NCBI GenBank assembly: GCA_964036665.1
Contig: OZ038530.1
Location: 9,140,501 to 9,204,500, forward strand
Length of the DNA stretch: 64,000 bases
Source: Gordius sp. MW1
Lineage: Eukaryota > Nematomorpha > Gordioida > Gordea > Gordiidae
Reading direction: 5' to 3'
Shown here one piece after another: positions 1 to 64,000 of this stretch. The notes under the pieces are model-generated. The model was not told the DNA's origin, did not search any database, and was given only the letters and a program-made list of their open reading frames with translations. The stretch's first letter is position 1, and each line of letters starts with the position of its first letter. Position numbers and translations under genes: made by a program.

Positions 1-729
1 ATACTTTAATATCACCGTAAACCCTCATTTGATGGCCAAATATAATTTTGAAATTTATAACAATTAATTTTGATAGGAAGACTCCAAATCATTATTGATA
101 GGAATTATCTCTAAAATAGATTGTGCCTGTTTGGGGATAAGTGAAATGTTTTAAGAATAGTCAATGATCAGGTGACCACTTATTGGCCTATGACTTTAGA
201 ATACAAACAGAATAAAAAAGCTGACGCACTCTCGAATTCATTTTTTCCCTTAATGCGACAATGGGCGCAAAAACGCCAAAAAACGTTGGATTGCGCAAAA
301 TAACTTGTTTTATATATAAATATTGGCCCTAACGCCGAATATTCATTAGAATTAGGAAAGCAAAATTAAGATAAAAAAATTTGTTATATATGTACTGGCA
401 TTTCATCGGCATTAAGTTAACCAAAAAGCAATAGAGGGCCTATGTTTTATAAATATAAATAATGATATCAATATATTTAAAATAATGTAATTGGAGACTA
501 GAGTACACGTCCACATTAGTTCTACCCCGTTTATTAATCAGTTGGTGCTTTGAACCGACCACAAAAACGGGCTATTTTTGCTTTAAATCCAATTAAAAAA
601 CTGGTATTTATTGTTTTATCAAATGTATTTTTTACCCGCTTTTGCTTTAAATCCAATAAAAAAACTGGTATTTATTGTTTTATCAAATGTATTTTTTACG
701 CCCACTGAAGCAATGTTGTTTTTAAGTAG
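1..729. other. Region upstream of first recognised FAN exon
   Basis: No coding exon of the FAN gene is recognised here, although its N-terminal exons must lie in or before this stretch. The only structure seen is a tandem duplication of about 60 bp at 576-699, which sits just upstream of the presumed splice acceptor at 727-729. Confidence 0.5.
576..699. repeat. Tandem duplication (period about 64 bp)
   Basis: The segment starting ttttgctttaaatcc at 576 recurs at 640 and runs on for nearly 60 bp with a single indel difference. The second copy leads directly into the first recognised FAN exon, so the duplication lies in the 3' part of the preceding intron, or in the exon itself if that starts earlier. 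Confidence 0.85.
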
Positions 730-9482
<8,753 letters not shown>

Positions 9483-10110
9483 GCTTGGGAGTCAAAATGA
9501 AACTTCTATTTCAAAAATCATCAAGAAAAATCAAGAATTATAGTTATTTATTCCTAAAATTATTTTAATCAATAATATATATGTAATAACTTTTGTATAA
9601 TAAATCGGCAAATTTTAAACTTAAAATTTTAAAGATGAATATTTGACCGTATATATGCCTCTGGGGAACTCATTGGCGGATAGATAAATCAAGTCTTTGC
9701 TCTGCAGGTAATCAAAGTTGTAAAATACTATATAGTTTATTTTAAACAAGGCAATTTTGGCAAAGCGAAATATTAATTGCCAAGTTGCTTTTGCCTAAAA
9801 CGTTATCAGCTCACATTGATGTTATGATATAAATCTTTTTATACATATTTTCTTACAAAACAAAAATCAATAAATACAATGGAATTTTTCTTAATGCTCA
9901 TATCAACATAACCTTTTGATCATACATTTGACGATTCCCGGTATAGTTTAATTACAAATAAGTTCAAAATACAAATGACTTAAACAAATATATAACAAAA
10001 GTTTGGTGTAAAAATCGTCGAATATAACACTTTAATAATGCAGGGCTCAAAATAATCTGTAAACAACGTTACGAAACAAATAAGTGGTCGGGGTCGAAGG
10101 AGCCAATCAA
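9483..10110. other. Spacer between convergent FAN and UBXN6 genes
   Basis: AT-rich sequence between two stop codons that face each other. It must contain both 3' UTRs. I see no repeat or coding segment in it. Confidence 0.5.
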
Positions 10111-11575
10111 CTATACAATTTTTAAGTTAGTCAGGGCACGTTCATTGAGGTATGTATCGTATGTGGCTTTAGCAACTGCAGCCACCCCCTGACCCCCGCC
10201 GGGACTCTTGTTAGGATGAAATATTAATAAAGCAGTCGGCACTAATTTTAACTGTCGAAGCGTGCTATGGATTGTATTTGCCGCCGTTTTGCTTTTACTC
10301 GGGCAATTCCGCACGTTAGTTGTGGTGGCGCCGGGCTGTTCGTCGAGTATTAACTTTTGGCCCCAAGAGGTTATAAGGTTAAAACCGGGTTTTAGTGAAT
10401 TAGAAGAGGTGGACGTGCTTGTGTTACAATAATCCTGCACAAATTTAATCACGCTTGTGAAGGGTTCTTTGGCTTCAAAAGTACCCTGTAACACTACGTT
10501 TTGAGGAAATTTAATCCTGACAAAAGTGTAAGGCGCATTTTCTCTGTTATCGACGCCGCCTTTTAATTTAAGATCGTCCGCTTCCCTCATAGCCTTGGTC
10601 CTGAGTTGTGACTCAAGTTCAAGTTTGGCTCGGGTGGCAGCGCAAAAGGCTTTTATTTCCTCCAAACTTTGTTGAAAAAAGTTATCGGGAGGTTCCAGTT
10701 TAGGCATGGAAGTCTTATACTGGTATAACCTCACATCCCTATCTAACTTCAACTCCAATCCCTTAGCTTTGTTTAAAATATCGATCGTAGTATCCAGTTT
10801 TTGTTTTGATAAATTTGAATCATCAAAAGATTCTGGGATGCAAAGATATTCTTCACCAACATTTAAAGACCCTCCTTTGTCTAAATCTTCCAAATTTTTA
10901 TTGCTCGTACTTTCCTGCTCAACAACAAATTGTGGAACAAACCCTATGGCATTTAAAAATTCTATTGTGCCATCCACCTCTTTTACCCTTTGACAAAATA
11001 TTTTATTCTGACATCTTATACGTCTAAATGTTGGATTTGATGGATCTTGTTTTAAATTTTCAAGATATTTAAGTAATATAGATATGGCATTTTGGGAAAC
11101 ATTAGGTGAGTTTAATGTTTTAATAATTAGGACTGAAAAATAAATAGGATCTGAGGATAGGTTGGTATACAAAAATTCACGGACCTTGTCAATCATCTCG
11201 TCACGAGGTAATAACAGATCTGGGTCCAAATGTGGACACCTAAAATATATCTTTTTATCTTGAGAACTGTTGAAAGATTGTGGAATGTTTGAAACTTCAC
11301 CATTCTTTTCTCTGTAATCATATAGAGGTAAAAATTAGTCTGGAAATTTTCAAGGTATTATAAAATAATTATTTTTATAAAGTTAAGTGTTTCTATTAAG
11401 CTGATATAGTATACTTGTTGCTTGAAAGTTTTTGATCAGAATCATTGGTTTTTGCAGTTGAACTTTTATGTTTTGTTTGATTATTATTACCTCCTCCTAA
11501 CTTTTGACCTCGCCCTGCAGTAGCAAATTTGGCATCAATTTTTTTTTCTTTAAAGTAGCCTTTAACTTTGTCCAT
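10111..11575 (-). CDS. UBXN6: UBX domain-containing protein 6 (UBXD1), complete
   Basis: UBXN6 is a p97/VCP cofactor in endolysosomal and ER protein handling; it binds p97 through an N-terminal VIM, a PUB domain and a UBX domain. Exon 1 is 11575-11415 (ATG at 11575-11573) and exon 2 is 11311-10111 (stop TAG). The intron of 103 bp has GTATAC and TTACAG ends. The joined frame gives 453 residues, close to the roughly 440 usual for the family. Visible: the N-terminal MDKVKGYFKEKKIDAKF and GRGQKL typical of this family, KKIYFRCP before the PUB domain, PUB domain at about residues 100-180 (ILLKYLENLKQDPSNPTFRR, FLNAIGF), LRTKAMRE near 291, and UBX domain from about 314 (TFVRIKFPQNVVLQGTF) to 418. 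The UBX domain carries extra loops (STSTSSNS; about 25 residues before LKLVPTALLIF). Its 3' end faces FAN. Confidence 0.93.
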
Positions 11576-11625
11576 GTTTTAATCTTGATGACTATGTTCT
11601 GAAATATTTTCTAACAAATTTTTTA

Positions 11626-11811
11626 TTAGAATTGAATTAATATACCTTCTGAACCAATAATTATACTCATAATAGGCTCTTTGTACTTAAGCCAAACTTT
11701 ATAGATTATCAGTACATTAATTATTAATGAAATCAACAAAAATGTGACAAATTTCTCTTTGAAATTTTCTGATAGATATTTTTTAATAAATTCAATAATT
11801 CCGTAAATCAT
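11626..11811 (-). CDS. Possible 61-residue membrane microprotein or uORF
   Basis: ATG-initiated ORF on the UBXN6 strand that ends 50 bp before the UBXN6 start codon. It has a hydrophobic stretch (FVTFLLISLIINVLIIYKVW) after a charged N-terminus, as in single-pass small membrane proteins. No family recognised. It could be a uORF in the UBXN6 leader, a separate small gene, or chance: in AT-rich DNA such hydrophobic ORFs arise easily. Confidence 0.25.
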   Translation of the reverse strand: MIYGIIEFIKKYLSENFKEKFVTFLLISLIINVLIIYKVWLKYKEPIMSIIIGSEGILIQF

Positions 11812-12802
11812 ATGCTACCATTTTATTCCATTCGATACATTAAGTTTCGGTAGAATCCTTATTGCGTTGTTGATAAATAGCTTATCACTTAAAAAACTGT
11901 TTGCTGTAGGCATCGCGCATTAGTCACATTGAAAAATAGTCTCGCTTGTTTAGCTTGGATGGAGAATCTTATCACCATAGATTAAGCCTTCTATATAGAG
12001 AATGCTATGCTACAAAACATATGTTATCAGCAAGAGCAGGGATAATAACATGGTCTTGTTTAACCTGCCAAGCAAAAATTAACCTTTTTATTATCACACT
12101 CAGCGCTACCATAAAGTGGATAACGGCCTTGTCTTACTCCCTTGTTACCAAAATTTATCCGGTGCGAAAGCACTAACTTTGACATAAATTTCTGTGGTTA
12201 TCCCTATATGTACATAAATATCGAAGAGAATCGAAAGGTTTGAAATATCCAAAAATATTAAAGCCAGAAATAGTGGGCAAAACATTAATTATATTTCTTA
12301 GCTAGCATTCTATGTTGTGGTGAGACACCTCTTAAACCTTGCCTGATTGTGTCTAGGGGATCGTCCCTGATTGTAAAACCTTTATATATCCCCTTGATCC
12401 AAAGTTTTGACTCCAAATTGATAATAGTAACTCCTGGGTAACTATTCGGGTTAGAGTAATCTTCACTTTTAAAAATTTTTAAAAAGATGTCCCAGTCAAG
12501 ACTCCACCAGCTTCTTTTTTTCCAGACTATAGAAAAAAGTGGAGTAGCCTGCTAGAGATATGGACATCCGTCTTAAGGGCATCTGCAACCCTGACTGGTC
12601 GGCCGCTTTATGCGACTCAACGGACTTGATGGCTCTAATAATTTCTTATATGGATAGTGGGTAGTATGTCAATAGGAAGGTTAGAAGGTACTTGTAAATT
12701 ATTTATATACCATTAAAATGTTCAATATAAGAGCAGACGGTCGAGGATGAGCTTCGTAAGTTCGTTCTATTCGGGATATCATTTGAGCCGCTGACTGATT
12801 GC
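11812..12802. other. Gene-free stretch
   Basis: Nothing recognised. It is less AT-rich in parts (11900-12170, 12300-12600), but no ORF there looks like a known protein and no terminal repeats were found. Confidence 0.4.
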
Positions 12803-12860
12803 TAGTGTTTCGATCTCGTCTCGGTCTCGCAAGCAAAATCTCGTTTTTATCTCAAACCCC
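12803..12860. repeat. Right-end fragment of GAGAC element
   Basis: tagtgtttcgatctcgtctc followed by ggtctcgcaagcaaaatctcg is the inverse of the right end of the copy ending at 17139. It abuts a second copy that begins at 12879. Confidence 0.6.
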
Positions 12861-12878
12861 AAAACACAGCTTGATAAG

Positions 12879-15056
12879 TAGTGATGCAGAAAACCAGAAA
12901 ATTCTCGGTCTCGAATTTGAAAAACTGACCCGGTATCGAGACGAGAATTTTGATGTCGAGACGAGACGAGATTTTTTCGGCGAGATCCCGGCTTTTTATT
13001 GATTATCAGATATTAATAATGTGTCTTTTAATTTGAATGATTAACATTTAAGATATTAGATATAAATCAATATGATAGGAATATATTTGATATTAAAATA
13101 ACACCTAAGTGTAGCAAATATGATATATTTATGCAAAAAGTTTAAAATTTGGCATTTACCGTCCATTTGCCTAAGTATGGATAGCCCTTAGGGTAAATTT
13201 AATAATATATCTATTAAAATTAATAATAAGATAATTTTATTGGTAAGTAGGGTCGGGGTGGGGAAACTAATGAACAAAGGATAATTAGAATTATAATCAC
13301 AAAACATATGGTTATTATCAACTCGGATTTGGCTTACATTATTAAAATGTATAAATAGAGCAATAATAAATCTGTAGAAAATGATATTCAAGTAAAAGTT
13401 ATACCAAATTAAACTATTCTTCTTTCACGTATTCACATATACGACAATATCACATTGTGTATCCTTAGCATTATTAAATGTTACAAAAATTTAGACTTAG
13501 AATGAGTTTTGATGGAGTAGTAAATATCACTCTAAAGCATATTTGAATTTCGCTGTTTCTCATCCTGCATGATGCAATAATTGTAAATGGGTGGTCAATT
13601 AGTTTGAAAAAAATTATACAGTTAAACTAAGGTGGCCCGAGATTTTTTGAGCACCCTAGCGTCATTTGTCCTGCCTAACGATTTCAAAAGTACAATTGAA
13701 TATTCGATGAAACGGTAATAGATTAAATTGTGAGTTTCTAGATGTTTTTATGCTTCAACTAATAGTATACCTCCCAAATTTTTAAACTTTAAATAGACAG
13801 TATGTGAATAAATTGTTTTGTCATATTCATTACTTTCCACATTATAAACTGAGGATGGCAGGTGCATTCGAATTTACTACGATTTCTACAATTGTGCAAT
13901 ATAAAATAAATATACAACTCAGGGTTTCTTTCAGAAAAAATGCTCCGGGGGCATTTTCTACTTCCGGGGGGGGGGGGTAAAAATTTTTTTAATTGCTAAA
14001 CCATTAAGTATAATATTTACTGATTTTTATTGGTGATATAAGTGATATATAAATAGATACATACACGCATAATCATTAAATAATTTATGACTTCATGATG
14101 CAACTTGAGTTCATGCTTCCTTTAATCAAAACTCTCCGGGGGGTAGGGGGGGTATTTGAAATTGCCCGGGGGGGGGGTCATACCCCCCGGGCTCCCCCCT
14201 GAAAGAAACCCTGCACAAACTTATACTGTACTAGATAAATAACTATTTAATGGCAAAGTTTTATTAATAAAACAAATTTAATTATAATGAATTTTGTCAT
14301 AAAATATAATAAGTGCACTTTAATTTAAAGTTTAAAGCCTCGTGTTCTTGATCCTATAATAATGCTATTTTAATTTTTGTTGTTTTTAGAACGTTTTGTG
14401 CAATTAGTTATCAATTCTGTAAATAATAATATTATCAATAAATGTCACACGCACTTTGTGGTTATAAGGCTATAGTAAACATACAATAACCTCTATGGGC
14501 TATAATTGATGATGGTGAGGTCATATCAATGGACTAAACGTTGGCCTTAAATATGTTAGGGTCAACTTTGAATCTTTAGTACGCATTAATAAGGATCTCA
14601 GCTTAAATATATAACTAAGCAAAATATAGGTAAACTTATAAATTTCTAAGTCTATATTTGACAGACACAGTGAATTTGGTACAAATGTTAAAATTTGCTA
14701 GAACTATAAAATTTAATAAGGTCTTTATTCTAACAATTAGTTGGTATAATTATTACATAAAGGTTTCAGCTTTACAACACTCACAAGAGTGAGTACTGGT
14801 TTAAACTTAAATCCAAAAAGTGTCATTTATATTTTTTTTGATTTGCACTTTGCATATAAAATGATATTTTTAACAATTAGTATATATCTTTATATTGTCA
14901 TTGAAATGTCGTGTTGCGCTAAATCTTTCAAAAGTTTGTGTTATAATGTTTTTAAAAAATATAAAGGCTTGCCATTTGCATTTTTCTCAAACACCTACTT
15001 AATATTTTTAATAAAGCAGGAGAAATTTTTATTCCGTATATATTTTTTTTAAAAGT
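12879..15056. mobile_element. GAGAC-ended repeat element, copy 1
   Basis: Starts tagtgatgcagaaaaccag followed by ctcggtctcg and gagacgagacgag tracts. Then comes a body of about 2 kb matching copy 2 throughout (for example aacacctaagtgtag, agtatggatagc, gcactttaatttaaagttt). It ends in gtcgagacgagg. A hAT-type MITE (13920-14213) sits inside. It looks like a non-autonomous element with GAGAC-rich arms; no transposase is seen. Confidence 0.65.
13920..14213. mobile_element. hAT-type MITE, CAGGGTTTCTTTCAG ends
   Basis: 294-bp element with ends cagggtttctttcag and ctgaaagaaaccctg. It has G-rich inner arms and the internal block gatacatacacgcataatca. A second copy is at 50122. It is inserted in GAGAC copy 1: the paralogous empty site at about 15970 reads acacaacttata. 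The target duplication here is imperfect. Confidence 0.8.
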
Positions 15057-15074
15057 CGAGACGAGGAGAATTCC

Positions 15075-17139
15075 TAGTGATGCGGGAAAACCGAGAAAAT
15101 TCTCGGTCTCGTCTCGTCTCAAAAAACCGAGACGAGACGAGACGAGACGAGAATTTGAAAAACTGACCGAGATCGAGACGAGAATCTTGATGTCGAGACG
15201 AGACGAGACGAGATTCTTTCGGCAAGATCTCGGGTTTTTATTGATCATTAGATTTTAGTAAATTATTGTGTATTTTAATATGCCTTATTTACATTTAATG
15301 TATTAAAAATAAATCAATACGATATGAATATATTTTATATGAAAATAACACCTAAGTGTAGTAATTATGATATATTATCGCAAAAATTTTAAAATTTGGC
15401 AATTTCAGTTCATTTACCTAAGTATGGATGGCACTTAGGGTATGTGAATAATTTAATAATATATTTCTCACATATATCTATATGTATCCTTAGAATTATT
15501 CAATGTTACAAAATTTTAGACTTAGAATGAGTTCTGATGGAGTAGTAAATATTACTAAAGCATATTTGAACTTATGGAGTAGTAAATATTACTAAAGCAT
15601 ATTTGAACTTAGCAGTTTCTCATCCTACTTGATGCAGTAATTATAAATTGGTGGTGGTTAATTAGTTTGAATAATCATACAAATTAAGCTAAGGGGGCAC
15701 GAGCTTTTTTGGGTACCCTAATGTCATTTGTGCCTGCCTAACAATTTTAAAAGTTCAACTGAGTATTCAATGACACCGTAATACATTAAATCATGAGTTT
15801 TCTATAAGTTTTATGCTTCAACTAATAATATACTTCCCAAATTTTTGAACCTTAATAAGACATTACGTGAATACATTGTTTTTTCATATGCATTACTTTT
15901 TACCTCATAAACTGGAGTTGGCAGATGCATTTGATACTATAATTTCTATAGTTGTGGTAATTTTGCAATATAAAATAAATACACAACTTATAGTGTACTA
16001 TATAAATAACTATTTAATGGCAAAGTTAGTTCGAATTGGAAGATAATTATTTAAAATACTAATTTGATTATAATGATTTTTGTCCTAAAATAAAATACGT
16101 GCACTTTAATTTAAAGTTTGAAACCTTATGTTCTTGATCCTATAATAATGCTGCTTTTATTGTTGTTTTTACAACGTTTTAATTTGTGCAACAAATTATC
16201 AATTTTGTAATAATAGTATTACCATAAAAGTCACTCGCACTTTGTGACTTATAAAACGCTATAGTAAACCTGTAATAATCTTTATGGGTTATAATTATTA
16301 TGGCAACATCAATGTCCTAAAACATTTGCCTTAAATATGTTAAGCAACTTTGAGGTTTTAACCAGTTTTAATGTTGTGTCTCAATTTGCCTAAATATGTA
16401 ACTAAGTCAAATATAGGTTTCGTCTGTTTAAATTTAACAGACACAGTGAATTTGATACAAATGTTATAATTTGCTAGAACTGTAAAATTTAATAAGGTCT
16501 TATCAGTTAGTATATTTATTATATAAAAGTTTAAGCTCCAAAACACTCACAAGAGTACTGGTTTAAACTCAAATTTAAAAAGTGTCAATAAAAACCACTA
16601 TTCAATTCTAAATTTAATGCACATGCTATTTTATATATTAAACAAACAGCGATCCTATCGTACTATACTTCAAACTTATTTATAGTTTTTTAATTTGCAC
16701 TCCATAGAAAATGTTATCTATTGTCAATGAGATGTCATTTCGCGCTATATCATTTTGTGTATTAAGTTTTTTTTTAAATATAAAGGTATACCACTTGGAT
16801 TTTTTGTAACACCTAATTAAAAATTTTAATAAAACAGGAGAAATTTTTATTTTGTATAAATTTTTCTTAAATTTCGAGACGAGAATTCTCGCCGAGACGA
16901 GACGAGACCGAGATTTTTCTAGACCGAGACGAGATCGAGATTTTCATAATCGCTCCCGAGACGAGACGAGATTGCTTTCGAGACCGAGACGAGACGAGAT
17001 CGAAACACTAAATTCCCATCGAGACGAGATCGAGATTTTTCTTGACCGAGACGAAACGAGATCCAGATTTTCCTAATCAGTCCCGATACGAGACGAGATT
17101 TTGCTTTCAAGATTGGGACGAGACGAGATCGAAACACTA
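15075..17139. mobile_element. GAGAC-ended repeat element, copy 2 (about 2.06 kb)
   Basis: The most complete copy. The left end is tagtgatgcgggaaaaccga followed by long gagacgagac tracts. The right end (16870-17139) is a longer gagac-rich tract finishing cgagatcgaaacacta. Both ends therefore begin TAGTG when read inward. The interior is AT-rich without a long ORF, and a 35-40 bp unit is duplicated at about 15537-15606. The family is not one I recognise by name. Confidence 0.65.
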
Positions 17140-18519
17140 TCTCTTTCTATATTATGATTTAGAAGCTATATATCCAGCATTTAGGCTTAGAATTAACCTT
17201 GAAATATAATTATTTTATTAATAAATGTTCCTGTGTCAGCAAGATGCTCATCATTTATTAAACTATTGCCATGACTATTTATTTTTCCTCTTACTTTTAA
17301 TTAAATAAAAGCTCTTCCATGATTTACCAGCCTCGTTTAGTAAATTTGAAACTTAAAATGTTCCCCAATAACAAATAAACCATTCTATAAATCATGTAGC
17401 AACTCTTTTTGAATATAAACTTTCATTGTTAGTAATTCAATCTAAACCTGGTCACTAAAATAAAATCATCAAGATCATTATTTCCTTCAAAATAATAAAA
17501 TTTTTTATTAATTATGTTTAAATTTATTATAATAATTATCTACCATAATTATGTGAGTTATTCCGTAATCACCATAAGAATGGGTTGAATCTGATTTGGC
17601 CTTTTATATATCTATCTCGATTAGAATGTGAATAAATTAACTATGACCTACTGATGAGCTCTAATAATAGCGAAAACGTTTTACGTCTGTTATCATTTTC
17701 GAGTCACATTCTAAAAAATATAGTCTCTGATTAAAATTACCTCGATGGAGCTAAATGTAAACTTTTAAGTATTATATGGGGTTATTAATATTTATTATCG
17801 TAGCCAGAGGGAAGCATGGAACAGCTGCCCCCCTCTAAATACAAAAATTCTTAAATATTTAATATAATTATGTGCTAAATTTCAAAAAATTATCATTCTC
17901 CCCCTCTCTAAGTGATTTTTTACCGGGTCTCTTCTAATCCCGGCTACGCCCATGTTAATAATCTAAGTAAATACCATGATCTATAATAATACTTATTAAC
18001 TGATAAATGTCATATTAAAAAATGCTTTATTAATTACAGCTAATTTTAACACTTGTAATATCTACACATCAAACACATTATTAATTAAATTTAATTAGGT
18101 ATAATTATTATAACGATTTTGTTTATATATTGTATCAATATAAATCGGCGGAAAAGTATGCTTAACACATAGACTAAATAGATTGCTCATCAACGCACAA
18201 AATGTGTACATTTTTTTCCACCATTTTAAAACGAGGATTGTAACGTTGTGAGCATATAGAAATTAGTAATTTTCGCAAATTAAATAATTTTAAAAAGGTA
18301 AATAAAAAAATATTAAAGTGGGAGATATCAAAAACAGCATTTTAAAATAAACATCATTTAAAAAATACAGAAAGATCAAAAATGTAAAAACTGCGATTAA
18401 AGTTTGTTTAATAATATAGTGCCATCAATATTTTTGTATAATATTAATTTATTGACGTTTTTTTTAAATTTATGTAAATTGACTGTTATAGGGCAAAATT
18501 ACATGGTTAAAATACACCA
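17140..18519. other. Gene-free AT-rich stretch
   Basis: No coding potential recognised. A CATGGGCGTAGCC-family fragment lies at 17800-17954, and a piece related to the 3498-3714 element lies near 17690. Confidence 0.45.
17800..17954. mobile_element. MITE, CATGGGCGTAGCC family (left end damaged)
   Basis: Starts gtagccagagg (outer end lost) and finishes ggctacgcccatg. The interior has the family blocks (aaattcttaaatattt, ttcaaaaaattatcattctcc). Confidence 0.6.
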
Positions 18520-18760
18520 AATACACTCTTCAAAATGAGGAAAATTAGACACACAATTACCCATATGCAACATATGGCATGAGCAGTCTATATAGTCTAA
18601 GGCTTAACATTAATTTATTTAATATTGATATAACAAAACTCAGTTTGCGAGCTTAATAAACCTGCCATCTAGCGGATATTTGCATTATGTTACGTTATAT
18701 TATAGATCAACTTTAGAGAGTCAATCTAGAGATTAGGTTGTCATAATCTATAACTCTTGA
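18520..18760 (-). repeat. Diverged inverted copy of repeat at 29455-29900
   Basis: atatggcatgagcag with a preceding cttcaaaatg resembles the reverse complement of 29810-29880 (ctgctcatgccatat). Beyond this the match weakens. Confidence 0.35.
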
Positions 18761-19374
18761 TTTATGTGGTTACCTAAACAATATATTCATGGATTATATA
18801 TTTTATTCGAAAATTCTTGTAATTTTATAAAAACCTCATATAAAACTTCATAAATTTGTACTAATAAAATGTGTCAGCCTTTATTCTTTAATTTGAAGTT
18901 TAGATAATTTAACACTGATTTTATATAACAAATTTTTGGTTTTTGAAATGAAAGTTGTATCCAACAAAATTGGTCTCTTTTCCATTTTTAAATGTTATTA
19001 ATTATTTTGTCATTATTTTCAAATAAAAATTTTATATCTTGCCTTTATAAAATTTAAGATTAATAACTCTCAGTAAATTTGCAAATAAATACATTATAAA
19101 CACAAGCATAGTAAAATTTAAGAAGGGAGAGACAGAGCATTTTAGAATGCGAAATATAGGTCATTACTTTTCATAGCTTTTCTAATTAGCCATATTTATT
19201 TGAAGGGTGAGAAGGGAGGAAAAAATTCAAGACACTAAGATACCTTTAACTGATAAAAATTTAATAATCAGGTCTCCAATTTGTTTAATTTAGCTAAAAT
19301 AAAAAACTATTTTAATTTCCACAAACTCCATTTAACTTTATATTTAATAGATTAATATTGAGTATTATTAATTA

Positions 19375-19545
19375 AAATTACTGAGCATTTTTTTGAAATT
19401 ACTGAGCATTTTATATTTATAACGACATTATTAAGTTTATTTACTGAGCATTTTTGAATTTTTTACTGGGCACATTAATAAAATACTGAGCATATTTTAC
19501 TGATCATTTTTGTATTTCTTAATGAGCATTTAAATAACATCCATA
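19375..19545. repeat. Degenerate ACTGAGCATTTT array
   Basis: At least seven irregularly spaced copies of ttactgagcatttt or close variants, immediately before a deleted mariner. It resembles in style the gctaagtattt arrays at 50476 and 54190. Confidence 0.6.
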
Positions 19546-19619
19546 AAAATCTTATTAAGCCCCAATCGCTCGAATCTTGTTTAAGTGCCCGAAAAGGAAA
19601 AAATTGAAAATAGTATTAT

Positions 19620-20179
19620 ATAAGGTTGAGGAAAAAGTTCGTAGAGTTTTTATCAAAGTCTTTTATTTAACGAGGCAAATCCCATCGAATGAAGATGATT
19701 TAGGATGGTTTTCTGATCGAATTCATTATTTCCGCTAATTCACGACTTGTTTGGCGACCGTCATCCTTCAAAAGTGCTTTGAGACACTCTTCGTCGAATT
19801 CCGAGGGTCTTCCGCTACGGGGCTTGTCAGCTATGTCAAAATCGCCATTTTTGAACTTTGCGAACCATTTTTGTGCTGTAGACTCAACTATGACACCTTC
19901 TCCGTATACTTTACAAATGTCTTGGGCTGTTTCAGCAGCGTTTTGACCACGATGAAAAGCGAAGAATAGCAGGTGTCGAAAATGTTGATTTTTACCGTTT
20001 GGATACTCCATTTTGACGTCGCGAAAGTAATAAAAAACTAAATTTCTTAAATCACGATTGGCAAAGTTTTGTAGAGGGAAAAGAGTTCTACTTAATGAAT
20101 ATTATATAATTCATCAGAAGCAAAAAATCGATAAAATAATGCAACATGTGTTGCACTCTACCAAACTTTCTCAACCTTT
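19620..20179 (-). mobile_element. Internally deleted mariner
   Basis: Ends aaggttgaggaaaaagttcg and ctttctcaacctt, within TA-rich flanks. Compared with the 1.3 kb copies at 33368 and 52751, about 720 bp covering the catalytic half is missing. The deletion joins ttttatttaacga to ggcaaatcccatcgaatg near 19672. The DNA-binding half remains. Confidence 0.85.
19700..20011 (-). CDS. Mariner transposase N-terminal half only (HTH domain)
   Basis: A 103-residue ORF from the native mariner start (MEYPNGKNQHFRH). It contains the two helix-turn-helix motifs of mariner transposases: the first around HLLFFAFHRGQNAAETAQ, the second with WFAKFKNGDF, then the linker RSGRPSEF. It ends shortly after the second DNA-binding region because of the internal deletion, so no catalytic D,D34D residue is present. 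This frame is undamaged, unlike the two longer copies in the window. If expressed it could bind mariner ends without cutting; that is inference. Confidence 0.75.
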   Translation of the reverse strand: MEYPNGKNQHFRHLLFFAFHRGQNAAETAQDICKVYGEGVIVESTAQKWFAKFKNGDFDIADKPRSGRPSEFDEECLKALLKDDGRQTSRELAEIMNSIRKPS

Positions 20180-20183
20180 ATAC

Positions 20184-20300
20184 TTGAGACATGTCGAGAC
20201 TTCTTGAAGAAGGAGATTTTTTAGGCCGAGACGAGTTTCTCATATTGGCACTCGAAACGAGAAAGTCACAATTGGTAACTACTAGGTTTAAAATGCAATT
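20184..20300. repeat. GAGAC-like fragment
   Basis: gacatgtcgagacttcttg, ggccgagacgagtttctc and ctcgaaacgagaaag resemble GAGAC element ends. Too short to place. Confidence 0.35.
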
Positions 20301-20412
20301 GTTGAGATATTTATATTTCTCAACTTCCCTGCTCTCTGGGGAAGAGACAAGGTTGAGGACTTGTTATAACTAGCATTCTAGAGTTGTTATTGCTCGCATG
20401 AGCAATGCTCAC

Positions 20413-21180
20413 TAGAGCGTTAAGTAACTAGTTAAATTTAACTAGTTCCTTTTCTTCAGAAAAGTAACTGTAATCAGTTACCTTTACTTCAGAGGAACTG
20501 TAACTGTAGTTAGTTATATTAATTTAGTATTGATGTAAAGTTACAGTTACTTTTTATAAAATTTAAGAATCATTAATTAAATTTAATAGTTAAACGTCTA
20601 GTTTGTGTCCATCGCTTAACATTTAAATTTCTTTCGCGGATTAAATTTAAATACTATTTTGTATAGATATCCCATCCAATTAGAAAAAATTAATTACAAG
20701 TCTCATAATTTATTATTAAATATTTAACTAAATATATATATAATAAAAAATTAATTTTTAAATTTTTGCCAAATTTGGGTCTAAATTTTGATCATTAAGC
20801 CTATATTTGAATCTTGTTAAATATGTGATAATTATCCTAAATTAAAAAACTTTTTATTAAATTCAATATACCCCTACCATCCAACGCGCCTCGAGACTAT
20901 TTAGTCTTGGTAAACTAATTTATAGTGAGAAGCGGACAAGCTTATTAGACTACAGTATAAAATATAACTTTTTATTGAAGTTGAAGCACCATATAATTAC
21001 TCTGTGATTTTTATTCGAATATTTAAATAAAGTATCTTTATATGTAACTAGTTCCATCAGGTAAGTAACTGGAACTGTATTCGGTTACTTATGAAAAAAG
21101 CAACTGTAATTGGTTACATTTTTTTTGAAAGTAACTGTAACTTAACTAGTTACTGTGGAGTAGTAATTCTAACAGCTCTA
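20413..21180. mobile_element. Non-autonomous hAT with AACTAGTTAC subterminal repeats
   Basis: 768 bp. Ends tagagcgttaagtaactag and agtaattctaacagctcta, flanked by identical 8-bp atgctcac (20405-20412 and 21181-21188). Many gtaact, aactagtt and agttac repeats cluster within about 130 bp of both ends; the middle is AT-rich and non-coding. The end sequence (AGAGCTGTTA) and aactagtt clusters resemble the intact hAT at 36330. Confidence 0.88.
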
Positions 21181-21675
21181 ATGCTCACTATGTGCTTTGT
21201 AGTGTTTTGATCTCGTCTCGTCTCGAATACAAAATCTCGTCTCGTCTCGGGAGATTATGAAAATCTCGAACTTGTCTCGTCTCGGTCTAGAAAAATCTCG
21301 GTCTCGTCTTAACTTCTTAAGAAATATATATATGGAATTAAATTTCTCTTGTTTTATTAAAAATACTAAATAAGTTTTTTTTATTGATAAAAGTTTATAT
21401 CCAAATCATGATGTATGTAAATATTAAATAAGTTTTTTTAACCGATAGAAGTTTATTTCCAAATCATTATGTATGTTATAAGTTGTAAAAAATCCGAATG
21501 CAAACTTTTATATTTTTTTAAAAACTTTGATACACAAACTTTTTAAAGATTAGCGAGACACGCCATCTCATTGACAATATAAAGTTAAGAATTAATTATT
21601 AAAGATAACATTTTCTAAGGAAAGTGCAGACTAAAAAAATTATAAATAAATTTTGAAGTTTAGAAAATTAAATTT

Positions 21676-21740
<65 letters not shown>

Positions 21741-21807
21741 TACTGAAGCAATTGTTTATTTTATTATGCAAGATTTACATTAAATGAAACTAAAAACAAC
21801 ATAAAAA

Positions 21808-23019
21808 TCATAGAGGTAAACATTCAAAAATTGCCATAGCGTTGTAATGGCAAATAATCATTCCGATTTTCTGTTTTATAAAAAAAGTTTCCCTTTTGTC
21901 AAGGGTATTGGCAGCTATGCGGCGTCCCAATTCCTTCAGGAGGGCTTGGGTTTTAGGACCTATTGTAGTGAGGGTAGTGGTCACTATGGGGGAGAAAAGG
22001 AGTGAGGAATTAAGTTCTGCGTATTTAGCGGATTTTAATCTTTCAGAATCAACAAGGGGGTCTTTGTTTTGGTTTGAGGGAGCAAAGGCATCCGGACAAG
22101 TGTAGTCCCAAGCTAGGCATAGCCCTTTTGCCCATGGGATGAGGGTCTGTCCATCAGGTCTCTTCTTGTCGCTAAGGCAAAGACCATTAGGCTCCAATTG
22201 GGAAGGAAAGCCCGCCTTTTTGAATGTCTTCTGTAGAAGAGCGTTAACGGATGTGTGCCGTAGAAATCTGGCCTTATTAAATTTGCAATGCAGGCCGTGG
22301 TGACCTTTTGTACCAACGGATGAGCCACATAAGTTGCATTGATGAGAGGCAACTATATCGCATCCTAGGCGGAGCCCTGTTGCAATCCTGAACTCGTTGT
22401 TGGAGAGTTGAAGGTCATGAGTCCGACTTGGGATGGCCTCCAACCACTCGTGGCCGGACCTTGATGCGAAACTTCTTAAAGCTGGTAACTCCTCCAACGA
22501 TGCGCCCGATATAAGAGTTTTAAGGGCATGGTCGTAGAGAGGAGTGTTCCAACTCTTTTGAGAGTTTATGGTAGGGAATGGAGTGTTAGGGTCGGACAAA
22601 GAACTCCACATGTCGAGGGCGATTTGGGTGAAAGGATCTGGTTGATCGATTAGTATGTCGATGATTGGTTTGGCTGAAAGTCGACTCGAGATGAAGGCCG
22701 ACAAAGCTACAAGAGAGGATGATCTCAGGCCCAAACCACCATATTTTGTGGGGAGACACGCTTGTTTCCATTGAGACCCAGTAAAAGAAAGGTTTGTGAT
22801 TTCCTCGACAACGTCTTTGAGTTTTTGGTCGAATAAAGATAGAGCACTGGGATTTAAGAATGAGGTGGATGACCTGAAGATATGATTTATCTTAGGTAAA
22901 GAATAGCAGTTTTTAATTAAAAAGAAAGCCTGGTGGGCTGGCAAGTAAGAAAGGAGGGGTTTGATTTCTACTAGTTTTTGGATTGTCTCTGTTAATAACT
23001 TGTTACAAGGGTGTGCCAC
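21808..23019 (-). pseudogene. LINE pol C-terminal region (zinc knuckle and endonuclease-like)
   Basis: 403-codon ORF downstream of the RT. The first half is the thumb and linker region. A Cys-His motif CNLCGSSVGTKGHHGLHC is followed by RFLRHTSVNALL, then EPNGL, KRPDGQTLIPWAKGLCLAWD and YTCPDAFAPS. The RPDG...WD.T..D pattern resembles a PD-(D/E)xK restriction-like nuclease as in R2/NeSL-type LINEs; I infer this from motif order only. It is paralogous to the fragment at 34642-35057. The real reading frame should continue from the RT ORF, so a one-base indel near 23010 separates them. Confidence 0.75.
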
Positions 23020-23668
23020 CTATGGGAGATCCTAAGTGCGTTAGTTCGTTAGGGTGAATATGTTTGAAAGCGTCAAAGTATGGGTCTAGGCTTAAAGGGT
23101 CAGTATTGTTTTTGCAAACCTCGGTCTTGGTATGATTAAGATGGAGACCAATTTTTGAAGCTTCGACTTCAAGGTATGAAAGGGCTTCTTTGACGTCTTC
23201 TGCATTTCCTTTGATGGTACCATCGTCTAGGTACCACAAGTTGAGTGATAGATTATATTTAGAGGCTAGGTCTTCGGTCAGGGATTTTATACCTAGGCAG
23301 AATAGTAGGGGGCCTAGCGGGTCTCCTTGTTGAATGCCGTCACTCGATGCAATTATTTTGGAATTAAAGTTGAGCATGGAAGTAGGAGCGTAGCATGCAT
23401 TAAGGAAAATGGAGTACTCGGGAAGAAATTTGTAAGCCTCTGTTAAGAAGTGTGACCTGTAGATAGTATTAAAGGCGTTTTTGAAGTCGATCTTAGCTAG
23501 GATCGAATGGTCGGGATGGGCGAGGGCTATGCGGACAGCGTGAGAGGCGATTTCACAACCACACTTGATTCCGAAACCTAGTTGGATGGGAGCTAATTGA
23601 TCTGCAATGTTGGTTTTTACTCGAGCAATAATTAGTTTGCAGCATAGGCGTCTAAAAATTGAACCCAT
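23003..23668 (-). pseudogene. LINE reverse transcriptase fragment
   Basis: 221-codon RT segment. Palm motifs are in order: QLGFGIKCGCEIASHAVRIA, LAKIDFKNAFNTI, GIQQGDPLGPLLFCLGI and the catalytic NLWYLDDGT (YLDD), then GLHLNHTKTEV and LGSPIGG. N-terminal RT motifs and any upstream domains are absent. Its frame stops at 23003 where the next ORF begins in another frame. Confidence 0.88.
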
Positions 23669-24967
23669 GGCTAATTATAACATTTGCATCATACTCACTT
23701 CACTGTGTTTGACAACTATAAATAGACTTGGAAAATTATAAGGTCCGCCTATAGTTGACTTAGTTGCATAATTGAGCAAATTTAGACCCTCCATTGACCC
23801 TGGCTAAAGCTTCAAAGTAGACCTTAATATATTTAAGGCAAAAGTTTAAGTCAATTGATATTACCACCATCAATTATAGCCCACAGTGTTTATTGCATGT
23901 TTACTATAGGGTTATAGACCACAAAGTGCGAGTGACTTTTTATGATGATATTACTATTTACAGAATTGATAACTAGTTGCACATATTAAAACGTAGTAAA
24001 AACAACAATAAAAGCAGCATTATTAAAGAACATAAGGTTTTAAACTTTAAATTAAAGTGCGCGTATATAAATTTATGACAAAAATCATTATACAAACTTA
24101 TTTTCCAAAAAATTTCCTTCCAATTCTAACTAGCTTCGCCATTAAATAGTTATTTATCGAATACAGTATAGGTTCGTGTTTTTATTTTGTATTGCACAAT
24201 TATAGAAATTATAGTATATTTATATGCACCTGCCAACCCAGCTTAAAATGTAAAAAGTAATGCATATGGCAAAACTATGTATTCATATAATGTCTTATTG
24301 AGGTTCAAAATTTTGGGAGGTCTACTATTAGTTGTAGCATAAAGACTTTTAGAAAACTCAAGATTAATTTATTACGGTGTCATTAAATACTCTTTTGTAC
24401 TTTTGAAATCGTTAGGCGGGTGCTCAAAAATCTCGAGCCACCTTAGCTTAACATGTTTAATTATTCAAACTGATTGACCACCAATTTATAATTATCGCCT
24501 CATTTAGGATGAGTAACTGGGGAATTTAAATATTTAGTAATATTTACTATTCCATCAGATCTTCTTCTAAGCCTAAAATTATGTAATATTTAATAATGCT
24601 ATGGATACAAAATATATCATAAAATTATTGACACACTCTAAGGGTCAACCATATTTAGGTAAACAATTGCCAAATTTTAAATTTTTTGTAAAAATTAATA
24701 TTTACTACACTTAGGAATTTTTTTAATATCAAATATATTCCATACATATTGATTTACATTTAATACCTAACATGTAAATCATGCAAATTAAATTACATCA
24801 TAATTTACTAAAATATAACGATCAATAAAAAGTCGAGATCTCGCCGAGAAATCTCGTATCGTCTCGTCTCGACATCAAAATTCTCATCTCGATCTCGACT
24901 CCATTCTTCAAATTCTCGTCTCGTCTCGGACAAGACCGAGATTTTTCTCGGGTTATCCGCATCACTA

Positions 24968-25511
24968 CTGCTTAAAATGGTTATACGGATGGTATTTGGG
25001 GTACACGAAACTTTAATAGCTATAACTTAATTGTTTTATAATATAAGCTTGTAAAAATTTGCAAAAATAATATTTCAACTCTTATACGCTAAAATATATA
25101 GTTTGGCTATTTGATCAAGTGGTTAAACTTGAAACCCCAAGATTTTACCCCTAATGCCTATTTTGGCTCATACCCAAAAAAATATTTTATTTTATGGTTT
25201 ACTTAATAAGATCATATAAAAGAAGGTTGAAACTATAAATGTGGAAAATTTGGTAAAAAAAATAACCTGAAAACAATAAATAGAGGTGTTTAAACCTTAA
25301 CTTAGGCAATTTTTGGCCTTTTATTTTTTAAGGCAAATAAAGTTACTATTGGTCTCGACTCATGGTGTCATATTTTTAAATGTCATATTATAAATTTTTT
25401 ATACAGATACATTGTAAAAAATTGTAATTATGAAATGAAAATATTTAAATATAAATGTCGTATAAGAAATTTTATGAGCCAATAAAAATAGTTACACATA
25501 CATTTTATACG
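24968..25511. other. Gene-free AT-rich stretch
   Basis: Nothing recognised; no long ORF and no terminal repeats. Confidence 0.4.
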
Positions 25512-26333
25512 TATACTAGATGAACCCGGCAAACGTTGTTTTGCCATTTACCCGGGTGTATTAAATTATGTTGGAATTTTAGGGCATATATGATGATAAA
25601 GCGGTTATCAATATATATTAAGTAAAGTGTATGTATGTATGTGGATAAGGGCTAAATTCTGAAACTACCGTCCCGATTCGCGCGAAACTTTACCCGTAGG
25701 TTCTCAGGGCGGCCAGGGGTAAAATAACTTTTGCAGAATTCCAAAATTCCTTTTAGTTTTAAAAAAGGGCTAAATTCTGAAACTACCGGCCCAATTCGCG
25801 CGAAAATTTAGCCGTAAATGCCCAGGGCGACCAGGGGTAAAATAGCTTTTTCAGATTCCTAAAATACCTTTTCGTTTTAAAAATATCGGACATTTCCCGG
25901 CCAGTTTCATTTATAGCATTATATACAATAATGACGTCATACATACAAGGCTGAAGTTTTCTCGAATTAGATATTTAAAAGTATAATAAAAATGTTACAG
26001 TATATTGTATTTCAAATAAACCAGCTAACTAGAAAAATAAAATAATGGTATTATTATATAATATGTAACAGCATTAATCAGCAATTTTTTCAAAAACATT
26101 TAATTTTAGTCGGATTTGATGACTAAAACAGAATTTGCATTTGGTTTGACTTATTATATATATACTAAAAATAGTGGGTTCATAAAATCCATGACGTGAT
26201 AAAATTTGTGCCCCATTTCAATATATAAAATGTATAAGTCTAATATTTATTTATAATCTTATTAAATTTTTCATATACTAATTATTTAGTTAATAAGACT
26301 AAGCCAAAGCAACGCTTGGCCGGGCACAGCTAG
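25512..26333. repeat. Repeat with inverted CTAG...CCCGGC ends
   Basis: Left end actagatgaacccggcaaac; right end cttggccgggcacagctagt, roughly its inverse. An internal unit of about 118 bp starting gggctaaattctgaaactac is duplicated at 25649 and 25767. The same left end (ctagctgacccggcaaacct) recurs at 63868 and runs off the window. Class unknown. Confidence 0.5.
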
Positions 26334-26575
26334 TTGAAGTAAAAATAAAGTTTGATGTCCATATGTTCTACTTCTATTGTTCTATTTCCGTATACAGTGA
26401 AACGCGTACGAATACTCGAAAACTACTGGACCGATTTAGCTCGAACAAATCTTAAAACATGCTCCGGAGTGTCAGGAATAAACTGTGAAATTTTGAGCCA
26501 AATCGGTCTGGTAGTTTTCCAAAATTGGTGGCGGCATACACACACATACATAGTTTCATTTTTATATATAAGATT
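26334..26575. repeat. Possible dispersed repeat tail
   Basis: Contains cgaaaactactggaccgatt and aatcggtctggtagttttcc with acacacacatacat and an AT run. Phrases of this kind are common in 3' regions of invertebrate retroelements. No coding region. Confidence 0.3.
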
Positions 26576-27055
26576 TATATATTTAGAATTATTTTAGATA
26601 AAATTCCTAAATCAAGTCACTTTATCTCAAATGATATAACCTGAAAAGTACAGAAACTTATAGTACTAATAATTTTTCCATTTAGAAATATACAATTTTC
26701 ACACAATATACACAAATGTGACATTGTTGCTTTAAAAATGTTTGCATCAAAGCCATTTCTGCTCCATAAGTCATTGAGGCTTTGATGATTCGATTTATAC
26801 CAACCTAAATTCAATTATAAGGTCTAAATTAAAAGTACATAAACAAATACAATATGCCTATAACAGCATTAAATTCTTCCAGATTAATTTTATCTTGTGT
26901 TCTTTGGTTGCTAAATTTCACGATACTCTTAGCCATTTCATCTGTAATAAGAAATTCAACAATCAAGAAGAGTTTTGGCTGCCCGCCCATACGGCTTTAT
27001 TCTAGGTAGTGACAATTTTTGTGCGACTTGTATTGTCTTTCCCTTTAAGATACAT
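26576..27055. other. Gene-free stretch
   Basis: Nothing recognised. Confidence 0.4.
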
Positions 27056-27063
27056 CATATAAT

Positions 27064-27745
27064 TAAAGCCCTGCAAAATGAATTTTTTTCTGCCAGAGCA
27101 CGGCCCGAGCCCAACGTCTCAGTTTTTATTTTGCCCAAGCCCGGCCCGAGCCCGATTAACTTTCTTATTTTTGGCCCGACCCGAGCCCGAGCCCAACTTT
27201 CAAATATAAAATTTTAAAAATTTATTTTAAAATTTTTGAAAATCATTTCACCATATAAATACATAATGATTAAATTGTTAATATTCTTAATTTACAACAA
27301 GGACAAGTTTCAAATAAAATTCATTTTCACTGGCTACAATTTATACACCAAATAATTTAAAACTGGAAATCTAACTTTATAAAATATATTTTATCTAATT
27401 AAAAGTTTTTATGATATTTTCTTATTTTATTTTTTAAGTAGCAGATAATGTGTAAATATTTATAAAATAAGAAAAAGATTTACAATTTAGGACAAAATAT
27501 TATAATTGAGAGGGGAAAAAGCTGAAGCTTGAAAGCTATATTATATATGGTGTACGAAGATAATTATTCGAGTTGAGGTTGTTTACATCATATTTTAATA
27601 AAAGATTTGTTTGCTTTAATCAATTCGGGCCAGGCTCGGGCCTCCGTACGGACCGCCTCATCAGGCCCGACCCGAGCCCGATTGTTTATTAAATTTTGCC
27701 CGTGCCCGAAGCCCGATCGGGTCGGGCCACCCTTGCAGGGCTCTA
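27064..27745. mobile_element. Non-autonomous hAT with GCCCGA-rich ends
   Basis: 682 bp. Ends taaagccctgcaaaatg and cccttgcagggctcta, with a perfect 8-bp duplication catataat (27056-27063 and 27746-27753). Clusters of ggcccgacccgagcccg occupy the outer 130 bp on each side and the middle is AT-rich. Confidence 0.88.
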
Positions 27746-27753
27746 CATATAAT

Positions 27754-28977
27754 ACAAGCTTCTAATTTACTTAAAACTATTTTTATTTGGCATATTAATT
27801 AACTCCTTTCTCTATTGTTAACTTACTCTAATCATCAAGAACTAATTGATAAAATGTTATCAGTTATGTTTATATACCATTTTCATCTAATTTTTTTATT
27901 TATAGGGTCTGGTTTGGATATTAAACCCTTAACATGTGTAGAAAATAATTTATCAGACGTTTACAGAGCGTTTTCAGGGCAAAAATACATACATAAATAC
28001 TACAGGAAATGTATACGATAAATAAGGCTGAGTTTTTGACTTTGTAAAGACAATAGGGTTGTTACTGTTAGTGAGTTTGAGAAAAAACATCGGTACAAGT
28101 CAAACAACACAACCTGGGATATTCCAGAGAATATGCTCTTCACTCAAATAATCTGTTATGTATTCAAATAAAGGACCTAATTGGTGAACGATAAATAGTT
28201 TCTGGATCACTTATCGAAGGATGAAAAAGCATCAGCTGAATCTGTGATTTAATGCCCGAAATAAATGAAAACAATACATACCATTATGTACATACAAAAA
28301 TTAGAATTATGATAAGAAAAAAATTAGACCAAATGGCCCGAGCTAACAAACACAGATTAGAATTTAACTTACTTAAACATTTATAATTTGCCCCATTTAA
28401 GTGTTTGGGGTTAATTGTAAAGCAAAACTTCTTTTATATCAATTCCATCGTTTAATTCTAATGGAAAAAATCTTTCTATTATTTGTTACAGAATTAATTA
28501 ATTTGTAAATCTAAATATAATAACGAAAAAATTATCATATAATAAAGTTAATATAATAATCCGCTAGATGGCGGTATATGGTTTATAAGTGTAAAGAATT
28601 GTAAAGCATAAAATATAGGTGGGCGATGTTTATAACATAAAATTTCCACTACATTTTAAGAATTTTATGCCAGAATGTTACTTGGGAGATTCTCTCATGT
28701 AAACATTTTTGGTTTTTTTTAAAAAAATGTTAAAAATAAAGTAAGCCACTTTGGCCTTAAATTTAAGGGTGTATGTAATAATGAATGTTAGAATTATATG
28801 AATACTTCCCACTTTTTTTATTTAATGACTTTGATCCATAATTTAAATTAGTTGTATCTATAAAGTCAGTTACTGTAATAAAATTTCATAAATTTTTTTT
28901 CAAGTTCTTCACAAAACCTCGCTGAAATGTTAGTTTGTAAAAGGGTGGTTAGTAAATATTTCCCTTTAATGTTAAGA
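27754..28977. other. Gene-free AT-rich stretch
   Basis: No gene or element boundary recognised. A short motif ccgctagatggcgg near 28561 has an inverse relative near 18664. Confidence 0.4.
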
Positions 28978-29090
28978 CAGTGGCGTAGCTAGGGGGGGGG
29001 CGTGGGGGTCAAGGCTCCTGCCCACAGAGGCAAACACCTGGCTTCTTGGACCCCCTCCAGGGAAAAACTTTGACCCCTTGCCCCCTTAAG
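28978..29090. mobile_element. Half MITE with CAGTGGCGTAGC end
   Basis: cagtggcgtagctaggggg start followed by cccctccagg and cccttgccccc. The right terminal repeat is missing. The end sequence is typical of hAT MITEs and close to the CATGGGCGTAGCC family. Confidence 0.4.
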
Positions 29091-29454
29091 CAATTTTTTA
29101 ATTTTCTTATTTAAGGAACAATATGATGATTATAATCATTTGTTTCTAAATAAAAATTTTAATTCAAAATTTAATAATTTCAATATTATTAAAAAGTTCA
29201 GAATGAGTTTCAAAGCCCAAATATTTGTTTTGCAATTCCCAACGGTTAATAGCCTTATATTAACTTTAAATGATATTAAAAATAATAATCACGATCAAAA
29301 TCTATATAAGGCGAATTATCTTCAAATTTTAGGAATTTCATTATTACCTTCTAAATGTATTAAAAAGGCAAAAATTTATGACACTATTTAATCTTTTGAA
29401 TCTTCCAATTCATTAATTGATTTCAAAATTGATTATGGTAATTTATATGTCTTT

Positions 29455-29900
29455 AGAAGGTTTAAGCCCTTCATTTTCTTTTTTGCGATAAATCTCTATC
29501 AGAAGTAATTTACCATTGTGAATTATAACTGAAAGATGCCGAAATAATCACAAAAAAACTATGTAACATTTTATAATTCTTAAAATAAAATGTAATGATA
29601 TTTTTATTACCCTTAACAGTGTTTTAAAATTTTATTATTTTGATTAAAATAATTTTTAACTATCCCCATAACTTCGTGTTCATGCAAAAAATAGTTCTCA
29701 TTGCTAAAACAGATTAAAACTTATCTTCGTTCCACAATTGGACAAGATAGGTTATCATAATTAGCTTTATTGAGCTTAGAACATAATTTTAAATGTAATA
29801 TGTTCACACACTGCTCATGCCATATGGTGAATTGTGTTAAATTTTTGGCCATTTTGAAGACTACAACTGATGTAACTAACATTTTGTTCCAGGAGAAGAA
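29455..29900 (+). repeat. Dispersed repeat, copy 1
   Basis: ggtttaagcccttcattttc, gcgataaatctctatcagaa, gatgccgaaataat and ttagctttattgagcttaga all recur in order at 61738-61855 plus 62533-62745. Non-coding and of unknown type. It gives the empty-site sequence for the insertion at 61856-62532. Confidence 0.65.
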
Positions 29901-29980
29901 GTCGGGATAAACAATATTCTTTCCATAATAGTATGAATTAACAAAATATTCTAGAGTATTCTCTTATAATTTTACCCCAG

Positions 29981-30060
29981 AAATGTTCTATCCAACTTCA
30001 ACAAACTATCATCACTTGAGAGAGAATGCGCTTCCAACAATTTTTGATTTTCCAGCACAG
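29981..30060 (+). pseudogene. THAP-domain exon remnant
   Basis: After the acceptor-like ttttaccccag at about 29982, the frame reads FYPTSTNYHHLRENALPTIF then DFPAQ, followed by the donor-like GTAAAC. LRENALPTIFDFP is the C-terminal signature of THAP zinc fingers, found in P-element-type transposases and domesticated relatives. No zinc-binding Cys or His upstream was located, so this is a fragment or one exon of a diverged gene. Confidence 0.4.
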
Positions 30061-30147
30061 GTAAACCTATAAACCTTCATTAATTGCTTTCATTAAGATT
30101 ATTATCTACAACATTAAATATTCCATGCGCTCTAATCGTGAGCAGCA

Positions 30148-30310
30148 ACGGAACGGTTTATGGCAAATTTTGTTGCGAACCATGGTTTTATTACCAAGGA
30201 TGTCGAGGAAGAAATGTTAAAGAAGGTGGTAAGGGGCATCAAGGTTGACAAGTGTAAATTGCAAGTTAATAAACTTTTATCTATGTTTTTGATCAGTCAA
30301 ATTATGTAAG
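30148..30310 (+). pseudogene. Unassigned open segment after THAP remnant
   Basis: A frame with ATERFMANFVANHGFITKDV followed by EEEMLKKVVRGIKVDKC is open to about 30310. The acidic-basic helical composition looks protein-like, but I do not recognise a family. It might be a further exon of the element carrying the THAP remnant; this is weak. Confidence 0.2.
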
Positions 30311-30594
30311 ACTAAGTGATCAACAGCGATAAAGTATTAAATGGATGATGTCAACTAAAAAAATTGAAAATTGATGCATTTATTTAGAGGAGTTTCCCCT
30401 AAAAATGACATTTAAAAGATAAAAACAGTATATTAATGCTTTCTTAGATAAATCATAGTTAATATGCAATTGAAATTTGCTAGTACAAGGTTAAACCCCT
30501 CTGAAATACTTTGTTATGGCGGACATGTTAATCGTAAATCGGTTAAGGTGGTAAGGACAAATACTGAAGAAAGGGATGATGCGAATAGAATAGT

Positions 30595-30740
30595 ATTGGA
30601 TTGAGGGGGAAAGAGAAGAGGACGCCCTCATATTAGGTGGAAAGGGCAAGCGAAAATTATGGTAAATAGAATAATTTAGAACATGAATTCGACTTGATCG
30701 ACAAGAAACTGATCATAACAAACCCCACGCCTGTGGAAAG
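30595..30740 (+). pseudogene. LINE ORF2 C-terminal remnant
   Basis: The frame KRRGRPHIRWKGQAKIMVNR sits among stops. The KR.GRP..RW motif marks the C-terminal end of many RTE/Jockey-type LINE ORFs. Too decayed to define limits. Confidence 0.4.
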
Positions 30741-31298
30741 TCATTTAACCCCCTATAGAATCAATGCATCAAAATATCTCGCTATAATTATCTTCTTCTT
30801 AATAAATGTAAATATGAAAATTGTTAGAAAATAATAAAACTAGGTAGCTCTTAAAAACAATACATTAAAAATCGGTTATTCTTTTGGTAAAATCATTATT
30901 TGTCATTACATATATGGTAAAAATAATGTGTTCATTGTAAAAATAATGTGTTCATGGTATAAAATCGTTTAAAAAACACGTAAAGAGGCACTAATAATTG
31001 GGCGATGGATGTGTACATATTTATAATACAGCGCAAACGGCGCGCCATTAGATGCCGTCTACTAGCGAACATCTTATCTATGGGAATGAAAAAACATCAT
31101 TTAAACCAATTTTACATTATACACATATATACATACATACACATATACACACGTACGATTGTACAATCATAATGTAACCAATAAACTTTAATTGCTGGGG
31201 CATGGCACGATGTTAATGAAAATATAAAGTGGGAAAATTTCCCCCCTCATTATTAAAATTCTAAAAATCATTGGATGTGAAGGATTCTAAATATTAAA

Positions 31299-34200
31299 TT
31301 ATCCGGCATTTAGGGTTGAATAAACATTAGGCCCAAGTGGTCTCTGACCCGATCCTTTGGTGGTATACGTCAAATCCATTTGAGGTTGGGGATTGATAAT
31401 CTGGGAAGAGAGGAGGGGCTGATAAGGGCCGGCATTATTTTGGTTGTTGTAAGGTGGTGGCCTGGGGTAGGATGCGTTAGGGTCATTAACAGGCGACCTC
31501 ATGGAACCCGGAACGTTGTAACCATTTAAATTGTCTTCGGTTATGGTAGTACCCATATTTTGCGAAGTTTGGTTGTATTGGGATTGAGGATGGTAGGATA
31601 TGGTGGGGTTATTATCTATGGGCGGTGCCGAACTATCTTCAAATTCGTCAGGGTACATAACTACGGGAACCCCCTTCTTGAAAAGCGAACGATCCTCGTT
31701 CATAAAGCGTGGTTTTCTTCGACGCCTGTTTAAGTTAATCGTTTTAAAACCGCCGCCAAAAATGGCAAGAGTTTCAAATAATATAAACACTGAATTTTTA
31801 TAGAAAGTCCGAGATTAATTCAGCATTCGCCTTAGAATTAAACAAAAACAAACTTAAACACATTGGACCTCGTTATCTGCAACTTTTTTACGTAATAAAA
31901 AAACATATGGCAAAAAACTTTACGACCAAAAAATGTTTTAATTTAAAGCTTATATTTAGCCCAATCAGTATTTTGATGCGGTATTTTTCCCATATACCAT
32001 AACATGTTCTACTCACACAAACTACAACCTCGCACCGATCGTGACTTTTATAGAAAATCCAAATATAGCTTAAATTTTAAAAACACAAACCTATACAAGC
32101 AGCACGCAATCAGGCTCGCGATGAGCAACAGCAAAGCCATAACCAGCGATGGTATTATAGTGGTCATCCAAAGGTCCCTCTCATAATCCCTCGAAGCTAT
32201 AGGGTCTCGGGCCGGGGCTGCCTTAGACCTCGCACGACCAGCGGGCATGACGACCGGAGGCAGTTGGGGAGCACAAGAGTGAAGTAAATCGTAGCCCGCG
32301 CTTCTGACGTTATACGCGGGGTACATGGCGTCCCTGAAGGCGGGATTAACGCGGCCGGACCCGTCTGCGCTAAATCGAGATCCGATAGCCTCGATATCGG
32401 CTTGCGGGCAACCGTAAGAGCTGTGATTGTTGCCTCGAGCCCTAACCGATTCAGCCAAAATTTCCAACGGCAAGCCCTAAAAAATGAGGAGGGTAGAAGG
32501 GTTAGGCTAGAAGATGACAACATTTGATAGTTTTAATATATTGATTGATGTGCTCCATACAATTTTAAGCGGTAGGAATGAATAAGGACTTGGTTTAATA
32601 ACAAAATTTATGATCGCGCCAAATAGTTATTGGTCAGAACAACTATGATTCATTCATTTTGTTAGACAGAAGCAAAATTATATCTTCAAATTTATTGATT
32701 TATCGACTATTAAGGTAATGAATCGATACTTTGGTCGCAAATCAATCAACGACTTAACAAAATCAAATACCAAACTTTTGCCCGTATGTTTATAATAGGT
32801 GTAGCCACTACAAATCTATTAAGTGATAGTATGCGTTTAATAGTTTTCGCATTGTCATAATCTAACCGCGTGCCCGATGCATTCAAAACTAAATAAAGTT
32901 TATTTAAGCAGTATAAACTTCATTTTCACAATAAACGAAGCTAGTTCTAAAAGCTTAGTTGTTTGCCACGCATACCTGGGAAGAGCTGAGGAGGGTATCG
33001 TTAAGCCAGGCCACGCGTATGGAACCACGAGTTATGGAATCCAAGTAAATTTGGTCGTAAAAATTGCTATAATTCGCGCCCGTAACGTGTGAGCCATTCA
33101 CTGAGGTATAATAAGCGGCTAGGGCGTCGAAAAACTCCACTTGTTTACTAACGTTGCGCTTGAAGGAACGAAAATCGGAGCCAAAACCCTGGGGTCCCCC
33201 CTGTGGTTCGGCATCGTCCAGTACGACCCAAAATTTGTGATTTACACCGGGATCCGAGTCGGCCGAACGAAACATTTTAGGTCTAGGAGGCAGCATAAAC
33301 AATTTAACGACTCGTGGAATAATCTTACATAGTGGACTCATATTATGTCACATTAGGACGGAATATATTAGGTTGAGGAAAAAGTTCGTAGAGTTTTTAT
33401 CAAAGTCTTTTATTTAACGATTATTTATTGTTATAACAATAACTTATTTAATAATATATTCGCCGTTGCTGTTTACGACCTCCTCCCACCTTTTGACCAA
33501 TTTTCGATGCCATTACGCCAAAAATCGACCGGCCTGGTATCGAAGAAGTTGTTGAGCCAGTTTCTAAGGCCCTCTACATTGTCCAAGTTAACGCCCCTCA
33601 TATGGTTCGAGAGAGAGCGGAAAAGATGGTAATCCGTCGGTGCAAGGTCCGGAGAATATGGTTGATGCTGAAGGACCTCCCATTCGAGCTCTTGGAGTGC
33701 GGCTTTTACGACTTGAGCAACATGGGGCCTTGCGTTGTCGTGAAGGAGTATGGTCTGGCCTTGTCGAAGAGATCTTTTGAGTCGAATAGCCTCATTCACG
33801 CGGTGTAGCTGGGATATATAGAGCTCCTTGTTGACCGTGGCATTCCTTTCTAGAATTTCCCAATGCAGAATGCCCTCCCAGTCCCACCAAACGCAGATCA
33901 TGTGGTCTTTTTTGAATGGAGGTCAGGCTTGACCCTCGGCTTTGGAGTCGCTCCAGGAGCCACCCACTCCTTTCTTTGCTTCAAATTTACGTACAAACAC
34001 CATTTCTCATCTCCCGTGACAATTCGGTACAAAAATCGCTGTTTATGACCGCGGGTTGCTCGATGACGGGCGAGATGTTGAGAAGCAATTTGAAGGCGAA
34101 TTTCTTTGTGGCTTTCGTTAAGCTCGTGAGGGATCCAAGATCCCAATTTTTCTTCAAATCCCATCGAATGAAGATGATTTAGGATGGTTTTCTGAAAACT

Positions 34201-37200
34201 TCATTATTTCCGCCAATTCACGACTTGTTTGGCGACCGTCCTCCTTCAAAAGTGCTCTGAGACACTCTTCGTCGAATTCCGAGGGTCTTCCACTACGGGG
34301 CTTGTCAGCGATGTAAAAATCGCCATTTTTGAACTTTGCGAACCATTTTTGTATGTAGACTCAACTATGACACCTTCTCTGTATACTTTTCAAATGTCTC
34401 GGGCTGTTTCAGCAGCGTTTTGACCACGATGAAAAGCGAAGAATAGCAGGTGTCGATAATGTTGATTTTTACCGTTTGGATACTCCATTTTGACGTCGCG
34501 AAAGTTATAAAAAACTAAATTTCTTAAAATCACGATTGGCACAGTTTTGTAGAGGGGAAAGAGTTCTACTTAATGAATATTAAATTCATCAGAAGCAAAA
34601 AATCGATAAAATAATTCAACCGAACTTTCTCCTCAACCCAATGGAGCCATCGGACCCCGCCTTGGAGGGACGTATGCGTCCTGATGGATCTTCTTTAGTC
34701 CCATGGAGCAATGGTCTTCACCTTAAATGGGACTTCACATGTATTGACCTATTTGCCCCCTCTAACTGCAACAATGATTCTTTAGCTGTTGCAGAGGGGC
34801 GGAAAACCAATAAATACAAAGCCCTATTATCCTCAAATATTTTTATTCCATTGGTTGCTTCGTGTTCAGGCACCTTTGGCAAACAGGCCTTAGCTTTTTT
34901 TAAAGAGGTTGGAAGACGTTCTCCCCCGTCTAAACATTCGGTACCCTTTTTACTAAAACAAAGACTTGGTATTCTTATAGCCAAGTACAACTTTAAATCG
35001 TTCGCGGATTCTTGGCCAATTTTGGAAGATCCCCTCGATGATGATATATCCGAATAGTGTATTATTTTATTCGGCGCATTTTGCCTTTTTATATTATATT
35101 ACTGTCAGCGGATTTTTAACAAATAAACTTTAACAAAAAAAAAAAAAAAAAAAAATAGTTTCAGATTAAATTTTTAATGATAAAAGCTTTAATTTGATTT
35201 GCGAGCAAACAATGAAGAAATAGGGTAAATATTTTCACTAAGATCACACGTAATTGTTCAAATTTTATTGCTCGCCAACTTAGTCTTAAATATTATGGGA
35301 AAACTCTAATTAAGCAAAATATATACCTAGGCTGAACGTATATGGTGAAGGCGTTGTAAACGGGCAGGCCGGCTCTATTTATGGCGGCTAGCATAAATTC
35401 GTGCAAACCGATGTTGGCTAATGCGGGTAAACCGTAGAACTGTTGGGTCGTAGGGTCGAATTTGATCCAGGCGTATCTAAACGCGCAAAGAGGCAAAGCA
35501 TGTGTTAAGTAATTTTTATTTTAAAAGCAAAAGAACATACGTCACCTATACATTAATTGTGGCCTTGGGCAGGAATCAAACGAATTAGATGCGAGCAACG
35601 GTCAGCATAATTTGCAAAGAATTATTTAGCCAATTCCGCAATAATCCGATTTAAAGCAACAGCACAGATTAATTCTCAAAAGGATTCAATATATAAAGGT
35701 AGTAGGTCGGGCGCAAAAACAATAATGAATTTAGACTCGGACGAGGTCCAAAAAATTAAAACCAACCAGTGGTCATTAGCTTGAAGATGCAAAATAAATG
35801 TCTTTTACAGAAGCATAAGAGTCCACAGCCATTAATATCCCGTATAGGTTTCCACAGCAATGATTTGAAAAATAAGAAGTTGGACAGGACGGATGGACAA
35901 CCAAAAACGATCCCATATATTGCATGGCAATTAAAAGTGTAAATGCACAATTTGAATAAGTAATGTTAGTTGTGTCAACAATATTTAAACGGTTGGGAAA
36001 AGAGCCAAAAAAAATTTTATGAGTCCCCTTTATTTAAAAGTTATTGGCAGAAGTGATCAACTTATTGGTTACCATTAGATGCGTGAAAAAATATACGGTC
36101 GAAACTTCTTAATCGCAAATCGGATTATCGCGAAAATCTTTTAATCGCGAAGTTAACCGCCATTTTGTTTTTTTAAACGATAATATTAACAAAAACATCG
36201 TTTATTGACAAATCGCTTAATAGTACAATATCGGATATTCACAAACATCTTCGAGTCCTTAAATCAACCAGATAATTATATAAAACATCGTTTTATTGCG
36301 AAGCGTAAGAAATGAATATTTAATATAATCAGAGCTGTTAAGAACTAGTTCATTTTGAACTAGTTCATAGAACTAGTTCATTTTTTTCTGAACTTAGAAC
36401 TGAACTAGTTACCTTCCCAAAAATTTGAACTGTGAACTTGAACTAGTTCATTTTTTTAAGATTGAACTTGAACTTGAACTAGTTATTTTTTTCTAATTCT
36501 GAACTTGAACTTGAACTATACAATGTAATTGAACTAGTTCATCACAAATATATTATTTAAAATAAATTTATAAGCCGAGTGTATATGCGTCAACAATTTG
36601 ACGTGCATGGTCTTGTCGGTAATCATACAGACACACAGTAACCGCAAATTTTTGATTTTAAAAACACAAAATTTTTTAGAAAAGATGGATACCATTTCTG
36701 AAGTAGATAATAGGAACGAGGCAGCTCAATCTACCTTTTTACCTTGGCCTTCAATGGAAGAATACTTCAAATATGTATCTTCAGATAAAGATTCATTCAA
36801 AGTTAAGTGCAAACTATGCACTAAAGTTGTGGCGGCTTCAAGAACCTCAACAGCCAATTTATGGAGACATATAAAGGTAATAAGAATAACGTATTATAAT
36901 TTATAATATAAAATCTAGGTGTCTCACTATCAAAAACATGATGAGATTAAGAAGGCTGTCAAGAATAAGGCTGGAAAAAGTTGTGAAGCTAACAAAAAGT
37001 TAACACAGACCTTAATTGACAGGCCTTTAAACCAAAATTCCCCAATGGCCATTATCAAATATATAATCAATGGTAATCAACCATTTTCGCTATGTGATGA
37101 TGAGCACTTCAATGAATTGTTGAGGGCTTTTAATCCAAAAGCAAAAACAATTTGTAGGCAAACACTCACAGGGAAGGTGATGAAATTTGCTGCAAAGATG

Positions 37201-40200
37201 AAGGATACAGTTAGAACAAAGTTAATGGCACCCAAGTATGTATGTACAACTGCAGACTGTTGGACAGCATTTAATAAGTACTTATTAATTTCTCTAAAAT
37301 TGTCAATTTATTTTTTTGTTAGGTCATTTATTGGGGTAACAGCTCATTGGATAGACGATGAGAGTCTTAAAAGAGTTGATGCAGTTCTAGCCTGCAAATG
37401 TTTAGAGGGGAGGCACTCTTTTGATGTTATATGCAAATCCCTTACTCAAATTTACAAAGAGTACCATATTCAAAACAAAAATATCTGTACAATTACTGAC
37501 AACGGATCTAATTTTGTTAAAGCATTCAGGTACTATTTATATAATTCTTCTTTCCTAACTTTTATATAGGATTTTTAATGAAAATGATGAGATGCAGGAG
37601 GAAGTAGTATCTCTTAAGGATATACTTGATCGGGCTGGTTTAGAGGGACATAATCAAAATGATTATGATTATCTACCCAAACATAAGAGATGTGCTTGTC
37701 ACACCCTAAATCTGATTGCTACAAGTGATGTTAACAAGCTTTTGAAAAACAATAATGCGTTTACTAAATTATATAATTCTTCATTCTGTAAGTGCCAGGC
37801 ACTTTGGAACCTCAATAGCAGATCCACATTATCGGCACAAACCATACGTAACCGTTTTGGGTGTAATATACCCTACCCTGTAGTAACTAGATGGAATTCA
37901 ACATTTGATTCCATCTCTGTTATAATAAAAATGATTCAAAATAAGCCTAGTGATTTTCATACTCTCTGTGATGAATTGAGGCTTGAAAGGCTTTCTTTGG
38001 AAGAATCAAATTTTTTACAGGAATATCACTTAGTGAGTCATTATTTTAAATTTATTTAATTTTTTTAAGGTAATGGAGCCACTTGCTAAGGCCCTTGAAA
38101 TTTTGCAGGGGCAAACATACATGTATATGGCTTATTATACACCTACCATAAGCCAGATTCAGTTATGTCTGCAGAATATGGTAAACTTAAAATGGGCTCA
38201 ACCATTAAAAGATGCTATTTTGAAAGGAATAAACATCAGGTATCAAATATAAATGGATTCTAATATATAAATCATATGGTTTTAAGATTTCCTGATCTCT
38301 ATGATGAGGAAAATATTATTGCAGCTGTCCTGCATCCAATTTTTAAGACAGACTGGGCTTGGATCCGGTCACCAGAAAATGTGGAGGAAAGGTCCAGAAT
38401 CTTAAAAGCAATAAATTTACTAGTGCCTCAAACAACTGAAAATATGGAGGTGCATGATACACAGAATGGTTTAGATTTTTTTGATATAATACGTGAGAAT
38501 TCTAATAAAGAAACAATTGAAGACTATATTAAATTAAATAATACCTCATTCGATGAATTTCCCAATCTAAAGCAAATTTTTATAAAATTTAATGTTTGCC
38601 TCCCATCTAGTGCTCCAGTTGAAAGGCTTTTCAGTCTGGGAAAGCTTATATTTGGAGATAAACGTACTTGTTTATTAAACGATAATTTTGAGAACAATAT
38701 TTTATTAAAGTCCAATGGACATCTACTTTCACATGATTTTTATTGTAAATTATAATTGTATATTGTTTGTAATAAAGATTTTAAACATTGTATAGTTGAT
38801 GATTTTGTTATATATGAATATTTCCTTAAATTAGATTTTCAAATATATAATAAACTATGAAATTTATTTAAAATTTTGGATAGCTCTCAAAAAAACTGAT
38901 TTTAATTTAGGAATCATTGCCTAAATTAAAACTTTATCATATTTAAAAAAATGAACTGAACTTTGAACTGAACTTTAACTAGTTATTTTTGTAAAATTGA
39001 ACTATTAACTTAAACTAGTTACATTTTTTCCTACATGAACTTGAACTAGTTACTTTTGAAAAAAAAATGAACTTGAACTAATGATTTTTTCAAATTGAAC
39101 TATGAACTTGAACTAGTTCGTAACATAGATGAACTTTAACAGCTCTGAATATAATGTACATATACTTTTATTTACATCGTTTAATCGCGAAATATCGGTT
39201 CATGGCGATTTTTTTTCAAGCCCAAGGCTTTGCAATTAAACGGTTTTGATTGTAATTTCTATCGACTCAATTTTAAGGTGACCTTAATGATATAATCAAA
39301 ACACGTCAAACTCGTACAATTCTTAAGCGAGCTATCTAACTAGAAGATTTATATTAATTTATTTTTTCCACTTTACCTATTTAGCCGTGACATTTGCAGC
39401 TCAAGTGAACTAAAATTTTGCACGAATAAATTAACCAAGCTCAACCATTTAGGTAAACCGTTATTTATGTATTGTTAAAATCGTTAACCAAGCGTTCCTA
39501 AAAAATCATAACGACAAATCTGGGGAATGGCATAAATTTGCAGTTTTGGTGTCGCTTCATTTTAGCCATTTGTGGCCAAGACTTAAAACGATCAAGTGAT
39601 AATAAATGTACTTTTTATAGGAAGCGACCGGTCTTTTATCGATGGTGTATAGCTCAAGCCTGAGGTGTCGCGTATCCCCGTCCGCTTGGTCGTGGAAGGT
39701 ATTGGCGGGCACGGTTATCCTAAACACCTTACCCTTTATAAATTGCATCGAGGTATTATTTAATTTGCCGAAGTAAAAATTAATAAATGTTAAAAAATAT
39801 TATGTTTGATGTGGTGTGGGAGCAAGAAATATTATAAAGCACCATGCTAAAAAATCTTAATTTCATTAAATTCGTTGATCTTTAAGGGTTAGGTTAAAAG
39901 CAAAATAAAAGGTCGACGGGGGTAACTATTCTAATTATCATAAAAAATTGTATAAATCACAAGAAAACGCCCCCCCCCCCTTCGCTCTATTCGAAAGAGA
40001 CCCTGAGTAGTATCCAATATTGTTTTAAAAAGGGCTGGATTTTGTTTGGTCGACCTTTGATTTTAGAGGACTAAAATTAAGCAGACCAACGGTTTTTTGG
40101 TCTGTTATTCATAGTCGACCCCTAGGCTTAGTCTAAATTTGAAAAACAGACCATTGTCGGCCGTTAATCTTAGTCGAACTAAAGGTCGACCAAACAAAAC

Positions 40201-43200
40201 CCAGCCGTTTTCACAACACTAGCATACAAATCGAACGGTATAATACGTATTAGGCGGATTTTGTCCAACCTGATGGACCCTTATTTGATCCAACGGATTC
40301 CTTAGCGTAGGGGGTCTGGAACCGGTTACGGGCTTATTCATCAATAACACGTTGTTTATTCGAGCCTCGGAATCCATAGCTTTCGCGCTATTTAAAGTTT
40401 CGGGGAGAGGTTCGTTCCTAATTTGAGAGCCCGGAGCGTTGGGTAAAACCCGAGGCAAAGGTACCGGTAGTATTTGCGTTCTACGATCGAGTTGGTAAGG
40501 CGGCTGGTCGTTTTGATAATTTTGGTGTTGGGGAGGGGCAGGTTGCCCGGCTTGAGCGAGTGGAGAAGCTAATCGAAACCCGAAATCTGGTTGCTCGTCC
40601 TGATCGGAGGCGGACAAGTGAGTGTTGGGAGAAGGGGGAATGAGATGGTTGAAATCATAATCGTCTTCGGTATACAAAGGAGCTCCCGCCGATCTTTTGG
40701 ACCTTTCTACCTTTCTTTCAACGCGATTTTTGTGCTGGCTAATTCCACTTTTTAAAACCTCCTGGACGCCGGTTAAAGTAACGGGACCGGGTAGGTCTAC
40801 GAGCACCACCGTTGCCTCGTTAAAGCCCTTGAGGTCGATGGCTAGGGTGCTGGGTTTGAAGACGAAAATTTGCGAATCCTTTTGCAAGAGGTAACAAGGG
40901 CCTGTTTTGGGCGTGAGGAGGAGGGGAGATATCTGCGGAGCACGAAATAATTAAATAAAATCCTTGTGTAGTCGATCGATGTGGTGCAATATATTGGAAC
41001 CCTTTGAATCCTAACCACCTCATCGATCCCATATGTAACGACTTCTGATTCTAGCGATTGAGCATTACTCATTACATTACTTAGTAATCGTGTTTTCAGT
41101 AATTCTCAAAATAAAGAACCTTCATTCGGTTTTATAAGGTGCTCAATTTTAACAGATATATTTCTATTAATTAACACTAGATGAGATTTAGATTCGGGTG
41201 AAATTATTATTAATTACTTGCTGTAAACTTTAAAAAAGACCTTAGAATTAGAGATGCACCGATACCACTATTTTGTGCCGATACCGATACCAGCCGATAC
41301 TTAAGATTTTTTTGCCGATACCGATACCATGCCGATACTTATAATAAAAAAAATTTTATACTAAATGTCTAGTTTTTAAATGTTTCCTTAAATTTGAAGT
41401 GTTAAAGGAATGTTTGTCTTTGCCCCCACGACTTATTTTAGCTTTGCATAATTCACAGATTACAATTTTTTCATCTGCTGACACAACAAAATAACTCCAT
41501 AGTGTATCTAAAGAATCCATCTAAGGCTTAATATATAATAATTTTTAAATTAAAATAATATTTACTGAAAAGCGCAGTCGGAACAGATGGTCAATGAGTT
41601 TATTATACTCCACATAGAAATATTTATAGCCAATCAAATGAAACAATTTTCAAAAAATTTGAAAAGTCCTCTATTTTTTAATCTTAGGAGATACTATAAG
41701 TATTATTTTTTGAGTTTCATATTAAAAAAGTCGGCTTGGTAATTGCCGATACTAGCAAAGTATCGGGCCGATTCTTTTGGCAAGGTATCGGCGCCGATAC
41801 CATCCCGATACTTGGTATCGGTGCATCTCTACTTAGAATTAACCCTATTTACAATATTAATTATGAATATTTCAAAGATGATACAAAACTTGCCACGAAG
41901 TACATATGACAAGCCTTTTAAAATTAAGGTTCGAGGAAGCCAATGAGTTCTTTTGTTTTTGTGAAACTTGCTTGAAATCTTAACTTAAAAAATTTACGAG
42001 TCAATATTTGCCAAATCTTAAAACATACATTAAATAATAATTGATTCAAAGTTCAAAACTGGCTGGGAAAAAGTTAGCGTAAATATTTGAATATCGGATC
42101 ATGTTGTGCAAGGTTACAATTATTCAGTGCTATTTTGACATTAGTTGTTTGCTAATTCAATATTGTTATCGAATATTAGTCCGTTATTTCTAAAAATTTT
42201 AATAAGTTTAGAATAAAAAAAACTAATCTGCCTTTCTAAGGCTACAATACAATAGAGCATCTAATAAAATCACGTATGAATTTCAGCTTGCCCCCCCCCC
42301 CGCCCATCCCACCATGAGGCATTTCAAGGTGATAGGGTCCCCAAATATTTACTATAACTTGCACACACATAAGTTTATCGTTTGTTGCAATACAAAACAG
42401 GCCGGAAGATCGATAAATTGTGCACTGCATTCACACACATACATACATAAAATGATACCAAGATGGCGGCTCGACATTGAGTCAAGAAGCAACCCTGAAA
42501 GTCTAGTAGCCTTGGAATAACTGAATTGTTATATAGGAATTAGGGAACAAATTGGGGACCGAGAAAATAAAATGTTTTGATTTTTTTAAAAAAGCAAACT
42601 ATGTTAAATTATAAAGTGATCACTATTTCAATAATGCTGTATAAAAAACCAGGTCTAAGTTTGAGTTTTCAAAACAATTTTATAAATGCTCATTTTTCGA
42701 ACAAGCTTTCGGTTTCAAATCGAAGAAAACCATCGCCATTTCTAATTGCTAGCTACGCTATACAACATTAGTGCCTAATATTTAAGTTGATAGATAGTAA
42801 TCATGGTAAAATATAATTGTTAGCATACAAAACCTTGAGTTTGCATTTAAAAAACATTAAAGGACGCTGCTAAGATAAAGTTCTGTAGATAGTATCAAGG
42901 ACCCAGGTTTAGAAGGTAATAATAATAGTTGGTAAAAAGTGCTCGAGCTTCCAAAGTATGTCATTAGGGGGGAGCCTTTAGTTATGTGGATTCGTTATCA
43001 GTCCTTAGTTAGCGTAATGAATCATGCAATGATGAGCTCGCTAATCAAAACGGAAAAGCGAAGATTTAAAATGTCTAGAGATGAAAGTAGTAAAAGAAAA
43101 AATTTACTTATAAAAAAATGTTATTTATAAAATATTATTTTGCCTGGCTAATTTATAGTGATCTTTTACAGACTAAAAACATATAAAGTTGAGTCGAAAA

Positions 43201-45313
43201 GATTGAACCTTTTAAATTGAAATAAATGATTTGTCTTATAAATTGGCTAGAAAACGACGCACAAAATTAATACCTGATGGATAAAAAATAAAACGATCCA
43301 GGTCTAAAACATTGAACAACAGCTATAATGAGCAAATTTAATAAAGCTAAGGTGATGCTATCTTAACAGTATAGATGTTTTAATAAAACCTCATTTAATT
43401 CTCACTAATTCATAAATAGCAATAAATACAGAAAAGTTTTTTGGTTTATTATTGCAAACGGCTGATTACACAAAATGATGACTATAAAATGCTTTTAAAA
43501 TATTTGTACTTAATGATCTACTACAGCTTAACTCGTCCCGACTCTAAACCTGTAAATAGGACAGGCCGGGCTTCTGGCAAAGCGAAGAACTGTTTAAATC
43601 CCAATTATCTTAAGAGTCCTCCCCCCCCCAAATGGCTCTTAAATGAAATAATTAATATTGCCGAGTAACAAAATCAAGGCCAACTAATTGAAGAGTAATA
43701 TTTACTATAACTAACATTTCATTGAAAAACTCTAATATATAGTAAATAATGCAATTATAGTTGAATCTAAATTTTAGATATGATGAGCGGAAAAGCGAAA
43801 CCATTATTATTTGTATCTATGTATACGCATATTGATTTTCAATGAATCTCCGCCCCCTACAATTGATTTCCCTCGTAAAAGACAACTTGTTACCTAACGA
43901 GTTAGTGCGGTTATGTGGGTCAATTATGTGAGATGACGCATGGCGAAAATCATAAATCTCAAGCTGCGGATATTCACAAACAACGACATACATCGAAATA
44001 AATGATTTATCGACATAAAATTTTATCAAAAAATAGCTTAAAATGTCCAACTAAAGGGTAGGGGGAGGGATGAGGTAAGAGGAAAACAGGCTTCGTATTG
44101 TCTAGGATCATCCGTTGGATTTGGGGGAAAAAATCCTATTTCTATAGTTATTTATGCCATAGTTTAGACATGGTGTTGCGCTTATTAATAACTTAAACAT
44201 AATATATTGATAAGAATGAATTATTGAATGAGTCGGAAAATATTCAAAATAACTCCTATTTACTACTCAATTTAACTCGTCTTGATAAAATTATGCTAAA
44301 AAATAATTGTCCGACTTAATAACTCTACTAAATAATTATTTGGCATTGAATTACAAATAAAGAAAATTTCTCTTTATCGAAGTTTAAATGGAAATAAGCG
44401 CCTAAGGATCAAAAATTTACATCATTAAGTTTGCGTCGATATGAAATCGGTGCCAAATTTTAAAGACCAAAATTGATCGAGTAAATTATGCGTATTTTTG
44501 ATAAAATTATTATTAAGTGGTTAATGTTAAACGATTTTTTCATCAAAGGATGTTCGATATTACGTTTTCTAAGTTAAATGGGCCGTTTACTTCTTAATAG
44601 GTAAAAATAAAAAATGGTGTATATTTACCGCGCATTTATTTAAGATAACATAAAAATCTCGTTTTAATTTAAAAAATCTTGCCAATTTCGATATTTCGCT
44701 AAAAGCTTATTTTACAAAAACATAACAATTTAGGCGCCTTATTTTCACAACCCAAAAATATACCTACATATATTACCACTTGGAAAATACGTTCAATTAA
44801 TTTTAATACAAGCTTGGCGAAGTCGATATAACTTAATTTACAGCCTAAAAAACATACTAGTCCAAACTAACGTGGAGCGATACCAGAAATAATGCCTCAA
44901 AAACGTCACTTTTTCCCCCGAAACCGAACCAATAAATTGAAGTAGTGTTGAAAACGGCTGGGTTTTGTTTGGTCGACCTCAAGGCTTAGGCGATATTTGA
45001 TAGAGGTCGACCAAAACAAAAGCCAGCCATTTTTACAACACTAAATTGAACAGAGAGCGCCATGCTAAGCAAAATTTCTAGCACGAAATGCAATATCTGG
45101 CTGGATCCAAGCAAAAGGAAGTGCGCTTTTAATATAATCTTTTACCTCAAACATAATATTTACCCGAATCGGAGTCCCGGGTGGGGCCCCTAACACCAGG
45201 GGCACGCATCGGCTGATATCCAGTTTGGTTTTTAAAGCCCGCCCGTTTTGCCGCCATTCACACTTAGCCAGTGCCACCGAGACCAAAAGGATGAGCGAGA
45301 GCGCGTAAAGCAT
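31299..45313 (-). CDS. DAG1: Dystroglycan, compact form, complete
   Basis: Dystroglycan links extracellular laminin to dystrophin and is cleaved into alpha and beta subunits. Seven exons: 45313-45146, 40932-40228, 39733-39612, 35476-35327, 33282-32976, 32476-32091 and 31725-31299. All junctions keep phase; total 754 codons plus stop (vertebrate form about 895). Seen in order: signal peptide MLYALSLILLVSVALAKC, a Pro-rich linker with a possible furin site RSKR (about 133-136), a cadherin-like domain (RITVPANTFHDQADGDTRHL, FDPTTQQFYGLPALANIGLH), a SEA-like region with NVS, NGS, NYS and NDT sequons, the cleavage motif ITRG-SIRVAW at about 468/469, a transmembrane helix (about 588-611), then the RRRRKPRF stop-transfer, the juxtamembrane FKKGVPVVMYPDEFEDS and a Pro/Asn-rich tail with PPPY at 702-705. 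The usual C-terminal PPxY is absent; the protein ends STLNAG. The frame is open upstream of 45313, so an earlier start cannot be excluded. Confidence 0.93.
33368..34641 (-). mobile_element. Mariner element, full length but broken
   Basis: 1274 bp, in the dystroglycan intron 33283-35326. Ends ttaggttgaggaaaaagttc and gaactttctcctcaacccaa. A TA precedes the left end; the right flank TA is lost where a LINE tail begins. It is the same family as 52751 and 19620. Confidence 0.9.
33444..34488 (-). pseudogene. Mariner transposase pseudogene
   Basis: Starts at ATG 34488 (MEY...) and would end near 33444 at TAA. The catalytic region is readable: WWDWEG (first Asp), HDNARPHVAQ (second Asp) and PYSPDLAPTDYHLFRSL (third Asp), i.e. 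D,D34D. One-base deletions break the frame, for example near 34352 in the HTH region, between the segments around 33900, and near 33495 in ENWSKGG, where the paralog has a continuous EKLIKRWEE. Confidence 0.85.
34642..35057 (+). pseudogene. LINE endonuclease-like C-terminal fragment
   Basis: About 138 codons ending DDDISE. RMRPDGSSLVPWSNGLHLKW, then DFTCIDLFAPSN, EVGRR and LLKQRLGILIAKYN align with the C-terminus of the LINE at 21808-22190, but with enough differences to be another subfamily. Upstream RT is missing. Confidence 0.75.
34642..35155 (+). mobile_element. 5'-truncated LINE 3' end with poly(A)
   Basis: Begins directly at the mariner right end. It carries an ORF to 35057, AATAAA at 35122 and 21 A at 35135-35155. 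In sense it runs opposite to dystroglycan. Confidence 0.85.
35760..35945 (-). repeat. Fragment of ATTGCTATGCAAT-ended repeat
   Basis: In reverse orientation it reads ttttaattgccatgcaatat, then ttggttgtccatccgtcctg. It is homologous to 4320-4470, including the block around the cttctt and ggaaacc segments. It lies in the dystroglycan intron 35477-39611. Confidence 0.6.
36330..39147 (+). mobile_element. Intact autonomous hAT transposon
   Basis: 2818 bp. Ends cagagctgttaagaactag and gaactttaacagctctg (TIR CAGAGCTGTTAA), flanked by a perfect 8-bp aatataat (36322-36329 and 39148-39155). Both subterminal zones (36340-36545 and 38950-39125) are packed with gaactagttc, ttgaact and aactagtt repeats. 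It encodes one spliced transposase in the opposite sense to dystroglycan, whose intron it occupies. No inactivating mutation was seen. Confidence 0.95.
36685..38755 (+). CDS. hAT transposase, six exons, intact
   Basis: Catalyses cut-and-paste transposition. Exons 36685-36876, 36919-37277, 37323-37529, 37570-38032, 38070-38239 and 38287-38755 give 619 residues. The introns are only 42, 45, 40, 37 and 47 bp, all GT-AG and phase-consistent. The second is in frame without a stop, so it can be misread as coding. Domains: BED zinc finger (KCKLC, C42/C45; RHIKVSH, H62/H67), RNase H-like core with VCTTADCW (Asp about 177) and ICTITDNGSNF (Asp about 243), RCACHTLNLIA, VVTRWNST, and the hATC dimerisation region LPSSAPVERLFSLGKLIF (catalytic Glu about 576). 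AATAAA follows at 38771. It resembles ZBED/hobo-Ac-Tam3-type enzymes. All expected catalytic residues are present. Confidence 0.93.
40018..40221. mobile_element. MITE abutting a dystroglycan splice donor
   Basis: 204 bp. Right end gaccaaacaaaacccagccg then ttttcacaacacta. The left end tattgttttaaaaagggctg is a diverged inverse. Flanks gtatccaa (40010-40017) and gcatacaa (40222-40229) match at six of eight positions. The right flank contains the exon 2 donor GTATGC. A 101-bp relative is at 44943. Confidence 0.8.
41249..41831 (-). mobile_element. hAT deletion derivative with CCGATAC repeats
   Basis: 583 bp. Ends tagagatgcaccgatacc and ggtatcggtgcatctcta, with a perfect 8-bp cttagaat (41241-41248 and 41832-41839). 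Multiple gccgatacc repeats lie next to both ends. The middle keeps the first coding exon of a hAT transposase on the minus strand. It sits in the large first intron of dystroglycan. Confidence 0.92.
41358..41520 (-). pseudogene. BED zinc-finger exon of hAT transposase
   Basis: Reads MDSLDTLWSYFVVS then ADEKIVICELCKAKISRGG, FNTSNLRKHLKTRH, and a stop at about 41358. C-x2-C and H-x4-H spacing is that of BED fingers, and the SRGGK...FNTSNL.KHLK pattern is typical of ZBED-like hAT proteins. The catalytic part has been deleted, leaving only the DNA-binding finger. Confidence 0.75.
41840..44942. other. Large dystroglycan first-intron remainder
   Basis: Part of the 4.2 kb intron 40933-45145. No exon needed: the flanking exons join in phase 0 without one. 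A poly-C run lies at 42290-42300 and another at 43621-43629. No other element boundaries recognised. Confidence 0.45.
44943..45043. mobile_element. Short hAT-like MITE, TAGTGTTG ends
   Basis: 101 bp. Ends tagtgttgaaaacggctggg and ggtcgaccaaaacaaaagcc then agccatttttacaacacta. It is flanked by aattgaag (44935-44942) and aattgaac (45044-45051), seven of eight identical. Same family as 40018-40221. Confidence 0.85.
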
Positions 45314-45376
45314 GGAAGCCTTGCGAAGGAGTTGTTTGGCAGGTTTTATTTTCCAAGCGTCAAATCTGGGAGGCAC

Positions 45377-46086
45377 AGTTGACTGAGCATATCTACGAGA
45401 TGGCGTTTGTTGAAAATTTAAAATTGCCTATTATTCATATAATTGATTTAACCGTTTATGCATGATTAATTCAGAATTGGAATGCAATCGAGGATATTTA
45501 AAGTGTTTTAAAAGAGTTTAGTAGTCAAAATATTTAATAGCTGAAGTTACTCGTCAAAAGTCCGTATAAAATAATATTATTCACCGTTTCTGTTTTAAAC
45601 TAAAAGCTCTAAAAGCTGATCATTTCAAAAGCCAAGCAAATCTAATTGAGAATCCTAACCCTTACCCTAACAACCCTGACCCCACAAGACATCAAGCATT
45701 TTATATTAGCTTATGAAATGAACAGCTTTGAGTTGGAACAGAAACGGTAAAAAAAACAATGTGATCCAATAGAAAATAGTATGTATGTAATGAGGGCTAA
45801 TGAAAGTGTTAATTAGTTAATAATGTGTGAGTAACTAGGATATGAATGAGAATACGGGAGGTAGGTTAAAAGTAACCGTCTGTTAAATAACGTTGACAAC
45901 TAATGCAATAGACTGGCGAACAGCTAATTTTTGCATTTAAATTCATTAAATAAGTTAGGCCATTATTTTCGGTGAGGTCTTTTAGATTCAGGCGCATTTG
46001 TGCCGTGAAAAATTGCAAAAGTTTTGGAAAGAATAATAAGGACATGAATAAAATTAATGTGTTCAGCATAATGAATAGTGTTTAAT
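45377..46086. other. Upstream region of dystroglycan
   Basis: Presumed promoter and 5' UTR side of the gene. No clear TATA box or known regulatory site identified; AT-rich and without recognisable repeats. Confidence 0.4.
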
Positions 46087-46094
46087 TTAATATA

Positions 46095-46235
46095 CATGGG
46101 CGTAGCCAGGGGGGGGGCAGTGAGGGGCAGCTCTAAAACCAAAAATTTGTTTAAATTTCAAAAAATGTTCATATTGTCCCTCCCTAAATCACAATTGCCC
46201 CTCCCCCTCTAATTCCAATGCTGGCTACGCCCATG
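46095..46235. mobile_element. MITE, CATGGGCGTAGCC family
   Basis: 141 bp. Ends catgggcgtagccagg and ctggctacgcccatg; flanks ttaatata and taaatata (seven of eight identical). Confidence 0.85.
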
Positions 46236-46861
46236 TAAATATACCTTACCTGACTTAATATAATTAGTTATCAGCTATTCGCCAGTTAGCCTATAATGGA
46301 ATACCCTTAACATATAAAGTTCAATTACTTACTTTTTTGTACCATGTTGCATGTATTTTTTTCAAAATAAAAAGGAAAAAGAGAAATGTGAGGTTTGTAA
46401 CTAAATAAGGGACCGTCGATATGAGTTATGTGAGAGAGGTCAGACCGCTAAGCTAACAAATTCCAATGAGAACAATCTTAACTCAAGGAAAAACTTCTCG
46501 AATTTATAAACCATCATGGATCAGATCTTTATATAAAACCTTCTAGCTCCAGGGGAAAAATTTGATGCAATTTAACAACTTAACTTTTTCCAATTTTCGC
46601 ATAGCGAGTAGTGAAGGGGGTGGGGTGGGGTGGGGAGGCCAGGCACCTAGTAAGTTGCTTAATTCAATTGCTCCTGGTCATGGCTCACAGCTTGATGTGT
46701 TAATTAATAATGTGCCACAAGCACGCAATAACCTTAAATTATTATTATTATTAATGGGAAGGCGTACAAAGCCCAGGTGATAGATAAAATAAGCGCTGCT
46801 GAAATCCAATTTAAAATAATCAGGTTAAACAAAAAACTATAAAGAAATTATCTTAGACATG

Positions 46862-47003
46862 CATGGGCGTAGCCAGCATTGGAATTAGAGGGGAGCAAAA
46901 ATTTGGGGAGGGGCAAAATGAGCATTTTTTGAAATTTTAACAAAATTTTGGATTTAGAGGGCGGCAGCCGCTCTTCCCCCCCTCCCCCTTGGCTACGCCC
47001 ATG
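46862..47003. mobile_element. MITE, CATGGGCGTAGCC family, perfect TSD
   Basis: 142 bp. Ends catgggcgtagccagc and ttggctacgcccatg, with identical 8-bp tagacatg on both sides (46854-46861 and 47004-47011). This copy defines the family's exact ends and supports hAT-type mobilisation. Confidence 0.9.
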
Positions 47004-47206
47004 TAGACATGAGATCCATGTTTTAGGCAAGGAATCATATATGGCTATGGTTTTTATTTTTCTGACAAGATTGTTGGCACCTTTAATAAAATACAAAACC
47101 CGCCATTTAACAAAATTGTGAAAAATATTTTTTAATTTCGAGAAAATGTTTGGAATCCCATCTATAACTATATAATAGATTGCGCGAGAATTAATGGTAA
47201 CTTATG

Positions 47207-47331
47207 CATGGGCGAAGAGGGCAATGGAATTAGTGGGGGGCAAAATGAACATTTTTTGAAATTTTAGCCATAATTATAACAGATTCCAACAATTTTTTGG
47301 ATTTAGAGGACCCACCTTGGCTACGCCCATG
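47207..47331. mobile_element. MITE, CATGGGCGTAGCC family
   Basis: 125 bp. Ends catgggcgaagagg and ttggctacgcccatg; flanks aacttatg and aacatagg match at six of eight positions. Confidence 0.75.
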
Positions 47332-47339
47332 AACATAGG

Positions 47340-48186
47340 CCTTTAAATTAAATTTTTCCTCTCTCTAGCCTGATAATTAGGCGACAAGACCTTTTTTCCT
47401 TGTGAAAGAAATAGGTATAAAAATACCATTGAATTAACGATATACGAATTAAACCTTTAAATAAAAATTGCGTCGGCTCGAATTCCCGTTCTTTAAGATT
47501 TTACCTATTTACTACCAACAACAACATTCTTTAAAAGTTATTCACATTGACCACTGACCAGTCAGGGGGAAGCAGAGAGCGGCCGGCCGCGCCCCCCCCC
47601 CCCCCAAATACCAAAAATTCTTACATGCATTAAATGAAATTGTAATAAAGTTTTGAAAAAATTTACTTCTCCCCTCCCTAAGCCATTAAATTTTCGCCAG
47701 TAGTTGTTTAAGGTTCAAGCCAAAATTGCCTTCACGTCACGTGTTAAACCGCGACTGTACAACAATAAAAAACGAAAACACCTTACAAGAATCCAACGTA
47801 CTTACCACTCCCCACCCAATGCTTTCACACTTAGTCGATCGCATAAAATTTCATGGTTGGGGGAAGGGAATAAATGGGGAATATAAGGAGGGAAAAAATA
47901 ATTATGGGAAAAGTTGTTTTAAATAGGTTAACGAGCTTCAACTTTCGTAATGAAGATGCGTATTTGCTGCTGTATGTTAACGTTTAGCGAATCGAAGGGG
48001 AAAAGTCATGAAGGTACCAACTTAAACAATTAACAAATTGCTCTGAATGGGGGGGGGGGGCGGAGTAAATAGTTAAGAATGGGCACGTTGCCTAACATTA
48101 AGAATCGTTAAAACATCTTAATGTCATCGTAAATTTATGATACGGTTTAATTGACTAATTAACTCACAATAAATATAAAGATGTGG
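47340..48186. other. Gene-free stretch with poly-C and poly-G runs
   Basis: No gene. ggccggccgcg followed by a C run lies at 47580-47605, and a G run at 48049-48060. These may be decayed G-rich MITE arms. Confidence 0.4.
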
Positions 48187-48345
48187 GCATGGGGGCAGGG
48201 TAGAGCTGTTGCCCCCTCCCTCCAAAAAAATACAAACATTATTTTTTTCAAAAAAAAGACATAGGGTTAAAAATTACAAAAAAATATCATTATACCCCTC
48301 TCTAAATATTTTTTTAAAGCAGCTCCCCCTATCCCACCCATGCCT
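48187..48345. mobile_element. Diverged G/C-armed MITE
   Basis: Starts gcatgggggcagggtagagc and ends ctccccctatcccacccatgc, roughly inverted, with the internal layout of the CATGGGCGTAGCC family but eroded terminal repeats. Confidence 0.45.
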
Positions 48346-48669
48346 AGGTACCAAGTTGCAAACAATAAAAGGTAATTGGGTTGAAATTTTAAAATTCAAA
48401 ACAGTCATTTAAAGAATGAATACCAATAAAGTCATAAAAAGATGAGCTATGAGTGTAACTAAAATTTGGATTAGAAGGTAACACAAAATCTGTTATGATA
48501 AAAATATGTGCAAAATTATAATTTTTAAACTGTATTAATCAATCAGAAAAATAAATCATTTTAATAAATTAAGGGCTATCTCTTTTAGCCTCCCCCAATC
48601 TATGCTCTTGTTTAAAAATTTTTTGCAATTTTGTAATTCAATCCTATAGCTTAGAATCTATAATATACA

Positions 48670-48833
48670 CATGAGCGTAGCCAGGGGGGGAGGGAGGGGC
48701 AACTGCCCTTCTCTTAACCTAAAAATTTTCAAATTTATTACAACTACGACTAAAATTTCAAAAAAGAGGTTCATTTTGCACCTCCCTAAATCATTATTGC
48801 CCCCCTCTAATTCCAATGCTGGCTATGCCCATG
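48670..48833. mobile_element. MITE, CATGGGCGTAGCC family, perfect TSD
   Basis: 164 bp. Ends catgagcgtagccagg and ctggctatgcccatg; identical 8-bp aatataca on both sides (48662-48669 and 48834-48841). Confidence 0.9.
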
Positions 48834-48841
48834 AATATACA

Positions 48842-50113
48842 GTTTATTAATGTTTTCAAGCAAACTAAAATTTAAAAAAATTGGTTCAGTACACTCAAAT
48901 TTAAGGGAAATAAAGTAAAATTGGCAACTAAAAGTCAACTCATAATTAATGATAGGCAAAACATGCCATAGCATAAACACCTTAAGGTCAATTATGCAAA
49001 AACATACTTTATTTTTTGCTATAAAAGATAGATTAAATTGTGGTAATTTATTAAGGTTTTTAATTGGGGAAAAATGCTTTAACTACATAACTAAAAGAGA
49101 TATCATTCTGACAAATTGGTAAAGAGTAAGTAATGGTAAGCAAAAAAGCAAAGAAATTTGTACAATAGAATAATCAGACGCATATTAACATATGTTATTT
49201 GTTTAACAAATATACCACAAATCCTTAGATTGAATTCAATTGATTTCCCGTTACAATTTTTCGCACTTTCTATCAAAAAATATTTTGACAATTGATTACA
49301 TATGACGTTACAAGTTACAACTTAAAGAATGGTTACACATTTTTTAAGCAAAATCCTACAAAATAAAATTTTTAAAGTTATATAGATTTGGATACAAAAA
49401 ATTAGTAGCAATTTAATTCAACAAATTATAATTTTTATACAAATTATCGGTAAGAGGCTCTTTTGGAATCATGATGGACAATACCATTTTATCCTCTGTG
49501 ACTTAGAAAAATTTTAATTGTTAATCACGGCTAATTTCAAACAATAAAAATTGTCAGTATTATAAATTAAAGTGTAAAATTTAGTGTTATTACACAGCCT
49601 GCTCTCTGCGGTCTACGCTATCACCAAAAGCTTGGAATGTAAACACAACCATATCCTTGGTAAAATATCTTTAAGTACTAGAAGGTCACTTAGTATATAA
49701 TAAAGACTGTCCGTTCCCGTGTATTATTATATCAGTTTTTTGAAAATTTATTGCTGTTATTCTACAGTACGACATTTTCTATTCATTGCCTATAAGTTAT
49801 AACGTGTCCTACTATCTAACTAAACCTTACATCATACCATTATAATATAAAAATGAAGTATGGGAATTGGAAAATGTTTAAACATTAAAGGACTATTTTA
49901 AGAATTTCTTGGTCATAAGCCTAGCGAGAAGAGAGGCGATGGGGCTGCAAAACAGTTAAATTGATCATAAAAATCTATGGGTACTTTTTATTTTATTTGT
50001 GATAATAAAACAAAAAATAGAAATTAGGAAACGGAAGGTATTCATTTGATTCATAATAAATTATAGTTTTATTTTATTTAAAATGAGGAAGATTAGCCCA
50101 ATTTTACTTAAAG
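48842..50113. other. Gene-free AT-rich stretch
   Basis: Nothing recognised; no long ORF, no repeat boundary. Confidence 0.4.
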
Positions 50114-50121
50114 GTTATAAT

Positions 50122-50420
50122 CAGGATTTCTTTCAGAAAAAATGCTCTGGGGGGGGGGGGGGGGGGTCTTTTCAACTTCCGGGGGGGGGGGTAAAAAATT
50201 TTTAATTGCTAAACCATTTTGTATAATATTTACTGATTTTTATTGGTCATAAAGTGATATATAAATAGATACATACACGCATAATCATTAAATAATTTAT
50301 GACTTCATGATGGAACTTGAGTTCATGCTTCCTTCAATCAAAACTCTCCGGGGGGGGGGGGGGGTATTTGAAATTGCCTGGGGGCTCCCCCCTCCGGGCT
50401 CCCCCTTGAAAGAAACCCTG
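50122..50420. mobile_element. hAT-type MITE, CAGGGTTTCTTTCAG ends, second copy
   Basis: 299 bp. Ends caggatttctttcag and cttgaaagaaaccctg; flanks gttataat (50114-50121) and gttatgat (50421-50428), seven of eight identical. The interior closely matches 13920-14213, including ttatgacttcatgatg. Long G runs lie inside both ends. Confidence 0.88.
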
Positions 50421-50475
50421 GTTATGATGGTTAACTTCAAGACCGAACAAATGAAAAGTTTATGTTTTAAAAGGG

Positions 50476-50900
50476 TGTTAACTGCTAAGTAAAAAATTAC
50501 AAATTGCTAAGTAATTTATGCTAATTATTTTAATTAAAGTGCTAAGTATTTTATTAAAAAATGCTAAATATTTTATGCTATGTATTTTAATCTAAATGCT
50601 AAGTATTTAAAGGAAGTGCTAAGTTTTTTATTTTACAATGCTAATTTTTTTTATTAAATTAAGTTTTTATTTTGATATGCTAAGTTTTTTTATGCTAAGA
50701 AGTTTATTAAAAAAAATTTAAGCCATGAATTTTAAACAAAATGCTGAGTATTAAAAAATAAGATAATAAAGTTTTAAAGCTAAAAAGGGCAAAATTTTAA
50801 TGGTAATAATTTCAAAGAAAATGTTTAATTTTTAAAAATGCTAGAAAATGCTAGGTTTTCTAGTATGAAGTGCTAACTTATTACGCTAATACTAAAGTTT
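50476..50900. repeat. Degenerate GCTAAGTATTT array
   Basis: More than ten irregular copies of gctaagtatttta or variants. The last part (ttcaaagaaaatgtttaatt, then aaaatgctagg) recurs at 52692-52745 on the far side of the Gypsy fragment. Its inverse, acttagcaaat, forms an array at 54190-54545. Confidence 0.7.
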
Positions 50901-51020
50901 TTTTGATTCAAAGTTTTATTTATAACACAAAAAAGTCTTGAAAATTTGAAGGTAAGTTTTAAGTTGAAATTTATAATATTTCAATTTTTATTGTATAATA
51001 TAAAAAAAAATTTATTTTAG

Positions 51021-52010
51021 TGAATTATGGTTACACTAACCTTTCTTATTTGAATATACTTACTTGGAATTATATCTTTACAGAAAGCTTACGCCTCCCG
51101 GGCGACTCCATACAAAATTCGTCACTTGACACAAATGCTATCGAGTTTGTACAACGCCTCCGACAACATTTCGACAACGTACGTTTTTCACCACCACGTC
51201 AATCAAACACTAAACAACAAATCCCCGCCAATTTGTTTTCTACACCTTACATTTTTATCAGAACTGATAAAGTTCGAAAAAGCTTATCCCCCCCCCCATA
51301 TGAAGGCCCCTTCAAAGTTATAGATAGACAAACTAAATACTTTGTGGTAGACAGAAACGGAAAACATGATAACATTTCTATCGATCGGTTAAAACCAGCT
51401 TATACTGAACCAGTCAACCATACTGAACCACTCTTAAAAGGCACGACCATTCAAACCCAACCTTCCACCACTACAACAACCTCAACTACGACTACAACAA
51501 GTCATACGACAACAAAATCAGGACGAAGAGTTTATTGGCCTGTTAAACTGGCAGAATACTTCACTCCGTGAAACTGGTGGGGGAATTATATGGTTACACT
51601 AACCTTTCTTATTTGAATATACTTACTTGGAATTATATCTTTACATAGGAAAGAAATTAACCTTCTAGGTAATTTGAATAAAGCTACTTGATCGTCCGAA
51701 GAACTTAACCTTTCACAACACTCATTATAATTTAAACCTATTTTGAATATACCAACTTGATCATTGGTTAAATTTATTAGCCTTTATTATTCTAATATTC
51801 ACGCTCCCTAATCATAAAAGTGAATACATTCAAATATTTAAATTCCTCGTAATTATTCTGACAAGCCGTGTATATAAACCCAATATATTACTTAAAAGTA
51901 TTCATTGTTTATTGTTTTCTATGGAAATAAAACAGTTGTTAGCTCTCATACAATCCTTTATTTAATAAATACTATATTTATTACTTTTGATAGGGACTGG
52001 AGCAGCAACA
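51021..52010 (+). mobile_element. Internally deleted Gypsy-type LTR retrotransposon
   Basis: A perfect 56-bp direct repeat (atggttacactaacctttct...) lies at 51027-51082 and 51590-51645: the start of each LTR. Only this piece of the left LTR remains, joined directly to the 3' end of pol. A polypurine tract (ctggtgggggaa) precedes the right LTR, which carries a TATA-like tgtatataaaccc at about 51867 and aataaaac at about 51926. The right limit is uncertain. Confidence 0.7.
51084..51571 (+). pseudogene. Gypsy integrase C-terminal region
   Basis: Reads ESLRLPGDSIQNSS, FVQRLRQHFDNVRFSPPR, YIFIRTDKVRKSLSPPPYEG, PFKVIDRQTKYFVVDRNGK and NISIDRLKPAY. This is the C-terminal (GPY/F-like) integrase region of Gypsy elements: LRLPG followed by VRTD.VR..L.PPYEGPF and SIDRLKPA. 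It ends with a Thr-rich tail and SGRRVYWPVKLAEYF, common at the end of Gypsy pol. Everything upstream in gag-pol is deleted. Confidence 0.8.
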
Positions 52011-52519
52011 GAATAAAAAAATATGATTATTTATTTGTAGGTGAAGAAATACCCTTCATGTTCTATAATGGCTTCACATAATTAAATAGCTAATAGGATA
52101 ATTGATAGAGATTTTATTCAACTACAAAATATAATTATAATAATGGGAGCGTTATATATAATTAAACTATCAAAGTTTTTTTTAACTTTGGAAAGTTTTT
52201 CTCGTCTTCCTTTTCTCATATTGTGACATTTTTAGCTTCTAGAAAGGTTTTCATGATATTAATGTTAAGGCTAATCCTATTATATGCTTGCAGATGTAAT
52301 TATTGTGAAATGAGGGGCAACTGCATTGACCCTTTTGCCACATATGACTTTCTTCAAGGAAGGTTATGGACCAGGCGTTAAAATTTTGTTTTTTGAAATC
52401 CTCATAGGAGGCCCAGTCATCTATTCTGATGTTGTATCTTGATTGATTATTTTGGGAGGTACAACCTACACTTTTGTATTTTTATTGTTGTACATTATAG
52501 CATTTTTGTTGAGCTTTGC

Positions 52520-52675
52520 CCATTGATAGCTTTCTGTCCAAAGCTTTGTTGAAATTGTTGAAATAGAAGCTATTGTGATTTGTTATAGTTGGTAATATAT
52601 GGACCACGCTTTGTTGAAATTGTTGGAATAGATGCTACTGTGATTTGTTGTAGTTGGCAACATGTGGACCACTTT
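52520..52675. repeat. Two-copy tandem repeat (about 67 bp)
   Basis: gctttgttgaaattgttgaa begins a unit that repeats once (with ggaatagatgctactg in place of gaaatagaagctattg). Both copies end tatggaccac or tgtggaccac. Confidence 0.7.
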
Positions 52676-52750
52676 TTAACAATACCCATCTTCAAAGAAA
52701 ATGTTTAATTTTTAAAAATGCTAGGTTTTCCATTTTGAAGTGCTATATTA

Positions 52751-54041
52751 TTGGGTTGAGGAGAAAGTTCGGTAGGGTGCCACACATGTTGCATTATTTT
52801 ATCGATTTTTTGCTTCTGATGAATTATATAATATTCATTAAGTAGAACACTTTCCCCTCTAGAAAACTGTGCCAATCGTGATTTTAAGAAATTTTGTTTT
52901 TATAACTTTCGCGACGTCAAAATGGAGTATCCAAACAGTAAAAATCAACATTTTAGACACCTGCTATTCTTCGATTTTTATCGTGGTCAAAACGCTGCTG
53001 AAACAGCCCGAGACATTTGTAAAGTATACGGAGAAGGTGTCATAGTTGAGTCTACAGCACAAAAATGGTTCGCAAAGTTCAAAAATGGCGATTTTGACAT
53101 CGCTGACAAGCCCCGTAGCGGAAAACCCTCGGAATTCGACGAAGAGTGTCTCAGAGCACTTTTAAAGGAGGACAGTCGCCAAAAAGTCGTGAATTGGCGG
53201 AAATAATGAAGTTCGATCAGAAAACCACCCTAAATCATCTTCATTCGATGGAATTTACCGAAAAATTAGGATTTTGGATCCCTCACGAGCTTAACGAAAG
53301 CCACAAAGAAAATCGCCTTCAAGTTGCTTCTCAACATCTCGCCCGTCATCGAGCAACCCGTGGTCATAAACAGCGCTTTTTGTACCGAATCGTCACGGGA
53401 GATGAGAAATGGTGTTTGTACGTAAATTTGAAGCAAAGAAAGGAGTGGGTGGCTCCTGGAGTGACTTCAAAGCCGAGGGTCTAGCCTGACCTCCATCCAA
53501 AAAAAGACCATGATCTGCGCTTGGTGGGACTGGGAGGGCATTCTGCATTGGGAAATTCTGGAAAGGAATGCCACGGTCAACAAGGAGCTCTATATATCCA
53601 AGCTACACCTGAATGAGGCTATTCGACTCAAAATCCCCCATCGACAAGGCCAGACCATACTCCTTCACGGCAACGCAAGGCCCCATGTTGCTTAAGTCGT
53701 AAAAGCCGCACTCCAAGAGCTCGAATGGGAGGTCCTTCAGCATCCACCATATTCTCCGGACCTTGCACCGACGGATTACCATCTTTTCCGTTCTCTCTCG
53801 AACCATATGAGGGGCGTTACCTTGGACAATGTAGAGGGCCTTAAAAACTGGCTCAACAACTTCTTCGATACCAGACCTGTCGATTTCTGGCGTAATGGCA
53901 TCGAAAAATTGATCAAAAGGTGGGAGGAGGTCGTAAACAGCATCGGCGAATATATTATTGAGTAAGTTATTGTTATAACAATAAATAATCGTTAAATAAA
54001 AGACTTTGATAAAAACTCTACGAACTTTTTCCTCAACCTAA
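52751..54041 (+). mobile_element. Mariner element, full length, inactive
   Basis: 1291 bp. Ends ttgggttgaggagaaagttc and gaactttttcctcaacctaa, flanked by TA at 52749-52750 and 54042-54043. It is nested between the Gypsy region and the acttagc array. Confidence 0.92.
52922..53965 (+). pseudogene. Mariner transposase pseudogene
   Basis: ATG at 52922 (MEYPNSKNQHFRH). The HTH region is intact to about 53187, where a frameshift breaks DSRQ...SRELAEI. In-frame stops follow after KPRV (about 53481) and after HVA (about 53693). The second catalytic Asp reads Gly in LLHGNARPHVA. WWDWEG and SPDLAPTDYHLF remain, and the end EEVVNSIGEYIIE is preserved. It is dead by several independent lesions. Confidence 0.88.
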
Positions 54042-54189
54042 TACTTTAAAATACTAATTGGTGTGTGATCTTGGCGCCAAAGAACGCCAATTATTGTCCG
54101 TTTACAATGTCATATTAAATGTTTGATAAAAAAGACAGCTTAATTTGTTTTAAAATTTATAAAATCTTTTGAATATTTACCATAATTTA

Positions 54190-54545
54190 TTTATAAACCT
54201 AGCATATAATTTAAATACTTAGCTTTATTTAAATACTTAGCAAATAATTTAAATACTTGGCACAATTTAATTAAATACTTAGCAATAATTTAAATACCTA
54301 ACATAATAATAATTAGCACATAATTTAAATACTTAGCAAAACATTAAGATACTTAGCAAATATATAAAATATTTGGCAAATAAATAAAATACTTAGCAAA
54401 ACAATAAAATACTTAGCAAAATTTATTTAAATACTTAGCAAATGAACAAAATACTTAGCATTTGAATTTAAAACTTATAATTAATTTTAAAACTTAGCAA
54501 ACGAATTAAATACGTAGCAATGACGCTTAAAATACTTAGCAAATA
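54190..54545. repeat. Degenerate AAATACTTAGC array
   Basis: Fifteen or more irregular copies of aaatacttagcaaa. It is the inverse of the unit in 50476-50900, so the two arrays flank 50.5-54.5 kb in inverted orientation. Confidence 0.75.
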
Positions 54546-54664
54546 ATCTGGTGTGCTTTTAAGATAGAAGTTTCCATTTTAAAATATTTGTACAAATTAC
54601 CCCAATGCTCGTCAAGAACGCACCTATTTAAAAGTTTGGCACAATTACGCGTGACTTTTTAAAT

Positions 54665-55390
54665 ATTAATTGCTATGCAATTTATGGGCTCGTTTTTGGT
54701 TGTCCGTTGTCCGTTGTCCGTTGTCCTCCCTATCTATTTGCATTGGGTATATTAGGTTATCGCTTTTTTAAATTTCTATTAATTGCTATGCAATTTATGG
54801 GCTCTCCGTTGTCCGTCCGTTGTCCGTTGTCCTCCCTATCTATTTGCATTGGGTATATTAGGTTATCGCTTTTTTTTAAATTTCTATTAATTGCTATGCA
54901 ATTTATGGGCTCGTGTTTGGTTGTCTGTTGTCCGTTGTCCGTTGTCCGTTGTCCGTTGTCCTCCCTATCTATTTGCATTGGGTATATTAGGTTATCGCTT
55001 TTTTAAATTTCTATTAATTGCTATGCATTTTATGGGCTCTCCGTTGTCCGTCCGTTGTCCGTTGTCCGTTCGTTGTCCTCCCTATCTATTTGCATTGGGT
55101 AGTCCGTTGTCCGTCCGTTGTCCTCCATATCTATTTGCATTGGGTATATTAGGTTATCGCTTTTTTAAATTTCTATTAATTGCTATGCAATTTATGGGCT
55201 CGTTATTGGTTGTCCGTTGTTCGTCCGTTGTCCGTTGTCCGTTGTCCTCCCTATCTATTTGCATTGGGTATATTAGGTTATCGCTTTTTTAAATTTCTAT
55301 TAATTGCTATGCAATTTATGGGCTCGTTTTTGGTTGTCCGTTGTCCGTCCGTGTCCGTTGTCCGTTGTCCTCCCTATCTATTTGCATTGG
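54665..55390 (+). repeat. Tandem array A (about 110-125 bp units)
   Basis: About six units, each starting attaattgctatgcaattta then tgggctc, followed by a variable (gtccgtt)n tract and tcctccctatctatttgcat then tgggtatattaggttatcgc. Unit length varies with the number of ttgtccg heptamers. Open frames across it are repeat artefacts. Confidence 0.92.
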
Positions 55391-56220
55391 GTTTTTTTTC
55401 GTTTTTTTTTGACTATTATGATTGTTCCTGTTACTACCATTGCTATTATGACTTTTTGGCCGTCCGCTGGCTCCTGACCGATGAAAAAATGACCATTGGC
55501 CAAAATGTGAATCAAAATTATTTTTTTCGTTTTTTTTTACTATTATGATTGTTCCTGTTACTACCATTGCTATTATGACTTTTTGGCCGTCCGCTGGCTG
55601 CTGACCAATGAAAAAAATGACCATTGGCCAAAATGTGAATCGAAATTGTTTTGTTCGTTTTTTTTTGACTATTATGATTGTTCTGTTACTACCATTGCTA
55701 TTATGACTTTTTGGCCGTCCGCTGGCTCCTGACCGATGGAAAAAATGACCATTGGCCAAAATGTGAATCAAAATTATTTTTTTCGTTTTTTTTTGACTAT
55801 TATGATTGTTCCTGTTACTACCATTGCTATCATGACTTTTTGGCCGTCCGCTGGCTGCTGACCAATGGAATAAAATGACCATTGGCCAAAATGTGATTCG
55901 AAAACTTTTTTTTCGTTTTTTTTTGACTATTATGAATTTATATCCACTTTTACCGTGTCCTGGCTGCTGACCAATGGAAAAAAATGATCATTGGCCAAAA
56001 TGTGATTCGAAAATTTTTTTTTCGTTTTTTTTACTCTTATGAATTTATATCCACTTTTACCGTGTGCTGGCTGCCGACCAATGGAAAAAAATGACCATTG
56101 GCCAAAGTGAACATCAAAATTTTTTTTCCGTTTTTTTTAGCTATCATTGACTTATAGAGTATCTGTTGGTACTGACCAATAGAGAAAAAGTGACCATTGG
56201 CCAAATTTTTGATTTTTTTA
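55391..56220 (+). repeat. Tandem array B, left arm (about 128-bp units)
   Basis: Units run ttttttgactattatgattg, ttcctgttactaccattgct, attatgactttttggccgtc, cgctggctcctgacc and atgaccattggccaaaatgt, with six or more copies degenerating toward the palindrome centre. Non-coding. Confidence 0.92.
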
Positions 56221-56577
56221 ATTAAAAATTGTTCAAATTTAACAAAAAATTTCTCCCAACAATTCTGCAAATTCTTAACATTGTGTTGTTTTATAATATA
56301 ATGTTTGTTAGACCCATAATCACGGAAGGGGGGACGACTCATCTGTACTTCGTATAAATGTATCATATTTGCTATGCAATTTATGGGCGAGAAAGGTGGG
56401 AAGGGGCGAGAATGCCTATAGGGGGGTATTAAATGCCTAATGATTGATTAATTATTTATACAAATTTTCCATTATAGGCAAAATGTAATATAGGCAAAAT
56501 GTAATATAGGCAAGGGTTAGGGTTAGATTTAGTGTTTGCTTCTAGTTGCGTATTACATTAGTTTTTATGGCCTTTAG

Positions 56578-57668
56578 TGATTATGGGTCTAACAAACTTT
56601 ATATTATAAAACAACACAATGTTAAGAATTTGCAGAATTGTTGGGAGAAATTTTTTGTTGAATTTGAACAATTTTTAATTAAAAAAATCAAAAATTTGGC
56701 CAATGGTCACTTTTTCTCTATTGGTCAGTACCAACAGATACTCTATAAGTCAATGATAGCCAAAAAAAACGGAAAAAAAAAATTTTGATGCTCACTTTGG
56801 CCAATGGTCATTTTTTTCCATTGGTCAGCAGCCAGCACACGGTTTAAGTGGATATAAATTCATAAGAGTACAAAAAACGAAAAAAAAATTTTCGAATCAC
56901 ATTTTGGCCAATGGTCATTTTTTTCCATTGGTCAGCAGCCAGGACACGGTAAAAGTGGATATAAATTCATAATAGTCAAAAAAAAACGAAAAGAAAGTTT
57001 TCGAATCACATTTTGGCCAATGGTCATTTTATTCCATTGGTCAGCAGCCAGCGGACGGCCAAAAAGTCATAATAGCAATGGTAGTAACAGGAACAATCAT
57101 AATAGTCAAAAAAAAAACGAAAAAAATAATTTCGATTCACATTTTGGCCAATGGTCATTTTTTCCATCGGTCAGGAGCCAGCGGACGGCCAAAAAGTCAT
57201 AATAGCAATGGTAGTAACAGGAACAATCATAATAGTCAAAAAAAACGAAAAAAATAATTTCGATTCACATTTTGGCCAATGGTCATTTTTTTCATTGGTC
57301 AGCAGCCAACGGACGGCCAAAAAGTCTTATTATCAATGATAGTAACAAGAACAATCAGAAGAGTCAAAAAAAACTCAGGGATTCTAACCCAAAAACTAGT
57401 TAAATTGCATAGCAATTAGAAGTAAACAACTTTTATTTATGTTTATTATATAACATTGGTCAGCAGCCAGCGGACGGCCAAAAAGTCATAATAGCAATGG
57501 TAGAAACAGGAACAATCATAATAATCAAAAAAACCGAAAAAAATAATTTCGATTCACATTTTGGCCAATGGTCATTTTTTTCATTGGTCAGCAGCCAGCG
57601 GACGGCCAAAAATTCTTATTATCAATGATAGTAACAAGAACAATCATAAGAGTCAAAAAAACTCCGGG
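56578..57668 (-). repeat. Tandem array B, inverted right arm
   Basis: Same units as 55391-56220 in reverse complement (tttggccaatggtcattttt, ggacggccaaaaagtcataa, caggaacaatcataatag), about seven copies, plus the mirrored single-copy segment 56578-56690. Confidence 0.92.
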
Positions 57669-57916
57669 ATTCTAACCCCAAAACTAGTTAAATTGCATAG
57701 CAATTAAAAGTAAACAACTTTTATTTATGTTTATTATATAACTAGTTAAATTGCATAGCATTAAAAGTAAACAACTTTTATCTATGTTTATTATATAACA
57801 AAAACTAGTTAAATTGCATAGCAATTAAAAGTAAACAACTTTTATTTATGTTTATTATATAACTAGTTAAATTGCATAGCAATTAAAAAACTTTTATTTA
57901 TGTTTATTATATAATA
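57394..57916 (-). repeat. ATTGCATAGCAATTA minisatellite (about 57 bp)
   Basis: actagttaaattgcatagca, then attaaaagtaaacaactttt and atttatgtttattatata: one copy at 57394-57452 and four in tandem at 57683-57916. Confidence 0.88.
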
Positions 57917-57984
57917 GATAATTTAACAAATCTTATATATAACACACCGAGGGAGAGAGAGATGAGGGGTGGGGCACCTCTTTC

Positions 57985-58115
57985 TCATGCATAGCAATTA
58001 AAAAGCGATAACCTAATATACCCAATGCAAATAGATGGGGAGGACAACGGACAACGGACGGACAACGGACGGACAACGGACAACCAAAAACGAGCCCATA
58101 AATTGCATAGCAATT
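57985..58115 (-). repeat. Array A unit, inverted
   Basis: Reverse complement of an array A unit: aaaaagcgataacctaatat, cccaatgcaaatagatgggg, (ggacaac)n, then cgagcccataaattgcatag. It closes the palindrome. Confidence 0.9.
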
Positions 58116-58337
58116 AATATTAAAAATTTTTCTACATCTCCTTACGGCCACTTGTATTTTATTTATCAGGTTAAAAGATGAAAATTTGAATTTTTAAGCG
58201 GCTACTTGGGTGTGTATATTACGCAATATCAAAACTTACTTATATTAATAAACATTTAACATGCCAAATGTGAATCACAAAAAAATACACAATTAAATTT
58301 GATATATTATGTTGGTTGATTAAGATATTTTTAAGCC

Positions 58338-58433
58338 GAGATCTCGCTGGTATAGCCTCGTTTCTTCTTGAGATGAAATACTAGTCTCGATCTCATCTCC
58401 GAGACAAGATCGAGATTTTTATCGGATTTTCCG
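58338..58433 (-). repeat. GAGAC element fragment
   Basis: gagatctcgctggtatagcc ... gagacaagatcgag and ttatcggattttccgcataac resemble one end of the GAGAC elements. Confidence 0.5.
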
Positions 58434-58465
58434 CATAACTATATAAGAAAGACTCTCACAAATTA

Positions 58466-59585
58466 TATTAATTGCTATGCAATTTATGGGATCACTTTCC
58501 ATTTTGTTTGTCCCCCTATTCGGTGTCTTGCATTCGGTGTCTTGTCTTGTTTATTCGGTTTGCATTCGGTATCTTGTTTTGTTTACTTTTAATTTTTGTT
58601 AATTTAACCAGTTTTTGCGTTCGAATCCCGGGTTTTTTTTGACTATTATGATTGTTCCTGTTACTACCAATGTTATTATGACTTTTTGGCCGTCCGTTGA
58701 GTGCTGACCGATGGAAAAAAATGACCATTGGCCAAAATGTGAATCTAAGTTTATTTTTTTGTTTTTTTTCGACTATTATGATTGTTCCTGTTACTACCAT
58801 TGCTATTATGACTTTTTGGCCGTCCGTTGGGTGCTGACCAATGAAAAAAAAGGCCATTGGCCTAAATGTGAATCCAAGTTTATTTTTTCGTTTTTTTTCG
58901 ACTATTATGATTGTTCCTGTTACTACCATTGCTATTATGACTTTTTGGCCGTCCGTTGGGTGCTGACCAATGGAAAAAAATGACCATTGGCCAAAATGTG
59001 AATCCAAGTTTATTTTTTCGTTTTTTTTCGACTATTATGATTGTTCCTGTTACTACCATTGCTATTATGACTTTTTGGCCGTCCGTTGGGTGCTGTCCGA
59101 TGGAAAAACATGACCATTGGCCAAAATGTGAAACGAAATTATTTTTTTCGTTTTTTTTGACTCTTATGATTGTTCCTGTTACTACCGATGCTATTATGAC
59201 TTTTTGGCCGTCCGTTGGCTACTGACCACTGTAAAAAAATGACCATTGGCCAAAATGTGATTCGAACATTTTTTTTTCTCCTTTTTTTCGCTAACATTGA
59301 TTTATAGACCATCTGTTGGTACTGACCAATCAAAAAAAATGCCCATTGGCCAAAATGTGATTCGAAATTTTTTTTTCATTATTGTTTTGACTATTATAAA
59401 TTTATATCCACTTTTAACGTGTACTGGCTGCTGACCAATGAAAAAAATGACCATTGGCCAAAATGTGAATCCAAGTTTATTTTTTCGTTTTTTTGACTAT
59501 TATGATTGTTCCTGTTACTACCATTGCTATTATGACTTTTTGGCCGTCCGTTGGGTGCTGACCAATGGAAAAAAATGACCTTAGG
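58466..59585 (+). repeat. Second array B (direct orientation)
   Basis: Begins with another attgctatgcaatttatggg (58470), then cattcggt-type repeats, a tRNA B-box-like gcgttcgaatcccggg (58618-58633), and about seven B units (ttcgactattatgattgttc, ggccgtccgttgggtgctga). Unit sequence differs slightly from the palindrome arms (ccgttgggtgctg versus ccgctggctgctg). Confidence 0.88.
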
Positions 59586-59589
59586 TAAC

Positions 59590-60520
59590 TTTTTATGTTT
59601 GTTATTAAGTTTTATTAATTATATTGTCTGGGTTTCTAAATTTTTAATTGATTTTATTACGTTTTTCGTTGCTTTTTCTATTTTTATATGTTCAAAATTT
59701 ATAAATTTTACTCGAAATTTAAATTTTAGATAAATAGCTCTAATCCCATTTCCGAAATTTTAATATGAAATTCCAACAATATTCTTCCATTTATAACTAC
59801 TTCCCTAAAAAAATAACTTTTCAATGGAGAAAAGTAGTAGAAAAGTAGTAGCCAGGGTAATTTACAAATTATTATAAATCACTCGAGATTAACATAGAGA
59901 TCAGGCAGGATCAGGGTTATAATATAAGCTAAATATAAATAGATTCTAGAATCTATTTCCATATAAAAAGAAAGATTAAGTATTTGTTATATCTTTCTTA
60001 GTTAATCGTTCATCTATTTCAGCTAAACCTAATTTAAAAAGGCATTATACAACAACGAGATGTTGTAATAGGCTTCGGGGCTCAAAAAAAAGCTAATAGA
60101 TCATTTTTGAATATACCATTTTTGAATATCTATACTATTTTATTTTTAAATATCTTATTAATTAATCTAATTATTATTACATCTTATATTTAAAAGTCAT
60201 ATTTTTGAATATCTAACCCATTTTCATATATTTAAATTTTATTTTCAAATTTGCTATGCGGCATACACCTCATAAGACATCAAGTACATTAGGGTCTAAA
60301 TTTTTTATTAGCTTTTTTCTGATCATATTTCCTAGATACGCCTATGACAGTAAACAAAAGTATGTTTTTAAATTCACTTGACGGCGTCGCGCATCTGTGC
60401 ATCACATCACATCACATTATCGATTAATTTATTATAAAGGGGAGAGAGGGGAGGGGAAAGGGGAGAAACAGTAGAGCCCCTTATAATTCTAATCCTGCTT
60501 ACGTCATGCAAATAAAATTG
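59590..60520. other. Gene-free AT-rich stretch
   Basis: No gene. Includes G-rich ggggagagaggggagggg at about 60438 and a degenerate MITE right half near 60480-60510. Confidence 0.4.
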
Positions 60521-60524
60521 TTAT

Positions 60525-60638
60525 TTAGCACAACGCTCTCTCCTAAAAATTTTAGCCAAAGTTTTAATAAATTTCAAATTAATTATGGATTTAAAGGGGG
60601 CAACTGCCCCTCTTTGCCACCCACTGGCTACGCCGATG
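60525..60638. mobile_element. MITE fragment, CATGGGCGTAGCC family
   Basis: The right half resembles the family (tagccaaagttttaataaat, gatttaaagggggcaactgc, actggctacgccgatg). The left terminal repeat is not clear. Confidence 0.45.
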
Positions 60639-60688
60639 TTTATTTGTACCTTCAAGGTCGATAGATATTAGGCTTATTATCTCTATAC

Positions 60689-60725
60689 ATGGGTGAAGCC
60701 AGGTTTTGGATTGGGGGGGGGGCAA
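60689..60725. mobile_element. MITE left-end fragment
   Basis: catgggtgaagccaggtttt followed by a G run and ggcaaaac. The right end is not found. Confidence 0.35.
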
Positions 60726-60974
60726 AACATTTAAAAGTAAAAATAATATTTAAACTCATTTATTTATAATTATTTATTATTTATACATTAAGGTATATAT
60801 TTTTTCTTTTTAACTTTCTTTTTAGGGTTTCTATGAAATCACAATCTAATTAAATGAAATATATTAACCCAGTAAAAAAATATATATACTTTTATAAGGT
60901 TAAAAATATATAACATAGTTGGCTGTCTTAGCCAAGGGGGAAACCCTAGTAATTATCCTACCCCCTATAGGGAT

Positions 60975-61065
60975 TCTAGCCCCTTCTCACCTTTCTCGCC
61001 CATAAATTGCATAGCAAATAAGCTACATTTATACGTAGAATAGATCAGTCGTCCCCTCTTCCCTT
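60975..61065 (-). repeat. ATTGCTATGCAAT-type end with GAGAAAGG flank
   Basis: In reverse orientation: ggggacgactgatctattct, tatttgctatgcaatttatg, ggcgagaaaggtgagaaggg. The same sequence, with small differences, lies in the palindrome spacer at 56335-56405. Confidence 0.8.
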
Positions 61066-61074
61066 CTCCCCCTT

Positions 61075-61245
61075 CTCCGGGGGTCTGGGGGCGGAGCCCC
61101 CAGGAGATGGGGGTTTGGGGGCGTAGCCCCCAACGGGGGTTTGGGGGCAGAGCCCCCAACGGGGGACTGGGGGCGGAGCCCCCAGCAGGGGGTTTGGGGG
61201 CGAAGCCCCCAAGGGGGCCTGGGGGCGAAGCCCCCAGTTACGCCC
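61075..61245. repeat. GC-rich hairpin minisatellite
   Basis: About six units of 27-28 bp built on the palindrome gggggcggagccccc (variants gggggcgtagccccc, gggggcgaagccccc) separated by caacgggggtttg-like links. It ends gttacgcccgaagggcgtat. Strikingly GC-rich for this window. Confidence 0.92.
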
Positions 61246-61249
61246 GAAG

Positions 61250-61569
61250 GGCGTATATTATTTTAAACACTTGTTATCACACTTTCCGTTATTAACAAGT
61301 CTATTACTAGTGCAATTATATGTATTTTTTATGAATTTAATCATAAACATATTAATATATTTATTGCACAATGATGTATTCATCGGTTTCTTTTATTCAT
61401 TACCCTTTCATGTGCTAATTAATTATTAAAGATATTTCCTGTAATAAATCTCACATTAATGAATTTACATTTCATCTAAATTAAAGGCCAATGCTAACGA
61501 AGTGATATGTTTGCTCAACTAGAACCTGGTTTATATTTTAATTCAAATATATGCTAAGTAAGAACTTAA
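61250..61569. other. Gene-free AT-rich stretch
   Basis: Nothing recognised. Confidence 0.4.
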
Positions 61570-61732
61570 CATGGGCGAAGCCAGCATTGGAATTAGAGGG
61601 GGGGGGGACAATAAGTAGAGGCAAAATGATTATTTTTCAAATTTCAGCCATAATTTTAATAAATTTCAACAAATTTTTGAATTTAGAGGGGGGCGGCCGC
61701 TCCTCCCTGCCCCCCCCCCTGGCTAAGCCCAT
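61570..61732. mobile_element. MITE, CATGGGCGTAGCC family
   Basis: 163 bp. Ends catgggcgaagccagc and ctggctaagcccat; interior matches 46862 and 2953. No clear target duplication. Confidence 0.75.
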
Positions 61733-61737
61733 CGAAG

Positions 61738-62745
61738 GTTTAAACCCTTCATCTCCTTTTTTGCGATAAATCTCTTTTATCAGAAGTATTAACCATTATG
61801 AATTAAAACTGCAAGATGCCGAAATAATAATGGCAAAAAATTATGTAATATATTTAATGAGTCCGCAAAAAGGCTACCAATATTAAATCCACACTCCTTT
61901 ATTTTAGTAATATAAATGACTATGTACAATTGGCCGGGGTAAATAAATAAATATAATATCGGTCGGATGCTCTTCTGAAGAATATTAAAGGTCGAAGCTG
62001 AACGATGGCCGGAGGACAAAATACGTGCAACCTAAGCTCGAACAAACGGGTAAAATGAAAGGTCTTGGATTAGGGCCGTTAAGTTTTCCGTCGATACTGC
62101 CACTGGACCCACGCAGATGCAAAATAAACATATCCTCCCGCAGGACTAACGTGTCCTGAACGAAAAATAACTATCTCCTCCAGCAGGACTAAATCACAAA
62201 TTAAATAACTTGATTAGAAAGTTAAATAACTGATCTTCTCATGGTCAAATTCTCTTTATTTAAACCTTGTCGATGCCCTCCTCAATTTGCATGAGGGATG
62301 CCGGCCGTTCGACGTCTGCTTCTAATTAGTGCACATCCATTTACATAACAAAATACATTACATTTTATTCTCGACGCTATCTCATTAGCATAGGCGCGTA
62401 AAAGTTAAGTGAGCTAACAACCTCACCACGGCTACCCCAATAACTAAATCTTTTACTCACGCTAAACTCATTTGAACAGGCGTCAAAATTAACCAACTAT
62501 AACAATATTATAATTCGTTACTTCGAAGAATAAAACGCAATGATATTTTTTCACTTATTAAAATCTTGCCCTCAATAGTGTTTTTAAATTTTATTATTTT
62601 GATTAAAATAATTTTAACTATCCCAATAACTTCATATTCATGCAAAAGATTGTTCCTATTGCTAAAATGAATTAAAACTATCTTCGTTCCACAAATGAAC
62701 AGATAGGTTATCTTCCTTAGCTTTATTGAGCTTAGAACAAGACTT
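61738..62745 (+). repeat. Dispersed repeat, copy 2, interrupted by 680 bp
   Basis: 61738-61855 and 62533-62745 are colinear with 29458-29580 and 29593-29800. The middle (61856-62532) has no counterpart there and is less AT-rich. Confidence 0.65.
61856..62532. mobile_element. Unclassified insertion, possible solo LTR
   Basis: Defined by comparison with the uninterrupted copy at 29455. It contains a repeated ctcc..gcaggacta block (about 62132 and 62177) and ctctttatttaaaccttg. No ORF or clear terminal repeat. The solo-LTR reading rests on length and lack of coding sequence only. Confidence 0.35.
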
Positions 62746-63867
62746 TATAAATGTTATTCGTTTGCAACATCGAGTAAGGCGTAATGAACTACTATTAAAA
62801 AACTAATTTTTATATTTAATGAAAAATTTTCTGGGCTTTTAAACTTGTTTTAACCTTTTTAACACTTTCAGGCATTTAAATATACGAAAATTCTATCCTG
62901 GATTCAATTTAATTGTCCATCTCACGTGCTTATTGTTTAACATATCTTGCAAATATTTATGTACCACATGCACATATAAAGCCAATGATTTTCCAAAATA
63001 TAGTTTGAACACCATTTTCCCCCCTTTATTAGTGATATCCCATCAAAAGTTTGATAAATTATTATCAATAACAAATTGCTGAATTTTAGACAATTGTTAG
63101 CGCATCAAAACTTTCAAGGGATAAAAATCCCCAAAAAATTCCTTATGGTGTGCCATTGGAATCAACAAGATGTACACAAACGCTAAGTTGTTCTGTGCAT
63201 CTCACCTCTCAAATTTCATCTAAAATTATTAAGTAAAAATCTGATTCATTCAATTTTGACAAAATTTTATTAAAGGTCATTTAGCCGTTTAATTTATTAG
63301 TTCATTTTAATTTTTAGGTGGTGTAAAGGGGGGGGGGGCAAATATATCTATAATATCACCAGGGGCAATAACTTCTAAATACTCATTCGAACGAATTTAA
63401 ATTTCACAATTAATTTTTTTTTTATTTTATGTTATAATTACGCCTTTTGAGGATCTAGCCTTAAAAAAAGCTTTTAAATGTTCTCATTGTTTTCCTGATA
63501 TATATGCTGCCTGAAAATTCAATTTTGCATATGTAAAATAAAATTTGTTATATATATGGCAAAGATTATTTGGGGTTGTGGCAATAAAATATTTTTGTAA
63601 AACCTTTGTTGTATAGTTTTTTTACTTTTGTATTATTTTTTAAAATGTCAGCGATTTCTTGTCAATATTCCCGTTCACTTTGTGCCCTTACAATACATTT
63701 AAGGGAAATTTTCTATATTGTTTCAACTACATTAATTTGTTTTATTTATGAATAAATATTATTTATTTAATGTCTTAGAAACATACGGGTCAGATAAGTA
63801 AATGCATAGTGTGCTAAATATGATAAATTTTAATTAAGCTTGTAAACCATGGTTGAATTATAATCAA
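62746..63867. other. Gene-free AT-rich stretch
   Basis: No gene recognised. A G run lies at 63329-63339. Confidence 0.4.
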
Positions 63868-64000
63868 CTAGCTGACCCGGCAAACCTTGTTTTGCAATAT
63901 ACATTATTGCTAAAAAATATCGTCTGTTAAAATATAAGAAATGGGCTTAGGAAAGTTAGAATATAAGTAGAAATATGTATTATTAATTTATAGGATTAAT
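63868..64000 (+). repeat. Left end of CTAGCTGACCCGGC repeat, runs off window
   Basis: aactagctgacccggcaaac then cttgttttgcaatat matches the left end of the element at 25512. It continues beyond the window. Confidence 0.5.

Follow-up and report, generated by a model that had tools for sequence, protein, structure and literature searches.

HINEs, the non-autonomous Helentrons, have subterminal repeats that are palindromic and lie 2-4 nt inside the 5' end, matched by an inverted partner whose distance from the 3' end is 38-60 bp. A palindrome is present at the 3' end, the DNA targeted is rich in T, the number of flanking Ts varies, and some copies include tandem repeats (PMC4067079). Their oyster members, the Cg_HINEs, contain GTCY/GTCC microsatellites and central satellite-like arrays (PMC7492417).

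We compare with these systems a 3.4-kb palindrome in Gordius sp. MW1. It lies at 54665-58115 of the stretch analysed, a 64,000-nucleotide piece of contig OZ038530.1 (positions 9,140,501 to 9,204,500, forward strand), which we call the window and whose coordinates are used throughout. A first-pass annotation of the same sequence had described array A, array B, a spacer, inverted B and inverted A, had assigned the whole to no standard element type, and had proposed either a mobile element carrying satellites or an inverted duplication. We conclude that the structure is not a new element type; it is an uncommon but expected arrangement. Very probably it consists of two Helentron-like non-autonomous (HINE) copies that inserted separately, tail to tail, and were then joined by one central deletion.

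The inverted repeat and its two halves

The palindrome itself is real. Inverted BLAST within 54665-58115 gave a best score of 1315 bits, whereas 17 equal-length stretches of window positions 1-51451 gave only 0-110 bits. Long inverted arms were found at 55770-56138/56764-57132 (369 nt, 95%), 56120-56329/56571-56780 (210 nt, 98%) and 55484-55666/57109-57291 (183 nt, 96%). When 54665-56323 and 56571-58115 are aligned end to end, 1,202 of 1,284 shared columns are identical (93.6%), with 636 gap columns. As the first-pass annotation had recorded, both arms hold tandem arrays, which TRF also finds, and the mirror symmetry includes single-copy sequence beside the spacer, which falls inside the inverted matches. 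It extends to the outermost bases too: on reading the sequence, the structure opens at 54665 with ATTAATTGC and closes at 58118 with GCAATTAAT. The features of the two halves are these:

54665 to 56323, plus strand: left element, a HINE-like copy with its 5' end at 54665, six 5' modules and a B array; 3' end truncated
54665 to 55392, plus strand: A array of six 5' modules (TRF, motif scan, sequence)
54668 to 54688, plus strand: E5, the 5' subterminal motif AATTGCTATGCAATTTATGGG, containing the imperfect palindrome ATTGC-TAT-GCAAT (motif scan)
55393 to 56144, plus strand: B array of central tandem repeats (TRF rows 55393-55935 and 55850-56144)
56323 to 56324, no strand: tail-to-tail junction, AATCAC followed by GGAAGG (genome search, comparison with locus L010)
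56324 to 58118, minus strand: right element, a HINE-like copy with its 5' end at 58118; 3' end truncated
56368 to 56388, plus strand: 3' subterminal inverted repeat of the right element, TTTGCTATGCAATTTATGGGC (motif scan)
56762 to 57661, minus strand: B array of the right element (TRF rows 56762-57052 and 56967-57373; inverted matches up to 57661; sequence)
57682 to 57921, minus strand: C array of 58-bp units, most with the palindrome ATTGCATAGCAAT (TRF, motif scan); no C array was found in the left element
58013 to 58118, minus strand: single 5' module of the right element, with E5 at 58095-58115 (motif scan, sequence)

In the left element the motif scan places E5 at 54668, 54781, 54889, 55016 (one mismatch), 55178 and 55302. 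Each A-array module consists of E5, a (GTTGTCC/GTCC)n run and TCCCTATCTATTTGCATTGGGT, with slight variation, and the B units that follow measure about 128 bp at first and about 107 bp thereafter. On the right, the B array is broken by one C-type unit near 57374-57453.

The layout is thus less symmetric than had been noted. Inverted arms and arrays are present as described, but A is mirrored as a single unit and not as an array, the right arm having one full unit of the 5' motif (58095-58115) against six A units in the left. The right arm contains the 58-bp array, and TRF finds none in the left. Nor is the spacer neutral: 56324-56570 belongs to the right-hand element, whose 3' part it forms. 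A fold-back assembly artefact of the simple kind is unlikely, given that sequence and array content both vary between the arms.

A very common non-coding unit with HINE-like anatomy

Copies elsewhere in the genome reveal the full unit, which begins (A)TTAATTGCTATGCAATTTATGGGC and finishes in a GC hairpin, GGGCCGAAGGCCCGAGT. At locus L010 the order is (A)TTAATTGCTATGCAATTTATGGGC, (GTCC/GTTGTCC)n, tandem arrays, a single-copy core, the inverted 5' motif, a pyrimidine-rich stretch, and the hairpin end (E3) GGGCCGAAGGCCCGAG followed by T. The palindromic subterminal repeat near the 5' end, ATT followed by AATTGCTATGCAATT, stands at 54665 and, in reverse, at 58118; the same motif is found at the 5' ends of the seven copies L002-L008, the exact first base of the element being uncertain by a few T or A. 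An Rfam search of the window returned no matches.

The element is non-coding and very common. With at most one mismatch, TTAATTGCTATGCAATTTATGGGC has 9,347 genome hits and the hairpin end GGGCCGAAGGCCCGAG has 4,591, and the reversed control has none in either case. The first figure is not an element count, because some copies reiterate the 5' motif internally. On contig C1 up to 4.09 Mb, 44 of 78 hairpin ends have a same-strand E5 0.1-6 kb upstream and 34 do not, a pairing that used the first 100 hits for E5 and, of the 100 listed for E3, the first 78. Same-strand clusters of the 5' motif, spaced 29-362 bp apart, also occur in the first 4.1 Mb of this contig (for example at 324422-325058 and 2683971-2684424) and resemble the A array of the left arm; the 5' modules apparently multiply by themselves.

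Among 31 copies bounded by E5 and E3, 27 are 1,652-1,976 bp long (range 768-2,604), and in all 31 the 3' subterminal repeat precedes the 3' end by 84-133 bp, with a median of 97. With E3 paired to the nearest 5' motif, TT precedes all 31 copies and T follows all 31 (TT in 27, TA in 4); when the outermost 5' motif is taken instead, TT precedes 26 of 29. Neither sample is random, since most of the loci were retrieved with the two halves of the palindrome as queries. Clean empty sites at paralogous loci, seen in the pairs L006/L038 and L014/L047 (also L014/L006), have no target duplication, barring Ts that are ambiguous between element and target; the alignments of two further pairs, L004/L016 and L022/L046, were too poor to use.

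Canonical Helitrons begin with TC and end with CTRR. These ends are absent from the Gordius unit, which has (A)TTAATTGC and CCCGAGT. By its anatomy the unit matches a HINE, a putative non-autonomous Helentron of the same kind as DINE-1 in flies and pearl/Cg_HINE in bivalves. Like the mite HINE-Mo and Culex HINE-Cq (Thomas et al. 2014, PMC4067079), it has palindromic 5' subterminal repeats, an inverted 3' partner, a 3' hairpin, a T-rich target left unmodified and a variable number of flanking Ts, and some of its copies hold tandem repeats. It differs in the position of the 3' subterminal repeat, 84-133 bp from the end with a pyrimidine-rich stretch between, compared with 38-60 bp in the mite HINEs of that account. 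With Cg_HINE/pearl it has in common a 5' module ending in a GTCY/GTCC microsatellite, a satellite-like array, and a 3' module that contains both a subterminal repeat and a palindrome; its reiteration of the 5' motif within arrays A and C does not figure in the part of the Cg_HINE description used (PMC7492417). Drosophila DINE-1 likewise has subterminal repeats, a microsatellite, central repeats, a 3' stem-loop and a preference for TT, but its short inverted repeat is separate, whereas the Gordius subterminal repeats are palindromic as in mites (PMC4067079). HINE/Helentron anatomy is recognizable in each half of the palindrome, contrary to the view that no standard element type fits. The idea of a mobile element carrying satellites holds for each half as well, but not for the whole, which comprises two elements, tail to tail, and not one.

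We also looked for an autonomous partner. Genome matches to Helitron_like_N were scored for 150 of 714 candidates, and 20 Helitron-domain loci (L034-L053) were scanned for E5 and E3 ends; none had both around its gene. The sequence scanned for 12 of the 20 (L034-L045) reaches 1.5 kb beyond the domain in each direction, and their ends may be further out. That no autonomous partner was identified among the 20 loci is a point of difference from HINE-Mo and HINE-Cq. One coding family (L046/L048) has CTAG where similarity stops, judged by eye, as in canonical Helitrons, and at L047 a non-coding copy is inserted directly after a Helitron gene. Two longer E5-E3 spans considered as autonomous candidates, L055 and L056, proved to be clustered or tandem copies, and no Helitron gene was seen by eye among their ORFs of more than 110 aa. 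Separately, EPSDPALEGRMRPDGSSLVPW is common to ORF fragments at window 34584-35057 and at L056:2900-3607, inside the E5/E3-bounded stretch. By eye the fragment looks like part of a retroelement; if it is one, its presence in L056 would reflect capture or nested insertion.

The junction and the origin of the two arms

A DNA search of the 211.8-Mb genome (12 contigs) gave no fewer than 43 further matches that are 1.2 kb or longer and 90-98% identical, a lower bound with the best 40 candidates scored. All 43 listed matches begin at query position 1659 or later, and 35 begin at 1659-1660, which is window 56323-56324, inside what had been called the spacer. In the seven copies read (L002-L008), a purine-rich stretch lies beyond this point, then the hairpin CTCGGGCCTTCGGCCCTCG or a near variant, then AT-rich DNA. 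Searched on its own, the junction sequence had one exact genome hit and two further hits with two mismatches each (the reversed control had three hits). It is unique in the genome, and a second copy of the whole palindrome was not found there.

These results bear on a foldback transposon like FB or Galileo. Such a transposon would be a single element whose terminal inverted repeats are long and built of tandem units, mobilized by a transposase binding those units. In Foldback and Galileo the whole inverted-arm unit is dispersed, with a target-site duplication. The Gordius locus resembles them in outline, with long inverted arms of tandem repeats around a spacer. Unlike them, it has no second whole-palindrome copy, no clear target duplication and no sister arms: the junction is unique, the single-copy empty sites lack a clear duplication, and the long matches listed start at query position 1659 or beyond, the copies read finishing there in their own hairpin. 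We regard a foldback element as extremely unlikely.

The relation of the arms speaks to a second alternative, local inverted duplication or fold-back replication of a single element, the other origin that the first-pass annotation had proposed. The arms are indeed similar and inverted, but many other copies are as close to each of them. Over a 554-bp segment they are 97.47% identical, which ranks only 15th of 31 comparisons from the left arm and 16th of 31 from the right; L010, L015 and L002 are equally close to the left arm (98.37%). Across 55300-56323 (1,028 columns) the left element is 97.8% identical to L010. A tree of this segment does not recover the arms as sisters; it places the right arm with L004 and L005 (support 99/90, on a short branch) and the left in no resolved group, in a topology where 22 of 29 inner branches are drawn open, most forks are weak and the bootstrap had not settled. 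The 32 rows comprise 29 of the 31 element loci (L002-L008 and L010-L033, with L019 as two rows) and the two arms; L011 and L030, which do not span the segment, were left out, and L001/L009 are the window itself. Array content, too, is unlike between the arms. Origin by inverted duplication is accordingly very unlikely.

L010 has a complete 3' end, and comparison with it reveals what the two halves lack: 324 bp of 3' end on the left and 71 bp, hairpin included, on the right. The unique junction, the non-sister arms and a tail-to-tail pair elsewhere that keeps both 3' ends (below) lead us to favor separate insertions followed by a central deletion. This order of events is a reconstruction, no unrearranged allele of the locus having been seen. 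Two HINE-type elements would have inserted separately, near each other and in opposite orientation, each mobilized by a Rep/helicase of Helentron/Helitron type supplied in trans. Transposition would involve a nick at the 5' end, displacement, a halt at the 3' hairpin, and entry into T-rich DNA without duplication. A single deletion would then have removed the 324 and 71 bp, as measured on L010, together with anything between, taking both hairpin ends and leaving the unique junction at 56323/56324. Long palindromes tend to be unstable at the centre. Because both 3' ends are lost, the composite should no longer be mobile. That it is instead a rolling-circle chimera that has a 5' end on each side, lacks any 3' end and still moves (for example if replication started from both ends of a hairpin-forming unit), has a next to negligible probability.

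Two other readings would account for the tail-to-tail join. In a chromosomal inversion, two distant copies would have been broken and rejoined, with a reciprocal junction elsewhere; breaks inside two copies would, we reason, yield the present layout. However, the predicted reciprocal junction (TTATGGCCTTTA, then CTTCCC at most five bases on) had no exact hits, a search that mismatched or base-deleted forms would escape, and we consider an inversion breakpoint improbable. An assembly or chimeric-read artefact would be conceivable here, where both sides of the join belong to a repeat family that numbers thousands of copies. Yet the arms are not near-identical, as they would be in a fold-back read; by eye the junction has no clear microhomology and no shared overlap to cause a misjoin; and another tail-to-tail pair is known in the genome. 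An artefact therefore has a very low probability.

Paired copies, neighbors and significance

The other pair is L054 (C1:2657200-2661900), in which two copies lie tail to tail, 36 bp apart, with both hairpins intact; their 5' ends were not found within the 4.7 kb examined. This pair is the type of precursor that separate insertion followed by deletion needs. All chance figures given here assume uniform scatter. For 4,591 3' ends, about 10 tail-to-tail pairs are expected within 415 bp and about 15 within 600 bp, so such neighbors are to be expected. A genome search for exact hairpin ends 0-30 bp apart found no tail-to-tail pairs, with about 0.8 expected; the spacing of L054 lies just beyond the limit of that search.

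Head-to-tail pairs at most 12 bp apart number 136 genome-wide, and the reversed pattern gave none. About 2.8 are expected, as calculated by hand from motif counts of 2,419/2,473 and 9,152/9,399, or 1.3 when longer motifs than the search pattern are used. Tandem Helitron clusters have been described and attributed to transposition that runs past the termination signal, as the suggested origin (PMC4067079). Head-to-tail pairs would also result from insertion into the T run beside a 5' end. The head-to-tail excess, the hairpin end, the T-rich target and the lack of a clear duplication together lead us to infer that the unit probably transposes by a rolling-circle route.

A further element lies close to the palindrome:

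58467 to 61238, plus strand: third element, probably of the same kind, with E5 at 58470, a B array at 58632-59503 and a 3' subterminal repeat at 60999-61019

At its 3' end a different GC hairpin, ending CTGGGGGCGAAGCCCCCAG, is repeated about six times in tandem, and about 1.4 kb between its array and its 3' part (59581-60960) has no BLAST match to the L010 element. On the other side of the palindrome, 50479-50705 and 54189-54547 are inverted arrays of an AT-rich unit of about 20 bp (TAAATACTTAGCA and TGCTAAGTATTTA), whose longer matches are 68-75% alike. A mariner-type fragment (HTH_48, 52832-53206) lies between them, and arrays and fragment may form a separate element with repeated inverted ends.

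Overall, the palindrome requires no new mechanism: neighboring insertion and one deletion of a satellite-carrying, high-copy element can produce a large inverted repeat that mimics a new element type. With its thousands of motif copies, its reiterated 5' modules and head-to-tail pairs roughly fifty times over a rough chance estimate, the family is useful for asking how Helentron-like elements seed satellites.
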